In this document: positions 1-64,000 of the stretch, one piece after another | Layout of the letters: each line of letters begins with the position of its first letter | How positions within the stretch are numbered: position 1 is the first letter of the stretch | Source: Psychromonas sp. psych-6C06 | GTDB taxonomy: Bacteria; Pseudomonadota; Gammaproteobacteria; Enterobacterales; Psychromonadaceae | Assembly (NCBI RefSeq): GCF_002835465.1 | Contig: NZ_PIZM01000002.1 | Span: forward strand, 734,398 to 798,397 | Length of the DNA stretch: 64,000 bases | Reading direction: 5' to 3' | Program-made: the position numbers and the translations under genes | The notes under the pieces: generated by a model | The model's database searches: none | Seen by the model: the letters and a program-made list of their open reading frames with translations, nothing else | What the model was told of the DNA's origin: nothing

Positions 1-38
1 GATTGATTAGTTTTTTTACAACATTCACTTGAACAGAA

Positions 39-1010
39 TCAACCTCGGAACTTATCTTGGTTATCAACAAACCATTGATAAGACATACCTAAACCATCTT
101 CTAACGAAACAGAATATTTCCATCCAAGCGATTCCACTCTATTAACATTCATCAATTTACGAGGAGCACCATCAGGTTTAGATTCATCAAATTTAATTTC
201 CCCTTCAAAGCCAACTACTTTCGCAACTGTTTCGACTAACTCTTTAATAGTGCAATCTACGCCTGTACCTACATTGATATGACTTAACATCGGTTGAGTA
301 TTTGCCTCATAAGTCGATTGTTCTAAATTCATTACATGGATAGAAGCAGCAGCCATATCATCGACATATAAAAACTCACGCTTAGGTTTACCGCTCCCCC
401 ATGCCATCACTTCTTTGTCGTTATTTAATTTAGCTTCGTGGAAACGACGCAACAATGCAGGTATAACATGGCTATTTTCAGGATGAAAATTATCATGAGC
501 ACCATAAAGGTTGGTTGGCATAACACTTCGATAATCTCGACTGTACTGACGGTTATAACTTTCACACAATTTAATGCCCGCTATTTTAGCAATGGCATAA
601 GGCTCATTAGTTTCTTCTAGAGTACCCGTTAATAGTGCCGATTCCATCATTGGTTGACTAGCTAATTTCGGATAGATACATGAAGAGCCCAAAAATAATA
701 GTTGTTGAACATCTGCTAAGTGTGCACTGTGAATAATATTGCACTGAATCATCAGATTTTCATAAATAAAATCAGCAGGGTAAGTATTGTTTGCCACTAT
801 CCCGCCAACCTTAGCAGCAGCTAAATAAACTTGCTCAATTCCTTCGCTCTCAAAAAAATCACACACAGCTTTTTGATTGGTTAAATCTAACTCGCAACGC
901 TTACGTGTAATGATATTAGTATAACCATTGGCTTTAAGTTGGCGAACAATTGCAGCCCCCACCATGCCACGATGCCCTGCCACAAAAACCTTTGCATTTA
1001 ACGCAGACAT
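39..1010 (-). CDS. fcl: GDP-L-fucose synthase (epimerase/reductase)
   Basis: Converts GDP-4-keto-6-deoxy-D-mannose to GDP-L-fucose with NADPH, the last step of GDP-fucose supply for surface polysaccharide. About 323 residues, the usual family length. An extended SDR fold is visible: the nucleotide loop GHRGMVG at residues 12-18, the catalytic Ser in LGSSCIYP near 109-110, and the YAIAK motif with Tyr138 and Lys142. The ATG at 1010 is chosen over an upstream start at 1073 because homologues begin just before the Rossmann loop and the longer start would overlap gmd by about 60 bp. gmd ends 4 bp upstream, so the two are translationally close. It is the last gene seen before the window edge; the operon probably continues. 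Confidence 0.96.
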
Positions 1011-1014
1011 TTTA

Positions 1015-2148
1015 TTATCCTTGATTTTCAATTGAGATTGCAACATCATGTCCGTGTGCTTTAAGTAATGCATGTTGCTTAGCTTTACTTAAATCATTTT
1101 TAACCATTTCTGAACACATCTCTTCAACGGTTATCTGTGGAACCCAGCCTAACTTTTCTTTTGCTTTTGTAGGGTCTCCAAGCAATGTCTCAACTTCAGC
1201 AGGTCGGAAATATCTAGGATCAACCTTAACAATCACATCTCCAACTTTAATTGCAGGAGCATTATCACCAATAACTGCAGTAACAGTAGCAATTTCGTTA
1301 ATGCCCTCGCCAGAGAATACTAACTCAATGCCAGCTTCTTTAGCAGAAAGTGTTACAAACTCACGAACACTAATTTGCTTGCCAGTTGCAATTACAAAGT
1401 CATCTGCTTTGTCTTGTTGTAACATCATCCACTGCATACGAACATAGTCTTTTGCATGACCCCAGTCGCGTAATGCATCCATATTACCCAGGTATAAACA
1501 CTTTTCTAACCCTTGAGAGATATTAGCAATAGCGCGTGTGATTTTACGGGTCACAAAGGTTTCACCACGGCGTGGTGATTCATGGTTAAATAAGATTCCG
1601 TTACAAGCGTACATGCCGTAAGATTCTCGGTAGTTAACTACAATCCAGTAGGCATACATTTTAGCGACAGCATAAGGTGAACGCGGGTGAAATGGTGTTG
1701 TTTCTTTTTGCGGGATCTCTTGCACTTCACCGTAAAGCTCAGAAGTAGAAGCTTGGTAGAATTTTGTTTTCTTTTCTAAACCTAAAAAGCGGATTGCCTC
1801 TAACAGACGTAACGTGCCCATTGCATCTACATCTGCTGTATATTCAGGGCATTCAAAAGAAACCGCTACGTGAGATTGCGCACCTAGGTTGTAAACTTCA
1901 TCTGGTTGCACATCTTTAATAATGCGCGTTAAATTAGATGAATCGGTTAAGTCACCGTAGTGTAAGAAAAAATTTTGATTTTTTTCGTGGTTATCTTGAT
2001 AGATATGGTCAACACGTTCAGTGTTTAAAGAAGATGCGCGGCGCTTGATACCATGAACTTCATAACCTTTTTCTAGTAGTAATTCAGCAAGGTATGAGCC
2101 ATCTTGACCTGTAACACCTGTTATTAACGCAACTTTTTTATTTGACAT
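1015..2148 (-). CDS. gmd: GDP-mannose 4,6-dehydratase
   Basis: Dehydrates GDP-D-mannose to GDP-4-keto-6-deoxymannose, feeding the fcl product next door. 377 residues, full length. Seen: NADP-binding loop GVTGQDG at 11-17, the active-site stretch ASTSELYG (Thr135, Glu137) and SPYAVAK with Tyr159 and Lys163, which line up with the catalytic residues of the E. coli enzyme shifted by two. The start at 2148 gives [11 protein letters not shown], the expected N-terminus. It follows manB after a 111-bp gap holding an octamer repeat and is tightly followed by fcl. Cytoplasmic; part of the GDP-mannose/GDP-fucose block. Confidence 0.97.
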
Positions 2149-2242
2149 GAGCTTTCCTAATAAATTTATTTTATTGAAACTTTCTCTTAACGAATTATAT
2201 TAATACAACTAATATTTAGAGCTGAACCTGAAAGTCCAATTA

Positions 2243-2266
2243 GTTAATTGGTTAATTGGTTAATTA
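2243..2266. repeat. Triple octamer repeat at the manB stop codon
   Basis: Three head-to-tail copies of GTTAATTG (the last ends in A) lie at 2243-2266 in the manB-gmd gap. The manB stop codon (2260-2262, read on minus) falls inside the third copy, so slippage here could shift the last residue or stop of ManB. No function can be assigned. Confidence 0.6.
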
Positions 2267-3696
2267 AATTTTTGTATATTTTGCAGTGCTTTCAAAACAA
2301 TCTCATATGCTTGAGCATAGGTACAAGCTTCAGCATAACAACGTAACTCTGGCGCATTGCCAGATGGCCGAAGGTGAATAACGCTATTATCTGCTAATGT
2401 AACTCTTAAACCATCAGTTTGATCAACATTTTTAATCTCTAAATTTTCAAAGCCTAATTGTAACATTAATTTTGCAGGTTCCTGCTGTCCTTGAGCAATA
2501 ATTGCTTGGCTTTTTTCTGTTGCAAAATTTTGGATACGGTCACTATGCGTAAAGCGCTGTGGTAAAGTATTTACTAACCTTGAAATAACGCCATCACCTG
2601 CGGCAACCAGTAACATAATAGCAGGAAGAATAGCATCGCGAGTCGGCAACCTTTTTAATGACTTACCACCCAAGTGCACATCACTACCGAGTATGAAGCC
2701 ACCATTTGCCTCAAAGCCAGCTACTGAACTAAATTTTTTAGCTAAAGTAGCAAATTCAGCAATGACATAAGGTGAGCCAATTTTTGTTCTTTCAACATGC
2801 TTGAATTTCTGGCTTAATTCTACTGCTGTATTAGTACTAACAGGTACTGTTAATGCTTCTATATTTAATGCTTCGGCAGCTAACAAACCGAGAATATCTC
2901 CTCGCAACCAGTTTCCATTTTCATCCGATACTAATGGGCGGTCACCATCCCCATCTGTTGAGAATACTAAATCTAGGTTATGTTCTTTAGACCAATTTAT
3001 TGCTTTTAGAGTATCTTCTTTTGAAACCGCTTCTGTATCAATAGGCACGAATTTATCGCTACGCTCTAGCGCAATTACTTCAGCACCTAGCGCTTCAAAG
3101 ATTCGGCAATATAGATCGCGACCTGCACTAGAGTGTTCGTAAATACCGATACGTTTACCAGTTAACCAAGGCGAGTCAAACAGAGACGTGTAACGGTTAA
3201 TATATTCTTCTGCGGCATAATTATTCGTAATTAGCTCAGGCAATTTATCTAATGCTATAAATTCAACCAGTGCATTAATAATCACTTGCTCATCAGCTTT
3301 GCTAATTTCACCATCTGGGCGGTAAAATTTAAGACCATTTCGATCAAAAGGAATATGACTGCCAGTTACCATGATGGCTGGCATAGCATATTCTTGAGCA
3401 ACGTATGCCAAGGCAGGTGTTGGAACTACGCCGTAGTATACTGTTTCGATATCCAATTGTTTTAGTGCTTCAACACATGCTTGTGCCATGGCATAACTAC
3501 TAGGACGGTTATCAATAGCGATAGCTACAGTTTCAAAATTGAAATTGTTTTTCATGCCAGCAATAAAAGCAACAGCAAACGCGGCACATACATCGGGACT
3601 GAACTCAGTGACTAAACCACGAGCACCACTTGTGCCAAATGCAACACCGCTTTCAGCAATGACTTTTGAACTTATTAAAGTTGAATTATTTAGCAT
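2260..3696 (-). CDS. manB: Phosphomannomutase
   Basis: Interconverts mannose-6-phosphate and mannose-1-phosphate for GDP-mannose synthesis by the adjacent manC. 478 residues. Seen in order: the catalytic phosphoserine loop TGSHIPFDRNG with Ser113 (a TGSHIP variant instead of TASHNP, as in CpsG-type enzymes), the Mg-binding loop DGDGDRP at 248-254, a sugar-binding loop with FEANGG, and the phosphate-binding RPSGNAPELR near the C-terminus. Nine bases separate it from manC, so it is co-transcribed. Also called cpsG. The paralogue phosphoglucosamine mutase is excluded by the TGSHIP loop and the operon context. Confidence 0.95.
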   Translation of the reverse strand: MLNNSTLISSKVIAESGVAFGTSGARGLVTEFSPDVCAAFAVAFIAGMKNNFNFETVAIAIDNRPSSYAMAQACVEALKQLDIETVYYGVVPTPALAYVAQEYAMPAIMVTGSHIPFDRNGLKFYRPDGEISKADEQVIINALVEFIALDKLPELITNNYAAEEYINRYTSLFDSPWLTGKRIGIYEHSSAGRDLYCRIFEALGAEVIALERSDKFVPIDTEAVSKEDTLKAINWSKEHNLDLVFSTDGDGDRPLVSDENGNWLRGDILGLLAAEALNIEALTVPVSTNTAVELSQKFKHVERTKIGSPYVIAEFATLAKKFSSVAGFEANGGFILGSDVHLGGKSLKRLPTRDAILPAIMLLVAAGDGVISRLVNTLPQRFTHSDRIQNFATEKSQAIIAQGQQEPAKLMLQLGFENLEIKNVDQTDGLRVTLADNSVIHLRPSGNAPELRCYAEACTYAQAYEIVLKALQNIQKFN

Positions 3697-3705
3697 TTTA
3701 TTACC

Positions 3706-5118
3706 TTAGGCTCGTCCATAACGGTCTTCAAATCGAACTATATCGTCTTCACCTAGGTAACTACCTGTTTGAATTTCGATCATTTCCAGCGGAATCTTGC
3801 CTGGGTTTTCTAAGGCATGTATTGTTCCAAGAGGGATATAGGTTGATTCATTTTCTGTAACTAAAATAGTTTTGTCACCGTTAAGTACACTTGCGGTGCC
3901 AGAAACAACAATCCAATGCTCTGAGCGATGGTGATGTTTTTGAATTGATAGCTTTTCACCCGGTTTTACGGTAATGCGTTTAACTTGATCACGTTTACCC
4001 GTGTCAATTGAGTCGTATTTACCCCATGGTCGATAAACTTCGCGATGTAATTTCGCTTCAGTTCGCTCAGATGCATTTAAATGATTAACAACTCTTTTTA
4101 CATCTTGAACCTTATCTTTATGCGCGACTAAAATGGCATCTTTAGTCTCGATAATGACTAGGTTATCAACACCGACCGTTGATACTAATTTGTTTTCTGC
4201 ATAAATATAATTATTCGTAGAATCAACAGTGATCACATCACCATTAATTGCGTTTTTATTTTCATCTTTTACTGATACATCCCACAATGCAGAGAATGAA
4301 CCAACATCACTCCAACCTGCATCCATCGGCACAACGACAACATCATCGCTTTTCTCCATTACCGCATAGTCAACAGAGTCATTTGGACAAGTTTCAAAGA
4401 TAGCTTTATCGACACGTACAAACTCTTGGTCTTTTGATGGCGCTGCAATCGCGCGTTTACAGACATCTAACATCTCTGGTGCGAATTTTTCTAATTCTTC
4501 AAGGTAACGACTTGCTTTCAACAGGAACATACCACTGTTCCAATAGTACCCCCCCTCAGCTATGTAAGTTTCTGCTGTCATTAAATTTGGTTTTTCTACA
4601 AACTCGCTCACCGAGTAAGCATTACCATTTTGTTCACCAGATTTAATATATCCATAACCTGTTTCTGGTGCTGTAGGTACGATGCCAAATGTTACCAGCT
4701 GCCCACTTTGTGCAAATGGCAATGCATTTTGAACTGATTCTTGAAATGCACTTGTATTCTCAATAATATGATCAGCAGCAAGCACTAATAATATAGGATC
4801 TTCGCCCTCGGATACATTGTTAACTACTTGAAGCGCAGCAAGTGCGATAGCAGGTGCGGTATTTCTGCCAACCGGTTCAAGAATGATCCCCCCATGTTCA
4901 TATCCGGCCAAACGCATTTGTTCAGCAGCAATAAAACGATGTTCTTCATTACAGATTAAAACCGGCGCAGTATGCTCAATATCAGCTAAACGAGCAACGG
5001 TTTGTTGCAACATTGATTGCTCACCGGTGACTGTTAAAAATTGCTTTGGATAAAGCTCACGTGAAAGTGGCCATAATCGACTACCGGTGCCGCCTGCCAT
5101 AATAACGGGTAAAATCAT
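3706..5118 (-). CDS. manC: Mannose-1-phosphate guanylyltransferase / mannose-6-phosphate isomerase
   Basis: Bifunctional type II enzyme making GDP-mannose from mannose-1-phosphate and GTP, with an isomerase domain for fructose-6-phosphate entry. 470 residues, typical. The N-terminal nucleotidyltransferase domain shows [20 protein letters not shown] (residues 8-27) and a FVEKPN motif; the C-terminal cupin (from about 360) shows PWGKYDSID, a metal-binding HHHRSEHW and the closing [13 protein letters not shown]. It lies between gmm (14 bp upstream) and manB (9 bp downstream). Also named cpsB. Nothing unusual is seen. Confidence 0.97.
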
Positions 5119-5132
5119 ATTGAATCCCTAAT

Positions 5133-5621
5133 CTATTTTAAAAATTTACGACGAAGAACTGTCTGTTTAGCATACGGCTCAAAATACCAACGCGTATGCT
5201 TATGTACTTGCGGATGTTCAAGTAGTTGCTCTACACCAAACCAGTTGTAGTCATTATGTTGCTTCGTTGGTAATGCTAATAATTCGTCATCAATCGTCAA
5301 ACGATAGCCAAGCGCTACGTAGTGTGTGCTGAAATCTTCACCTGTTAGATTATTTGTATAAAAATGGTCAAATGGACCGATTAGTTGCGCATCTAATATT
5401 GTAAACTCAGTGCCTAACTCATTTAAGGTTAAGCGTTTAAAAGCCTCAGCCATCGATTCATCTTTAAGAATGCGCCCACCAGGTACAAACCAATAACCTT
5501 GTGCAGGACGATTGTTGCGTTTACCTAGAAGTACCTCCCCCTTTTGGTTATAAACAACTAGATCTATCGATACGAGAGGGGTATTTTTTATGATAGATTT
5601 AAAGGTATCTAGTGGTAACAT
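5133..5621 (-). CDS. gmm: GDP-mannose mannosyl hydrolase (Nudix)
   Basis: Hydrolyses GDP-mannose to GDP and mannose, probably to balance the GDP-mannose pool in capsule/EPS clusters. Conserved blocks STPLVS-like NTPLVSID, LLGKRNNRPAQGYWFVP and the modified Nudix box beginning GGRILKDES match this subfamily, which lacks one of the usual Nudix glutamates. The ATG at 5621 is preferred to the in-frame GTG at 5630: it gives the family N-terminal length and has a GAGAG ribosome site about 8 nt upstream. First gene of the operon, 181 bp downstream of the ops element. Confidence 0.93.
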   Translation of the reverse strand: MLPLDTFKSIIKNTPLVSIDLVVYNQKGEVLLGKRNNRPAQGYWFVPGGRILKDESMAEAFKRLTLNELGTEFTILDAQLIGPFDHFYTNNLTGEDFSTHYVALGYRLTIDDELLALPTKQHNDYNWFGVEQLLEHPQVHKHTRWYFEPYAKQTVLRRKFLK

Positions 5622-6090
5622 TGGGTGCACTCTCTTAAACGTTATATTAAATAAAAATGTGTGGTTATTCGTTTTTCTAGTTAGCTCAGCAAAGTCAGCA
5701 ACACATATTTATTTTATTTTGAGACAACAGTTTTATCATCATTGTAAAGCCTAAGTATTAACTCACTTATTTAAAGCCCCTAAAAATATTTTAAATTCAA
5801 CCACGCTACCGCCACTTGGTTTTATAAAAGCCAGTATCTAATTTCATAATTTTGAGCGCGTAATTTATCGTACTTTGACTAAAATTACCATGCTGACAGA
5901 CTCTCTTTATATTTTATTTGCTTAAGATGAGTGGCGAGACTTTATTAACGATATCAGTAATAGTAATCACCATTAACCAAGTCCCAATACAATAACCCTT
6001 ATATTTATCTGAATTTATAGAAACAACTAGTGAGTTTTTGGACTATCCCGTAACATATTGCATTGAAAATATATAGCTAGCAGACGATTA
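5622..6090 (-). other. Operon leader and divergent intergenic region
   Basis: A 469-bp AT-rich region between the polysaccharide operon (minus) and the rfaH remnant (plus). It contains the ops element described separately. I see no ORF of coding character and could not define promoters with confidence. The operon leader is at least 190 nt if transcription starts upstream of ops. Confidence 0.5.
5802..5813 (-). promoter_or_regulatory. ops: ops element (RfaH recruitment site)
   Basis: Read on the minus strand these bases are GGCGGTAGCGTG, a perfect match to the E. coli ops consensus at the 3' end of JUMPstart sequences. It lies 181 nt upstream of the gmm start, the expected leader position for an RfaH-controlled polysaccharide operon. 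In known systems ops in the non-template DNA of paused RNA polymerase recruits RfaH, which suppresses Rho-dependent polarity. A directly adjacent, decayed rfaH makes the site notable. Confidence 0.85.
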
Positions 6091-6597
6091 ATGAGCAAAC
6101 AATAGTTTATTGTGTATTATAAAAGTCGGGAAGAGGAACGTGCTTTTCAGCATTTACACAATCAGGGGATCACCTCTTTTTCCCAAAAATCAAAAAAAGA
6201 AGCTATTACGAGGAAAGAAAGTATTAGCTACAGAGGCTTTATTTCCTAGTTATCTATTTGTTCACCTTGAGCAAGATAATTGTAATTTTAATAGCTTACG
6301 CTCTACGCGTGGCGTGAATAGTTTTATCCGTTTTGGAGGGCAGATGGCAAAGCATCCGATGCGCTTGTTTCTGAATTATAGCAGATTTGCCATCGTCTGA
6401 ATGAATTTGAGGCTGATACTAAATCGTTATTTGAAAAAGGCGATCAAGTCGAGATAACAGAAGGTGCATTTCAAGGCGCAAAAGGAATATTCACTTGCGA
6501 AAATGGATTATAGAGCTCAATGCTGTTACTCAACATACTTAACCAAGAGAAAAAATATCTTTTACTAATAAAACAATTAAAAAAATTAGAGGTCACC
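6091..6597 (+). pseudogene. rfaH: Decayed transcription antiterminator RfaH
   Basis: Conceptual translation over three segments aligns end-to-end with RfaH: MSKQ*FIVYYKSREEERAFQ (frame 1), LLRGKKVLATEALFPSYLFV then STRGVNSFIRFGG (frame 2), then KGDQVEITEGAFQGAKGIF and SSMLLLNIL (frame 1). Lesions: TAG at 6103 replacing the Trp of the N-terminal motif, a shift near 6180, a shift back near 6353, TAG at 6379 and TAG at 6511. The natural stop also seems lost, because the C-terminal frame reads through into glpG without interruption. RfaH is a NusG paralogue that binds ops and couples RNA polymerase to ribosomes. A working copy, if any, must be elsewhere. Confidence 0.9.
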
Positions 6598-7431
6598 ATG
6601 GTACTTCATCAATTCCAAAACCTACGTATTGCGCAAGCTTTCTCGGACTATTTATCACAGTTGCAAATATCTAATAGTATCGAACATGATAGTTTTCACT
6701 ACCACGTAGTGTTAAATGACCTTACTCAAGTTGAGAGAGCGCAAGCCGAATTAGCGCTTTTTTTAGAAAACCCTAATCAAGAAAAATACTTGTCTGCTAG
6801 CTGGGAAACGGGAAATACTGACACTCCTCGCTCTGAACTTGCTTACGCAAACTCACACTTAGTGAGAAACTTTATTGACCATGCTGGTTGGCTAACGCTG
6901 TCTGTTTTTCTGTTTTGTGTGGTTATTTATGCGCTAAATACGCTTGGTATGTTCCAGCCGATGCAATCGGGATTGGCATTTTTTACTTATCAACCCTTTG
7001 ATTATTCAGAAAGTTGGCGCTTTATTACCCCTGCTTTTTTACATTTTAGCGCACTACATATCGTCTTTAATTTACTTTGGTGGTGGCAACTTGCTGGTGT
7101 GGTTGAGAAGCAACAAGGTAAACAGCGCCTATTATTGCTTTTCCTGTTTAGCGCTATCGCCTCAAATCTTGCGCAATATTTTTTAGTCGGCCCCTATTTT
7201 GGTGGGCTAAGTGGTGTTGTTTATGGTTTGGTGGGTTACTGCTGGTTATTTGGCATGCTTAATAAAAACAGTATTGTAAATCTTCCCAACTCATATTTCG
7301 CATTTTTACTGGGCTGGTTAGCATTAGGATTTATCGATGTTTTACCAATGAATGTGGCCAACTATGCCCACTTAGTTGGATTGTTAGCAGGTTTATTGTT
7401 GGCTTTTGTGGTTTCTAAATTAAAATTATAA
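6598..7431 (+). CDS. glpG: Rhomboid intramembrane serine protease GlpG
   Basis: Cleaves transmembrane substrates within the inner membrane. The ATG at 6598 gives 277 residues against 276 for E. coli GlpG and follows GAGGTCACC. An N-terminal cytoplasmic domain (about 1-80) precedes six membrane helices. Catalytic residues are visible: Ser205 in GGLSGVVYG and His258 in NYAHLVG, with the oxyanion-region HIVFNLLWWW at 154-163. The reading frame is open upstream to 6520 but that part encodes the tail of the rfaH remnant, so a longer fused start is unlikely though not excluded. A strong terminator follows. Confidence 0.95.
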   Translation: MVLHQFQNLRIAQAFSDYLSQLQISNSIEHDSFHYHVVLNDLTQVERAQAELALFLENPNQEKYLSASWETGNTDTPRSELAYANSHLVRNFIDHAGWLTLSVFLFCVVIYALNTLGMFQPMQSGLAFFTYQPFDYSESWRFITPAFLHFSALHIVFNLLWWWQLAGVVEKQQGKQRLLLLFLFSAIASNLAQYFLVGPYFGGLSGVVYGLVGYCWLFGMLNKNSIVNLPNSYFAFLLGWLALGFIDVLPMNVANYAHLVGLLAGLLLAFVVSKLKL

Positions 7432-7436
7432 TCTAT

Positions 7437-7468
7437 TTATATACGGCCAAATTCCAGGCCGTATATAA
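7437..7468. terminator. Bidirectional terminator between glpG and the fliL-like gene
   Basis: A perfect 12-bp inverted repeat (TTATATACGGCC, 8-nt loop, GGCCGTATATAA) sits between the convergent genes glpG and the fliL-like gene. Symmetric AT ends suit termination from both sides, although the T-tracts are short. Confidence 0.75.
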
Positions 7469-7484
7469 ACCCTAAAAGAGAAAA

Positions 7485-7907
7485 TTACTGATATAAGTAC
7501 TTGGTAAAGAGCACATCTTCTAATGGTTTTTTGCCAGTCTCGGTGTACAGCAATTGATTAACCTCTTCTAAGCAACGAGCACGTATCCCTTCTCGTTCGG
7601 TAATCGACTTTACCATTGCCTCATTTTGTTGGCCAAAAATAGCAATAATCTTATCTCTGATGAGAGGCTCATGCTCATCAATTAATGCGTAATTACTTTT
7701 TGATTTAACCATTAGCTCTACTGTTACTCGAACAAAACCGATACGTTTACCCGGTTTTATATAGTTGGTGATAATGTCTGGTTCGAGTGAGAAGTATTGA
7801 TAATCATTTTGTACCGCCTCCCCCTCACCTGTAGCTTCTTCATCAGCTAATACAAATGATGAGTTGAACAACAAACAAAGCACACATAACAGCGCTCTTT
7901 TCCACAT
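7485..7907 (-). CDS. FliL-like basal-body-associated protein
   Basis: 140 residues. The FliL fold signature is present: YFSLEPDIITNYI near residues 38-50, GFVRVTVELMV, then EPLIRDKIIAIFG and a C-terminal EDVLFTKYLYQ resembling the FliL ending. Unlike classical FliL with an uncleaved membrane anchor, the N-terminus (about 1-21, MWKRALLCVLCLLF... to LADEE) looks like a cleavable signal peptide. There are no flagellar genes near; a stand-alone FliL-like gene beside ubiCA/glpG is a known arrangement in vibrios. FliL proteins modulate the stator in flagellar systems; the role of this solitary paralogue is unknown. Convergent with glpG. Confidence 0.8.
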   Translation of the reverse strand: MWKRALLCVLCLLFNSSFVLADEEATGEGEAVQNDYQYFSLEPDIITNYIKPGKRIGFVRVTVELMVKSKSNYALIDEHEPLIRDKIIAIFGQQNEAMVKSITEREGIRARCLEEVNQLLYTETGKKPLEDVLFTKYLYQ

Positions 7908-7983
7908 GGTCTTTTCCTTTAACTAATGTAATGGTGATACAATAGCAAACAATTACTTTTTTTTCCTGTTTGTAAAGGTTTTC

Positions 7984-8541
7984 ATGCGTAATAACATTCT
8001 TCCCTTAGGTGCGTTAACACATTGGTTTTCCGAAACTAAACCGCCACACTGTGCAGATAATATTGCAACTTGGCTCTATGATCACAACTCACTGACCCAA
8101 AAACTAGAAACCCATTTTAAGAGCTTTTCAGTAGAGATAAAGCAACAGCTAAATGTAACACCAAATAAGTACTTATCTCCTCTTTTTAAACAGGAGGAAA
8201 AAATATTAGTACGCGAGGTTTTTTTACATTGTAATAATAAGCCCGTGGTACTCGCGCAGACAGAGATCCCTTTTTCTACACTCACCGAGCAACAGTTGGC
8301 ATTAGCCGAGATTGGAGAGCAGTCACTGGGAACAATATTGTTTCAAGATCCAAGTATGCTTCGAGGACAAATTGAGGTTACAGAATTTGAAAAAGGCTCT
8401 TTTTTCCATCAATTAGTTAGCGATTTAGGTCAACCTGCAAATCATTCTTTATGGGCAAGGCGATCACTTTTCTATCTGCAAAATAAACCGCTATTAGTGA
8501 GTGAGCTTTTTTTACCGGCCTCTGGTATTTACAATGAATAA
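7984..8541 (+). CDS. ubiC: Chorismate pyruvate-lyase
   Basis: Makes 4-hydroxybenzoate and pyruvate from chorismate, the first committed step of ubiquinone synthesis. 185 residues. Conserved: LVREVFLHC with Arg77, the WARRS stretch near 157-161, and the terminal [11 protein letters not shown] with Glu174, corresponding to product-binding Arg and Glu of the E. coli enzyme. Overlaps ubiA by 8 bp, so the two steps are translationally coupled. Cytoplasmic. Confidence 0.94.
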
Positions 8542-9388
8542 AAATAAATTAGTCGCCTATGCACAGTTAATGCGTATCGATAAACCTATTGGTACCTTAT
8601 TACTTTTATGGCCAACTTTATGGGCATTATGGGTAGCAGCCAAAGGTATGCCCGATTTAAGTGTGCTAATTGTATTTATTGCCGGGGTTTTTATCATGCG
8701 AAGTGCCGGCTGTGTGATCAACGATTTTGCAGATAGGAAGGTAGATGGGTCTGTGACGCGCACTCAACACCGACCATTGCCTTCAGGCCGAGCAACCAGT
8801 CGCGAGGCTATCATCTTATTTGTTCTATTAGGGCTCAGCGCTTTGCTACTGGTATTAACGCAAAATTGGCTAACTATACAGCTCTCTGCAGTAGGGTTAT
8901 TACTGGCCTTTTCATACCCGTTTATGAAACGTTTTACCCATTTACCGCAACTCGTTTTAGGAATGGCTTTTAGCTGGGCTATCCCAATGGCCTATGCAGC
9001 TCAATCTGGAGAGTTAGCACTAATTGTATGGTTACTGTTTATTATCAACCTACTTTGGACTGTTGCCTATGACACCATGTATGCAATGGTTGATCGTGAT
9101 GATGATTTAAAAATAGGCATTAAATCGACCGCAATTTTATTTGGTAAAAATGACAAGTTGATCATTGGTTTATTGCAAATAACAACATTGCTATTACTGC
9201 TCTGGCTAGGGTTATCTGAGCAACTTGGGGTTTTCTATTATATTGGTTTATTGATCACCTTAGTGCTGTTTATTAAACAACAGATAGCGATTAAAGATCG
9301 TGACAAGCAAGCCTGTTTCAAGGCTTTTTTAGATAATAACCATGTTGGTTTTGTTATCTTTATGTCGTTATTTTTAAGTTATTTGTGA
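8534..9388 (+). CDS. ubiA: 4-hydroxybenzoate polyprenyltransferase
   Basis: Membrane prenyltransferase that attaches the polyprenyl chain to 4-hydroxybenzoate. 284 residues with about eight to nine hydrophobic helices. Both Asp-rich motifs are seen: [10 protein letters not shown] (Asn63, Asp64, Asp67, Asp71) and [13 protein letters not shown]. The ATG at 8534 lies inside the end of ubiC and gives the usual N-terminus [20 protein letters not shown]; an upstream start at 8501 would overlap ubiC by 41 bp and is not favoured. Downstream is the repeat array. Confidence 0.96.
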
Positions 9389-9441
9389 AGTAAAAAAATC
9401 ACTCATGTAGTCGCTTTGAGTAATAACTGCGCGTAAACACC

Positions 9442-10288
9442 GTCATCCTCGAAGTGGGTGAGGATCTGCTTAGCTAATAGCTACGCACTGGGATTCCCGA
9501 TAAAACAATTCGGGAATGACGTTTTATGTCAGGGTAATAGCCACACGCAAATATCGTCATCCTCGAAGTGGGTTATCGAGGATCTGTTTAGCAAATAGCT
9601 ACGTACAAAGATTCCCGATAAAACAATTCGGGAATGACGTTTTATGTCAGGGTAATAGCCACACGCAAATATCGTCATCCTCGAAGTGGGTTATCGAGGA
9701 TCTAATTACGCAAATAGCTACGCACTGGGATTCCCGATAAAACAATTCGGGAATGACGTTTTATGTCAGGGTAATAGCCACACGCAAATATCGTCATCCT
9801 CGAAGTGGGTTATCGAGGATCTAATTAGGCAAATAGCTACGCACTGGGATTCCCGATAAAACAATTCGGGAATGACAGTTATGAATAGGATAATTACTAT
9901 ACGCAAATATCGTCATCCTCGAAGTGGGTTATCGAGGATCTAATTACGCAAATAGCTACGCACTGGGATTCCCGATAAAACAATTCGGGAATGACAGTTA
10001 TGAATAGGGGTAATAGCCACACGCAAATACCGTCATCCTCGAAGTAGGTTATCGAGGATCTGTTTAGCAAATAGCTACGTACAAAGATTCCCGATAAAAC
10101 AACTCGGGAATGACGGCTATGAATAGGGGTAATAGCCACAAGCAAATATCGTCATCCTCGAAGTGAGTTATCGAGGATCTACTTGGGCTAATAGCTACGC
10201 ACTGAGATTCCCGATAAAACAGCTCAGGAATGACTTTTTATGAGATAACAGCACCTCGAAATTATCGATAAAGCAATTGGGGATGACG
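9442..10288. repeat. Tandem array of double-hairpin (REPIN-like) units, left part
   Basis: Seven units start at 9442, 9556, 9674, 9793, 9912, 10032 and 10151 (spacing 114-120 bp), plus a degenerate piece near 10254-10288. Each unit has an 83-84 bp core (79 in the first) with two hairpins: GTCATCCTCGA...TCGAGGATCT and, about 25 bp on, AGATTCCCGA...TCGGGAATGAC. The second is the reverse complement of the first at 23 of 30 positions, and two of the differences are compensatory in the 8-bp stem (C-G to T-A, T-A to C-G). The linkers are also conserved, so units multiplied as a 119-bp block. The region otherwise holds no gene. Confidence 0.93.
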
Positions 10289-10316
10289 GAATGACGTATA
10301 AAGGCTCTTTCGCAAT

Positions 10317-10610
10317 TCAATAAATTATAGAGGATAGATCTTTCCATTCTGGATTTTGTTTATTTATTAAGTTTATTTTCCAAGCCCTATTCCAATGTTT
10401 TAACTGCTTTTCTCTGGTGATCGCATCGTACATAGTTTCGTGCATCTCGAAATAGATTAGATTTTTTAAGTAATATTTTTCGCTAAAACCTTTAGTAGTT
10501 CCAGCTTTATGTTGCGCAATACGTTGTCTTAAGTTGCTTGTCACACCAATGTACAACACTCCCTCTTTTTTGTTTGATAACATATATGTACATGGTTGTT
10601 TTTCTACCAT
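10317..10610 (-). CDS. Solo GIY-YIG nuclease-domain protein
   Basis: 97 residues consisting almost only of a GIY-YIG nuclease domain of the small URI/COG2827 type. Seen: TYML at 8-11 (the GIY position), LYIGVTSNLRQRIAQHK at 19-35 (the YIG position and the catalytic Arg), and TREKQLKHWNRAWK with catalytic Glu67. No DNA-binding accessory domain is present. The gene splits an array of double-hairpin repeats: seven units on one side, two full and two half units on the other. Small solo GIY-YIG proteins have no firmly known role; the setting suggests a nuclease that acts on, or spreads with, the palindromes. This link is inference. Confidence 0.88.
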   Translation of the reverse strand: MVEKQPCTYMLSNKKEGVLYIGVTSNLRQRIAQHKAGTTKGFSEKYYLKNLIYFEMHETMYDAITREKQLKHWNRAWKINLINKQNPEWKDLSSIIY

Positions 10611-10693
10611 CTACATCTCCTAGGCGCCATAAGTTCAGTTGATTAAGTTTAGCTGGTAAAACACTTTTAGCTTGAAGTAGTTTGTTAGCACAC

Positions 10694-11019
10694 AGATTCC
10701 CGATAAAACAATTCGGGAATGACGTTATGATGTGGGGGGGAATAGTAGCACTTAAACACCGTCATCCTCGAAGTGGGTTATCGAGGATCTACTTGGGCTA
10801 ATAGCTACGTACAAAGATTCCCGATAAAACAATTCGGGAATGACGTTATGATATGGGGGGGAATAGCAGCACGTAAATATCGTCATCCTCGAAGTGGGTT
10901 ATCGAGGATCTACTTGGGCTAATAGCTATGCACAAAGATTCCCGATAAAAAAACTCGGGAATCAGGCTCTGTGCGCTAGCGACACACAGAGATTCCTAAC
11001 CAAACAACTCGGAAATGAC
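10694..11019. repeat. Double-hairpin repeat array, right part
   Basis: Continuation of the same repeat beyond the GIY-YIG gene: a right half-unit at 10694-10723, full units at 10761-10844 and about 10882-10964 (121-bp spacing), and a degenerate half-unit at 10990-11019 close to the downstream gene's stop codon. The linker here carries ACTTGGGCTAATAGCTA, also found in unit 7 left of the gene. The left hairpin of the first right-hand unit is missing, so the nuclease cassette (about 10289-10693) replaces it. The interval 10611-10693 has no ORF. Confidence 0.9.
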
Positions 11020-11045
11020 GCTCTGCTAGGGGGTAAATAACGACC

Positions 11046-12497
11046 CTAACAACCTGGGCCACACTCCATACATTGATTTATCATAGCTGTACCTAATTTC
11101 AGTTTGGCATTCAGATCGCGCAATGCAGTGCGGACACCTTCTTCGATAACAGGATGATAAAACGGCATATCGAGCATTTGTGAAATGGTCATACGGTTTT
11201 GGTGTGCCCAAGCTAATAAGTGCGCTAAATGCTCAGCTTGTGGCCCTATCATTTCAGCGCCTAATAACCGCCCAGTACCATGTTCAGCATAAATATGTAG
11301 TAACCCTTTATTTTTCAACATAACGCGGCTACGTCCTTGATCTTCAAAGGAAACAGTGCCCGTTTCGAAACAACCGCACTCCCCTAGTTTTTCAATGACC
11401 TGTTTACGACTCAAACCAACCATTGCTAGTTGTGGGTCAGTAAATACGGCAGCAATTGAGCTACGGCGTAGACCTGCACGAATATTGGGGTATACACCTG
11501 CATTGCTTCCCGCTATTTTTCCTTGGTCTGCAGCTTCATGTAAGAGAGGAATTTGATTGCTCGCATCACCTGCTATAAATATATTTTCGACTGATGTCTG
11601 CATAGTAAATGGGTCTGCAATAGGAACACCGCGATCATCAGTTTCAAGGTTGATAGCATCTAAACCTAAGTTATCAACATTCGGACGACGCCCTGTCGCC
11701 GCTAATACATATTCAACGCATTTAATTTGCTCAACACCTTGCTTGTCGATATATGTTATTTGTACTTGCCCGTCTTTTTGAATCATCTCTTTTACGTTGG
11801 CGTCAGCATCTAAATAGAATTCATCAGAGAAGGCTTTTTGAGCATAGGCCATCACGTCAGGATCAGTAAATGGACCAACCTGTCCTCCCATCCCGAACAT
11901 TAAGACTTCGACACCTAAACGATGTAATGACTGCCCTAACTCTAATCCAATAACACCGGGACCAAATACTGCAATAGACTTCGGAAGATCAGTCCAATTA
12001 AAAACATCATCATTAATAATTAAGTTATCGCCAAGGTCATTCCAAACGGCTGGGTAACTAGGTCTCGACCCCGTTGCAATAACAATTCGTTTTGCATTCA
12101 CTAAGGTATGATCATCTATTTGTAATTGAGTTTGAGTAACAAAAGTAGCTTTACCGATAAGCTTATCTTTTTCGTTAATACCGTCTACAGCCTCAACAAC
12201 AAAGCCTACAAAACGATCGCGTTCATCGCGAATTCGTTGCATTACTTTTTTGCCGTCAATACGTACATCGCCATCAACAAACACACCGAAGGGTGCTGTA
12301 TGTTGTGCACTATGAGCACTTTCTGCGGCAGCAATTAGTAACTTACTTGGCATACACCCAACACGCGCACAAGTCGTACCAAATACCCCACCTTCAATAA
12401 GTACAACCGATTCAGTATGCTCTTTGGCAGCACGATATGACGCTAAACCCGCAGTACCACCACCGATAACAGCTACATCAACATTTATTTCTTTCAT
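11046..12497 (-). CDS. Class I pyridine nucleotide-disulfide oxidoreductase (dihydrolipoamide dehydrogenase-like)
   Basis: FAD/NAD(P)H flavoprotein of 483 residues. Seen: FAD loop GGGTAG at 12-17, redox-active pair C43-ARVG-C48, NAD(P) loop FGPGVIGLELG near 185-195, second FAD motif IFIAGDAS, and the dimer-domain FYHPVIEEG where Lpd has HAHPT.SE. Past the normal end there is a Cys-rich tail CMECGPGC. It lies next to the Prx-Grx gene (about 127 bp apart, same strand), as in vibrios, which suggests a role in peroxide or thiol redox balance. True Lpd is less likely because no dehydrogenase-complex genes are near and the His motif differs. The substrate is unknown. Confidence 0.85.
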   Translation of the reverse strand: MKEINVDVAVIGGGTAGLASYRAAKEHTESVVLIEGGVFGTTCARVGCMPSKLLIAAAESAHSAQHTAPFGVFVDGDVRIDGKKVMQRIRDERDRFVGFVVEAVDGINEKDKLIGKATFVTQTQLQIDDHTLVNAKRIVIATGSRPSYPAVWNDLGDNLIINDDVFNWTDLPKSIAVFGPGVIGLELGQSLHRLGVEVLMFGMGGQVGPFTDPDVMAYAQKAFSDEFYLDADANVKEMIQKDGQVQITYIDKQGVEQIKCVEYVLAATGRRPNVDNLGLDAINLETDDRGVPIADPFTMQTSVENIFIAGDASNQIPLLHEAADQGKIAGSNAGVYPNIRAGLRRSSIAAVFTDPQLAMVGLSRKQVIEKLGECGCFETGTVSFEDQGRSRVMLKNKGLLHIYAEHGTGRLLGAEMIGPQAEHLAHLLAWAHQNRMTISQMLDMPFYHPVIEEGVRTALRDLNAKLKLGTAMINQCMECGPGC

Positions 12498-12571
12498 TAC
12501 TTTTCCTTACAAATCATCAGCTCTGATTAAAAAACTTAAAAATAAAGTGTAATTAATTAGATTTTGGCTAT

Positions 12572-12603
12572 AAAAAAGCGCGTCTTTCAAGAAAGACACG
12601 CTT
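12572..12603 (-). terminator. Rho-independent terminator after prx-grx
   Basis: Minus-strand hairpin AAGCGTGTCTTT-CTTG-AAAGACGCGCTT with one G-T pair, followed by a run of T. It lies 20 bp past the Prx-Grx stop codon, so that gene is probably transcribed separately from the flavoprotein gene downstream. Confidence 0.85.
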
Positions 12604-12623
12604 AAGCATGAATACGAGAGAAA

Positions 12624-13355
12624 TTAACCTTTTACATATGCGATAACTGCGTCACTATCGCCGATATGTTTACCATCAACGAACAATTGTGGCACAGTCG
12701 TTTGTCCTGAAATTGCACGTAAACTTACTGATGTTGCATCTGTACCCAATACAATTTCTTCAAACGCAATATCATTTTCTTTAAGCGCTTGTTTAGCTTT
12801 TGCACAGAAAGGGCATCCCGGCTTAGTAAATAAAGAAACCGCTGCAGGCGCTTTTGCCGTTGGATTAATATAGTTAAGCATTGTATCAGCATCTGACACT
12901 TCAAACGGGTCGCCCGGCTGGTTTGGCTCTATAAACATTTTTTCAATCACGCCATCTTTAACTAGCATGCTGTAACGCCATGTACGCTTGCCAAAGCCAA
13001 GATCAGCTTTGTCTACTAACATTCCCATGCCTTCTGTGAACTCACCATTACCGTCTGGTACTACAGTGATTTTTTCAGCTTCTTGGTCAGCAAGCCATGC
13101 ATTCATAACAAATGTGTCATTAACCGACAAACAAACAATCTCATCAACGCCATTCTTTTTCAATACACCAGCTAATTCATTGTAACGTGGTAAATGAGTT
13201 GAAGAGCAAGTTGGTGTAAACGCACCTGGTAATGCAAATACAACCACTGTTTTCCCTTTAAATAGTTCATCTGTTGTTACATTAACCCATTCATCTCCTT
13301 GACGAGTTGGAAAAGTAACTGTTGGGATGTTTTGACCTTCGATATTATTTAGCAT
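12624..13355 (-). CDS. Hybrid peroxiredoxin-glutaredoxin peroxidase
   Basis: Glutathione-dependent peroxidase: an N-terminal Prx5-type domain fused to a C-terminal glutaredoxin. 243 residues from the ATG at 13355, matching the 241-residue Haemophilus enzyme; the start has GGAGT 6 nt upstream, so an upstream start at 13442 is discarded. The peroxidatic Cys50 sits in [14 protein letters not shown]; the Grx motif [11 protein letters not shown] lies near residue 180, with TVPQLF and GDSDAV glutathione-site motifs after it. The Grx domain recycles the Prx cysteine with glutathione. In relatives it is controlled by a nearby oxyR; none is seen in this window. Confidence 0.93.
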
Positions 13356-13536
13356 GTTGTACTCCAATATTAAGATTAAAGTTAATAAGTGTAGATATTT
13401 TTTTAAAACAATCTCTGTTTCGATAGAAAGATTATCAAACAAAAAGTTAAATAGGTAAAGACGTTTAAATTTATCAACTCAATAGCTAAAAGCTATTGCA
13501 ATACTGATTTTATTTCTAGTCATCACTCTTCAGCCA

Positions 13537-13560
13537 AAACTACCACAAAATAGGTAGTTT
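13537..13560 (-). terminator. Probable terminator after rep
   Basis: 8-bp hairpin AAACTACC-8 nt-GGTAGTTT; on the minus strand a short T run follows. It is 46 bp beyond the rep stop codon. A second small hairpin (CAATAGCT/AGCTATTG, 13480-13498) lies further on. Confidence 0.6.
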
Positions 13561-13606
13561 TAATTTGATCATAGATAAAAGTTAAATGCTCTTTTGTAGA
13601 TACCTT

Positions 13607-15616
13607 TTAATCAAACAATGCTTTTAAGCTAGCTACCCCTTTGTCCGCCAATGCTTTTTTCTGTTCAACAGTTTTTTTACGCGCGCCACTATCCCATTCC
13701 AAATCATCTTGCGGTAATTCAAGCAAAAAGCGGCTTGGTGTAGGATTAATCGTTTCACCATATTGATTACGCTCCTTCGCTAAAATAAAAGTAAGCTCCT
13801 TTTGTGCGCGCGTAATGCCAACATAAGCCAATCTCCGTTCCTCTTCAACATTATCTTCATCAATACTGACTTGATGCGGTAAAATTCCCTCTTCCATCCC
13901 CACTAAATATACATAGGGGAACTCCAACCCTTTTGAAGCATGTAAAGTCATTAACTGCACCTGATCTAACTCTTCATCTTCTTCGTTCCGCGATAACATA
14001 TCGCGCAGTGTTAATCGCGCGACGACCTGCTCTAATGTCATCGGCTCATCAAGTGAGTCTCCCTTAAGCATTTCTGTTACCCATTTAAATAACATCGACA
14101 CATTTTTCATCTGCATTTCAGCGGCTTTAGGGCTAGGGCTACTTTCATACAGCCAATCTTCATAACCAATATCGCGGATCATATCGCGAACCACATCCAC
14201 AGGCTCTTCACGCTTTAAGCGATCATTTAACTCGACAAGCCAACGCGTAAAGGATTGTACTGACTGCAACCCCTTACCATTTAGTGTCTGCTCTAAACCC
14301 AGTTCAAAGCTGGCTGCAAACATGCTGATATGACGCAGGTTTGCATAACTGCCCAGTTTTTCTCGGCTAACAGCACCAATGCCACGAGGAGGCTTATTAA
14401 CAACGCGAATAAAGGCATTTTCATCATCATGATTCACCAATAGCTTTAGGTAAGCCATGATATCTTTGACCTCTGCACGGGCGAAAAAGGAGGTACCACC
14501 GCTAATTTTATAGGGGATGCGATTTTCCATCATCACTTTTTCTAATAGGCGACTTTGATGATTACCACGATATAACACTGCATAATCTTTAAAAGCACAA
14601 CCATTCATGAACTTATGCCCAGAAATCTCCATGACCACACGTTCCGCTTCCTGTTGTTCATTCTTTGCCGTTAAAACTTTTAAAGGTTCGCCATAGGCAA
14701 GCTCGCTAAATAGACGCTTATCGAACTCATGCGGATTATTGGCAATCAATACGTTTGCTGATTTTAAAATTCGTTGGCTAGAGCGGTAGTTTTGCTCTAA
14801 CTTAATCACTTTTAGTTGCGGGAAATCGTGTTGTAACATACTGAGGTTTTCTGGGCGTGCACCACGCCAAGAGTAGATTGACTGATCATCATCCCCTACG
14901 ACAGTAAAGCGAGCGCGTTCGCCAACTAACGCTTTGATCAACTCATATTGGCTGGTATTGGTATCTTGGTATTCATCTACCAATAAGTAACGAATTTTAT
15001 TTTGCCACCGTAATCTCACTTCCTCTTTATGGGAAAGCAATAAAGTCGGTAGCACAATCAAATCATCAAAATCCAAGGCGTTATAAGCCTTTAGCTGTCG
15101 TTGGTATAAATCGTAACTATGGGCGAAAATAATATCTCGCTCGCCCTTGGCTTGCTTGATCGCCTGTGGAGGGAGAATTAAAGCATTTTTCCAATTGGAA
15201 ATTTGCGTCATTAACGCTTTAAGTAGGTCGGTATCTTCTTTTAATTGTTTTTCTGTTAGCTCTTTTAATAACGCGAGACTGTCTTGATCATCAAATAGTG
15301 TAAACCCTGCTTTCATTCCTAAGGTCTTCACTTCCCGTTTGATAATATCCAAACCTAATGAGTGGAATGTCGAGACCATTAATCCACGCGCTTCTTTTCT
15401 TCCTAGTGTTTGACTGACTCGCTCCTTCATCTCCCTAGCCGCTTTATTGGTAAAGGTTACCGCAGCAATGTTTTTTGCTAAGTAATCACAGTTTTGCACA
15501 AGGTGCGCAATTTTATTAGTGATAACACGCGTTTTACCACTGCCAGCTCCTGCTAATACTAAACAGGGACCAGAGATCATATTTACAGCAGCATCTTGCC
15601 CAGGATTGAGTTTCAT
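13607..15616 (-). CDS. rep: ATP-dependent DNA helicase Rep
   Basis: SF1A 3'-5' helicase that clears protein roadblocks ahead of the replication fork. 669 residues versus 673 in E. coli. Motifs in order: Q-motif LNPGQDAAV, Walker A AGAGSGKT at 22-29, motif Ia [10 protein letters not shown], Walker [11 protein letters not shown] near 211-220, motif [16 protein letters not shown], motif [10 protein letters not shown], motif [17 protein letters not shown], motif [13 protein letters not shown]. It starts MKLNPGQ, as in Rep rather than UvrD, and lacks UvrD's longer C-terminus. Nothing unusual is seen. Confidence 0.95.
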
Positions 15617-15805
15617 TGTATTTCCAAAAAAGGGAGTGTGAACAGAGAATATTAAAACAAAAATGCTTAGGGCAGAAGCGCTAACTTCAAAACAAGTTCA
15701 CTACAGAGATACAGTAAAAACAGAGTGAACCCAGTGCAAAACAGTTCACCGATAAAAAGCGAAAAACAGCTCACCACAGAGTCACAGAGAAAAAGAGAGA
15801 AAAAC

Positions 15806-15962
15806 CTAGTTCAAAACAATCCGCAACGAAGAGGCTGGGAAAAAGGAAAGAGAGGAAATCTAGTTCAAAGCAATCTACAACGAAGAGATAGGGGCAAGGA
15901 AAGAGAGGAAGCCTAGTTCAAAACAATCTACAGCGAAGAGACAGGGGAAAGGGAAGGTAAGT
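15806..15962. repeat. Three-copy 53-bp purine-rich tandem repeat
   Basis: Copies begin at 15806, 15860 and 15913, each starting CTAGTTCAAAACAAT (G in one copy) and continuing with CGAAGAG and GGAAAGAGAGGAA. The stretch before it (15680-15800) has degenerate TTCACCACAGAG-like pieces of the same type. A 63-codon open frame crosses the array only because the repeat is almost free of stops in that frame. The 461-bp gap 15617-16077 holds this repeat and the nhaD terminator, no gene. Confidence 0.75.
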
Positions 15963-16000
15963 GATAAATAGTATTTTCAAGGGGGGGATATCTGCAACAA

Positions 16001-16035
16001 AAACGCGAGATGGACAAAAGCCCTATCTCGCGTTT
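16001..16035 (-). terminator. Rho-independent terminator after nhaD
   Basis: Strong hairpin with a stem of AAACGCGAGAT pairing with ATCTCGCGTTT, extended by GG/CC, loop ACAAAAG; on the minus strand the stem ends in a T run. It lies 42 bp past the nhaD stop. Confidence 0.85.
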
Positions 16036-16077
16036 CAAATTAAATGTGCAGGCAAACATGCAGCACTTTTTATCTAT

Positions 16078-17529
16078 TTAGTGAGTAAACAGATCGGCAT
16101 TCCACCATAGGTGAGCCAAAATACTTGCAGCATAGCCTAATGCTATAACTGGCATCCACTTAAGGTGCGCACCAAAGGTATAAATACCACGTGCTTGGCC
16201 CATTAAAGCGACACCAGCAGCTGAGCCGATAGACAGCATACTACCACCGACACCAGCCGTTAATGTTACCAATAACCACTGACCTTCACTCATTGCAGGC
16301 TCCATGCTTAATACCGCGAACATAACCGGAATGTTATCCACGATAGCAGATAAAATACCTACCAGTACGTTTGCCCAAGTAATAAATGCGGGATCAGCAT
16401 ACATGGCATGTGACACCATACCTAGGTAACCAATGAAACCAAGACCACCGACACAAACTACAACGCCGTAGAAGAATAACAGTGTATCCCACTCTGCTTT
16501 CGCTACTTTACCGAAAATATCGAAGGGAGCGCCATTACCTAAATTACGTAAACGTTCATGTTCTTTAACATCTTTAGTTCTAGCGATCGCTTTATCATAA
16601 CGTTTTTTATGCGTTTTACGCAGGTAGAATGCAAAGAACTGTAATAAACCAAGACCTGTCATCATACCTAATACTGGAGGCATTCCTAAGAAAGAGTGTC
16701 CCATTACAGCAAAGAAAATAGTCACTAAAAATAGGCCAACAATGCGTAAAGCACCCGGCTTCATGATCACAACTTCACCATCGCCCTTAGCAACTTCACT
16801 CGAGATAAAGAAATTCATAATAATGGCTGGCACTAAATAGTTTACCGCAGATGGAACGATTAGCTGGAAGAAATCAGCAAAAGGCACCATTCCTTTTTGC
16901 CAAACCATTAACGTTGTAATATCACCGAATGGACTAAATGCACCACCTGCATTGGCAGCAACAACAATGTTGATACAAGCAATCGCTATGAATTTATGAT
17001 TGCTTCCGCCTACTTTCATGACGATTGCACACATTAGTAGTGCCGTTGTTAAGTTATCAGCGATAGGTGAGATAAAGAAGGCTAATATACCCGTTAGCCA
17101 AAAAATGTTACGCAACGTAAAGCCTTTATTTACCATCCAAGCACGCAAAGAATCAAATAACTGTCGCTCTTCCATTGCATTAATATATGTCATTGCTACT
17201 AATAGGAAGAAAAATAGCTCCGCATACTCTAATAAATTATGGCGGAAGGCAACCTCTGCTTCATGGCTCATACCATTCTGAGTGTAATAGAAACCTATCA
17301 TTGCCCAGATAATACCGGCAGCCACCAAGACTGGCTTAGATTTACGTAAATGAATCACGTCTTCTAGCATTACTAAACAATATGCGATACCAAAAACAAG
17401 CAAAGCGGCATAGCCAATACCATGAGAAGTCAAATCCATTGCCCCTCCGTTACTTGCAAGTAACGTTGGCGAGAAAAAAACAGCAATAAGTGTTAAGAGC
17501 ACACCTAAGGGTTTATAATTTTGTAACAT
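16078..17529 (-). CDS. nhaD: Na+/H+ antiporter NhaD
   Basis: Inner-membrane sodium/proton antiporter of the ion-transporter superfamily, giving sodium and alkaline tolerance in marine bacteria. 483 residues with about 12 membrane segments. Characteristic blocks: SPIADNLTTALLMCAIVMKVG near 160-180, NIVVAANAGGAFSPFGDITTLMVWQ, and IVDNIPVMFAVLSMEPAMSEGQW, the family's polar membrane residues. The N-terminus (about 1-25) resembles the cleavable signal or extra helix of Vibrio NhaD. Single-gene transcript with its own terminator. Confidence 0.93.
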   Translation of the reverse strand: MLQNYKPLGVLLTLIAVFFSPTLLASNGGAMDLTSHGIGYAALLVFGIAYCLVMLEDVIHLRKSKPVLVAAGIIWAMIGFYYTQNGMSHEAEVAFRHNLLEYAELFFFLLVAMTYINAMEERQLFDSLRAWMVNKGFTLRNIFWLTGILAFFISPIADNLTTALLMCAIVMKVGGSNHKFIAIACINIVVAANAGGAFSPFGDITTLMVWQKGMVPFADFFQLIVPSAVNYLVPAIIMNFFISSEVAKGDGEVVIMKPGALRIVGLFLVTIFFAVMGHSFLGMPPVLGMMTGLGLLQFFAFYLRKTHKKRYDKAIARTKDVKEHERLRNLGNGAPFDIFGKVAKAEWDTLLFFYGVVVCVGGLGFIGYLGMVSHAMYADPAFITWANVLVGILSAIVDNIPVMFAVLSMEPAMSEGQWLLVTLTAGVGGSMLSIGSAAGVALMGQARGIYTFGAHLKWMPVIALGYAASILAHLWWNADLFTH

Positions 17530-17678
17530 TTTGTTCTTCCTTAAAGAAAATGAGTAATGTGAGTAAAATAGGTTAATAAATTTTGCGCGATTTTAGCATA
17601 CAGGTATAACGAAAAACAGCAGGAAAAGAGGGGGAATAGATAAACTTAAAGGAGACTTGATTAAGGGCAGAAAATACA

Positions 17679-17719
17679 GCAACTTTATAATATAAAAATA
17701 TTAGAGTTTATAAAGTTGC
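17679..17719. repeat. Inverted repeat downstream of the lipoprotein gene
   Basis: 11-bp perfect arms GCAACTTTATA and TATAAAGTTGC around a 19-nt AT-rich loop, 51 bp past the stop of the 17770 gene. It could serve as a terminator for that gene, but the loop is long and no clear T-tract follows. Confidence 0.45.
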
Positions 17720-17769
17720 ATTAATTTTTGGGGTTACTTCAGCAATAGAAAGAACAAAAGAAAACCACT

Positions 17770-18309
17770 TTAATTAGTGAAAAGCGCATTTAAATATCGC
17801 CCAGGAATCATCGTTTCTAATGTGGGTTTGTCATCATTACTTGATTGTAAAAGAAAAAGCACACCATCTTGCTGACCATTGATCAATAAGTCCGTTGCAA
17901 TAGGAAAAGATAGGCTTTGTTTCATTAGGCAACTATCTTCAGCACAACTTTTACTGGAAGATACAGTATTCACTTCTATTAAAGTATCGTTAATGGTGAC
18001 TAAATCGTAATGGCTCAGTGACTGTTGTGCATCAGTTTTAGGGGCATTATATTCAATTTCAAAATTCACTGTTGATGCTACCGAGCTATCATTGCCGACA
18101 TTTGCAACGACATCTAGAGCAGACACACTTAGCGCTAGATTATTCTCTAACAGATCAATAGGGACGATCTGTTTACCAACAATCTGTGTATTCATATCAG
18201 AGCTATTTTTTTGTATAACAACGTCATCAACATAATTAGTTGAAACGTAATTTGATGAACAGCCAGCTAACAAAACAACTGAGCCTAACATTGAGAGAGC
18301 TTTAAACAT
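17770..18309 (-). CDS. Uncharacterised outer-envelope lipoprotein (domain shared with the 20871 gene)
   Basis: About 179 residues from the ATG at 18309. The N-terminus MFKALSMLGSVVLLAGCSSN has a clear lipobox (LAGC), so it is lipid-anchored; the following Ser-Ser suggests outer-membrane sorting. The body is not recognised as a named family but aligns with the lipoprotein at 20871: IVGKQIVPIDLLENN against IVGEKIRPINLTEKN, a Cys-x4-Cys pair (CAEDSC against CDDQC) and a final PGRYLNALF against PANYIEGLF. It lies downstream of the DUF2057 gene and porin 1, after a terminator hairpin. Probably an accessory of the porin module; function unknown. Confidence 0.8.
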   Translation of the reverse strand: MFKALSMLGSVVLLAGCSSNYVSTNYVDDVVIQKNSSDMNTQIVGKQIVPIDLLENNLALSVSALDVVANVGNDSSVASTVNFEIEYNAPKTDAQQSLSHYDLVTINDTLIEVNTVSSSKSCAEDSCLMKQSLSFPIATDLLINGQQDGVLFLLQSSNDDKPTLETMIPGRYLNALFTN

Positions 18310-18366
18310 GATAATTCCATTTAGAAAGTAAAAGATAACTAAGAGATTAGCTATAAATAAATGATA

Positions 18367-18394
18367 AAGCCATTTCAATACAGAGAAATGGCTT
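18367..18394 (-). terminator. Terminator between DUF2057 gene and lipoprotein gene
   Basis: 10-bp perfect stem AAGCCATTTC-8 nt-GAAATGGCTT, then CTTTATCATTTA on the minus strand. It separates the DUF2057 gene (stop at 18453) from the lipoprotein start at 18309. Confidence 0.7.
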
Positions 18395-18452
18395 ATAGTA
18401 TGAAGTAATTAACGCTATGACAAAGAGTTAATAGATTCGTAAATGGGAGGGT

Positions 18453-19190
18453 TTACTGCGCCAATATCCAAGTTAATAATTCAGCTTTCTGATCTGTGCT
18501 CGCCTTCTCATACCAATATTCAAGCATTGGAAGAATTTTGCCTTCACCATTTAACTCAGAAGTGATCATTTTTCTGTTTTTAAACGCCCAATTAGTAAAT
18601 TGTTCTTTTTCTGCAACCGATGCTTTAGCAAATAGATCTTGGCTCATTTTAACTGGCGAAACAGCCACTTTAGCTACGTCTTGTTTTGTTGTTGTAGTGG
18701 CAACAGCTGCAACAGCTATTTCTGCACCATTACTTAATTCATTTTGTGCTTTTAATTCTGCTGCGTAATCTCGCGTAATACCGACTCCACGCTCTAAAAT
18801 TGACTGCTCGATTTGAAATTGTTCGCCATCTTTTGTAGCAACTAGCACAGGGTTTTTATCGAAACCTTTTATCTCTTCACGGCGAATGAAAGTTCTTGTT
18901 GGTGAAAGAACTAAATCTGCATCATTTGCATTAAAAGTAACGATGACAGGTTCTGATTTAAATTTTTCTTTTTCACCCTGCTTAATAATCAGTTTAGAAA
19001 CACGAACTACAATCTGCTGTTGCCCATTTTCAAGGGTGAATTCGTTATCTCCAAATATGGTAAAGCCTACATTTTTGTTATTTATAACTAATGCTTCTAA
19101 ATCTTGATGTAGTGAAACTTTAACACTTGCTTGGACCGAAAATGTGCAAACAGTTAATATTGATACAAGTAATTTATTCTTCCAGCCCAT
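18453..19190 (-). CDS. DUF2057 / UPF0319 family exported protein (YccT-like)
   Basis: 245 residues with a signal peptide (about 1-21, MGWKNKLLVSILTVCTFSVQA). The body fits DUF2057/UPF0319, whose E. coli member YccT (CsgI) is a periplasmic curli-assembly inhibitor; conserved stretches include VSLHQDLEALVINNKNVG and PVIVTFNANDADLVL. The last 65 residues hold two copies of a short motif: MSQDLFAKASVAEKEQFTNWA and LEYWYEKASTDQKAELLTWI. The same tail occurs in the lipoprotein at 20871. It starts 11 bp after the porin 1 terminator with GAGGAAATT before the ATG, so it may be expressed by read-through. Molecular role here is unknown. Confidence 0.85.
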   Translation of the reverse strand: MGWKNKLLVSILTVCTFSVQASVKVSLHQDLEALVINNKNVGFTIFGDNEFTLENGQQQIVVRVSKLIIKQGEKEKFKSEPVIVTFNANDADLVLSPTRTFIRREEIKGFDKNPVLVATKDGEQFQIEQSILERGVGITRDYAAELKAQNELSNGAEIAVAAVATTTTKQDVAKVAVSPVKMSQDLFAKASVAEKEQFTNWAFKNRKMITSELNGEGKILPMLEYWYEKASTDQKAELLTWILAQ

Positions 19191-19201
19191 AATTTCCTCT
19201 C

Positions 19202-19229
19202 AAAAAAAAAGCACCTAAATTAGGTGCTT
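19202..19229 (-). terminator. Terminator/attenuator between porin 1 and DUF2057 gene
   Basis: Minus-strand hairpin AAGCACCTAATTTAGGTGCTT followed by at least eight T. It is 28 bp after the porin 1 stop and only 12 bp before the DUF2057 start, so it would cap most porin mRNA and let through a fraction. Confidence 0.88.
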
Positions 19230-19256
19230 AATAAGTTTACATATTCTAATTTGTGA

Positions 19257-20333
19257 TTAGAAGTAGTATTCAGCACCTAACAGGAAGTTAGTAGCTTTAG
19301 TACCGCCATTATTCATGTCGTAGTTACGAACATCGAAGTATAGGTAAGTACTTGGTAATAGGTAACCTAGACGACCAGTAATAGCTTGGTCACCGTCATC
19401 AGTACCGTTATCAGATTCGAATGTAGCCGCGTAACCTGCTTTAAGTACTACTTTACCGCCAAATACGTATTGTGCAGTTGTAGATACAGCGCCTTGTGAG
19501 TTATCGCCTTTATCCATTTGCTTGTATGCAGCAGTGAATGTGAATGCATCAACGTATACACCAGCACCTACGATTGCGTAGTTGTTGCCGTCAATTTTTG
19601 AAATAGGTTGGTTAGCACCACCAGCAGCATTCCATACAGTCCATGCTGGGTTTACTTTGATTAGACCAGTGTCTGAATCAACAACGTACTTTTCTGGCTC
19701 TTCAACTGCAGCACCATCGTAATCGCCTTGACCGTAGTAACCAGCGTGTAGGTTAAGCATTGGAATTGGAGAGTAAGATACAGCAGCACTGTATACTACT
19801 TGATCAACACTTTTTTCCATGTTGCTTAAAGTAGCAGAAACGTTAACACCGCCCCAGCTTGCTGAATCAAAACGTAATGTGTTATCAGCACGATCTTGGT
19901 AACCAGCACCGATATCGTTGTTCCAATCGAAAACGTTACCTAGACCTGGGTTAGAGTGTGGCCAATCTACTAAGTTGTAAGCAGCTACTAGCTGACGACC
20001 AAATTTGATTGAACCAACACCGTCAAAATCAAGACCGATGTAAGTATCACGAGCACCTAGCTGACCTGATTTAGCGCCATTGTCAGCGTTACCGCCTTCA
20101 ATTTGCCATACGAAGTTTGGAGCGAAGTTTTCAAATTCAACAACACCACGGAAACCTACACGAGATTCCATAACAGCAGATAGAGTTGCATCATCGCCGT
20201 CAAAGTTAGTTTGATGTAAAAAACCAGCAGCTTGACCGTAGATTTGGAATGCATCACCAGCTAGTTGAACTGCAGCGTTAGCGCCCATAGTTGCAGTTGC
20301 AAGAGCAGCTGCTACAAGAGTTTTTTTAAACAT
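19257..20333 (-). CDS. Outer-membrane general porin 1 (OmpU/OmpC type)
   Basis: Trimeric 16-stranded diffusion porin, 358 residues. The signal peptide MFKKTLVAAALATATMGANA ends at residue 20. Porin signatures: SRVGFRGVVEFENFAPNFVWQIEGG, LGARDTYIGLDFDGVGSIKFGRQ and a terminal ...LLGAEYYF with the C-terminal Phe recognised by the BAM complex. Its signal peptide and strand motifs are close to porin 2 at 21743, so they are paralogues. It is followed by a strong terminator and the DUF2057 gene. The upstream gap of 537 bp probably holds the promoter. Expected to be highly expressed. Confidence 0.93.
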   Translation of the reverse strand: MFKKTLVAAALATATMGANAAVQLAGDAFQIYGQAAGFLHQTNFDGDDATLSAVMESRVGFRGVVEFENFAPNFVWQIEGGNADNGAKSGQLGARDTYIGLDFDGVGSIKFGRQLVAAYNLVDWPHSNPGLGNVFDWNNDIGAGYQDRADNTLRFDSASWGGVNVSATLSNMEKSVDQVVYSAAVSYSPIPMLNLHAGYYGQGDYDGAAVEEPEKYVVDSDTGLIKVNPAWTVWNAAGGANQPISKIDGNNYAIVGAGVYVDAFTFTAAYKQMDKGDNSQGAVSTTAQYVFGGKVVLKAGYAATFESDNGTDDGDQAITGRLGYLLPSTYLYFDVRNYDMNNGGTKATNFLLGAEYYF

Positions 20334-20870
20334 AATAATATTCCTTTAAATAAACATAATTGTTTATTGGCTTCCATAATCCATAAATCCATGTCCATGA
20401 AGCCAAATTTTATTGTTATAACCTTTTTAATTTTTCATTCGCACATCATGTACAAGTGAAAAAATTTAACTAAGAAGCGAACCATTTCTTCTTAGCTTCG
20501 ACAGACCAAGTAATCAATCTCAACCTGTCTGTTGAAACTGATACTACCTTCGTGGTGCAAATTATCAAATGAATTTAGCATCTGACAGCTCAAACAAAGA
20601 GATCGATCACAATATATTATCAAATGATTTTTTTAACCTTTAAAAACAAAGACTTGCAAATATACAGTGTGTTTTTACGAGATTTTAAGTGCTTGAGATC
20701 AAATTTATAGGAACTTTTGTGAACTAGATCGCTCAAAATCAAATGTGTCAATGACATAAACTTTATTTTTGAAGTGAATTAATATTTTTAACCACTTTGT
20801 TAAAAATATTTACAGCTAAACTGACACTTCATATCAAACGATAATATTGGTTTCAGTTTAGCTTTATAAG
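20334..20870 (-). promoter_or_regulatory. Porin 1 upstream region with two inverted repeats
   Basis: No gene is seen in these 537 bp. They should contain the porin 1 promoter and the 3' end of the 20871 transcript. Two perfect inverted repeats occur: AATATTTTTAAC/GTTAAAAATATT at 20781-20810 (12-bp arms, 6-nt loop) and AGCTAAACTGA/TCAGTTTAGCT at 20814-20863 (11-bp arms). Either may terminate the lipoprotein gene that ends at 20871. A weak CRP-like site TGTGA-N6-TCGCT lies at 20718-20733. Confidence 0.5.
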
Positions 20871-21662
20871 TTATTTCATATACTGCATAGCCCAAACTCT
20901 AAATGATTTTTGTTCACTCATAGTTGCTTCTTGATACCAATAATAAAGTCTATCTAGCTCTTTACTACCCTCAATCACAGGCAACTCTGCTTTGCTACTT
21001 TTAATCGCCCATGTAGAAAATGCAATTTGCTCTTCACTACTAAGTTTATTAAACCAATACTGACTCATCTCGACCGCTTTATTCATTTCTTCTGTCACTA
21101 TTACAGCTTCATCAGTCGTAACTTTTTCGGTTTTATTTTCAATTTCAAAGCGTTTAAATAGCCCTTCTATATAGTTGGCAGGAATTTTGAAAATAAAGTC
21201 AGTGCTCGTTTCTTCTTTATTGATAGCAAATATTAAACCTTCATTACGCGCAGCATTTAAAAGTTCAGTTTCGATTTCAATTACTAAATATTGCGTGACA
21301 GAGCATTGATCATCACACTGCCTAACAGTTTCTTTACGCTGTTTAGTCTTGTGGTTATCACCATCAACTCTAGAAAATTGATAGCGTTGATAGTTTTCTA
21401 GAAATTGAAGATTAAGAAACAATCTTGATGTTTGATCTTCCCCAACTTTTAAAAATAGGGTTACATCAACATTCATGACTAATAATCCATTTTTTTCAGT
21501 CAGGTTGATTGGACGAATTTTTTCACCGACAATCTCGGTAAAGTTATAACCTTTACTCAATTTTGCAGTTGATGCGAACTGTTCGCTACTTACACCCTCA
21601 GGGTTTGTAGCGCAGGCTGATAAAAACAGCGTAGCGCTTAAGAACATTATTTTTTTGAGCAT
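20871..21662 (-). CDS. Uncharacterised lipoprotein with DUF2057-type C-terminal tail
   Basis: 263 residues from the ATG at 21662, which has AAGGAG upstream; the frame is open to 21734 but that would bury the signal. The N-terminus MLKKIMFLSATLFLSACATN has a lipobox (LSAC). Residues about 30-190 align with the lipoprotein at 17770 (IVGEKIRPINL, CDDQC, PANYIEGLF). The last 65 residues carry EMSQYWFNKLSSEEQIAFSTW and LYYWYQEATMSEQKSFRVW, the same two-copy tail as the DUF2057 protein at 18453. It is thus a fusion of two parts that are separate in the neighbouring module. It follows porin 2 through an intrinsic terminator. Function unknown. Confidence 0.82.
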   Translation of the reverse strand: MLKKIMFLSATLFLSACATNPEGVSSEQFASTAKLSKGYNFTEIVGEKIRPINLTEKNGLLVMNVDVTLFLKVGEDQTSRLFLNLQFLENYQRYQFSRVDGDNHKTKQRKETVRQCDDQCSVTQYLVIEIETELLNAARNEGLIFAINKEETSTDFIFKIPANYIEGLFKRFEIENKTEKVTTDEAVIVTEEMNKAVEMSQYWFNKLSSEEQIAFSTWAIKSSKAELPVIEGSKELDRLYYWYQEATMSEQKSFRVWAMQYMK

Positions 21663-21687
21663 CTTTAGATCTCCTTTTTGTTCAACT

Positions 21688-21714
21688 AAAAAAAACGCCA
21701 GCATAAGCTGGCGT
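21688..21714 (-). terminator. Terminator/attenuator between porin 2 and its lipoprotein gene
   Basis: Minus-strand hairpin ACGCCAGC-TTAT-GCTGGCGT followed by seven or more T. It lies 29 bp after the porin 2 stop and 25 bp before the lipoprotein start, the same layout as in the porin 1 module. Confidence 0.9.
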
Positions 21715-21742
21715 CCTATAAAAAACAAATACAATCTACTGT

Positions 21743-22819
21743 TTAGAAACCGTATTCAAGACCAACACGTAATACTAAATCAGTATCCGCATCAGGGCCA
21801 TTAACCGATGTTAGCGTTCGGCCCGCAACACGTGCATAAGGTACAAAACCATTGATGACACCCATCACTTGGAAAGATACAACGCTATCAGCATCATCTT
21901 GAGTCTGACCGTTTACTTCTGAATCCAACGTTGCAGAGTAACCAGCTTTCAAGCCAAGTGGTCCATTCCAGTATTGCGCGATTAATGAGTAAGATCCTTG
22001 TGACGCATCACCATCATGGAATTTCCAATCAGCACCGATGAAACGATCTTTAGCATCAGCGTGCTTGTATGCACCTGCGATGCTAAAACCGCCAGGAAGA
22101 CCCGCTTCAAAACCTAAGAAGTAAGTGCTTACATCACCACCTTCGTAGTAAGTTTTAGTTGCGTCGTCAGTGTACCCACCCTTGAAGTTTTTGTTACCCT
22201 CGTATGCAGCCATCAAGGTTACTGTGCTAATGGTGTATTTAGCATTAGCACCAACAAAATAAGAGCCTTCTTTTGATGAATCACCGCGACCTGTCGATGC
22301 AGCAAAATTAAAGCCAGACCATGTAGGAGAGTCATAACGAATTTGATCAGAGTGACGATCGTTGTAGCCTTTTACGCTACCGCCCCAGTCAAAAACGATA
22401 CCTAAACCGGGGTTAGAGAATGGCCAATCAATAAGTTCATACATTGGCGTTAATACACGACCAAAACGTACTTTACCCCAATCACCGCCTAAACCAACGA
22501 AAGTATCACGTACACCCAAAGAACCTGATGCGCCAGGGCCAGTATTGCCGAAGTTACCAACATAGCCAGATTCTACCTGTATAAATACATGTAGATCGTC
22601 TGTCATATTTTTACCTGCACGGAAACCAACACGTGATTCATTTTCAAGCTCATAACCGGTACTAGCATCACGGTTATCAGTTACGTTATAACTTACTGCA
22701 GAGATAGCAGCCACACCGTAAACGGTCATTGGCACTTCATCATTTACGCCAATTTCGTAAGCGGATGCTGAAAATGCTGCAGTCGTTAGTGCCGCAGCAA
22801 CAAGTGTTTTCTTAAACAT
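21743..22819 (-). CDS. Outer-membrane general porin 2 (OmpU/OmpC type)
   Basis: 358 residues, same length as porin 1. Signal peptide MFKKTLVAAALTTAAFSASA (1-20). Shared strand motifs with porin 1: ESRVGFRAG, LGVRDTFVGLGGDWGKVRFGR, DWPFSNPGLGIVFDW against DWPHSNPGLGNVFDW, and a terminal Phe (VGLEYGF). Loops are quite different, so the pair is an old duplication with diverged surface or channel properties. Its module lacks a DUF2057 gene but has the fusion lipoprotein. A promoter is expected in the 319-bp upstream gap. Confidence 0.93.
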   Translation of the reverse strand: MFKKTLVAAALTTAAFSASAYEIGVNDEVPMTVYGVAAISAVSYNVTDNRDASTGYELENESRVGFRAGKNMTDDLHVFIQVESGYVGNFGNTGPGASGSLGVRDTFVGLGGDWGKVRFGRVLTPMYELIDWPFSNPGLGIVFDWGGSVKGYNDRHSDQIRYDSPTWSGFNFAASTGRGDSSKEGSYFVGANAKYTISTVTLMAAYEGNKNFKGGYTDDATKTYYEGGDVSTYFLGFEAGLPGGFSIAGAYKHADAKDRFIGADWKFHDGDASQGSYSLIAQYWNGPLGLKAGYSATLDSEVNGQTQDDADSVVSFQVMGVINGFVPYARVAGRTLTSVNGPDADTDLVLRVGLEYGF

Positions 22820-23138
22820 ATTTTATTCCTTAAATATTTATGTAATTAACTAGGTTCTTATTCGTCCTTAAATTCCATGTCTTAAATTGCGTTTATCTCC
22901 ATATAGATAAAATGACATAAAACCAAAATCTATTTAGTTAAGCTTTTGAGTACCATTCAAATCGCCACTAAAAAACAGAACAACCCTTCTGTGGGACGGG
23001 ATATTACGCCCGTTGTTTACCAATTCAACAAAAGTTCCATGTGACATGGTTGTTTGGTGAGCAGTATCACAATAGCGTAGTGAAAAGGTGATCTAACCAT
23101 TAAAAATGATAGGCAAATAAAGGATGGTCACTGTTAAA
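22820..23138 (-). promoter_or_regulatory. Porin 2 upstream region
   Basis: 319 bp without a gene. Two small palindromes are seen: ACGGG-ATATTACG-CCCGT (about 22996-23013) and CCATGTGACATGG (23037-23049). The first may end the cobTSC transcript or form part of the porin leader; the second could be an operator. Neither matches a regulator site I can name with confidence. Confidence 0.4.
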
Positions 23139-23756
23139 TCAACAGGTTATATTTTGTGCACTTAATTGATTTATATTAAGTTTTTGTAGGGCGCCTCCGT
23201 TAAGAGTAATTTCAGAAATACTTGCGTAATTCACGCTTAAATCATAGGTATTTTGAAATGCCTTATTGAGGTAAAAACAAAGAATGCTTCTGATCACTCC
23301 GGCATGCGTAACTAAAATAATTTGTTCGTCTTTTTTTACAGATTCAATTAACTTAAACCAAGCACGCATCACTCTGATATTAAAAGAGTTTGGTGTTTCA
23401 CCATTTGGGAATTGAAAGTGCAAGCGGTTTTCATTCCACTCCTCTATTTTAGTGCGTGGAATGCAATCCCAACTTTTCCCTTCCCAATCGCCAAAATCTA
23501 TCTCTTTAAAATCATTATTGTAGATAACGTTATTTGCAACATGTTCATTTGCCAGCTCTTGGGCTAACCTTGCACAACGCAATAAAGGGCTACTGTAAAT
23601 CGCATCAATTTGCTTATCATTAAAATAACGTGTTAAGTGCGCGGACTGACTGGCATAATTAGTAGCCACATCGCAATCTAATTGGCCATAGCAAATGCCG
23701 GAAGGGATGAGAGGTTGAGTATGTCGAATAAAGTGTATGGTGACCTTATGATTCAT
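23139..23756 (-). CDS. cobC: Adenosylcobalamin/alpha-ribazole phosphatase (histidine phosphatase)
   Basis: Removes the 5'-phosphate of alpha-ribazole phosphate or adenosylcobalamin phosphate in the lower-ligand pathway. 205 residues of the histidine-phosphatase branch: FIRHTQP with the phospho-His at 12, GICYGQLD typical of CobC, FGDWEGKSW, and the second catalytic His in LVTHAGVIRSI. Its ATG overlaps the cobS stop by 4 bp (ATGA), so translation is coupled. Cobalamin context supports CobC over a general phosphoglycerate mutase-like enzyme. Confidence 0.9.
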   Translation of the reverse strand: MNHKVTIHFIRHTQPLIPSGICYGQLDCDVATNYASQSAHLTRYFNDKQIDAIYSSPLLRCARLAQELANEHVANNVIYNNDFKEIDFGDWEGKSWDCIPRTKIEEWNENRLHFQFPNGETPNSFNIRVMRAWFKLIESVKKDEQIILVTHAGVIRSILCFYLNKAFQNTYDLSVNYASISEITLNGGALQKLNINQLSAQNITC

Positions 23757-24541
23757 GAAATAAATACCGTACTTAAAAGCAATAAAATAGATATTTCAGC
23801 TAATTGTTGCGTAAAACCTAAACAATCGCCGGTGTACCCTTTTAGGTTTTTAATAAAAAGAGCCCGCAGTAAAAGAGTGATAATTAAAGCAACAAATAAC
23901 ACTAATACAGCAACATATAAACTTATTAAAAATAATGGTAACAATGCGCATATCGAAGCAAACATAAAATAATGAGTCGTTAGTTTATTTGCCAATGACT
24001 GTACTTTCCCTGTTTCCTGCAAACGCACATAATCTGAATATTGCATAATGCACAACGCGCTATACCGACTCAATGTCGAAGAGATTAGTAGACTCATGAA
24101 TAAGTGATATGAAGATACCCCCGCTATGTCTCCCAATAAGATAAATTTGAATAAAAATAGTACAACTAAACCTATGCCAGCATAACTACCAATAGCGCTA
24201 TCTTTCATGATTTTTAAACGTTGTGTCGCATTATACCCACCACCGAACCCATCACAGCAATCGGCAAAACCATCCTCATGTAATGCACCAGTTATTAATA
24301 ATGCGGCACTCATCATCATCAACACACTAATCGGCTCAGAAAAGAGTAACTGACAAAGATAAAAAACAATTGCCATCACGATCGATATAAGCAAACCAAT
24401 AATAGGTAAGTAAGCATTCGCTTTATGAAACTGTTGCTTATCAAATTCAAGTGAAGCTGGAGTAGGAACTCGAGTAAAATAGGAAAGCGCATACAAAAAT
24501 AACGTACATTGATCCTGTATTTTTTGTATTACATATTTCAC
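23753..24541 (-). CDS. cobS: Adenosylcobinamide-GDP ribazoletransferase (cobalamin-5'-phosphate synthase)
   Basis: Membrane enzyme joining adenosylcobinamide-GDP and alpha-ribazole. About 262 residues from a GTG at 24541 with AGGGA upstream. The frame is open to 24628, but that start would run into cobT, which ends at 24558. Conserved HEDGFADCCDGFGGGYN with the Mg-binding Asp cluster, KDSAIGSYAG, and several membrane helices are seen. Lies between cobT and cobC; no cobU is in the window, so the activating step must be encoded elsewhere. Confidence 0.92.
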   Translation of the reverse strand: MKYVIQKIQDQCTLFLYALSYFTRVPTPASLEFDKQQFHKANAYLPIIGLLISIVMAIVFYLCQLLFSEPISVLMMMSAALLITGALHEDGFADCCDGFGGGYNATQRLKIMKDSAIGSYAGIGLVVLFLFKFILLGDIAGVSSYHLFMSLLISSTLSRYSALCIMQYSDYVRLQETGKVQSLANKLTTHYFMFASICALLPLFLISLYVAVLVLFVALIITLLLRALFIKNLKGYTGDCLGFTQQLAEISILLLLSTVFIS

Positions 24542-24557
24542 GTTGAATCCCTGTAAA

Positions 24558-25610
24558 TTATTCACTTTCCGATACACCTGCATCGGCAAATGATGCCATC
24601 TCATTAAAAAATGTAACCGCAGAGACAATTAACGGGTACGCAACAGCCACACCAGAGCCTTCCCCCAAACGCATACCTAAATTGAGCAATGGTTGCACAT
24701 CTAATTCAGTTAATAGCTTCAGGTGTGCTTGTTCGTTTGATTGATGACAAAACTGAGTGTACTCGATAAAGTTTTCGTTCATTCTGCTAGCCACAAGTGC
24801 GGCCACTGAGCAGATAAAACCATCAACTAACACAAGCATTGATAATTCAGCGGCTTTTAACATCGCTCCAACCATCATTGCAATCTCAAACCCGCCCACC
24901 TTTTGTAATACACTTAATGCAGGTGCGCCCTGTAATTGATGTAAGGCAATCGCTTGATCAATGACATTAGCCTTATGGTGAACTCCACTATCATCCAAAC
25001 CAGTTCCTTTACCAGCACAATCTTTACCCGATAATGCCAAAAGTGAAGCCATGATAGTGGCCGCAGAAGTCGTATTTGCAATCCCCATTTCACCGAATCC
25101 GATCACGTTACAGCCAGCATTAAATTTAGCCTGTACAACTTGCGCACCTTGACTTAATGCTAGTTTGCATTGTTCGTTACTCATCGCCTCCTCTAATAAA
25201 AAGTTTTGAGTTCCTTTTGCAATTGGCCTGTTAATAAAGTTAGGGTGCTCGATACCTGAAAAATCACTGCATACACCTGCATTAATAATATTTAAATCTA
25301 AATGATGTTGACGAGAAAAACAGTTAATAGCGGCCCCTCCCGCTAGAAAATTTAAAACCATCTGTTCGGTGACGGCTTTAGGAAATAAGCTTACGCCCTC
25401 ATCCGCAATGCCATGGTCAGCCGCGAATATCAAAACAGATGGCGCTTTTAAAGTTGGCGATAAACTATGTTGGATATGTGCAATTTTAGACGCGACATTT
25501 TCCAAATCGCCCAAGCTACCTTGAGGTTTTGTTTTTAAGTCAATGACTTGTTTAACTTTTTCAGTAAAGCTTGGAGATGATTGTTGAGCTAATGAATGAA
25601 TAGTGAACAC
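24558..25610 (-). CDS. cobT: Nicotinate-nucleotide--dimethylbenzimidazole phosphoribosyltransferase
   Basis: Activates the lower-ligand base to alpha-ribazole phosphate. 350 residues, full length. Seen: KTKPQGSLGDLE at 27-38, IFAADHGIADEGVS, FLAGGAAINCF, GFGEMGIANTTSAA, and the catalytic C-terminal LGMRLGEGSGVAVAYP with the base Glu. First gene of cobT-cobS-cobC. I looked for a cobalamin riboswitch in the 261-bp upstream region and saw no B12-box, so control is not evident. Confidence 0.94.
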   Translation of the reverse strand: MFTIHSLAQQSSPSFTEKVKQVIDLKTKPQGSLGDLENVASKIAHIQHSLSPTLKAPSVLIFAADHGIADEGVSLFPKAVTEQMVLNFLAGGAAINCFSRQHHLDLNIINAGVCSDFSGIEHPNFINRPIAKGTQNFLLEEAMSNEQCKLALSQGAQVVQAKFNAGCNVIGFGEMGIANTTSAATIMASLLALSGKDCAGKGTGLDDSGVHHKANVIDQAIALHQLQGAPALSVLQKVGGFEIAMMVGAMLKAAELSMLVLVDGFICSVAALVASRMNENFIEYTQFCHQSNEQAHLKLLTELDVQPLLNLGMRLGEGSGVAVAYPLIVSAVTFFNEMASFADAGVSESE

Positions 25611-25871
25611 GGTAAATCCTTTTTAAGTTATCGACTGGCAAGAACGCGAAAAGCGACTAAAATTCAGACTATTGTTAAAAGTTACAAAACTAAGACGTGA
25701 AATTAATCACAAAGTACAACAAAACAAACCAAAGATTACTATAACAAATTGAAAATACGACCATAATAATTGGTTCGTTTACTTATATGCGATGATATCT
25801 CTTAGGCAAACTGTTTCTTATATTTTATGCCTATTTTTTCGAGCCTTAAATAATATTTTCGAGATAGATTT

Positions 25872-27428
25872 ATGAATGATAATGATCTTCTTTTTATAGA
25901 AGATGATGTAACCTCAATTGATGACCCTCTGTCATTACACTTATCTCCTTGGAAGGTGCTAATTGTCGATGATGATGAAGAGGTTCATGCAGTAACTAAA
26001 TTAGTCCTTTCAAACTTCGAGTGGGACGACACCCCCCTTCACTTTCTCAGTGCATACTCTGCTTATGAAGCTGAGCAACTTTTCTTAGAGCATGATGATA
26101 TTGCAGTTGCATTAATTGATGTAGTGATGGAAACAGATGATGCGGGCCTTCGTTTAATCGAGACAATCCGTAATGAATTTAATAATAAATCAACACGAAT
26201 AGTACTTCGTACAGGTCAACCGGGACAGGCACCAGAACGAAAAATAATCCGTGAATATGAAATTTCAGATTATAAAAACAAAACAGAGCTAAGTGGTATT
26301 AAGTTAGATACTTTAATGTGTACAACCTTACGCTCATACCAAAATATCGTCAGCTTGAAGAAAAATAAAAAGGGACTTGAGCTGGTTGTTGAATCCTCTG
26401 GTGCGCTTTTTGATGCCCAGACCTATGAGTCTCTCGTAGATGAGACCATCAATTATCTTACTCGACTTGTTATTCAATGCACTCAAACCCCAGCCTATGG
26501 TTTATCAGCACTAGGATTTTACTGTGATCCAGATGTATTTCATTTATTAGAAGCACGCGGTGACTTTGCTTACCTGACCGAACGTAGCGACGTAGAAAAA
26601 CTACCTGATCACGTATCCATCATGTTATCTCAAAGTATTGCTGCTCACGAAAACATATACCAAACAAACTGCTTTGTCTTAAACATGCAAAGCACGTCAG
26701 CTAAAACCGTTATGTTTTACTTTGAAGGGTTTTCCCCACTTTCTGATCAAGATATTGCATTAATTGACCTCTTTGCAAGCAACACTAAAATATCATTTGA
26801 TAATGAAGAATTACGTCATGAGCTTGATGAAGGGCAGCGCGAAATTGTTTATCTACTTGGCGAAGCAATTGAGCATAAATCCAAAGAAACGGGGAATCAT
26901 ATACGACGCGTAGCTGAGATTACTCGAATTCTAGCGCTTGAATTAGGCTATAGCGTGGCCGAATCAGAAAAAATAAAATCAGCTTCTCCGCTGCATGATC
27001 TCGGAAAAATAGGTATTCCAGATCATATTTTACACAAACCAGGTTCCTTTACACCAGAAGAGTGGAAAGTCATGCAGTCTCACGTCGAGATAGGATATGA
27101 GCTAGTCCGTTATTCAAACCAAGATATTCTAAAATATGCAGCGTTGATCAGTTACCAACATCACGAAAAATGGGATGGAACAGGTTACCCTAATGGCTTA
27201 AAAGGTGAAGAGATAGATCTCGTGGGTCGCATTGCCTCTCTCGCAGATGTTTTTGATGCACTCGCACACGATCGTTGCTATAAAAAAGCGTGGCCGATGG
27301 ATAAAGTATTGCAGTTTATTGATGACCAAGAAGGGTTACATTTTGACCCAATGGTAGTAGCGGCCTTTCGTAAGCATAAAAATCAAATTATAGAGGTCAA
27401 TGAACGTTATAAAGATGTTTTTAAATAA
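25872..27428 (+). CDS. Response regulator with HD-GYP c-di-GMP phosphodiesterase domain (paralogue A)
   Basis: 518 residues: a receiver domain about 25-150 (VLIVDDDEEVH, phospho-acceptor Asp83 in LIDVVMETDD), a middle region about 165-325 of the DUF3369 type, and an HD-GYP domain from about 335. Catalytic motifs are intact: HIRRVAE, HDLGKIGIPD, the GYP loop HHEKWDGTGYP and ASLADVFDAL. It should hydrolyse c-di-GMP under control of phosphorylation. No histidine kinase is adjacent, so it is an orphan; a close relative at 62752 sits with its kinase. A terminator follows. Confidence 0.9.
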   Translation: MNDNDLLFIEDDVTSIDDPLSLHLSPWKVLIVDDDEEVHAVTKLVLSNFEWDDTPLHFLSAYSAYEAEQLFLEHDDIAVALIDVVMETDDAGLRLIETIRNEFNNKSTRIVLRTGQPGQAPERKIIREYEISDYKNKTELSGIKLDTLMCTTLRSYQNIVSLKKNKKGLELVVESSGALFDAQTYESLVDETINYLTRLVIQCTQTPAYGLSALGFYCDPDVFHLLEARGDFAYLTERSDVEKLPDHVSIMLSQSIAAHENIYQTNCFVLNMQSTSAKTVMFYFEGFSPLSDQDIALIDLFASNTKISFDNEELRHELDEGQREIVYLLGEAIEHKSKETGNHIRRVAEITRILALELGYSVAESEKIKSASPLHDLGKIGIPDHILHKPGSFTPEEWKVMQSHVEIGYELVRYSNQDILKYAALISYQHHEKWDGTGYPNGLKGEEIDLVGRIASLADVFDALAHDRCYKKAWPMDKVLQFIDDQEGLHFDPMVVAAFRKHKNQIIEVNERYKDVFK

Positions 27429-27439
27429 CTTCACATTAA

Positions 27440-27468
27440 AAATCCCGATTCTTTCGGGATTTGTTTTA
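27440..27468 (+). terminator. Rho-independent terminator after the HD-GYP gene
   Basis: Hairpin AATCCCGA-TTCTT-TCGGGATT then TGTTTTAT, 12 bp after the stop codon. It separates the regulator from srmB. Confidence 0.8.
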
Positions 27469-27515
27469 TAATGCCCCCTATTTTTACCGAACCTCTTATA
27501 TTATTGGAAAAACCG

Positions 27516-28862
27516 ATGTCTTTTGATGCGCTTGAACTTGATCAACACCTTCTAAATGCCCTTGCTAAAATGGGGCATACTCGCCCAACAAGTATTCAAA
27601 CGCTGGCTATTCCTGTCGCAATGGATGAACAAGATATAATGGCCAGTGCACCAACAGGAACAGGTAAAACCTTAGCGTTCCTGTTACCTGCAGTTCAGCG
27701 GCTCATTGACTTTCCTCGTCGTAAAAGAGGCTCTGCACGCATTCTGGTCTTGACCCCAACTCGTGAACTTGCTGTACAGATTAGTGAAGTGGCACAAAAA
27801 CTTACAGAGAATACAGACCTTGTAGTGGGTAATATCATTGGAGGTATCTCCTATGAAGCTCAGGAGGAGGTAATTATGGAAAACGTTGATATCGTGATTG
27901 CTACACCTGGTCGTTTAATGGAATATATCGAAGCAGAAGCGTTCGACTGCCGTGAAGTTGAAACGTTAGTGCTTGATGAAGCCGACCGTATGCTTGATAT
28001 GGGCTTTATCGATACGATGGATAGAATTGCCGGTGAAACACGCTGGCGTAAGCATACTTCTCTCTTTTCTGCGACATTAGAAGGTAAAGGGTTACGTGAA
28101 TTCTCTCGCGATATTTTAACAAACCCTGCACAGTTAACCGCAGAGGTATCTCGTCGAGAAAGTGGCAAGATAAATCAATGGGTTCACCTTGCAGATAACG
28201 CAGAGCACAAATTAAAACTGTTAGCGGCTATTTTACAGCAAGAGCCTGCACATGATCAGGCACAAAAAATGATTGTGTTTGTGAAAACACGCGATCGTTT
28301 AACAGAACTGGTTGCGCAGCTCGACGAGCTAAAAATTCCATGTAACTATCTGCGTGGGGAAATGGATCAAGAAAAGCGTAATGAATCGCTACGACAGTTC
28401 AAAGAAGGTAACGTTAATATTCTTATTGCGACCGATGTTGCAGCTCGTGGTATCGATGTTCCTGATATTACTCATGTTATCAATTATGATATGCCACGTA
28501 GCGCAGATATCTATGTGCACCGTATTGGGCGTACTGCCCGCGGTGGTAAAAAAGGCACCGCGATTTCGCTTATTGAAGCGCATGACGTTGATATTTTAGC
28601 GAAGGTGGAGCGTTACACAGATCAAGTATTAAAACGTCGCATCATCAAATCACTTCGCCCAGAAAACAAAGAAGCGAAGGTAACACTGCGCAAATCTAAA
28701 AAGCCTGTCACCAAAAAAGGCAAGGCACGTGAAAAAGAGCTAAAAGAACAGAAAAAAGAGAAACGCCAGAAGAAAAAAGAGGAGATGGGTAAGCAACGTC
28801 ACCGCACTAAAAAATCCAAAGGTAAACCAAGCTGGGCAGGTAAAGGCACTAAAGAAGGCTAA
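27516..28862 (+). CDS. srmB: DEAD-box RNA helicase SrmB
   Basis: ATP-dependent RNA helicase for early 50S ribosome assembly, important in the cold. 448 residues from the ATG at 27516 (E. coli 444); the frame extends to 27471 but that part overlaps the terminator T-tract. Motifs: ASAPTGTGKT, LTPTRELAVQ, ATPGRLMEYI, VLDEADRMLDMGF, SATLEGKGL, IFVKTRDRL-like IVFVKTRDRLTEL, ATDVAARGID and HRIGRTARGG. The lysine-rich tail from about 385 (KKGKAREKELKEQKKEKRQ) matches the SrmB RNA-binding extension. FDCREVETLVLDEAD and AGETRWRK separate it from RhlE and DbpA. Confidence 0.92.
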   Translation: MSFDALELDQHLLNALAKMGHTRPTSIQTLAIPVAMDEQDIMASAPTGTGKTLAFLLPAVQRLIDFPRRKRGSARILVLTPTRELAVQISEVAQKLTENTDLVVGNIIGGISYEAQEEVIMENVDIVIATPGRLMEYIEAEAFDCREVETLVLDEADRMLDMGFIDTMDRIAGETRWRKHTSLFSATLEGKGLREFSRDILTNPAQLTAEVSRRESGKINQWVHLADNAEHKLKLLAAILQQEPAHDQAQKMIVFVKTRDRLTELVAQLDELKIPCNYLRGEMDQEKRNESLRQFKEGNVNILIATDVAARGIDVPDITHVINYDMPRSADIYVHRIGRTARGGKKGTAISLIEAHDVDILAKVERYTDQVLKRRIIKSLRPENKEAKVTLRKSKKPVTKKGKAREKELKEQKKEKRQKKKEEMGKQRHRTKKSKGKPSWAGKGTKEG

Positions 28863-28938
28863 ATAAGCTAAAAGGCTGGAAGGTGATAAGGCTAAAATGC
28901 GACAAGCACTCTAGCCTTCAAGCCCTCAAGCGATATTT

Positions 28939-29712
28939 CTATTTTTCATCTCGATAAAAAACTAAGTCTGTTGGCGTTGAATCCGCGGCCACGAAATAAT
29001 ACCCATCGACGGTAAAGGCCTTTAATTTTTCAATATCAGTGATCTGATTTTCTAAAATATAACGCGCCATCAGGCCACGTGCTTTTTTAGCATAAAAACT
29101 AATCACCTTATATTGACCATTTTTTTGATCTTTAAAGATCGGAGTAATGATCTTTCCGTTGAGCGCTTTTTTCTTTACCGCTTTAAAATATTCATTAGAT
29201 GCAAGGTTCACTAATATCTGATCATCTTGTGCATTTAACGCTTCGTTTACTGAATCGGTAACGATTGAGCCCCAAAATTGATAAAGGTTAGCACCGCGCA
29301 GGTTATTCAGCTTAGTACCCATCTCTAATCGGTATGCGAGCATTAAATCTAATGGCTTTAATAACCCATATAACCCCGAAAGAATGCGTAAATGTTGCTG
29401 TGCATAGGTAACAGCTTCAGCAGAAAGTGTCTGCGCTTCTAACCCAGTATAAACATCACCTTTAAAGGCAAATAGTGCCTGTTTAGCGGTATCAGTTGTT
29501 AACGGCAACTTCCAATCAGCAAAGCGCGCTACATTCAACCCTGCAATTTTATCACTCACTTTCATCAATGAAGCGATATCTTGCATAGACAATTGTTGGC
29601 AACGTTTAATCAATAACTCACTTTCAGACAGTAACGTCGGCTGTGAGTATTCTTCTGTTGGTGATGGCGTTTCAAAATCAAGGGTCTTAGCTGGAGAAAG
29701 TACGATAAGCAT
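28939..29712 (-). CDS. yaaA: Peroxide stress protein YaaA (UPF0246)
   Basis: 257 residues, family length. The invariant start [16 protein letters not shown] and the motifs [41 protein letters not shown] and [12 protein letters not shown] are all seen. In E. coli YaaA lowers free intracellular iron and limits DNA damage under peroxide. Own transcription unit, preceded by the pilU terminator. Confidence 0.93.
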
Positions 29713-29727
29713 ATCTATTCCTAAAAC

Positions 29728-29752
29728 AAAAACGCCCTAACAAGAAGGGCGT
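29728..29752 (-). terminator. Rho-independent terminator after pilU
   Basis: Minus-strand hairpin ACGCCCTTCTTGTTAGGGCGT followed by TTTTTG, 27 bp after the pilU stop and before the yaaA start. Confidence 0.88.
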
Positions 29753-29778
29753 GTTGAAAATGTAAACCTGAGAACAGG

Positions 29779-30894
29779 TTAATAATCAAGCGTGATATCA
29801 TCAAGCATATGAGTACCAAAGGATTTTCGTCCTTCAGTAGAGTCTAGTTTAATCATCAAGCGGACATCATTCGCTGAGTCTGCATGCGCCAAGGCTTCAG
29901 TATAACCAATCACCCCCTGCTCATAAAGATTAAATAATGCTTGATCAAAGGTTTGCATGCCATGCTCACTCGAACTCTTCATTATATCTTTAAGATGATG
30001 TAGTTCGCCTTTGCGAATCGCTTCAGCCATTGTTGGTGTATTATATAAAATCTCAAAAGCAGCCCGTCGAGACTTCCCATCGGAAGTTGGGATTAGCTGC
30101 TGTGCAACAATCGCCCTTAAGTTGACAGAGAGATCAAACAAGAATTGACGGTGCCTCTCTTTAGGCACTAAATGTAAAATTCGCTCTAAAGCCTGATTAG
30201 CATTGTTAGAGTGTAATGTTGCCATACAAAGGTGCCCGGTTTCTGCAAAGATAATGGCAAATTCCATCGTTTCACGGGTACGAATCTCACCAATTAGAAT
30301 GACATCCGGAGCTTGGCGTAAAGAGTTTTTAAGGGCTTCTTCAAAAGATTCTGTATCAATACCAACTTCACGTTGTGTGACTACTGATTTACCATGTTCA
30401 TGGACAAATTCAATTGGATCTTCGATGGTCAAAATATGCCCTGATGAGTTTTGATTACGGTAACCAATCATAGCCGCTTGCGTCGTGGATTTACCCGAGC
30501 CAGTTGCACCAACAAAAAGAATTAAACCACGATTTGCCATGCATGTTTCTTTAAGTTGCACCGGCAGATGTAGCTCTTCAAAGCTAGGTATAACGCCTTC
30601 GATACGACGGATAACCATGCCCGGTTGCTCTTTCTGCATAAATGCACTGACACGGAAACGCCCAGCCGAGTCGCTATTAACCGCATAGTTTGCTTCTTTA
30701 GTATGTTCAAAATCGATAAAGCGTTTCTCACCCATGATCTCTTTCATCAATGAAAATACGTCATTTTGAGTAAGGCTATTTTTAGTCAGTGACTCCAAAC
30801 GCCCATTTAATTTAAGCGTCGCTGGTAAACCGACTGAGATATAAATATCTGATGCTTTGAGCTCCTCAGCCTTTACCAGTAATTTTTGCAACAT
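29779..30894 (-). CDS. pilU: Type IV pilus retraction ATPase PilU
   Basis: PilT-dependent retraction ATPase, 371 residues. Seen: Walker A GATGSGKST near 131-139, the Asp box TIEDPIEFVHEHGKS, Walker B ILIGEIRTRETMEF and His box GHLCMATLHSNNANQ. The longer C-terminus ending MLDDITLDY and the N-terminal KASDIYISVGLPATLKLNG are those of PilU rather than PilT. It follows pilT by 32 bp in one operon and ends at a terminator. Confidence 0.93.
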   Translation of the reverse strand: MLQKLLVKAEELKASDIYISVGLPATLKLNGRLESLTKNSLTQNDVFSLMKEIMGEKRFIDFEHTKEANYAVNSDSAGRFRVSAFMQKEQPGMVIRRIEGVIPSFEELHLPVQLKETCMANRGLILFVGATGSGKSTTQAAMIGYRNQNSSGHILTIEDPIEFVHEHGKSVVTQREVGIDTESFEEALKNSLRQAPDVILIGEIRTRETMEFAIIFAETGHLCMATLHSNNANQALERILHLVPKERHRQFLFDLSVNLRAIVAQQLIPTSDGKSRRAAFEILYNTPTMAEAIRKGELHHLKDIMKSSSEHGMQTFDQALFNLYEQGVIGYTEALAHADSANDVRLMIKLDSTEGRKSFGTHMLDDITLDY

Positions 30895-30926
30895 AATAAC
30901 TTAACTCCCTGATTATTTGACTGATA

Positions 30927-31961
30927 TTAGAATGTTTTTGGATCCGCAGCTTTTTGAGCTGCATCGGCATGTGAAACCTCACCTTTACTCACCAGATTAC
31001 GTAAACATTGATCCAAGGTTTGCATCCCATGTACCATTCCCGTTTGAATTACAGAATACATTTGTGCAACTTTATCTTCACGTACCAAGTTTCGAATTGC
31101 AGGAATACCAATCATAATTTCATGGGCAGCGACTCGTCCACCGCCGTTCTTTTTCAGTAGTGTTTGTGACACTACTGCGCGTAAGGACTCCGATAACATA
31201 GAGCGTACCATGCTTTTTTCTTCAGCTGGAAATACATCAATAACACGGTCAATGGTTTTAGCAGCAGAGGTCGTATGCAAAGTACCAAAAACTAAGTGAC
31301 CTGTTTCTGCAGCCGTTAAGGCCAGTCGAATAGTTTCTAAATCACGTAACTCCCCTACTAGAATGACATCGGGATCTTCACGCAACGCACTGCGCAGTGC
31401 AGCATCAAAGCTCAATGTGTCTTTAAATACTTCACGTTGGTTAATCAGCGATTTTTTAGTTTCGTGTACAAACTCGATAGGATCTTCAATGGTCAGAATA
31501 TGCTCATGACGACTGTCATTAATATAATCAATCATGGCGGCTAAGGTTGTCGATTTACCCGAGCCAGTGGGCCCCGTTACGAGTACAAGACCACGCGGAT
31601 ATTCTGAGATTTTTTTAAAAATATCCGGCGCGTTTAGGTCATCTAACGTTAATACTTTACTTGGAATGGTACGAAATACTGCGCCAGCTCCTCGTTTTTG
31701 ATTAAATGCATTAACACGAAAACGCGCTAAATCAGGAATTTCAAAGGAGAAATCGGTTTCTAGTTGCTCCTCAAAATCCTTACGTTGCTTATCATTCATG
31801 ATGTCATAAATTAAGCTATGCACCTCTTTATGCTCTAATGCAGGCACATTTACCTTACGCACCTCACCATCGACTCGAATCATTGGTGGAACACCTGCAG
31901 AAAGGTGTAGATCTGATGCATTATGCTTTACACTAAAAGCTAATAATTCCGTGATATCCAT
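30927..31961 (-). CDS. pilT: Type IV pilus retraction ATPase PilT
   Basis: Hexameric motor that depolymerises pili, powering twitching and DNA uptake. 344 residues. Walker A GPTGSGKST near 129-137, Asp box TIEDPIEFVHETKKS, Walker B ILVGELRDLETIR, His box GHLVFGTLHTTSAAKTIDR, and the C-terminal AIRNLVREDK close to the AIRNLIRE retraction motif are all seen. Divergent from yggS with only 18 bp between start codons, so the two promoters must overlap the neighbouring genes. Confidence 0.95.
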   Translation of the reverse strand: MDITELLAFSVKHNASDLHLSAGVPPMIRVDGEVRKVNVPALEHKEVHSLIYDIMNDKQRKDFEEQLETDFSFEIPDLARFRVNAFNQKRGAGAVFRTIPSKVLTLDDLNAPDIFKKISEYPRGLVLVTGPTGSGKSTTLAAMIDYINDSRHEHILTIEDPIEFVHETKKSLINQREVFKDTLSFDAALRSALREDPDVILVGELRDLETIRLALTAAETGHLVFGTLHTTSAAKTIDRVIDVFPAEEKSMVRSMLSESLRAVVSQTLLKKNGGGRVAAHEIMIGIPAIRNLVREDKVAQMYSVIQTGMVHGMQTLDQCLRNLVSKGEVSHADAAQKAADPKTF

Positions 31962-31979
31962 AACTTAAAATCCTATAAA

Positions 31980-32678
31980 ATGACTAATATTCAAAAACAA
32001 ATAAATAACGTTACTCAAAAAATAGCCTATGCAGCCACGCAAGTACAACGTAATGCGCATGAAATCCAGCTATTAGCAGTGAGTAAAACCAAACCTGTTA
32101 GTTTGATTAAAGAAGCATATCTTGCTGGTCTTCGCCATTTTGGTGAAAACTATGTACAAGAAAGCGTTGAAAAGATTCAACAAATTAAGCTAGATAACGA
32201 TTTTAACGAGCCAACTTACTGGTATTTCATCGGCCCATTACAATCCAATAAAACCCGCGCTGTAGCAGAAAATTTTGATTGGGTGCAAAGCGTTGAACGC
32301 CTTAAAATTGCACAACGTTTAAATGACCAACGTCCAAATCATCTTCAACAACTTAATATTTGTTTACAGGTCAATATTAGCGGAGAAGCGAGTAAGTCTG
32401 GTACTACTTTATCGCAAGTTATTGAACTTGCTTCACAAGTTAGTGATCTACCTCGCTTAAAACTGCGTGGCATTATGGCCATCCCAGAAAAAACTGAAAA
32501 TATTGAACGACTTGAAAAACAGTTTAATGAACTCCATAACATTTATAATAAACTACAAACCTTATACCCAGAAGTTGATACACTATCGATGGGAATGAGT
32601 GGAGATCTACAAAGCGCCATTAAATGTGGCAGCACCATGGTACGGATCGGTACCGATATTTTTGGTGCTCGAGATTAG
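31980..32678 (+). CDS. yggS: Pyridoxal-phosphate homeostasis protein YggS
   Basis: Single-domain alanine-racemase-fold PLP protein, 232 residues, which balances free PLP. PLP-lysine motif LLAVSKTKPVSLI near 29-41, FGENYVQE, WYFIGPLQSNKTR, QVNISGEASKSG and the C-terminal SMGMSGDLQSAIKCGSTMVRIG are as in the family. First gene of yggS-proC-yggT-yggU-DUF4426-rdgB-hemW. Confidence 0.95.
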   Translation: MTNIQKQINNVTQKIAYAATQVQRNAHEIQLLAVSKTKPVSLIKEAYLAGLRHFGENYVQESVEKIQQIKLDNDFNEPTYWYFIGPLQSNKTRAVAENFDWVQSVERLKIAQRLNDQRPNHLQQLNICLQVNISGEASKSGTTLSQVIELASQVSDLPRLKLRGIMAIPEKTENIERLEKQFNELHNIYNKLQTLYPEVDTLSMGMSGDLQSAIKCGSTMVRIGTDIFGARD

Positions 32679-32698
32679 AATTAACTTAGGGAAAAAAC

Positions 32699-33523
32699 AT
32701 GTTACATAAAAAAATTACTTTTATCGGTGCGGGCAATATGGCCTCAAGCATTATCAGTGGTCTAGTGAAAGATGGTTACCCAAGCGATTCGATTTGTGCC
32801 AGTGAGCCAAATGTGGAATCGACCGATAGATTAGTGCAAAAATTCTCTATTAAAGGCAGCCAAGATAACACTGCATCAGCAAATTGGGCCGAGGTAATTG
32901 TCCTTTCAGTGAAACCACAAATCATGGCGACTGTTTGCCAAGCGTTAGTCGATGCCGGTGTGGATTTCAGTAATAAGCTAGTTATCTCTATCGCGGCCGG
33001 TATTTCGGTAAAACGACTACAATCAATACTTGGCGCAGAAACAGCCGTCATTAGAACAATGCCAAATACACCTTCACTTTTACAAAAAGGAATGGCAGGG
33101 CTATTTGCCTCTCCTCAAGTTGATACTGCAAACAAAATCTTCGCGGCACAACTGATGCAAGCGGTAGGTGAGATGATTTGGGTAGAAGAAGAGTCAATGA
33201 TTGATGCGGTAACAGCAGCTTCTGGCTCAGCGCCCGCATACTTTTTCTTATTCATGGAAGCGATGCAAGCAAAAGCAAAACAGATGGGCTTTAATGATGA
33301 ACAAGCGAAGCAACTTGTTTTACAAACTGCATTGGGCAGTGTTGAAATGGTCGCGCAAAATCCAGATATGAGTATCGCTACATTACGTGAAAATGTTACA
33401 TCCAAAGGTGGTACTACAGCAGCCGCACTGAATACATTTAATGAACTAGGATTAACAGAAACAGTGGCTAAAGCGATGCAAGCGGCAGCTGATCGTGGTG
33501 CTGAAATGGAATCTTTATTTTAA
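32699..33523 (+). CDS. proC: Pyrroline-5-carboxylate reductase
   Basis: Last step of proline synthesis, reducing pyrroline-5-carboxylate with NAD(P)H. 274 residues. Seen: dinucleotide loop FIGAGNMASSIISGL at 8-22, IAAGISVKRLQ, RTMPNTPSLLQKGMAG, the signature segment SGSAPAYFFLFMEAM and the C-terminal VTSKGGTTAAAL. A gap of 20 bp after yggS supports co-transcription; yggS-proC linkage is widespread. Confidence 0.95.
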   Translation: MLHKKITFIGAGNMASSIISGLVKDGYPSDSICASEPNVESTDRLVQKFSIKGSQDNTASANWAEVIVLSVKPQIMATVCQALVDAGVDFSNKLVISIAAGISVKRLQSILGAETAVIRTMPNTPSLLQKGMAGLFASPQVDTANKIFAAQLMQAVGEMIWVEEESMIDAVTAASGSAPAYFFLFMEAMQAKAKQMGFNDEQAKQLVLQTALGSVEMVAQNPDMSIATLRENVTSKGGTTAAALNTFNELGLTETVAKAMQAAADRGAEMESLF

Positions 33524-33541
33524 ACGAGGTAAAACCAAAAT

Positions 33542-34084
33542 ATGAACGCATTTAACTTTTTAGTCAATACGCTATTTGATCTCTATATCATGGTGATTTT
33601 ATTACGCGTTTGGTTGCAAGTCGCACGAGCAGATTTTTATAATCCATTCAGCCAATTTATTGTGAAAGCAACACAGCCTGTTGTTGCACCACTTCGCCGA
33701 ATGATTCCAAGTATGGGTGGTTGGGATACAGCCACTATCCTATTTGCCTATGTGGTTGCCTGCCTAAAGATTGTCACTTTAAGCTTAATGGTAAATGCGT
33801 CATTTAATCTCACTATGATAGCGGTCTCTGGACTTGTTATCCTGTTAACTGCTGTATTTAAAATTATCTTCTGGGTACTTGTTTTACGTGCAATTTTGAG
33901 CTGGGTGAGTCGTGGAAATAATCCAATTGAAGCTGTAATGCATCAACTAAGTGAGCCTTTACTTGCTCCTGTTCGTCGTTTTATTCCTCCCATTGGTGGC
34001 TTAGATCTATCCATGGTGGTGGTATTACTCGGATTGCAATTTGTAGAGATATTAGTGAATGATCTTCTTAGCAAATTATTTTAA
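33542..34084 (+). CDS. yggT: YggT family membrane protein
   Basis: 180 residues with two tandem YggT units, each two membrane helices around a RxxxxPxGGxD-like loop: APLRRMIPSMGGWDTATI near 55-72 and APVRRFIPPIGGLDLSMV near 147-164. The duplication is normal for the family. Function is not settled; it has been linked to osmotic/ion homeostasis and cell shape in various bacteria. In the yggS operon, 18 bp after proC and 7 bp before yggU. Confidence 0.92.
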   Translation: MNAFNFLVNTLFDLYIMVILLRVWLQVARADFYNPFSQFIVKATQPVVAPLRRMIPSMGGWDTATILFAYVVACLKIVTLSLMVNASFNLTMIAVSGLVILLTAVFKIIFWVLVLRAILSWVSRGNNPIEAVMHQLSEPLLAPVRRFIPPIGGLDLSMVVVLLGLQFVEILVNDLLSKLF

Positions 34085-34091
34085 ATAAAAA

Positions 34092-34373
34092 GTGGATAAA
34101 CCATACTTAAAACAAGACGTACAGGATCTCCTGTTGCGTCTTGTTTTACAACCTAAAGCCAGTCGCGACGCCTTTGTGGGCTTGCTCGGTGATGAGCTAA
34201 AGGTGGCAATAACTGCGCCTCCCATTGATGGCCAAGCCAACAAGCACCTGATTAAATTTCTCAGTAAACAGTTTAAAGTCCCCAAAAGTGCAGTGATTGT
34301 TGAGAAAGGACAACTTAATCGTCATAAATTGGTACGCATTAAAAACCCACAAAAAATTCCTAACGACATTTAA
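34092..34373 (+). CDS. yggU: DUF167 family protein YggU
   Basis: 93 residues, family length. Motifs [16 protein letters not shown] near 14-29, [20 protein letters not shown] and [18 protein letters not shown] are diagnostic. It begins with GTG at 34092, giving the usual length. Function unknown; the gene follows yggT as in E. coli. Confidence 0.9.
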
Positions 34374-34382
34374 GGATTTACT

Positions 34383-34805
34383 ATGTTTAAACTACTCTTC
34401 GTGGCACTTTTCACCTTAATCAGTTTGCCAACCATGGCAGAGCAAAAACAAGATTTTGGTAATTTAGAAGTGCATTATATTGCACTGCCTTCTACCTTTA
34501 TCGAGCCCTATATTGCTTCACAATACAACTTAAAGCGCAGTAAATATACTGGGCTTGTAAATATCTCGGTATTAGATAAGAATCAGCAATCTATGCCTAT
34601 TGAAGCTGACCTTGTTGGAAGTGGCCGTAACCTGATTGGCCAGACAGAACAGCTACAATTTAAAAAGATAAAAGAGGGAAAATCTATCTATTACATCGCA
34701 ACTTACCCTTTTACCAATGAAGAGATTGTCAAATTTGATGTGCAAATTAAAGCACAAGACAAAACACACCGTCTTAAATTCCAGCATAAGTTTTATGTCG
34801 AATAA
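34383..34805 (+). CDS. DUF4426 family exported protein
   Basis: 140 residues with a signal peptide (MFKLLFVALFTLISLPTMA, 1-19). The body EQKQDFGNLEVHYIALPSTF, then LKRSKYTGLVNISVL, fits DUF4426, a small periplasmic family found almost only in this operon position between yggU and rdgB in vibrios and relatives. No catalytic motif is visible. Function unknown; envelope role inferred from the signal peptide only. Confidence 0.82.
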   Translation: MFKLLFVALFTLISLPTMAEQKQDFGNLEVHYIALPSTFIEPYIASQYNLKRSKYTGLVNISVLDKNQQSMPIEADLVGSGRNLIGQTEQLQFKKIKEGKSIYYIATYPFTNEEIVKFDVQIKAQDKTHRLKFQHKFYVE

Positions 34806-34859
34806 ACAAACAATTAGGCTTTAAGCTTTCCTGCTTTCGGCTTTTTTAGGAGTAACAAA

Positions 34860-35462
34860 ATGAACAAACAATGGGTATTAGCCACTGGCAATAAAGGTAA
34901 AGTAAAAGAGATGAGTGAGCTATTAAATAGCTTCTCTATCGAAGTATTGCCACAAAGTCATTTTGATGTCAGCGAAGTGCCAGAGACCGGCACTACCTTT
35001 GTTGAAAATGCAATTATTAAAGCGCGCCACGCGGCAAAAGTAACCGGCTTACCAGCAATTGCCGATGACTCAGGATTAGAAGTTGATTTTTTGAGTGGCC
35101 AGCCAGGGATATACTCTGCACGCTTTGCGGGCGAAGACGCGACCGATCAAGATAATATCGACCTTTTATTGAGTAAACTTGAAGGCGTAGGTGAAGCACA
35201 GCGTAGCGCACGCTTTCAATGTGTCTTAGTTTATATGCGCCACGAACTAGATCCAACTCCAATCATTTGCCAAGGAACATGGGAAGGTGTGATAACTAAT
35301 GAACAAAATGGTGAAAATGGCTTTGGTTACGACCCCGTATTTTGGGTTGATTCCGAGCAATGTTCATCAGCACAGCTGAGTAAGCAACGTAAAGGTGAAT
35401 TAAGCCATCGTGGCAAAGCACTTGCTCTATTGGTTGAGCAATTAAAAGTACAATTAGGCTGA
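34860..35462 (+). CDS. rdgB: dITP/XTP pyrophosphatase
   Basis: House-cleaning nucleotide pyrophosphatase that removes dITP, ITP and XTP. 200 residues. Motifs: LATGNKGKVKEM at 6-17, the TGTTFVENAIIKARHAA segment, the catalytic ADDSGLEVDFL, GIYSARFAGEDATD, GFGYDPVF and LSHRGKAL. Also called HAM1 family. Follows DUF4426 after 54 bp and precedes hemW by 6 bp. Confidence 0.95.
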   Translation: MNKQWVLATGNKGKVKEMSELLNSFSIEVLPQSHFDVSEVPETGTTFVENAIIKARHAAKVTGLPAIADDSGLEVDFLSGQPGIYSARFAGEDATDQDNIDLLLSKLEGVGEAQRSARFQCVLVYMRHELDPTPIICQGTWEGVITNEQNGENGFGYDPVFWVDSEQCSSAQLSKQRKGELSHRGKALALLVEQLKVQLG

Positions 35463-35468
35463 TAATCG

Positions 35469-36611
35469 ATGTTACAACTACCACCACTAAGCCTCTATAT
35501 TCATATCCCATGGTGTATTGAGAAATGTCCCTATTGTGATTTTAATTCGCATAAATTACGTGGAGAGATTCCTGAGCAAGCCTATCTTGAAGCATTGCTT
35601 GAAGATCTTAACACCGACTTGGTTTATGCTCAGGGACGTGAAATAGACACTATTTTCATTGGTGGTGGTACACCGAGCTTGATTTCGGCAAAGGGTATCG
35701 GCTGGCTATTGACTGAAATAGAAAATAAAATCCCTTTTAAAGCGAACATTGAAATCACGCTTGAGGCAAACCCAGGCGCAATTGAAAACAGCAAAATAGC
35801 TGCATTTTATCAAGCTGGTATTAGCCGTTTCTCTTTTGGAGTGCAAAGTTTTCAGCAGGAAAAGCTAACTAAATTAGGGCGTATTCATGGTGTTGATGAA
35901 GCTAAATCAGCGGCCCAGCAAGCCCAACAAAGTGGCGTGAGCACCTTTAATTTAGACCTTATGCATGGCTTACCTAACCAAAGTCTTGAAGATGCCATGT
36001 TTGACCTACAAACAGCCATTGATTTAAACCCTACCCACCTTTCTTGGTATCAGTTAACCATTGAGCCTAATACACAATATTTTTCACACCCACCTAAACT
36101 TCCTGAAGATGAACTTTTATGGCAGATTCAAGAAGCCGGTGTCGCGCTATTAGCCAGTCATGGTTATCAACAATATGAGATATCGGGCTACAGCAAAACG
36201 GGGTTTGAGTGTCAACATAACCTTAACTACTGGTCGTTTTCTGATTATATCGGCATCGGCTGTGGTGCACATGGAAAATTAACGCTACCGCTTGAAAACA
36301 AAATTGTTCGCACTACTAAAGTGAAGCATCCAAAAGGTTATTTAGACCCTTCACGCCCCTTCTTAGATGACTTACAACCGGTTGCCCAGGATGATCTCGC
36401 CTTTGAGTATATGATGAATCGTCTACGTTTATTCGCGCCTATTCCATTTGCTGAGTTTGAGCAATATACAGGGTTAAGCACCGACTCAATTGCAACGCCA
36501 ATTCAACAAGCTATCGATAAAAAACTGTTGCTTAAAAACAATGATCATTGGCTAATGACAGAACTTGGTCATCGCTATCTCAATGAACTATTACAACTAT
36601 TCATGGATTAA
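35469..36611 (+). CDS. hemW: Radical SAM heme chaperone HemW
   Basis: 380 residues. Radical SAM cluster motif HIPWCIEKCPYCDF (Cys at about 16, 20, 23) in a CxxxCxxC arrangement, plus the HemW-type extra Cys one residue pattern CPYCDF. Further motifs: FIGGGTPSLIS, EITLEANPGAIE, GVQSFQQEKL, DLMHGLPNQ and YWSFSDYIGIGCGAHGK. HemW homologues insert heme into respiratory proteins; many are still misnamed oxygen-independent coproporphyrinogen oxidase. Last gene of the yggS operon, convergent with the kinase gene downstream. Confidence 0.94.
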   Translation: MLQLPPLSLYIHIPWCIEKCPYCDFNSHKLRGEIPEQAYLEALLEDLNTDLVYAQGREIDTIFIGGGTPSLISAKGIGWLLTEIENKIPFKANIEITLEANPGAIENSKIAAFYQAGISRFSFGVQSFQQEKLTKLGRIHGVDEAKSAAQQAQQSGVSTFNLDLMHGLPNQSLEDAMFDLQTAIDLNPTHLSWYQLTIEPNTQYFSHPPKLPEDELLWQIQEAGVALLASHGYQQYEISGYSKTGFECQHNLNYWSFSDYIGIGCGAHGKLTLPLENKIVRTTKVKHPKGYLDPSRPFLDDLQPVAQDDLAFEYMMNRLRLFAPIPFAEFEQYTGLSTDSIATPIQQAIDKKLLLKNNDHWLMTELGHRYLNELLQLFMD

Positions 36612-36636
36612 CTCATTAAACGCTATAACGCCTCCA

Positions 36637-37950
36637 TTAACCAGCATTGAGGTTAAATAGCAAACGAGCACGTAAGCCAGGTGAATTATCACTTAGGCTT
36701 ATCTGCCCGTTATGTATATTCATCACGGCATGAACCAGTGCCAATCCTAAACCAAAACCATGCACAGAACGACTCGGATCTAAACGTACCAACTGATCTA
36801 AAGCGCGCTCTCGATCTTCTGTTTTAATACCTTTGCCATTATCGGCAATGACCACACCAAAACAATCAATAATCACCTCAATAACACCTTGCTCCGGTGT
36901 ATATTTTATCGCGTTATCCATGAGGTTAAATACCGCCCTAAACAGTAAACTCGGATTACCTTGTAAAACACAGGGCATATCGACCGTTAGATAGATTTTT
37001 TGCTGTTTTTCAAGTGCTAAAGGCTCTGTAAAATCTAAAACGTCATTAACTATCTTACGCAAATCACAGGATTTTTTTTCTATCGGCACTCGCCCGGTTT
37101 CAAGGTTATACAGCTCCATCATGCCACTAAAAGTATCAATTAAAAGGGAAAAATCATGCTGAATCGCAACCAAATGTTGCTCATTTTTTTCCAAAAACTG
37201 CCCGCTATCTAATAGATCTTCAATGCGCAATTTAATTCGCCCCATTGGGGTTCGTAAATCATGTGCAATATCCACTGTTAACGACTTTAATTTTGCTTCA
37301 CTGCTCTCCAGTTTATCGAGCATGTTATTAAGATGATTGGCGAGCGTGTCGAACTCATCACGACGATCATTAACCTCTAAACGCACTCCTCGTTCACCAT
37401 GCCTGACACGGTTCATTGTTGCATTCACTAAACTTAAACGATTTAAAATATGCATCGCAATCCAAGTTGCCATAACAAACAAGGTTAAAAAAGGGATAAC
37501 AATACCTCCCCAGAATGAAAAACCAAGTTTACTTTTAAATTGCTGATAATGCGCTTTATCAATACCAACGACTAACTCCCTTCCGTCGGCAAGCATCACT
37601 TTTGTTGCACGCATCGTTGGATAGTCTTGTATCGCAGGTTGGCCTTTCAGCTGAGAAATAACCGGATAATCTTGATTGTTTTCAGCGCTATTTTCAGCAT
37701 TAAAATGGTAGAGATAGCGTTTTCCTTGGCTAACATTAGGTAAGCTTAAATACTTATTTTGTGCGTCATGCTCAAGTCGCTGAGATTCACTAATTAGCCA
37801 TTGATCAAGATTATCGTTATAAAGTGAAACGGATCGCTCATAGAGCAAAAACATTAATAACCCCATCATGAAGAAAGTAATGATGGCAGATGAAACTAAC
37901 CATTTTAATATTGAAGAATTTGAAAGATCTTTATGGCTGTCGAATAACAT
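36637..37950 (-). CDS. Sensor histidine kinase (OmpR-partner type)
   Basis: 437 residues from the ATG at 37950, which has GGAG 6 nt upstream and overlaps the regulator gene by 20 bp. Layout: membrane helix about 19-40, a periplasmic sensor of about 100 residues, second helix about 145-170, HAMP, HisKA with phospho-His in DIAHDLRTPMGRI, and HATPase with NLMDNAIKYTPE, ADNGKGI and HGFGLGLALVHAV. The paired regulator lies directly upstream. The signal is not identifiable. The sensor part is not one I can match to PhoQ, QseC or CpxA. Confidence 0.88.
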   Translation of the reverse strand: MLFDSHKDLSNSSILKWLVSSAIITFFMMGLLMFLLYERSVSLYNDNLDQWLISESQRLEHDAQNKYLSLPNVSQGKRYLYHFNAENSAENNQDYPVISQLKGQPAIQDYPTMRATKVMLADGRELVVGIDKAHYQQFKSKLGFSFWGGIVIPFLTLFVMATWIAMHILNRLSLVNATMNRVRHGERGVRLEVNDRRDEFDTLANHLNNMLDKLESSEAKLKSLTVDIAHDLRTPMGRIKLRIEDLLDSGQFLEKNEQHLVAIQHDFSLLIDTFSGMMELYNLETGRVPIEKKSCDLRKIVNDVLDFTEPLALEKQQKIYLTVDMPCVLQGNPSLLFRAVFNLMDNAIKYTPEQGVIEVIIDCFGVVIADNGKGIKTEDRERALDQLVRLDPSRSVHGFGLGLALVHAVMNIHNGQISLSDNSPGLRARLLFNLNAG

Positions 37951-38605
37951 AACCTGCTCCACGCACCGTTTCTATCGGTGAGTTGTGCCCCGGTACTTCT
38001 AATTTTTTGCGCAGTTTAGCGATATGCACATCAATAACATTGGTTTTAGGATCAAAATGATAATCCCAAACCGCTTCGAATAGACGCATGCGTGATACCA
38101 CCTCATCAACATGCTGCATTAAGTAACTGAGCAAAATAAACTCTTTATTTTGCAGAAGAATCGGTTGCTCATGGTAGGTGACTTTTTGAGATAACAAGTT
38201 CAAGACTAACCCACCAATCTCAATCTTATTACTTGTTTCAAGCGGGCTCTGGCGACGTAAAATAACATTAACTCTGGCTAGAAGTTCAGTCAATGCAAAC
38301 GGTTTAGTAAGGTAATCATCTCCGCCAGCAGTTAAGCCTTCAACGCGCTGCTCAACACTATCAAGTGCACTAAGAATCAATACTGGCGTGTGGATCTCAG
38401 TGGCACGCATGGCAGCGAGTACTTTGAGACCATCTAAACTCGGTAGCATTCTATCTAAAATGACCAGCTGATATTCACAACTAATCACCATCATTAGCCC
38501 CTCCTTACCATCACTGGCGCTGTCAACAACAAAGCCTTGTTGCGCTAATGCTTTAACCACAAACTCACGTGTTGTTTGATCATCTTCAACGACTAATATC
38601 TTCAT
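37931..38605 (-). CDS. OmpR/PhoB-family response regulator
   Basis: 224 residues: receiver domain 1-115 (VVEDD near 5-9, phospho-acceptor Asp51 in LVILDRMLPSLDG, switch residues LSALD, conserved Lys in YLTKPF) and a winged-helix DNA-binding domain (LLQNKEFILLSYLMQ, VWDYHFDPKTNVIDVHIAKLR, VRGAGYVI). Overlaps the kinase gene, so the two form one two-component pair. Targets are unknown. A MITE and a terminator lie between this gene's start and nagE. Confidence 0.92.
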   Translation of the reverse strand: MKILVVEDDQTTREFVVKALAQQGFVVDSASDGKEGLMMVISCEYQLVILDRMLPSLDGLKVLAAMRATEIHTPVLILSALDSVEQRVEGLTAGGDDYLTKPFALTELLARVNVILRRQSPLETSNKIEIGGLVLNLLSQKVTYHEQPILLQNKEFILLSYLMQHVDEVVSRMRLFEAVWDYHFDPKTNVIDVHIAKLRKKLEVPGHNSPIETVRGAGYVIRQP

Positions 38606-38643
38606 TGCTCGCCCTACCGCTTAAACTCAGAGTCTATCGTAAC

Positions 38644-38670
38644 AAAAAAGGCGACCCGAAGGTCACCTTT
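38644..38670 (-). terminator. Terminator with UUCG tetraloop, probably for nagE
   Basis: On the minus strand: AAAGGTGACC-TTCG-GGTCGCCTTT then a run of T; a 10-bp stem with one G-U pair closed by the very stable C(UUCG)G loop. The nearest upstream minus-strand gene is nagE, but a 263-bp MITE now separates it from this terminator. Confidence 0.88.
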
Positions 38671-38708
38671 AATAGCATGCTAAATACTCATTACGAATAT
38701 TTAACTTA

Positions 38709-38971
38709 GGGTCTGTTGATCTTTCGAGTTTATTTTTGCAACAATTTGTTGGCTATTTATACAAGGCTGAGCATATGCCGTGTGGTTATTCCACATCAAT
38801 AGGCGAAAACGCAGTAGAAATGGTCAACAAATGTTGCCCTTAGGGTTCAACACAACACGCTTTGCCCTGTGTTAGACGAAATTCGCTTAGAATGACTAAG
38901 CCACATTCCGTCTGCCTTGCTCAAAACGCGTTGTGTTGAACAAAATTTAAACGGCAAAGATCAACAGACCC
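38709..38971. mobile_element. 263-bp MITE flanked by TA
   Basis: The ends are inverted: GGGTCTGTTGATCTTT at 38709 and its exact complement ending at 38971 (16 bp perfect, then partly matching CGAGTTTA/GCCGTTTA). Both sides are flanked by the dinucleotide TA (38707-38708 and 38972-38973), the target duplication of IS630/mariner-type transposases. No ORF inside. An internal inverted repeat GTTCAACACAAC (38845-38856) with GTTGTGTTGAAC (38930-38941) could form a large hairpin. A full-length partner transposase is not in the window, so family assignment is inference. Confidence 0.85.
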
Positions 38972-38983
38972 TAGGAGAGTCGT

Positions 38984-40447
38984 TTATTTTTTCAAAATAA
39001 TTTTCATTGCATCGGCGACTTTATCAACTTTACCAAGACCAATGATAACCTGTAACCCTGTTTTACCCATTGGTACAACAGCGACGGCACCTAAGGCTTT
39101 TAGAGCAGCTTGATCAGCGACAGCAGAGTCTTTTACCGTTAAGCGTAAACGGGTAATACAGTTATCAACTTCAACAATATTGTCACTACCACCCAGCTCT
39201 TTAATGTATGCCTTCGCAAGTTCAGGCATATCGGTATCATCGCCCTCTTCGTCTGCATTCATATCTTCACCACGACCAGGCGTTTTAAGGTTGAATTTTT
39301 GAATAATAAAGCGGAATAGGAAGTAGTAGATAACGAAGAACACAATGCCCTGTGCAATCAACATATACCATTTAGTCGCTAATGGGTTTTGGCTTGATAA
39401 AACAAAATCAACAAAACCAGCAGAGAAACCAAAGCCTGCCATCCATTCCATGCTCGCTGCGATGTACAGTGAAATACCGGTTAATACCGCATGCACAACA
39501 TACAATGCAGGCGCTAAGAACATAAAGCTAAACTCAAGTGGCTCTGTAATACCGGTGAAGAATGAAGCCATTGCAGCAGCAATCATGATAGAGAAAACTT
39601 TATCTTTATTACGTGCTTCGGCACAGTGATACATTGCAAGTGCAGCACCCGGTAAACCAAACATCATAATAGGGAAGAAACCAGCTTGATACATACCTGT
39701 TTTGCCGATAACAGCTGTCCCGTTAGCGATAGATTGTGCGCCACCTAAGAAGTTTGGAATATCGTTAATACCGACGACATCAAACCAAAAAACGGGGTAT
39801 AGTGCGTGATGCATTCCTACCATTAACATCAAACGGTTAAAGAAACCAAACAGACCCGCACCAATTGCATCCAGTGATTGTAAGTACTGACCAAAAACAC
39901 TTAACCCTTCAAAAATCATTGGCCAAACATAGAGGAAAACAAAGGCTAATAACATACCTGCGATTGACGTTAAAATTGGCACCAAACGTTTACCACTGAA
40001 GAAAGCAAGTGCTTTCGGTAACTCTACTGATGAGAATTTATTGTAGATTTCAGCCGAGATAATACCCACTAAAATACCAATAAACTGATTATTAATACGT
40101 CCAAAAGCAGCAGGAACTTCACTAATATCAACCCCCTCTAACTGTGCAACAGCGGCGGGTGAAAGTAGCGTAGTTAAAACCATAAAGGCAACAAAACCAG
40201 ACAAGGCTGCATTACCACTTTTATCTTTACTCAATCCAAATGCAACACCGATGGCAAATAGCAGTGCCATATTATCAATAATTGCAGCACCCGATTTAAT
40301 CAAAAAGGCAGCAAGAATACTCTCACTTCCCCATCCCACGGGGTCAATCCAATAGCCAATACCCATTAAAATAGCAGCAGCTGGCAATGTTGCCACAGGC
40401 ACCATCAAGGCTTTACCTACTTTTTGCATGTAACCTAATACACTCAT
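38984..40447 (-). CDS. nagE: PTS N-acetylglucosamine/glucose-type transporter, EIICB
   Basis: 487 residues. The EIIC domain (about 1-375) has PVATLPAAAILMGIGYW, GMHHALYPVFWF, and the substrate-motif GITEPLEFSFMFLAP; the EIIB domain (about 405-487) has the phospho-Cys in VEVDNCITRLRLTV and ends GKVDKVADAMKIIL. There is no EIIA domain, so phosphate must come from a separate Crr/EIIA-Glc. The IICB order without IIA resembles Vibrio NagE and also PtsG; the sugar cannot be settled from sequence. Downstream MITE and terminator are described separately. Confidence 0.82.
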   Translation of the reverse strand: MSVLGYMQKVGKALMVPVATLPAAAILMGIGYWIDPVGWGSESILAAFLIKSGAAIIDNMALLFAIGVAFGLSKDKSGNAALSGFVAFMVLTTLLSPAAVAQLEGVDISEVPAAFGRINNQFIGILVGIISAEIYNKFSSVELPKALAFFSGKRLVPILTSIAGMLLAFVFLYVWPMIFEGLSVFGQYLQSLDAIGAGLFGFFNRLMLMVGMHHALYPVFWFDVVGINDIPNFLGGAQSIANGTAVIGKTGMYQAGFFPIMMFGLPGAALAMYHCAEARNKDKVFSIMIAAAMASFFTGITEPLEFSFMFLAPALYVVHAVLTGISLYIAASMEWMAGFGFSAGFVDFVLSSQNPLATKWYMLIAQGIVFFVIYYFLFRFIIQKFNLKTPGRGEDMNADEEGDDTDMPELAKAYIKELGGSDNIVEVDNCITRLRLTVKDSAVADQAALKALGAVAVVPMGKTGLQVIIGLGKVDKVADAMKIILKK

Positions 40448-40514
40448 AACGTTTCCTTTAAGTTATTAAAATAAATATCAAGAAGTAGTATATGGGAAGG
40501 AGGATTAAAGGAAG

Positions 40515-40552
40515 CTTGTGCCAACATTAACTATTGTTAATGTTGGCACAAG
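40515..40552. terminator. 17-bp perfect inverted repeat between gltS and nagE
   Basis: CTTGTGCCAACATTAAC, a TATT loop, then the exact complement. It starts 11 bp after the gltS stop. A clear T-tract is missing on the minus strand (CTTCCTTTAAT follows), so it is either a terminator of an unusual type, an RNA 3'-end stabiliser or a DNA operator for nagE. Confidence 0.65.
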
Positions 40553-40562
40553 TGAAAATAAT

Positions 40563-41801
40563 TTACGCGAAACTACTGAGGAAAAGTGGGATCATCACCG
40601 CATTAACCAAGTCAATGAAGAACGCACAGACCAGTGGCACAATAATAAATGCTTGCTTGGAGTAACCATATTTTTGTGAAACCGCTGACATATTTGCCAT
40701 CGCCGTTGGTGTCGACCCGAGCGATATACCGCCAAAACCGGCACAGACTACAGCAGCATTATAATTTTTGCCCATAGCAGGAAAAACAATATATAGGTTA
40801 ACCAGGATCGCAATAATAAACTGCGCGGCTAAAATAGCAAAAATAGGCCCAGCTAAATCAACCAACGTCCATAACTGCATACTCATTAATGACATCGCAA
40901 GGAAAGTACCTAATGAAATATCGGCAATTAATGTAATCGCAGGGCTACCCGTTGGCCAATGTGTTCCGGTAATAAGACGTTTCTTTTTAGGGATTAAATT
41001 GGTGATCACGATACCTGCAAAGAGACAAGTTACAAATAACGGCAACTGTAAGCCCATCTCTGCAATCACTTCATTTAGAATAAAACCAAAAATAGCACAG
41101 ATATGAATCGCAAATACCGCATCTAAAAACTCAAAACTATTAATTCCTTTGACGGCCATTTTCTCTTTTTTACTGCAAACGGCTTGCACTTCTTCAACTG
41201 GTTTTAAGTCATTACGGGTAATTAAATATTTAGCGATTGGCCCCCCCATTAAACTGGCTAGAATTAAGCCAAAGGTGGCACTTGCAATACCAATTTCCAT
41301 CGCACTGCTAACGCCGTAGTCTTCACCAATGCGAGGAGCCCAAGCAATCGCAGTACCATGGCCACCAATCAGTGATACGCTTCCGCCCAGTAAACCAACG
41401 GCAGGATCTTGGCCAAATAACTGTGCAACAGTAATACCGGTAAAATTTTGTAACACCATATACCCAATAGTGATGATCAAAAGTATGACTAACGGTTTAC
41501 CGCCATTTAATAAGTCTTTCAAGCTGGCATTAATACCAATCGTGGTAAAGAAATAAACCAATAAAACATCTCGCGCCATTAAATCGAACTTTATCTCTAC
41601 ATCCGTCAAAACAAAGAGTAACGTAATTAAAAGCGAGAAAAGAATCCCCCCTGTTACCGGCTCAGGAATACTAAACTCCTGCAACAACTTAGAACGTTCG
41701 TTAAGACGTCGTCCGACAAACAACACAATAATGCCGATGGTAACAGTAAAAAATGAGCTTAGGCTTAATACGCCATCCACTATCGATAATGTATCGTTCA
41801 T
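40563..41801 (-). CDS. gltS: Sodium/glutamate symporter GltS
   Basis: 412 residues, inner membrane, about 10-12 helices with the two inverted halves of the family. Motifs: IPEPVTGGILFSLL, FFTTIGINASLKDLL, GGSVSLIGGHGTAIAWAP near 135-152 and, in the second half, the matching NAAVVCAGFGGISLGSTPTAMANM. Imports glutamate with Na+. Family length is about 400. Lies between nagE and the hydratase gene. Confidence 0.93.
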   Translation of the reverse strand: MNDTLSIVDGVLSLSSFFTVTIGIIVLFVGRRLNERSKLLQEFSIPEPVTGGILFSLLITLLFVLTDVEIKFDLMARDVLLVYFFTTIGINASLKDLLNGGKPLVILLIITIGYMVLQNFTGITVAQLFGQDPAVGLLGGSVSLIGGHGTAIAWAPRIGEDYGVSSAMEIGIASATFGLILASLMGGPIAKYLITRNDLKPVEEVQAVCSKKEKMAVKGINSFEFLDAVFAIHICAIFGFILNEVIAEMGLQLPLFVTCLFAGIVITNLIPKKKRLITGTHWPTGSPAITLIADISLGTFLAMSLMSMQLWTLVDLAGPIFAILAAQFIIAILVNLYIVFPAMGKNYNAAVVCAGFGGISLGSTPTAMANMSAVSQKYGYSKQAFIIVPLVCAFFIDLVNAVMIPLFLSSFA

Positions 41802-41845
41802 TGAAGATCCTTATCCTTGATAAAGTTTAATGGGTAAAATTTGTA

Positions 41846-42604
41846 TTAGCTTTCTTTAAATGTCACGCTGTAACTGCCTAACCCTTGGTAAGAGATCTCA
41901 GTTAACTGGTTAAAATCGACTTCTACGATACCGTTATAAGAACCTGTTATAAAAGCTTCTCCCGCTTTGAAGCTGACACCACGTTTGCTCATAAAGTTAA
42001 TCATCCATTGCACTGGTTTATAAGGCAATTCATTGGGATGTGAACCTTGCATCTCTTGTTTAGCTGAGTGCTGATCAAAGGTAATGTTAATTTTACTTGC
42101 TGAGTAGGTCTTACTTTTATCTATTTCAGGCCCTAAGAAAAGTCCTTGGTTAAGCATGCCATCTGCTAATTTTTCAAAGAATGACGCGTCTGGATGTTCT
42201 CGGTAGCGTTCTTGCATAAGCTCTAAAGCCATATGACAACTTTTAATTGAAGCATCTACTTCTGCTTCGCTATAACCCTCTGCACGAGCAGGTAGATCTT
42301 TACCTAACACAAAAGCGATTTCAGGCTCTACACGCGCCTTACCGCCGTCCTTAAACAGTGCACATTGTTCACCCGTTTGTAGCGTATTAGCAAAGATAGG
42401 TGCGGCAATAATATTACCGTTATCAAGTGGTAATAAACATTTCCAGCCAGCGACCTCTTCACCATGAAGTGCAATCATCTCTTCTTGAATTTGAAATGCT
42501 TGTTCGCAATTTTTAGGGCTTATCTCTGCTGGCAACGGTGTAATCACTGCACCTGCCTGACGGTTTTTAAGTAGTTGTTGCGCTGCTTGTTGGTTGTTAT
42601 TCAT
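41846..42604 (-). CDS. 2-keto-4-pentenoate hydratase-family enzyme (FAH superfamily)
   Basis: 252 residues. Resembles MhpD/HpcG/DmpE hydratases and 4-oxalocrotonate decarboxylases: GWKCLLPL, metal-ligand segment ARVEPEIAFVLGKDL, CHMALELMQERY, and PYKPVQWMINFMSKRGVSFKAGEAFITGSYNG. No meta-cleavage pathway genes are near, so an aromatic-degradation role is doubtful; the true substrate is unknown. Eleven bases or fewer separate it from the cardiolipin synthase gene, suggesting co-transcription. Confidence 0.75.
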   Translation of the reverse strand: MNNNQQAAQQLLKNRQAGAVITPLPAEISPKNCEQAFQIQEEMIALHGEEVAGWKCLLPLDNGNIIAAPIFANTLQTGEQCALFKDGGKARVEPEIAFVLGKDLPARAEGYSEAEVDASIKSCHMALELMQERYREHPDASFFEKLADGMLNQGLFLGPEIDKSKTYSASKINITFDQHSAKQEMQGSHPNELPYKPVQWMINFMSKRGVSFKAGEAFITGSYNGIVEVDFNQLTEISYQGLGSYSVTFKES

Positions 42605-42614
42605 TGTTTTCTCA

Positions 42615-44093
42615 TTATAAAAGAGGACTAAATAAGTATGCCGAGCTTTCTAACAGCTTCTTATAATAACTGCGTTGATTCCATTCACTCAACACGATTT
42701 GTTGTGACTCTAACAGGTAATGCATCTGTGTGGTTAACAGCTCTCCTGCAAATTCACTGTTATCAATTAACATGGTCATTTCAAAATTTAACCAGAAACT
42801 ACGTCTATCTAAGTTGACGGTGCCAATCAGCGCAATTTTTTCATCAATAACAATACTTTTAGTATGCAGTAAACCGCCGTAAAATTTATGTATTTTTACT
42901 CCTGCATTCAGTAATTCTTCAAAAAATGCACGAGATGCATATTTAACCATTTTTGAATCATTTTTAGCGGGAAGGATAATTTTTACATCGACACCGCGAA
43001 GAGCGGCTACCTGTAAAGCAGCCAATAAGCTATCATCGGGCACAAAGTAAGGAGTGGTCAAAACAAGGCTATATTTAGCACCATAAATAGCTGATATCAG
43101 AACCTGATGGATACTAGCAATACCAAACCCCGGCCCAGAAGGAATAAGCAGGGAGTTATGCTCTCCCTCAACAGGAAAACGCGTTGCATCTGCTTTTGGA
43201 AGCATAATGTTTTGATTCGTTTCAAGGTACCAATCCCAAAGAAATAAGCCCTGCATCTGTTGAATAATGGGCCCTTTACAACGCACCATAACATCGACCC
43301 ATTCACCAACATCTTGATCTTTTTTGAAGTATGCAGGATCAACTAGGTTCATACTACCAGTATAAGCAAGGCTGTCATCGATACAGACTAATTTTCGATG
43401 TAATCTTAAATCTTGCCTTTGAAAAAGTGAACGAAAAACACCAACAGGAAGTGCTTCAACGACTTCAACGCCAGCATTAATAAGTTGCTTTGGGGTTTTA
43501 CCTTTAAAAAAATCATGACTGCCTACTGAATCAAATAGCAGCTTACACTCTACCCCACGTTTAGCCGCATCCATTAAAGCCACTAATAAAGGATCAACCA
43601 ATCCACCTTCATTACAGATATAAAACATTAAATAACAACGCGTTTGTGCCGTTTTTATCTGCTCTGTGATCTCTCTTAAAATGTGATCTGTCGAATCAAG
43701 TATATGGTGGTCATTACCTTGCATCATTGGCACACCACTATAGCCTTCAACAAAGCGTTGCATTGACTCTACCGCAGCTGAGTTTTGTGTTTTAGGTAAG
43801 CGGTTTTCTTGCACTTCTTCGTTTAACCAATGCGTAAAATTAATGGCTGCTTTTTCACTGCGTACTTGCCTTTTTTTACCCAGATGGAGTTCACCAAAAA
43901 TAAAGTAGCTAATAATACCAAGCAACGGGATTGCATAAATAAGAAATAACCATGCGAGCGAAACACCGATTGGTTTTCGCTTGAGGATCACCCGTAAAGA
44001 GGTGCCTAATAGTAAGGTAAAGTAAAAAGTGGCAGAGAGTGCTACATAGATAGCATTCTCAAGCCATTCTTTATCAAAGGAAAAAACATCCAT
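42615..44093 (-). CDS. clsA: Cardiolipin synthase A
   Basis: Phospholipase-D-superfamily enzyme condensing two phosphatidylglycerols. 492 residues with two N-terminal membrane helices (about 10-35 and 42-65) and two HKD motifs: LHRKLVCIDDSLAYTGSMNL and LHTKSIVIDEKIALIGTVNL, followed by the typical RRSFWLNFE. Length and helices fit ClsA rather than ClsB/C. The ribosome site GAGG is part of a hairpin with upstream sequence (see 44097-44121). Confidence 0.93.
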   Translation of the reverse strand: MDVFSFDKEWLENAIYVALSATFYFTLLLGTSLRVILKRKPIGVSLAWLFLIYAIPLLGIISYFIFGELHLGKKRQVRSEKAAINFTHWLNEEVQENRLPKTQNSAAVESMQRFVEGYSGVPMMQGNDHHILDSTDHILREITEQIKTAQTRCYLMFYICNEGGLVDPLLVALMDAAKRGVECKLLFDSVGSHDFFKGKTPKQLINAGVEVVEALPVGVFRSLFQRQDLRLHRKLVCIDDSLAYTGSMNLVDPAYFKKDQDVGEWVDVMVRCKGPIIQQMQGLFLWDWYLETNQNIMLPKADATRFPVEGEHNSLLIPSGPGFGIASIHQVLISAIYGAKYSLVLTTPYFVPDDSLLAALQVAALRGVDVKIILPAKNDSKMVKYASRAFFEELLNAGVKIHKFYGGLLHTKSIVIDEKIALIGTVNLDRRSFWLNFEMTMLIDNSEFAGELLTTQMHYLLESQQIVLSEWNQRSYYKKLLESSAYLFSPLL

Positions 44094-44096
44094 TTA

Positions 44097-44121
44097 TTTA
44101 CCTCAATAAAAAAGAGGTAAA
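44097..44121 (-). promoter_or_regulatory. Hairpin overlapping the clsA ribosome-binding site
   Basis: On the minus strand TTTACCTC and GAGGTAAA are 8-bp complementary arms around TTTTTTATT; the second arm contains the GAGG Shine-Dalgarno of clsA 9 nt before its ATG. It could end the upstream gene's transcript (T-rich loop) or hide the ribosome site. Confidence 0.55.
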
Positions 44122-44129
44122 AATAACAG

Positions 44130-46823
44130 TTATTTTTTCTTATGACAACGCAAATAAAATGTCGCCTCACTGACTTTCATAGGGTGACTTTGGTAATCCT
44201 GTGTTGCAGAAATTTGATGCTCATGCAAAAAGGCTTCTTGCTCACTGTTATTAATAATTTCCCCTACTACATCAACACCCAGCTCACGCGCTAAAACTAA
44301 TACCGACTTGATCATCGCCTGACCTACTAAGCGGCCCGGAATATGTTGGATATAGTTCCCTGCAATTTTAAATTTTTCAATGTTAAGAGGCTCAATAAAG
44401 TGGAATACAGGAATATCAGCGCCAAAGCCATCTACTGTAATCGCAATACCCAATTTCCTAATATTAAGTAAGTTTTCATGGACAATGTAATTACTGCCAG
44501 CAAAGGTCGATTCATTTACTTCAAATTCAAGATCTTTAACATCGCACTGCGTATCTTTAATAATGGTTTGTATATCGCCAATAAGACTGATTTGCTCCAA
44601 TTGACTGAGCGATAGTTTGACAGCAATGCGCCCAAAAAAGATATTTGATGCTTTCCAGCTGACCGTTTGTAATGCAGCTTTTTTGAGCATGGTCAGGCCG
44701 ATATCAATCAGTAAACCACTCTCTTCTGCGATACTTAAAAAACGATCCGGTGCCAACTGCCCATTTGTCGGATGATTCCAACGTAATAAACTTTCCATCC
44801 CGACAATCAATTTTTTATTTAAATCGTACTGGGGCTGATAATAAAGCTCAAACTGATCCTCTGTTAATGCGATTTTTAATTCAGTTTCTAGTTGCATCTG
44901 ATTTGATGAGTGTTTCGTTAACTGGTCAGTGTAAAAATGATAAGAACTACGCTTATCAACTTTTGCACGTAACATCGCTTTTTCTGCACTTTGTAATAAA
45001 CCATCCACATCGATGCCATCATCAGGGCATAAACTGATGCCAATTGTTGCGCTCAACGAGGCTTTGGTATTACCAATAGTAAATTGGCTATTAAACTGCT
45101 CGACCACTTTTTGAGCAACTAGTGCGGCATCATGTTCATTTTTCAGACCATCAACTAGAATAACAAACTCATCATCACCAAAACGGGCAACGGTATCTTT
45201 CTCAAAGACACAGTTTTTTAATCGAGTGGCAATCTCTTGTAATACTTTATCACCCGCATTATGGCCATATTGTTCATTCACCAATTTAAAGCCATTAATA
45301 TCGATCAAGATGACCGCCATCGCCACTTCATTAAAGTTAGCACGGTTAATAGCATCCTCTAACTTGGTAAACAGAGCAATACGATTGGATAATCCAGTTA
45401 ATGGATCATGTTTGGAGAGGAACTGAATTTTACTTTCGATATTTTTATTTTGGCTCAAATCAGTAAAGGAGTAAATGCGATTGCTAACCCCTTCTTCAAG
45501 CTCGACGACATAGATATCTAACCAAGCAAAATGAACTTCTCCCTGTTTGTTACAGTAAGTAATATCACCTTTCCAAACACCTTCTTTCTCTAGCTTTTCG
45601 TCAATGCCTTGCAGGAAAAGAGTATCGCTGTCCTTTGGTGCAAGCATATGGATCATATTATCTAAAAGCTCAGCTTTGCTATACCCAAGTAACTCACAAA
45701 CCGCATGGTTAACCGATACCATTTTGGCATTATGATCTGTCACGATAATATTATCTTGGCTATTTTCAAAAACAGCATTTGCTACTTTCAACCGCTTTTG
45801 CAGGCGATGATGAGCGGTAATATCTCGTCCAATACCGATCAACCCCTGAACACTTCCAGAAGCGTCAAGCAACGGTACTTTGCGCATCTCAATAAAGTGG
45901 CGCTCACCATCAACGTAGGTTAAATACTCTTCACCTGAATAAATCTCATTGTTTTTCATCACATCTTGATCTTGCTGTTGGCACATTAGCGCCTGCTCTA
46001 GCTCAAAAAACTGTTCATCGGTTTTACCTAGAATTTTCTTTTCTGGTTGCCCGATAAATTTTTCAAACTGTTTATTACAGCCAAGAAAACGACTTTGTAA
46101 ATCTTTAAAGAAGATTAAATCTGGTGAAATATCAGCGGTTGCACGCAACATAATGCGTTCTTTTTCGATACTTCGACGCGCATCATTAAGCTCTGAGACA
46201 TCAAACACTAGTCCGATCTGAATATCAGTTGAAGCGATTAATTCTTTGCGGAATACCACTTCATGAGTGCGCCCATCAGTATCATGCAACTCACATTCAT
46301 AGAGGTGGACTTGATGATCATCAAACATTTTTTTATCTACAACTTCTAAGCCCTGTTGCAGTGAAATAGGTAATAACTCAGATACATTTTTTCCAATTAC
46401 TTCATCTTGAGTTAATCCAATATTGCTCGCAAACGAATGATTACAAACAAGAATTTCACCTTCTTTATTTTTATAATAGATTGGTATCGATATACAGTTG
46501 AGTGCTTTTTTAACATCTCCACTGATTAAATCTTGCTCATAAGGCACTGCTGGCTTGATATTATTAACAGGCTGCGTGTTGAGATAAGTCGCATTAAGTT
46601 GTGGAAACAGATCTTGAATACGATCAGAAATAAGCTTAGGTACATGTTGCTCAGTGATGAAGTAATGATAATTTCTTTCTGATAAAAGCGCTAATATCTC
46701 ATTACTACTTAGCATATGCTTTGTATTATAAGAAACCTGTTGATTTCCATCCGTTAGCGATGTTAGTAACGCTTCAACTAATTCTATATTTCGACCAATA
46801 TATAAAACATTTTTAACGAGCAT
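44130..46823 (-). CDS. PAS-GGDEF-EAL protein with degenerate catalytic motifs
   Basis: About 897 residues from the ATG at 46823; GTG 46838 or TTG 46829 are alternatives, the latter best placed for AAGG. Order: an N-terminal receiver-like region (about 1-90), three PAS domains (about 110-225, 225-345, 345-460), GGDEF (about 470-640), EAL (about 645-895). The GGDEF signature is RFGDDEF, not RxGGDEF. In the EAL part EAL is ESL, the DDFG loop is DGFGAD, the K-I-D motif is KIAG and the AEGVE motif is VGEIINN, so phosphodiesterase activity is unlikely. The sequence has no membrane helix. Probably a c-di-GMP effector or regulator. Confidence 0.85.
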   Translation of the reverse strand: MLVKNVLYIGRNIELVEALLTSLTDGNQQVSYNTKHMLSSNEILALLSERNYHYFITEQHVPKLISDRIQDLFPQLNATYLNTQPVNNIKPAVPYEQDLISGDVKKALNCISIPIYYKNKEGEILVCNHSFASNIGLTQDEVIGKNVSELLPISLQQGLEVVDKKMFDDHQVHLYECELHDTDGRTHEVVFRKELIASTDIQIGLVFDVSELNDARRSIEKERIMLRATADISPDLIFFKDLQSRFLGCNKQFEKFIGQPEKKILGKTDEQFFELEQALMCQQQDQDVMKNNEIYSGEEYLTYVDGERHFIEMRKVPLLDASGSVQGLIGIGRDITAHHRLQKRLKVANAVFENSQDNIIVTDHNAKMVSVNHAVCELLGYSKAELLDNMIHMLAPKDSDTLFLQGIDEKLEKEGVWKGDITYCNKQGEVHFAWLDIYVVELEEGVSNRIYSFTDLSQNKNIESKIQFLSKHDPLTGLSNRIALFTKLEDAINRANFNEVAMAVILIDINGFKLVNEQYGHNAGDKVLQEIATRLKNCVFEKDTVARFGDDEFVILVDGLKNEHDAALVAQKVVEQFNSQFTIGNTKASLSATIGISLCPDDGIDVDGLLQSAEKAMLRAKVDKRSSYHFYTDQLTKHSSNQMQLETELKIALTEDQFELYYQPQYDLNKKLIVGMESLLRWNHPTNGQLAPDRFLSIAEESGLLIDIGLTMLKKAALQTVSWKASNIFFGRIAVKLSLSQLEQISLIGDIQTIIKDTQCDVKDLEFEVNESTFAGSNYIVHENLLNIRKLGIAITVDGFGADIPVFHFIEPLNIEKFKIAGNYIQHIPGRLVGQAMIKSVLVLARELGVDVVGEIINNSEQEAFLHEHQISATQDYQSHPMKVSEATFYLRCHKKK

Positions 46824-46912
46824 AGACAAATAAGTCACCTTTTAATTATCTTAAATTCACAACATGTTTGAAATCAACAGCTTAAGGTAGATAACTAAGT
46901 GTAGAACAACAA

Positions 46913-46938
46913 CAAAAAAGGGGATCAAACGATCCCCT
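46913..46938. terminator. Terminator after purL
   Basis: Hairpin AGGGGATC-AAAC-GATCCCCT with a T run on both strands (AAAAAA at 46914 read as T on minus; CTTTTT on plus). It lies 21 bp past the purL stop and is a clean Rho-independent terminator. Confidence 0.92.
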
Positions 46939-46958
46939 CTTTTTATTCTTTTTTATAA

Positions 46959-49900
46959 TTAACCTAACTGTTTACGTACATTTCTGAACATACGCATCCA
47001 TGGGCTATCTTCTTTCCACTCATCTGGGTGCCATGAGTTAGCTACCGTTCTAAATACTCGTTCTGGGTGTGGCATCATGATAGTGACACGCCCATCTTGA
47101 GAAGTTAAACCAGTAATACCATTTGGCGAACCATTCGGGTTAGCAGGGTAAGCTTGGGTATTGTTACCGTAGTTATCAATAAAGCGAAGTGCGATGTTAC
47201 CGCTTGCTTCAATTGCAGCTAAATGCTCAGCATCTTTTACTTCAACACGGCCTTCACCATGAGAAACTGCAATTGGCATATGTGAACCGGCCATATCATT
47301 TAAGAACAGTGAGTTATTCTTTTGTACTTCAACCAAACTGAAACGTGCTTCAAAACGCTCAGAGTTATTACGTACAAAACGAGGCCATAAATCAGTGCCT
47401 GGAATTAACTCATGTAGGTTTGATAGCATCTGACAGCCGTTACAGACACCTAATGCAAAAGAGTTTTCACGCTCAAAGAATGTTTGGAACTGAGCACGCG
47501 CCTGTTCATTAAACAGAATCGATTTCGCCCAACCTTCACCAGCACCTAATACATCCCCGTAAGAGAAACCACCACAAGCAACTAAACCTGCAAACTCTTT
47601 CAGCTCAACGCTTCCTGAAAGAATGTCACTCATGTGTACGTCAATGGCAGAGAAACCAGCACGATTAAAGGCAGCCGCCATCTCTTGTTGCGAGTTTACG
47701 CCTTGTTCACGGATAATTGCCATACGTGGTAATACACCCGTTGCAATGTAAGGAGCAGCAACATCTTCATTGATATCGAAGGTTAATTTAGTGCTAAGAC
47801 CCGGGTCTTTATCATCAAGTTTTAGGTCAAACTCTTGTTGAGCACACTCTGAATTATCACGCAGTGATTGCATTTTCAGCGTTGTTTCAGCCCAAATACC
47901 ACGGAACTCAGCACGCTTAGCAGCTAATACATCTTTACCATCGCGGGTAAATTCGATCAGATCGTTGTCGTTTAATGAACCAATCACTAATGAGTTAGAT
48001 GTTAAGCCGTGACCCGCTAATACATTAAGTACCGCTTCTTTATCTTCACGTTTCACCTGAATCACAGCACCTAGCTCTTCCGAGTATAACGCGGCAAAGT
48101 CATTGCTATCTAATTGATCTAGTTTAACCGTCACACCACAGTGACCAGCAAAAGCCATCTCTGTAATCGTTGAGAAAAGACCACCATCACTTCTATCGTG
48201 ATAAGCTAATAATTTCTGTTCGCTTACAAGCGTCTGCATCGCATTGAAGAAACCTTTTAATAACTCTGGGTTATCAAGATCCGGTGTTTTATCACCTAAC
48301 TGTTTATAAACCTGTGCAAGTGAAGAGCCACCTAAACGGTTTTTACCATTACCAAGGTCAACGAGGATAAGGTCGGTATCACCTTTGTCTGTACGAAGTT
48401 GTGGCGTTACCGTATTACGGATATCGCGCACTGCACCAAAGGCGGTAATGATTAAAGACAATGGCGAGATAACCTCTTTATCTGCACCCGCTTCATCTTG
48501 CCAACGTGTTTTCATCGACATTGAATCTTTACCCACTGGGATAGTGAGCTCTAATTCAGGACATAACTCTTCACCAACCGCTTTTACTGCTTCATATAAA
48601 CCAGCATCTTCACCTGGGTGACCAGTTGCAGACATCCAGTTAGCAGAAAGTTTAATACGTTTGAAATCACCAATGTCAGAACAAGCAATGTTAGTGATTG
48701 ATTCAGCTACTGCTAAACGAGCAGAAGCACCAAAGTTAAGCAGTGCAACTGGCGTACGCTCACCCAGCGCCATCGACTCACCAAAGTAAGTGTCGTAACT
48801 TGCAGCTGTTACCGCACAATCGGCAACCGGTACTTGCCAAGGGCCAACCATTTGATCACGTGCCACTAAACCCGTTACCGTACGATCACCAATTGTGATA
48901 AGGAATGTTTTTTCAGCGATTGAAGGAAGACGTAATAAACGTTCAGCCGCATCTTTAATGCTTGCACCAGAAAGATCTAAAGCTTGTCCTTGCGCTGTTT
49001 GTGTTTTCACATCACGGTGCATTTTAGGTGCTTTACCTAATAATACTTCTAATGGCATATCGATTGGTTTGTTATCAAACTCCGGATCGTTGAGTGTTAA
49101 ATGTAACTCTTCCGTCGCTTCACCGATAACCGCATATAACGCACGTTCACGTTTACAAATCGCTTCAAATGTCGCTAAATTTTCCGGCTTAACTGCCATA
49201 ACGTAACGTTCTTGAGATTCATTACACCAAATTTCGTGTGGTGCCATGCTCTTCTCATCGTTTGGAATGGCACGTAGGTCGAAGATACCACCACGACCGC
49301 CATCATCCACTAGCTCAGGCATTGCATTTGATAAACCACCCGCGCCCACATCATGAATAAACTGGATTGGGTTATCTTCACCCATCTGCCAACAACGATC
49401 GATGACTTCCTGACAACGACGTTCCATCTCTGGATTTTCACGTTGTACCGAGGCAAAATCTAAATCTTCTGTTGATGCGCCAGAGTCCATTGAAGAAGCA
49501 GCACCGCCACCTAAACCAATGTTCATTGCAGGCCCACCTAACACGATTAGTTTAGCGCCAACGGGAATATCTTTTTTCTGTACATGCTCACGGCGAATAT
49601 TACCCAGTCCACCAGCTAACATGATTGGTTTGTGGTAACCACGAATTTCACTGCCGTTATGGCTATCTACTTGCTCTTCGTAAGTTCGGAAGTAACCAAG
49701 AATATTTGGACGACCAAATTCATTATTAAAGGCTGCGCCACCAAGTGGTGCTTCTAGCATAATATCTAACGCAGAAACGATACGGTTTGGTTTACCAAAG
49801 TCAGTTTCCCATGGTTGCTCAAAGCTTGGAATGCGTAGGTTAGAAACAGAAAAGCCAACTAAGCCCGCTTTTGGTTTAGAACCAATACCCGTTGCGCCTT

Positions 49901-50855
49901 CATCACGAATTTCACCACCTGAACCCGTTGATGCGCCCGGGAATGGAGAGATAGCCGTTGGATGGTTGTGTGTTTCCACTTTCATCAAAATATCGATATC
50001 TTCGTGGTGGTAACCAAATTCACGATCATCAACGCTTGGGAAAAAACGACCTGCCTTATTACCTTCCATTACCGCTGCGTTATCTTTATAAGCGGACAAT
50101 ACGTGGTCAGGATGTAATTCATGGGTATTACGGATCATTTTGAACAGTGATTTAGGCTGTTTCTGGCCATCGATTGTCCAATCAGCATTGAATATTTTGT
50201 GACGACAATGCTCTGAGTTTGCCTGTGCAAACATCATTAGTTCGATATCGTTAGGGTTACGCCCTAACTTAATAAAGTTTTCAACCAAATAATCAATTTC
50301 ATCATCAGCAAGCGCTAAACCTAAGCTTACATTAGCAGCTTCAAGTGCAGCGCGACCTTCACCGATAACATCAACACTGCTCATTTTGCCAGGCGTTCCC
50401 TGTACAAAAAGCTTTTGTGCGTCATCTAATGAGTCAAATACCACTTCCATCATGCGGTCATGTAATAAGCCCGCAAGTTGCTTGTTTTGCGCAACAGATA
50501 ACTCAGCAGACGTTTCGATGTAATAAGCAATACCACGCTCTAAACGTTTAACTTTTGTTAAACCACAGTTTTTCGCGATATCTGTTGCTTTTGAAGACCA
50601 AGGAGAGATAGTGCCTGGGCGTGGGGTTACAAACAGTAACGTGCCAACTGGATCGTGCTCAGCAATTTTTGGTCCATATGTCAGTAGTTTTTGTAAAACA
50701 ACTAACTCTTGCTGATCTAAAGATTCCGTTAAATCAGCAGCATGCATAAACTCTGCATAAATTTGCGTAACAGGTAGATTCAATGCTTCACAGTTTTTTA
50801 AAAGCTGGTTAACACGAAATGTAGATAGGGCTGGTGCCCCACGCAAAATTTCCAT
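46959..50855 (-). CDS. purL: Phosphoribosylformylglycinamidine synthase
   Basis: Large single-chain FGAM synthase of purine synthesis, 1298 residues (E. coli 1295). Seen: the N-terminal PurS-like part starting [14 protein letters not shown], synthetase ATP/substrate motifs [33 protein letters not shown] and [12 protein letters not shown], and the C-terminal glutaminase with nucleophile Cys in [12 protein letters not shown] and the His-Glu of [10 protein letters not shown]. Divergent from mltF, as in E. coli and vibrios. I saw no convincing PurR box in the 202-bp gap. Confidence 0.97.
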
Positions 50856-51057
50856 AGGTTATTTCTCTCGTTAGATAAATAAAATGATCTTGGGTTTAGG
50901 TTCGCTATTATAAGCAAAAAGCGTTTTTTATTAAACAGAAACCCTCTATAGTCACAGTTTATTTCTCGCTCCTGTACTAGTTTTGTTTAAAAAACAAACA
51001 AAATAGTGTTAAAGTTTAGATCCGGACCTTGCTATGCCCATAAAATTATTCTTTTCA

Positions 51058-52545
51058 ATGAAGTTACTCTTAATTAGCTTTGCTCTTTTATTCGTAGCGG
51101 GCTGCAATCCGTTTGTACAAACCAGTAGCTTAGAAAAAATTCAAAAACGTGGTGATATCATCATGGGAACAATCAATAGCTCACTGACTTACAGCTATGA
51201 TGGCGATAATTATAGCGGCTTAGATTATGAACTAGCTGTACAATTTGCCGCCTACCTGAATGTAAAATTAACCATTAAAGAATACCCTTCTCTCAACGAG
51301 CTCTTTCTCGCGTTAGATAACCAAGAAGTCGATTTCTTGGGGGCAGGATTAACACTTACCCCTAAGCGCGCAGAAAAATACCGTAGTTCGCCTCCTTATT
51401 ACTACGTTTCTCAAAAGGTGGTTTATCGCAAAGGAACTTACCGCCCACGTCGAATTGGCGATGTAAACAAAGATATTGCCGTCTTAAAAGACAGTAGCCA
51501 TGCAGAGACACTCAGCGCTTTAATGGAAGAGGAACCGAACATTGAAGTGTTAACTTTTGACAATGAAGATCAAGAAACGTTATTACGCAAAGTCGCTGAA
51601 AAAGAAGTCACTTTTGCCATTGTCGATAGCTCAACATTAGCTCAAAAACAGCGCTACTACCCTGTATTAGCAGAAGCTTTTACTATCTCAGAAAAACAAC
51701 CTGTTGCTTGGCTTATCAAACGTAATATCGACGATAGCCTTTACTCTGGCATGATCGAATTTATTGGCAATAAATATAATGATCAAACCATTGCAGGTCT
51801 TGAAGAGAAGTATTTTGGCCATGTTGAACATTTCGATTATGTCGATACACGTATCTTCTTAAAACGCATTAAAAGCAAACTTCCTAAGTATGAAATGCTG
51901 TTTAAAAAATATGCTAATGCAGAGGTAGACTGGCAACTACTCGCGGCCGTAAGTTATCAAGAGTCACATTGGAACCCCTATGCGAAATCGCCAACAGGCG
52001 TGCGAGGAATGATGATGCTAACCTTAGACACGGCGGACTATATCGGCATTAAAAACCGTTTAGATGCCGAGCAAAGTATTCAAGGCGGTGCAAAATATTT
52101 ATCACAGCTAATAAAACGTTTGCCTGACAGTATTAATGATGATGAAAAAGTATGGTTCGCTTTAGCCAGTTATAATATTGGTTACGGGCATTTGATGGAT
52201 GCAAGACGCATTACCACCATGAAAAAACAAAACCCTAATTCATGGACCGACGTAAAAGATAATTTACCCCTTTTACATCAAAAGAAATGGTATAGCAAAA
52301 CGCGCTATGGTTATGCACGAGGCAGTGAAGCGCAACATTACGTTAATAATATTCGCCAATATTTATTAACGCTAAATTGGTTTATTTCAGAACGCGATAA
52401 AGCATTGCGCATTGAGCAGGAAAAACAAGCAGAACTAGACCGATTGGCTGCCATAGAAGCAGCTAGTCACGCGGTCGTTGAAGAAGCGAATAAAGATAAA
52501 AAGGAGACTCAAAGTCAAGCTTTAGCAACACAGCCCTCTGAATAA
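51058..52545 (+). CDS. mltF: Membrane-bound lytic murein transglycosylase F
   Basis: Peptidoglycan-cleaving enzyme of the outer membrane with an N-terminal solute-binding-like regulatory domain. About 495 residues from the ATG at 51058, giving MKLLLISFALLFVAGCNPF, a lipobox with Cys16; a start at 51034 only lengthens the signal. The SBP-like domain runs about 25-265 and the SLT catalytic domain from about 280, with catalytic Glu in VSYQESHWNP and SPTGVRGMMML. The charged C-terminal tail from about 455 has coiled-coil character and differs from E. coli. Divergently placed from purL. Confidence 0.94.
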   Translation: MKLLLISFALLFVAGCNPFVQTSSLEKIQKRGDIIMGTINSSLTYSYDGDNYSGLDYELAVQFAAYLNVKLTIKEYPSLNELFLALDNQEVDFLGAGLTLTPKRAEKYRSSPPYYYVSQKVVYRKGTYRPRRIGDVNKDIAVLKDSSHAETLSALMEEEPNIEVLTFDNEDQETLLRKVAEKEVTFAIVDSSTLAQKQRYYPVLAEAFTISEKQPVAWLIKRNIDDSLYSGMIEFIGNKYNDQTIAGLEEKYFGHVEHFDYVDTRIFLKRIKSKLPKYEMLFKKYANAEVDWQLLAAVSYQESHWNPYAKSPTGVRGMMMLTLDTADYIGIKNRLDAEQSIQGGAKYLSQLIKRLPDSINDDEKVWFALASYNIGYGHLMDARRITTMKKQNPNSWTDVKDNLPLLHQKKWYSKTRYGYARGSEAQHYVNNIRQYLLTLNWFISERDKALRIEQEKQAELDRLAAIEAASHAVVEEANKDKKETQSQALATQPSE

Positions 52546-52556
52546 GCACAGGATAT

Positions 52557-52579
52557 GCGCATCTATTTAAATGATGCGC
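52557..52579. terminator. Weak hairpin between mltF and the GNAT gene
   Basis: GCGCATC-9 nt-GATGCGC, 7-bp arms, 12 bp after the mltF stop. No T-tract follows on either side, so termination is only possible. Confidence 0.4.
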
Positions 52580-52610
52580 TCAAACAGATTATCATTTAAC
52601 ACGAGAAGCG

Positions 52611-53207
52611 TTATAGCTTGATACCGTAGCCGATTGAGTGTTCAAATTCACAAATCGCAGTAAACCCTAGTTTTTCATAAAATGAAATCGCACTTGCATT
52701 ACTTCTAGATACCTCAAGGTGCACTCCAGATATCTGCAATGCCTTCAAATGCTTAAGAAAGGTGGTTATTAACTTCCGTCCAATGCCATGCCCTTGCGTC
52801 GCAGGAAGTAAATTAATATGCAGATGTGCAGGGTAATCTACATACTCAACGCGTGGTTGATAGCCAATATGAATGAGTCGTTTTAATCGAGCGTCATAAC
52901 TTAAATCCGAGGTTTCAGGCGAAATATATTGCAACCTTAGATCAGGAAACCAACTTTTTTCGCACTTCAGTGCAAACGAAGAGGATGATTTGCAACCGAT
53001 GATATAGCCACATAGTGCTTGGTTATGGACAACAACAAAACAGATCTCTGGCTCAAAATTAACATAAGGAGCCATATAATAGTGGCCAAGCAATTTAGTA
53101 TCTTCAACCAGATCGGTTGCATCTTTTCCTGAATCTCCGGTTTGTAAACATATCCTGTAAAGTGCATCTAAATCATCAGGATGGTAAGGGCGAATCTCAA
53201 ATGACAT
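52611..53207 (-). CDS. GNAT-family N-acetyltransferase
   Basis: 198 residues. The acetyl-CoA binding signature QGHGIGRKLITTFLKHL (near 145-161) and the C-terminal GVHLEVSRSNASAISFYEKLGF are typical of GNAT enzymes. The N-terminal IRPYHPDDLDALYRICLQTGDSGKDAT resembles the subgroup related to the acetyltransferase-like domain of eukaryotic O-GlcNAcase. The substrate is unknown. Convergent with mltF and transcribed alone. Confidence 0.82.
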   Translation of the reverse strand: MSFEIRPYHPDDLDALYRICLQTGDSGKDATDLVEDTKLLGHYYMAPYVNFEPEICFVVVHNQALCGYIIGCKSSSSFALKCEKSWFPDLRLQYISPETSDLSYDARLKRLIHIGYQPRVEYVDYPAHLHINLLPATQGHGIGRKLITTFLKHLKALQISGVHLEVSRSNASAISFYEKLGFTAICEFEHSIGYGIKL

Positions 53208-53539
53208 AATAATTCCGTAGTTAATTTAAGAAAGAACAAGCTCAATTCTGAATAGACAAAATTTATGTAATAACCTAATACACTATGCTGGTTCACCAGA
53301 GTTAAGTAACACTAAACACACTATATGAAGTGATTTGGAGATATATAAGCATTTTTGAATAGAGTTGAGTGCAATTATAATAAACCTAATTACATTTATA
53401 ATCACTGACAAAGAATACAGCGAACGCTAAAAAGAGATTAAAAAAACGCAAAAACTATCAATTCAATACAAATAAACGATTTAACCTATCGAACATTAAG
53501 TAGTATTGTTTCCTTACTAACAATCGAAAGGAAAACATT
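53208..53539. other. Gene-free gap between the divergent GNAT and CBS genes
   Basis: 332 bp, AT-rich, with promoters for both flanking genes expected but not resolvable by eye. No ORF, repeat or RNA gene is evident. The CBS gene has GAAAGGAAAA just upstream of its ATG. Confidence 0.4.
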
Positions 53540-53953
53540 ATGACTCAATTAAATATCGATAGCATAATTCACAAGCAACCTATTAACGTTCAATGCCAAA
53601 CTCCATTAACTAAGATCATTGATACATTAATCCAAAGTCAGCAGGCCCAAGTTCCAGTAGTAAATGCAGATAACAAGTTGTTAGGTATGGTGTCTTTAGT
53701 TGACTGTCAAAAAGCCTTATTAGTCGGTGCTTATCATTGTGATAAACCAGTTCGAGTCAACGATATTATGGCAAAACAATTTACAGCTCTTACCGAAGAT
53801 GAATCTTTATCAGAAGTAGCGATTAAAACGCAGGCATCACCTGAAGATATTTTTCCAGTGCTTAAGGGGGAAAAATTAGTGGGTATCCTAAAGCGTGTTG
53901 ATCTTCTGGTACACTTACACAACAACCTTGCGCAGTGCTCACATTCCAACTAA
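53540..53953 (+). CDS. CBS-domain pair protein
   Basis: 137 residues formed by two CBS motifs (about 5-60 and 72-128), the first with QVPVVNADNKLLGMVSLVDCQ, the second with FPVLKGEKLVGILKRVDLL. No other domain. Such stand-alone pairs usually bind adenine nucleotides and act as regulatory modules; the partner here is unknown. Separated by about 60 bp from the EamA gene. Confidence 0.85.
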   Translation: MTQLNIDSIIHKQPINVQCQTPLTKIIDTLIQSQQAQVPVVNADNKLLGMVSLVDCQKALLVGAYHCDKPVRVNDIMAKQFTALTEDESLSEVAIKTQASPEDIFPVLKGEKLVGILKRVDLLVHLHNNLAQCSHSN

Positions 53954-54013
53954 AGCCTTTACATATAATGGCTAAAACGGAGCGCTCCAACTCATTATTT
54001 TTACAGGATCGCA

Positions 54014-54889
54014 ATGAATATTCTTCTAGCAATGTTAGCCGCTTTTTTATGGGGGACCACTTATGCTGTGACTCAATATACACTAGCAGGGTGGCCACCA
54101 CTATTACTTGGTGCATTACGTGCATTGCCAGCGGGCTTACTATTATTAGCGATTAAACCAACCATACCCGCGCGACAACATTGGCCTATTTTAATTCGCT
54201 TAGGTGTTATTAATATCGCACTCTTTTTTAGTTTATTATTTGTCATGGCACAAACGCTCCCCTCAGCTATATCTGGTGTTGGCATGGTTTCACTCCCCGT
54301 TTTTGCCATGTTTTTTTACTGGGTGGTACACAAACAAAAGCCCACTTCAATACAGTTATTTTCCGGCGCAATTTTAGTGGTGCTTGCTTGGTTACTGTTT
54401 GACCCATTCAATTTGACACTTAACCCAGTCGGTTTACTTGCGATGTTTGCCGCAATTAACTGTATCGTTATTGGAAGCAATATCACTAAAACACTAGGTA
54501 ATCGCATCGCTTGGTGGCCGGTATTATGCTGGCAATTGATTATTGGTGGTGTAGCACTCACCTTGGTGGCATCGATTCAGGCAGCATGGTCACCAAATCA
54601 ATATATAGTGGCGTTACAAAACGTTACGACTTTAAATGCGATTGGCTTAACTTGGTTAATCGTATTAAACACCATGCTTGCTTACACTCTTTATGTATGG
54701 CTATTGAGTCGAATGAGTGTAGTAGAGTTTACGTTTGCAGGAATTAGCAATCCAATTGCAGGTATTTTAACCGGATTAATTTTAGTCGGTGATAATTTTA
54801 GCTATACCCAATATCTACTGATGGCGTTAATGATTGCAACTTCATTGATCTCCCCTCTTGTGGTGTTCTACCAGAAACGTAACATTTAA
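54014..54889 (+). CDS. EamA-family drug/metabolite exporter
   Basis: 291 residues with ten predicted membrane helices in two EamA repeats. The start MNILLAMLAAFLWGTTYAVTQ shows the LWGxxY motif; TLPSAISGVGMVSLPVFAMFF and the second-repeat WLLSRMSVVEFTFAGISNPI are also typical. Inner-membrane efflux of small metabolites or amino acids is likely, substrate not predictable. Confidence 0.87.
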   Translation: MNILLAMLAAFLWGTTYAVTQYTLAGWPPLLLGALRALPAGLLLLAIKPTIPARQHWPILIRLGVINIALFFSLLFVMAQTLPSAISGVGMVSLPVFAMFFYWVVHKQKPTSIQLFSGAILVVLAWLLFDPFNLTLNPVGLLAMFAAINCIVIGSNITKTLGNRIAWWPVLCWQLIIGGVALTLVASIQAAWSPNQYIVALQNVTTLNAIGLTWLIVLNTMLAYTLYVWLLSRMSVVEFTFAGISNPIAGILTGLILVGDNFSYTQYLLMALMIATSLISPLVVFYQKRNI

Positions 54890-54969
54890 AAACAGAATTA
54901 AAGCAACACTGAGTTTCCTATCTATTTTCTTCTATACTTATCATTTTAATATCCAAGTGATGGGCCTTT

Positions 54970-55815
54970 ATGAAAACCTGTGTTGTTATTTTTTTAGTTC
55001 TCTTAGCAAACGCTACAACTGCATCAGAACCATTAAAGATAGGAATTACCGAAAACCTACTCAATAAATATAATACTTACTTAGCGGGTCGCTCTGTATA
55101 CGAGATAAAAGAGTATGATGGTAATGGAGCGAGAAGAAGTGTTATCGAAGTGGTTTTATTACTACAAGCCCTAAAGGCAGGTGGCCTTAATGATCCCGTC
55201 GAATGGGTCCTGCAACCAAATTATGCGCGCATCAAACGCTCTCTGCAAAATGGCACTATCACCCTTTCAGCTTCCAGTTTATGGAACTACGATATTGAAG
55301 AACTCAGACAATATTGCGTTGCAAGCGACGCAATTGTAGCTGAGGGTGAATATCAAGCAGGATTATTTAAGCTTTCTACAAACCCTCTGACTATCAGTAA
55401 CATAAACGATCTCCCCTCATTAACCGCTATTTCTGTAGCGGCATGGATACCTGATTGGAATACACTTGCCAGCCTTCCACTTAAAAAAGTGATTGATGCG
55501 AATAAGTGGGATACGATGATCAAACTCTTAATCGCAGAGCGAGGGGATTTTATTTTATCGAGTTTCAAGCCCACTGAAGATATGGGCTTTACTGAAGGCG
55601 GTTATCGATTCGTCCCAATTAAAAATATAAAAGTCAGCTTATTAGGTAGTCGACACTTTGTTATTTCAGCACAAGATACCCATCACCACGAAGTTTTGAC
55701 GACATTAAATAACGGTATTAAAAAACTAAGAGCCGAAGGGGTAATCAACAAAGCTTTCACACAAGCAGGTTTTTATAACGCGAATGTAAAAGGATGGCAG
55801 GATTTAACGCAATAA
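54970..55815 (+). CDS. Periplasmic substrate-binding-like protein
   Basis: 281 residues with a signal peptide (MKTCVVIFLVLLANATTA, 1-18) and a two-lobe binding-protein fold inferred from EPLKIGITENLLNKYNTYL, LQNGTITLSASSLWNYDIEEL and the late LNNGIKKLRAEGVINKAFTQAG, which resembles the end of SBP_bac_3 proteins. No ABC transporter genes are close, so it may be a sensor-type or orphan binding protein. Weak family match; function uncertain. Confidence 0.65.
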   Translation: MKTCVVIFLVLLANATTASEPLKIGITENLLNKYNTYLAGRSVYEIKEYDGNGARRSVIEVVLLLQALKAGGLNDPVEWVLQPNYARIKRSLQNGTITLSASSLWNYDIEELRQYCVASDAIVAEGEYQAGLFKLSTNPLTISNINDLPSLTAISVAAWIPDWNTLASLPLKKVIDANKWDTMIKLLIAERGDFILSSFKPTEDMGFTEGGYRFVPIKNIKVSLLGSRHFVISAQDTHHHEVLTTLNNGIKKLRAEGVINKAFTQAGFYNANVKGWQDLTQ

Positions 55816-55832
55816 CCTTAACCACCATATAG

Positions 55833-55859
55833 AAAAACCAGGTATGAATTGCATACCTG
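55833..55859. terminator. Hairpin after the binding-protein gene
   Basis: CAGGTATG-AATTG-CATACCTG, 8-bp arms, 24 bp after the 54970 gene. The T-tract (GGTTTTTCT) is on the minus strand, so it suits a minus-strand transcript better; still the best terminator candidate here. Confidence 0.5.
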
Positions 55860-55968
55860 ACTCCCCCTATTCAGTTTGCGAATAACAAATACAAACACCA
55901 ATATATTGGCACCTTCACCTAGAATACCAAACAAAATAAATAACAGGTCTATTTTACAGGTTAAAATA

Positions 55969-56129
55969 ATACCAATTCCACTAATATAGTGTTCAAATTT
56001 TACGTAGGAAAAAGGAGGTAGCACAAGGCGAGAGTTACAGTAAATAGTTGTTCTATTTGCAAAAAATTTAACGCAAAGATAGCTTCTTTTAACCAGTAGA
56101 AATGATCAGTTATTTAATGGATTTGGTAT
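55969..56129. mobile_element. MITE-like element with ATACCAA ends, copy 1
   Basis: 161-bp segment with inverted ends ATACCAATTCCACTAA (left) and the complement of ATACCAAATCCATTAA (right), two mismatches in 16. It has no ORF of coding character. Inside, GGAGGTAGCACAAGGCGAGA and TTTTAACCAGTAGAAATGAT recur in diverged form at 60880-61038. Elements with such ends are common in marine gammaproteobacteria. It lies 227 bp upstream of the RND operon. The remaining gap 56130-56355 shows no gene. Confidence 0.75.
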
Positions 56130-56355
56130 AACTTATCGTTGCGTTGAAATTGTCGAAAATGGAACAAACCTTTATGTAAAATTTCGCCTGTTTTAATCCA
56201 CTTTCAGGTAAAAGAATTAAATAACATACTTAATTCAATTGGTATAAACATTTTTCAATGTGTCATTATTCTGCCTGATTAACTAAAAAAGCATTACAAT
56301 ATAACCAATTATGGTCACCCCATAATATCAATACTGATGTCAGCAAGGAGATTTT

Positions 56356-57699
56356 ATGAACCCTGTAAAAAAACGTTTACTTATTCCGGGAATATTAGCT
56401 GGGGTTATTATATTAGTGCTTGCTATCCTCTTAAAATCTTCTCCAGAAGTACAACCTAATTTTGATAAAGCACGCTTGGTAGAAGTGCAATCATTGGTGC
56501 TAACCGAGAGCGCGCCAGAGGTGATAGCTTATGGGAGAGTTGCCCCTAAGCATAGTTGGCAAGCTATTGCAGAAGTCAGTGGTAAAGTAATCTATCGTCA
56601 TCCAGATTTAGAAAGCGGCCGCCTATTAACGGCAGGTACGTTAGTATTACAAATTGATCCGCTTGAATATCAGCTAAAACATGCACAAGCATTGGCAAAT
56701 GTGAATATTGCTAATGCACAATTAATGCAAATAGAACAACAACAAAAGAACCTAACTGATAGCCTCAATATTGAGAAACAAAAACTATCGCTGGTTAATC
56801 AAGAGTATCAACGTAAATTAGAGCTTCAGAAAAAAAACCTCATCTCCAATTCTGAGGTCGAATCACAAAATCAAACCTTATTAGGGCAAACTAAATTAGT
56901 TCAGGATTTAAGTAGTTCACTAAAGCTACTACCCGACGATAAAAAAGTTGCACAAGCACAACTTAATATAAACCAAGCCTTACTTGAAGATGCACAAAGA
57001 CAACTCAAGAACACCAACATTGTATTACCCTTTGATGCACGTATTGCTGCCGTCGATATTGAGCAAGCACAAGCGGTCACGATTGGTAACACCATGTTTG
57101 AAGCACAACAGTTAGGCACGGTAGAAATCAAAGCAGAGCTGTCATTAAAAGATGCCGAATCACTGATGCTTAGTGTACAACAAGATAAAACGAGCAATGG
57201 CGACTTCCCCAATATTGAAAAACTAAAGCTAAATGCCAATATCGAACTGCAGATGGGGAATAGATTAAACCAATGGCCCGCAACACTGACCCGTATCGCT
57301 GATAATATCAGCCCTGAACAAGCAACGATTGGTTTTTATCTTGAAGTAAAACAAAATATTAAAGCGCTAGATTTAACCGACAAACCACCACTAACGAAAG
57401 GCATGTTTGTTACCGCGCGTTTACAAGGTTTTCAATCACAGCAATTTATTATTCCCGAAAAAGCACTTCATGGCGATCAGATCTACATTATGGACTCAGA
57501 TAACAATCTCAGTATTCGTAAAGTAAATATTCACTTTCGAAGTAAACATGGCGTTGCTATTAGTGGTGACTTTAAAGCTCAGGAAAGACTTATTCTCAAT
57601 GATATCATCCCCGCAATCCCTGGAATGGCCTTAAAAACACAGGGCTCGGCTGAGGAGAGTGCTAACAAAGAGCAACCTAAACATGGGGATAAGAAATAA
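56356..57699 (+). CDS. RND efflux periplasmic adaptor (membrane fusion protein)
   Basis: 447 residues. One N-terminal membrane anchor (KRLLIPGILAGVIILVLAIL, about 6-25), lipoyl/barrel-sandwich halves (GYGRVAPKHSW-like, SGKVIYRHPDLESGRLLTAGTLVLQID and LPFDARIAAVDIEQAQAVTIG), and a coiled-coil hairpin about 105-215 rich in Gln and Lys. It couples the inner-membrane pump to an outer-membrane channel. Its stop overlaps the pump gene start by one base (TAATG), so translation is coupled. No TolC-type gene is present. Confidence 0.92.
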   Translation: MNPVKKRLLIPGILAGVIILVLAILLKSSPEVQPNFDKARLVEVQSLVLTESAPEVIAYGRVAPKHSWQAIAEVSGKVIYRHPDLESGRLLTAGTLVLQIDPLEYQLKHAQALANVNIANAQLMQIEQQQKNLTDSLNIEKQKLSLVNQEYQRKLELQKKNLISNSEVESQNQTLLGQTKLVQDLSSSLKLLPDDKKVAQAQLNINQALLEDAQRQLKNTNIVLPFDARIAAVDIEQAQAVTIGNTMFEAQQLGTVEIKAELSLKDAESLMLSVQQDKTSNGDFPNIEKLKLNANIELQMGNRLNQWPATLTRIADNISPEQATIGFYLEVKQNIKALDLTDKPPLTKGMFVTARLQGFQSQQFIIPEKALHGDQIYIMDSDNNLSIRKVNIHFRSKHGVAISGDFKAQERLILNDIIPAIPGMALKTQGSAEESANKEQPKHGDKK

Positions 57700-60600
57700 T
57701 GATCAACCTTTTTACCCGCCATCCAACGGTTGCCAACCTATTAATGCTTTGTTTTTTTGTTTTAGGTGTCAGTAACTTAAGTAACATCAAACGTGAAACC
57801 TTTCCGGAATTTTCCCCTCCCTACATCATAGCCAACGTTGTATATCCGGGCGCTTCTCCTGCTGAAGTAGAGGAAAGCTTATGCCTGCGCATGGAAGATG
57901 CGGTTGATGGGCTAAGTAACATAGAGGAAACCAAATGTGATGCGCAGGAGGGGTTTGCATCACTTACTGTTAAAATGGATGATAAAGCAGATATTGGCCG
58001 TTCATTAGTAGATATTCAGACTGAAATTAACGCCATTAAAGACTTTCCCACCCAAATAGAACCGCCAACAGTAAAAGAACTAGATTGGTCTGAGCCCGTT
58101 GTTGATATTGCAATTTCTGCACAAGCAAGTTGGCCCCACCTTAAAGATTACGCTGAAAAATTAAAACGCAGTTTAAAGATTGATTATGATGTTAGCTTGG
58201 TGACCGTCGCAGGTTTTTCTGATCATCAGTTACGTGTTGAGCTTAATCAACAGGATATGCGCCATCTAGGGTTAACCGTTACACAGATTGCCGACAAAAT
58301 CGGAAGGCAAAATGTAAAGATGCCAGCTGGCAGCATCGAGCTTAGCGATAAGAACCTGTTGATTCGTTTTGATGAACGTAAAGTAACTGCGCAAGCATTA
58401 GGGACAACTATTGTTGCTTCACTTCCTGATGGAGGTGTAGTGCGCTTAAATGATGTTGCAACCATTACCGATCGTTTTGAATTAGACGAAGCAAAGATCC
58501 TTTTTAATGGCAAACCTGCTGCCATGTTAAAAATTCAAAAAAATAAAGCTGATGATGCATTACGTATTAAAGAGAGAGTCAATGCATTTGTTGAACACCA
58601 ACAAAATATTGCACCAGCAGGCGTCACCTTAACAATGACTAATGATATGTCATCATTGCTGAAAGATCGCCTTAGCATGCTACTTAAAAATGGCTGGCAG
58701 GGGATCATCTTAGTATTCCTCTCCATGTGGCTCTTCTTTTCATTACGTTACTCACTATGGGTATCTGCAGGGTTACCCGTAGCCTTTTTAGGCGGGTTAT
58801 TCTTAATGAGTCTTTTTGGCGTCTCTATCAATATTATGACCCTTGTCGGTTTATTGATGGCGATTGGCATTATGATGGACGATGCCATTGTAATTGCCGA
58901 ATCGGTGGCAGCTCATATAGAAAAAAAACTGCCAGTACATGAAGCGGTCACCAAAGGAGTTAAAAAAGTCGCTCCCGGGGTTCTCTCCTCATTTTTAACC
59001 ACCGTTTTCATTTTTGGGAGCCTGCTATGGTTAGATGGGCAGATGGGTAAAGTACTATCGGTTGTGCCCTTGGTTTTAATCATGGTATTAAGTGTTAGCC
59101 TGATTGAAGCTTTTTTAATATTGCCAAGTCACCTCTACCACTCATTATCTAAGCCAGAAAAAAAAGACAGTACCTTAACGTTTAAACGCACCTTCTTAAA
59201 TAAATTCGAACACTTTAGAAACACGACTTTAGTAAAAGCAGTCACTTTCGTCGTGAAGTGGCGCTATGCGAGTATTGGCGGAACCATTGGTCTTTTATTT
59301 GTTTCTTTTGCATTAGTTGCAGGTGGCGGGTTAAAATTTTTACCCTTTCCAGAGCTTGATGGCGATATTGTCGAAGCACGTATTATTCTTCCACCAGGAT
59401 CTACCTTAAAACAAACAGAGCAGGTAGCAAACCATATCATTCGTAGTGCGGAAGCCGTTGGCCAACAATTAACAGATAAACACCAAGAGCCAAGTCACCT
59501 TATTCGTGATATTACCGCACAATATAATTTTAATGCAGATGCAGGTGAAAGTGGTCCGCATGTTGCGACTGTTAGGCTAGATCTTCTCTCTGCCGAGATA
59601 AGAACAACATTCATCGCAGAGATTCTCGACGCATGGCGTATTGAAACGGGTAGCTTAAGCACACCACTATCGTTAGTCTTTAAGCAACCGGCGATGGGGC
59701 CTGCTGGACGAGATATTGAAGTGCGCTTAAAGCATGATGACTTAAATTTACTGAAAAAAGCTTCAGTCGAATTACAAACCTACCTCAGTCAATTTCAGGG
59801 AGTGAATGGGATTTTAGATGATATGCGCCCAGGTAAAGAGGAAGTCGTCATCAAACTAAAACCGGGTGCAGAAAGTTATGGCGTTGATGGACAAACCATT
59901 GCCAGCCAATTACGAGCGGCCTATTACGGGCAAACAGCAGATGAAATTCAAGTTGGCCCTGAAAACATTGAGATCCAAGTACAACTCAATAAAATACAGG
60001 CCGGTAGTTTACAATCATTAGCCAATTTCCCGATCATTTTAGATAAAGAGACACAGATACCGCTGAGCGCTATTGCAACCTTAAGTAGTGCGCGTTCTTT
60101 TGTACGTATTCAGCGCATTGACGCACAACGAACCGTGACAGTGATGGCCGATGTAGATAGCCACAAAGCAAACGGTTCGGAGATCATCGCGAATATGCGT
60201 ACTCATTTTCTTCCGCAACTAATCGCAGAATTTCCAGGGTTAAGGGTTGATTTTGAAGGGGCAGCTAAAGAGTCCGCAAAAACGTCTAGCTCATTAATGA
60301 CAGGATTTACCATCGGTCTGTTTGGCTTATTTGCTATTTTGAGTTTTCAATTTAGAAGCTACCTAGAACCCTTTGTGGTAATGCTAGCTATTCCATTAGC
60401 GCTCATTGGCGTGTTCTGGGGACATTTATTAACTGGACACAATCTATCAATGCCATCAATCCTTGGTTTTGTGTCATTGGCCGGCATTGTGGTCAACGAT
60501 TCAATATTACTAGTGCAATATATTCGCCATCATATTGATGAAGGTGAGAGTGTCCATGAGTCAGTTATCAAAGCCAGTAGAGATCGTTTCCGCGCCGTAT

Positions 60601-60809
60601 TTTTAACATCACTCACTACGGCTGCGGGATTATTACCCTTATTGCTTGAAACCAGCTTGCAAGCTCAGGTAGTACAACCAATTGTTATTTCTATTGTATT
60701 TGGTATTTTCAGCTCAACCTTGTTGGTCCTATTTATTATTCCAAGTGCATACGCAATTTTGGCAGATTTTAACTTAGTGCATCAACATAAGGCACTAGAT
60801 GAGCATTAG
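57699..60809 (+). CDS. RND-family efflux pump permease
   Basis: 1036 residues, AcrB/HAE-like, with 12 membrane helices and two large periplasmic loops. Seen: N-terminal MINLFTRHPTVANLLMLCFF, the proton-relay Asp pair in GIMMDDAIVIAES (helix 4), GLPVAFLGGLFLM-like segments, and the second-half signatures SLAGIVVNDSILLVQYIRH and RDRFRAVFLTSLTTAAGLLPLL. Sequence of the N-terminal loop (FPGASPAEVEES-like YPGASPAEVEESLC) fits the large HAE-1/Acr-like group without a clear subfamily. Substrates unknown; regulator not adjacent. The whole operon is bracketed by two MITE-like copies. Confidence 0.93.
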   Translation: MINLFTRHPTVANLLMLCFFVLGVSNLSNIKRETFPEFSPPYIIANVVYPGASPAEVEESLCLRMEDAVDGLSNIEETKCDAQEGFASLTVKMDDKADIGRSLVDIQTEINAIKDFPTQIEPPTVKELDWSEPVVDIAISAQASWPHLKDYAEKLKRSLKIDYDVSLVTVAGFSDHQLRVELNQQDMRHLGLTVTQIADKIGRQNVKMPAGSIELSDKNLLIRFDERKVTAQALGTTIVASLPDGGVVRLNDVATITDRFELDEAKILFNGKPAAMLKIQKNKADDALRIKERVNAFVEHQQNIAPAGVTLTMTNDMSSLLKDRLSMLLKNGWQGIILVFLSMWLFFSLRYSLWVSAGLPVAFLGGLFLMSLFGVSINIMTLVGLLMAIGIMMDDAIVIAESVAAHIEKKLPVHEAVTKGVKKVAPGVLSSFLTTVFIFGSLLWLDGQMGKVLSVVPLVLIMVLSVSLIEAFLILPSHLYHSLSKPEKKDSTLTFKRTFLNKFEHFRNTTLVKAVTFVVKWRYASIGGTIGLLFVSFALVAGGGLKFLPFPELDGDIVEARIILPPGSTLKQTEQVANHIIRSAEAVGQQLTDKHQEPSHLIRDITAQYNFNADAGESGPHVATVRLDLLSAEIRTTFIAEILDAWRIETGSLSTPLSLVFKQPAMGPAGRDIEVRLKHDDLNLLKKASVELQTYLSQFQGVNGILDDMRPGKEEVVIKLKPGAESYGVDGQTIASQLRAAYYGQTADEIQVGPENIEIQVQLNKIQAGSLQSLANFPIILDKETQIPLSAIATLSSARSFVRIQRIDAQRTVTVMADVDSHKANGSEIIANMRTHFLPQLIAEFPGLRVDFEGAAKESAKTSSSLMTGFTIGLFGLFAILSFQFRSYLEPFVVMLAIPLALIGVFWGHLLTGHNLSMPSILGFVSLAGIVVNDSILLVQYIRHHIDEGESVHESVIKASRDRFRAVFLTSLTTAAGLLPLLLETSLQAQVVQPIVISIVFGIFSSTLLVLFIIPSAYAILADFNLVHQHKALDEH

Positions 60810-60837
60810 TTAATATCGTAATAAAGCTCACATTCAC

Positions 60838-60869
60838 CGCGAGAGTTCGATACAAATAGAGGTCTCGCG
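60838..60869 (+). terminator. Possible terminator after the RND operon
   Basis: CGCGAGA-18 nt-TCTCGCG, 7-bp arms, 29 bp past the pump stop. The loop is long and no T run follows; low-confidence. Confidence 0.4.
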
Positions 60870-60879
60870 ATGTATGTTT

Positions 60880-61038
60880 ATACTAATCGAATTAAGTATT
60901 TTATCTAAGTTTTATGTAGAAGAAGTGGCTTAGCTCAAAAAAAGTTTACGTAACTATCTGTTATATTTATAAAAAAACTAGAAATAGGTAACTTGCTTTA
61001 ACCAGTAAAATCAATTCACTATTTACTTTGCTTGGTAT
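60880..61038. mobile_element. MITE-like element, diverged copy 2
   Basis: Aligns with the element at 55969 in the same orientation: TTTTATGTAGAAGAAGTGG with TTTTACGTAGGAAAAAGGA, and CTTTAACCAGTAAAATCAAT with TTTTAACCAGTAGAAATGAT, ending TTGGTATTA. The left end ATACTAATCGAATTAA is weak. It occupies most of the 326-bp gap between the RND pump and the kinase gene; the rest (61039-61135) should contain the kinase promoter. Confidence 0.6.
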
Positions 61039-61135
61039 TAGAAGCCTTTTAAAATAAAAATAACAACAACCTATCAATTCGTAATATTTCACTCTTTAGA
61101 CTATTTTTAATATGACTTAATGAGTGAGGGTATCT

Positions 61136-62755
61136 ATGAGCATTTCTAAATGGGCTGAAGAATATTGTATTCAATCCACTGACTTAATGTTACTTTTCGA
61201 AGCAGAGCAAGCCTACTTTTGTGAAAGCCCTGCACTGACTAAATTGCTTTCTCATTACGATACTGACATTCGTACCTTTTTTAACGGTTTAACAACAACA
61301 CAATATCAATCCCCTGATTTTTCCCCCTTTTCTTTATATCTAGACAAAGTCGTATACATTGATAATTTATATTGTTATCAATTAAGCCAGCTCAAAAACG
61401 ATGAAAATAATTGGCAAAAATTTGCAGATACACTGTCACATTTACACAATGCAATTATGCGAATTAGCCAAGCAAAAACTTTAGATGAGCTTTACCAACA
61501 AGCCATTTTAGAGGCACAACAACACCTTTATATTGATCGACTTGCCATTTTACTGCTCGATACAGAAAATAACGAGATGGTGGGTACTTGGGGCACCGAT
61601 GAAAATGGCAATATCAAAAATGAGAAGCAATTTAGAGGCCCGATTCCAGACTCTCCATGGGTAGAGTTGACCTTAGCTTCCCGCGAAAATGTACAAATTT
61701 GGAATGATGTAGATCTACTGTATTACAACAAAGTCATTGGCAAAGGCTGGAATGCAATGGCAGCTATTTGGGATGGCGAAACACCAATAGGTTGGATAGC
61801 CTGTGATAATTTAATTAAAAAGCGTCCGATGCAACCCTGGTTAAAGGAGATAATCGGACAATTTGGGCAGGCATTAGGTCATACTATAGTCAGATTTAAT
61901 CATTTAAAAAAACTGAGTGAAATCAACAACAATCTAGAATCCATAGTTGAAGAGCGATCAACACAACTAAAAGAAAAAGTTAATTTACTTGAAAAAACAC
62001 AACAGGAGTTGGTGGAGTCTGAAAAATTAGCTTCACTTGGCGCATTGGTTGCAGGTGTTGCCCATGAGGTTAATACCCCAATCGGAATTGGCATTACCGC
62101 CTCCTCTCACCTCGTGCTTAAAACACAAGAAATAGAACACCACTATCATAATAAAAGTATGAAAAAATCACAGCTAGAAAGCTATTTTCAGACAGCAACC
62201 GAAAGCGCAGAAATTATACAAGATAACCTCACTCGTGCAGGCGATTTAATTAAAAGCTTTAAGCAACTAGCCGTTGACCAATCTATTGATACCTCTTCAG
62301 AGGTTAACCTAAAAGAGATCGTTGATAATATTAAGAAGAGCTTTCAACACCAACTTAAGAATCGTCCAATCACTTTTATAAATCATGTCAGTAGCGATCT
62401 ATTTTTTTACATTTGCCCAGGAAAGTTAAATCAAATTATCACTAACCTAGTGAACAACTCACTAATACATGCATTTGAAGTAGAGGCTAGCGGGAATATA
62501 GAAGTAAATGCACGGATTAACAACGACTCCTTACATATTTGTTATTTTGATACTGGTCGTGGTGTAAATAAAGATAATTTAGCCAAGCTATTTGAACCCT
62601 TTTATACGACTAAAAGAGGCAAAGGAGGAACAGGCTTAGGGCTAAATATTATTTATAACATGATCAAGAAATTAGGCGGTCAGATTGAGACATCATCTAT
62701 CCAACCATCGGGATTAAAATTTGATATTACGTTACCTACTCAGGAGAACCTATGA
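61136..62755 (+). CDS. GAF-domain sensor histidine kinase
   Basis: About 539 residues from the ATG at 61136, preceded by GTGAGGG; an in-frame GTG at 61124 is less likely. No membrane helix, so cytoplasmic. Order: N-terminal helical part 1-95, GAF domain about 110-255 (HLYIDRLAILLLDTENNEMVG, AAIWDGETPIGWIACDN), coiled coil about 260-300, dimerisation box with the phospho-His in GVAHEVNTPIG near 310, and HATPase with NLVNNSLIHAF, DTGRGV, FEPFYTTKRGKGGTGLGL. It overlaps the REC/HD-GYP gene by 4 bp (ATGA) and is presumably its kinase. HEVNTP rather than HELNTP marks the HPK4-like kinases. Confidence 0.9.
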   Translation: MSISKWAEEYCIQSTDLMLLFEAEQAYFCESPALTKLLSHYDTDIRTFFNGLTTTQYQSPDFSPFSLYLDKVVYIDNLYCYQLSQLKNDENNWQKFADTLSHLHNAIMRISQAKTLDELYQQAILEAQQHLYIDRLAILLLDTENNEMVGTWGTDENGNIKNEKQFRGPIPDSPWVELTLASRENVQIWNDVDLLYYNKVIGKGWNAMAAIWDGETPIGWIACDNLIKKRPMQPWLKEIIGQFGQALGHTIVRFNHLKKLSEINNNLESIVEERSTQLKEKVNLLEKTQQELVESEKLASLGALVAGVAHEVNTPIGIGITASSHLVLKTQEIEHHYHNKSMKKSQLESYFQTATESAEIIQDNLTRAGDLIKSFKQLAVDQSIDTSSEVNLKEIVDNIKKSFQHQLKNRPITFINHVSSDLFFYICPGKLNQIITNLVNNSLIHAFEVEASGNIEVNARINNDSLHICYFDTGRGVNKDNLAKLFEPFYTTKRGKGGTGLGLNIIYNMIKKLGGQIETSSIQPSGLKFDITLPTQENL

Positions 62756-64000
62756 ACGATAGCGATCTATTTGAAGATGACTTTTTTGCAGAAGAGGATC
62801 AACAGTCGACTGAAGTATTATCACCTTGGAATATTTTAATCGTCGATGATGACGAAGAGATTCATCGTGTCACTCAGATGGCATTATCAAGTTTTTCTTT
62901 TGAAAATAGACCGCTACACTTTATTAGTGCGATGTCTGCACAGCAAGGAAAAGAGGCTTTCTTAAATAACAGCGACATTGCAATGGTATTACTCGATGTA
63001 GTGATGGAAACTGATCATGCAGGTTTAGAGCTAGCGAAATGGATTCGAGAAGAGCATACTAATTTAAATGTACGCATCGTTTTAAGAACCGGACAGCCGG
63101 GACAAGCCCCTGAACAGTCTGTTATTCGCGACTACGATATTAACGACTACAAGGCTAAAACAGAGTTAACCACCCAAAAGTTGTACACGGCAACTTTAAC
63201 CGCACTTCGTGCTTACCAACACATTATGATTTTAGATCGCAGTAAACAGGGTATGGAACATGTTATCCAAGCGACTAAAAAAGTAATGGATAAAATGGGC
63301 TTCATCGCCTTCACTAAAGCGGCCCTAGAGCAAATTATTACCTTAATGAAAGTTAACGATAGCATGTTAGTTAACCTCAATAGTCACGCCATCGAGTTTG
63401 TTCCTCAGCAGAGTAAAATTCAAACAATTTGTGGTACAGGCATCTATGAAAATGTATCTGAGCAATGCTCTCATCTCGACCAACTGCCTTTTCAGACCTT
63501 ATTAAATCAAGCGCTAAAAGAGGGAAAGTCAGTGTTTACAGCAGATGAACTGCTGATCTACTGCAAAAGCGAATCACATGCAGTGATGTTCTATATCTCA
63601 ACTGAACACCCTCTTAGTCAATTAGATAAACACTTATTGGAAGTATTTGCTGAAAACCTCATTGTCGGTTTAAAAAATATTGAACTACACGAATTGATGA
63701 AACATTCGCAGCGCGAAGTTATCTATCGCTTAACTGAAGTAGTCGAAAGTCGCTCCAATGAAACGGGATATCACGTTAAACGTGTTGCTAAATATTGTCA
63801 GCTATTAGCTTCGTTATATGGTTTGAAAGAGGAGGAGTGTGAAACACTCTATTTTGCTTCTCCCTTACACGACATCGGTAAAGTAGGCATTCCAGATCGA
63901 ATTCTCAATAAACCTGCGCGCCTTGATGCTGACGAGTGGAAAGTAATGCAAACGCATGCTCAATTAGGCGAACAAATGCTTAATGGCTCAGGACTAGAAC
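62752..64000 (+). CDS. Response regulator with HD-GYP domain (paralogue B), 3' end outside window
   Basis: 416 codons seen before the window ends; incomplete. Receiver domain with ILIVDDDEEIH near 28-38 and phospho-Asp82 in LLDVVMETDHAG; middle DUF3369-type region; HD-GYP start with GYHVKRVAKY and HDIGKVGIPDRILNKP. The GYP loop is not in the window. It is paralogous to the gene at 25872: the receivers share RIVLRTGQPGQAPE exactly, and the short acidic N-terminus before LSPW is alike. Its ATG lies in the kinase stop (ATGA), so the pair is coupled. Expected output is c-di-GMP breakdown. Confidence 0.9.
   Translation, partial: MNDSDLFEDDFFAEEDQQSTEVLSPWNILIVDDDEEIHRVTQMALSSFSFENRPLHFISAMSAQQGKEAFLNNSDIAMVLLDVVMETDHAGLELAKWIREEHTNLNVRIVLRTGQPGQAPEQSVIRDYDINDYKAKTELTTQKLYTATLTALRAYQHIMILDRSKQGMEHVIQATKKVMDKMGFIAFTKAALEQIITLMKVNDSMLVNLNSHAIEFVPQQSKIQTICGTGIYENVSEQCSHLDQLPFQTLLNQALKEGKSVFTADELLIYCKSESHAVMFYISTEHPLSQLDKHLLEVFAENLIVGLKNIELHELMKHSQREVIYRLTEVVESRSNETGYHVKRVAKYCQLLASLYGLKEEECETLYFASPLHDIGKVGIPDRILNKPARLDADEWKVMQTHAQLGEQMLNGSGLE

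Follow-up and report, generated by a model that had tools for sequence, protein, structure and literature searches.

RfaH loads onto RNA polymerase paused at an ops element and stops Rho and NusG from ending the transcription of long polysaccharide operons. The RfaH/ops system of Escherichia coli (TIGR01955; PDB 2OUG, 5OND, 6C6S) has the same 12-nt ops and the same kind of target, a long polysaccharide operon, as the locus described here. Polysaccharide genes are common neighbors of rfaH (Wang et al. 2020, PMC7593976). Without RfaH, Yersinia pseudotuberculosis transcribes its ops-led O-antigen cluster less strongly and makes less long O-antigen, though still some (PMC5589760), and in Salmonella, pressure from O-antigen phages selects rfaH loss mutants (PMC11538992). 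A literature search found no paper on RfaH in Psychromonas. Here we analyzed a window of 64,000 nucleotides from Psychromonas sp. psych-6C06 (NZ_PIZM01000002.1, positions 734,398 to 798,397), part of a 3.72-Mb, 32-contig draft genome with an estimated completeness of 100%. Very probably, it holds the ancestral Psychromonas rfaH/ops locus, with the sole RfaH inactivated on the species' own branch, an orphan ops and an operon that is still open.

Results

The rfaH remnant lacks an open reading frame. Frameshift-aware alignment to five intact orthologues counted three in-frame TAG codons and four one-base losses, seven lesions in 0.5 kb (Table 1); of the three TAG stops and two frameshifts in the first-pass annotation, the stops were recovered and the frameshifts doubled to four. 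Over its readable codons, the remnant retains 63–66% residue identity with the intact orthologues of its clade. Its pieces score 58.5 and 40.1 bits against the RfaH model TIGR01955, short of the curated cut-off of 144.5 bits, while ten intact Psychromonas orthologues score 160–176 bits. Eight of 65 residues invariant among intact RfaH copies are changed or lost, compared with zero to five in leave-one-out controls. Both synteny (a position beside glpG, shared with nine of ten species) and sequence make the remnant orthologous to intact RfaH. Judged from its sequence, it is an RfaH pseudogene and not a working RfaH.

The decay was further placed against the adjacent gene. RfaH identity between the window species and P. 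hadalis, P. marina and sp. Urea-02u-13 is 63–66%, whereas it reaches 75–80% among those three; GlpG identity is 80–82% and 79–82%, respectively. This drop in RfaH with GlpG unchanged indicates a decay specific to rfaH. The excess change falls at first and second codon positions and amounts to about 0.08 extra changes per site.

A search of the genome for the NusG Pfam family matched nusG, the remnant and nothing else, so that the remnant, divergent from the operon rather than inside it, is the sole NusG-family gene besides nusG. Neither TIGR01955 nor a protein search with P. hadalis RfaH that reads through stops found a second RfaH in the 32-contig draft, although one in an unassembled piece retains a small probability. 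Rho is present, and hence the polarity machinery that RfaH opposes. Taken as sequence evidence, these results support the view that the remnant, which occupies the ancestral Psychromonas position beside glpG, was formerly the one RfaH of the genome and of the E. coli type.

Table 1. Coordinates of the rfaH/ops locus (window numbering)
Feature	Position	Strand	Remarks
fcl	39..1073	minus	
gmd	1015..2148	minus	
manB-like phosphomutase	2260..3696	minus	
manC	3706..5118	minus	
gmm (GDP-mannose mannosyl hydrolase)	5133..5630	minus	first operon gene
Three bases 3' of ops, GTT	5799..5801	minus	CCT or CTT at every other exact Psychromonas GGCGGTAGCGTG leader site
ops element GGCGGTAGCGTG, 12/12	5802..5813	minus	non-coding; 171 nt upstream of the annotated gmm start, pointing into gmm-manC-manB-gmd-fcl
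Leader block ACGCGCTCAAAAT	5849..5861	minus	common to P. aquimarina and P. ossibalaenae, at a similar distance upstream of ops
-10 box position	5862..5872	minus	TATACT in P. aquimarina and P. ossibalaenae; here 4/6 matches (TACGAT / TAAATT)
rfaH pseudogene	6091..6587	plus	divergent from the ops-led operon; the genome's sole RfaH
In-frame TAG, codon 5	6103..6105	plus	at an invariant Trp; frameshift-aware alignment
Two one-base frameshifts	6175..6199	plus	near 6175 and 6198, 23 nt apart, around a well-matching FFPKIKK
Frameshift, one base lost	6350..6351	plus	frameshift-aware alignment
In-frame TAG	6379..6381	plus	frameshift-aware alignment
In-frame TAG	6511..6513	plus	C-terminal (KOW) domain; frameshift-aware alignment
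Frameshift, one base lost	6553..6554	plus	frameshift-aware alignment
glpG (rhomboid protease), intact	6598..7431	plus	conserved neighbor downstream of rfaH

The perfect 12/12 ops that had been noted in the operon leader was confirmed as an exact, non-coding GGCGGTAGCGTG. It reads as an ops under the published 12-nt definition, lying on the non-template strand in the leader before a long operon. It is the only copy in the genome by exact 12-mer search (3.72 Mb, 32 contigs), with ~0.09 copies expected by chance; the other ops sites for which the first-pass annotation had suggested a search were absent. Within the 460-bp intergenic region, GGCGGTAGCGTG would occur by chance in that orientation with a probability of about 1e-6 to 5e-6. 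The looser 11-mer GGCGGTAGNNT occurs at chance level (11 in the genome versus 20 for a reversed control), and a second GGCGGTAGCGT at 22374–22384 (minus) was rejected as a chance match, being inside a 358-aa ORF and without the conserved flank. This flank, C(C/T)T, is seen in Psychromonas and in the order and lies outside the published 12-nt definition; the orphan ops departs from it, since base 13 is G and the conserved C13 is lost. Every intact Psychromonas leader site seen keeps C13 right after the 12-nt core (L178, L172–L188 leaders).

The best -10 match in the leader reaches 4/6 here, compared with 5–6/6 in 10 of 13 other leaders, and transcription of the operon might accordingly be low for a different reason; a few relatives with intact rfaH have a -10 box as weak or weaker, and we therefore place little weight on it. 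Scanning for the sigma-70 consensus gave none at the expected -10 place and three sites overall, the same as in shuffles. JUMPstart (RF01707) had no Rfam match in this leader or in other Psychromonas leaders, and was matched in three leaders from other families. Psychromonas sp. MB-3u-54 carries two near-identical tandem ops leaders 251 bp apart (G012:C24:22551-22816, L163), as well as a leader with the variant GGCGGTAGCATGCCT (L188).

Behind ops lie 15 co-directional open genes spanning 16.6 kb. After the five in Table 1, ten more extend outside the window to G000:C2:723384, in the order Wzx-like flippase, unknown, GT4, unknown (perhaps Wzy), two GT2, epimerase, sugar-phosphate transferase, Polysacc_synt_2 dehydratase and UDP-sugar dehydrogenase; the operon is an O-antigen-like cluster. 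No lesion was found in its 16,236 coding bases, where about 227 would be expected at the lesion density of rfaH. Set against the seven lesions in the 0.5-kb rfaH, this suggests continuing selection on the operon, which probably keeps at least part of its function in the absence of RfaH.

The locus was then compared across 24 Psychromonas genomes: ten with intact RfaH, 13 without RfaH and the window's genome with its remnant. The nearest intact RfaH genes are all from the genus (P. hadalis, P. marina, sp. Urea-02u-13, P. aquimarina, P. ossibalaenae, P. antarctica, sp. MB-3u-54 and a MAG). In nine of the ten species with intact RfaH, the gene directly precedes glpG. The exception is P. antarctica, whose intact rfaH sits on another contig beside polysaccharide genes. 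Among the RfaH-less species, no rfaH remnant was found beside glpG; a 3' fragment of ~30 codons before glpG was observed in P. antarctica only (G001, L118, about 2338–2427), suggesting relocation of its rfaH. Four of the nine glpG-adjacent intact genes are also beside an ops-led cluster: in G002 (P. aquimarina), G005, G007 (P. ossibalaenae) and G018 (MAG), ops lies 328–1153 nt before rfaH on the opposite strand, as in the window. From one species to the next, the clusters downstream of ops mostly show no relationship, in contrast to the stable rfaH-glpG flank. This shared rfaH/ops/glpG layout and leader block with unrelated clusters indicates an old arrangement with swapped cargo. In G022 (L078), glpG at 9875–10652, next to an intact rfaH, seems split by a frameshift.

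The three species that a four-protein tree places nearest each carry an intact rfaH, and the gene is missing from the next lineage (G008, G010) and from a larger clade. By this pattern, RfaH was probably lost several times in the genus, with the loss in the window species caught midway. RfaH and ops occur together: all 11 genomes that carry RfaH or the remnant also have a non-coding ops (exact, or as GGCGGTAGCGTACCT in G022), and the 13 RfaH-less genomes have none (Fisher p 4e-7 over 24 genomes whose species are not independent). Matches in those 13, including the single exact copy in G003, are coding and were rejected. The window genome's ops is the only orphan seen in the genus sample.

At the order level, 34 of 197 genomes hold the exact 14-mer GGCGGTAGCGTGCNT, 31 of them with RfaH over the cut-off and one with RfaH just under it (G072, 140.0 bits). 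G124 and G185, which have the 14-mer without RfaH, were rejected as orphans, the site being inside a long open frame in both. The exact 14-mer misses partly decayed orphans like that of the window, so these figures give no orphan count. At most about 1 kb separates rfaH from ops in 5/11 Psychromonas and, read from coordinates, in 11/32 RfaH-plus-ops genomes of the order; the two are divergent in Psychromonas and in tandem (rfaH before ops) in other families. With about a third of the order's RfaH-plus-ops genomes showing it, such linkage is not unusual, in agreement with PMC7593976; the earlier statement that it is uncommon for chromosomal rfaH finds no support outside enterics.

Discussion

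Because the three nearest relatives keep rfaH intact, inactivation of the sole RfaH would fall on the window species' own branch. The locus shows that RfaH itself has been lost, with its one ops target left as an orphan in front of an open operon that seems to be still under selection. This operon is probably still transcribed without RfaH, with weaker distal expression. The first-pass annotation had reasoned that, were this the only RfaH, elongation of the operon would be poor. The genome search bears out the premise, and the 15 intact, apparently selected genes argue partly against the consequence. By analogy, the reduced but not abolished O-antigen of RfaH-deficient Y. pseudotuberculosis would fit partial operon function.

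A lesion-free operon either remains under selection, which would mean expression in the absence of RfaH, or was renewed by recombination. Under the first alternative, the operon may have become RfaH-independent through changes in its own leader or genes, such as fewer Rho sites or better ribosome loading, a possibility we hold tentatively. If it did escape, the window species and its RfaH-bearing sisters would form a natural before-and-after pair for escape from an antiterminator. Under the second, the cluster and its ops leader would have been swapped in at or after the loss of RfaH, and the operon would be intact because it is a younger import, without continuous selection having preserved it. 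The almost complete difference between clusters downstream of ops beside a constant rfaH-glpG flank is consistent with such a swap, as is a leader closer to those of P. aquimarina and P. ossibalaenae than to those of the nearest relatives. The low G+C of the middle operon genes (31–36%) points the same way, but low G+C is usual for glycosyltransferase genes of O-antigen loci, the sugar-nucleotide genes match the genome's own G+C and GC3, and the base after ops has already drifted. On balance, we regard recombination at this point as rather unlikely.

The perfect ops is no evidence of continued use. At the decay seen in rfaH, an unselected 12-mer stays 12/12 with P about 0.37. Given this neutral retention about a third of the time and the change in the conserved next base, ops is most likely a vestige in the course of being lost, or else a simple pause site by now, and not an element under selection. 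Selection for an RfaH-free role, such as a programmed leader pause or recruitment of NusG, would account for a 12/12 core beside seven rfaH lesions, and ops-like sites do pause RNA polymerases without RfaH (PMC7593976, PMC5995543); in addition to neutral retention and the altered base 13, the fact that 0/13 RfaH-less genomes keep a non-coding ops makes such a role improbable.

A further reading, in line with the other alternative of the first-pass annotation, is that a second RfaH acts in trans and that the decayed copy was a cluster-linked specialist of the TaA/LoaP/UpxY type. The remnant adjoins its target, and several NusG paralogues are encoded within theirs (PMC7593976). However, the genome, estimated as 100% complete, yielded no second RfaH, and the remnant is orthologous to the genus's single E. 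coli-like RfaH, whose intact copies exceed the family cut-off, conserve the ops-contact and autoinhibition residues, and occur in genomes that also have unlinked ops sites; we consider the proposal highly improbable. A sequencing or assembly artefact, to which four one-base losses, some in A or T runs, might point, is the remotest explanation in view of the three nonsense codons, the extra invariant-residue losses, the accelerated first- and second-position change and the open flanking genes, which make sequencing error very unlikely.

Loss of a regulator before its site is an ordinary, known process, unusually clear here since relatives show both end states. It gives the order of loss, with the protein going first, the DNA site lagging and the target operon surviving. 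For the loss of RfaH in the window species, phage selection of rfaH mutants in Salmonella offers an analogy only. A natural RfaH-null strain, together with the clean genus-wide match of RfaH and ops, allows one to ask whether long O-antigen operons need RfaH.

Comparison with known systems

Intact Psychromonas RfaH orthologues align end to end with E. coli RfaH, including the positions of K10, E48, R73 and F130. In E. coli, an intact rfaH lies away from its targets, whereas that of the window is dead, divergent from a single target and next to glpG. RfaH of Shewanella CL7 and other rfaH genes near exopolysaccharide clusters (Wang et al. 2020, PMC7593976) likewise lie close to a polysaccharide cluster; unlike in this CL7-type linkage, the window's rfaH is a divergent pseudogene, the tandem arrangement before ops being found in the order's other families. 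TaA, UpxY and LoaP are specialists present as an extra paralogue besides a genome-wide RfaH, inside their target operon, and the remnant is neither. Phage-selected rfaH nonsense and frameshift mutants (PMC11538992) have similarly lost RfaH with target genes intact, but they are laboratory-evolved, whereas the loss in the window is old enough for seven lesions. In the cryptic O-antigen cluster of Yersinia pestis (PMC5589760), an ops-led cluster and RfaH have likewise fallen out of step in genome decay, as a mirror image of the present locus: Y. pestis kept rfaH and broke its O-antigen genes, while here rfaH is broken and the operon open.
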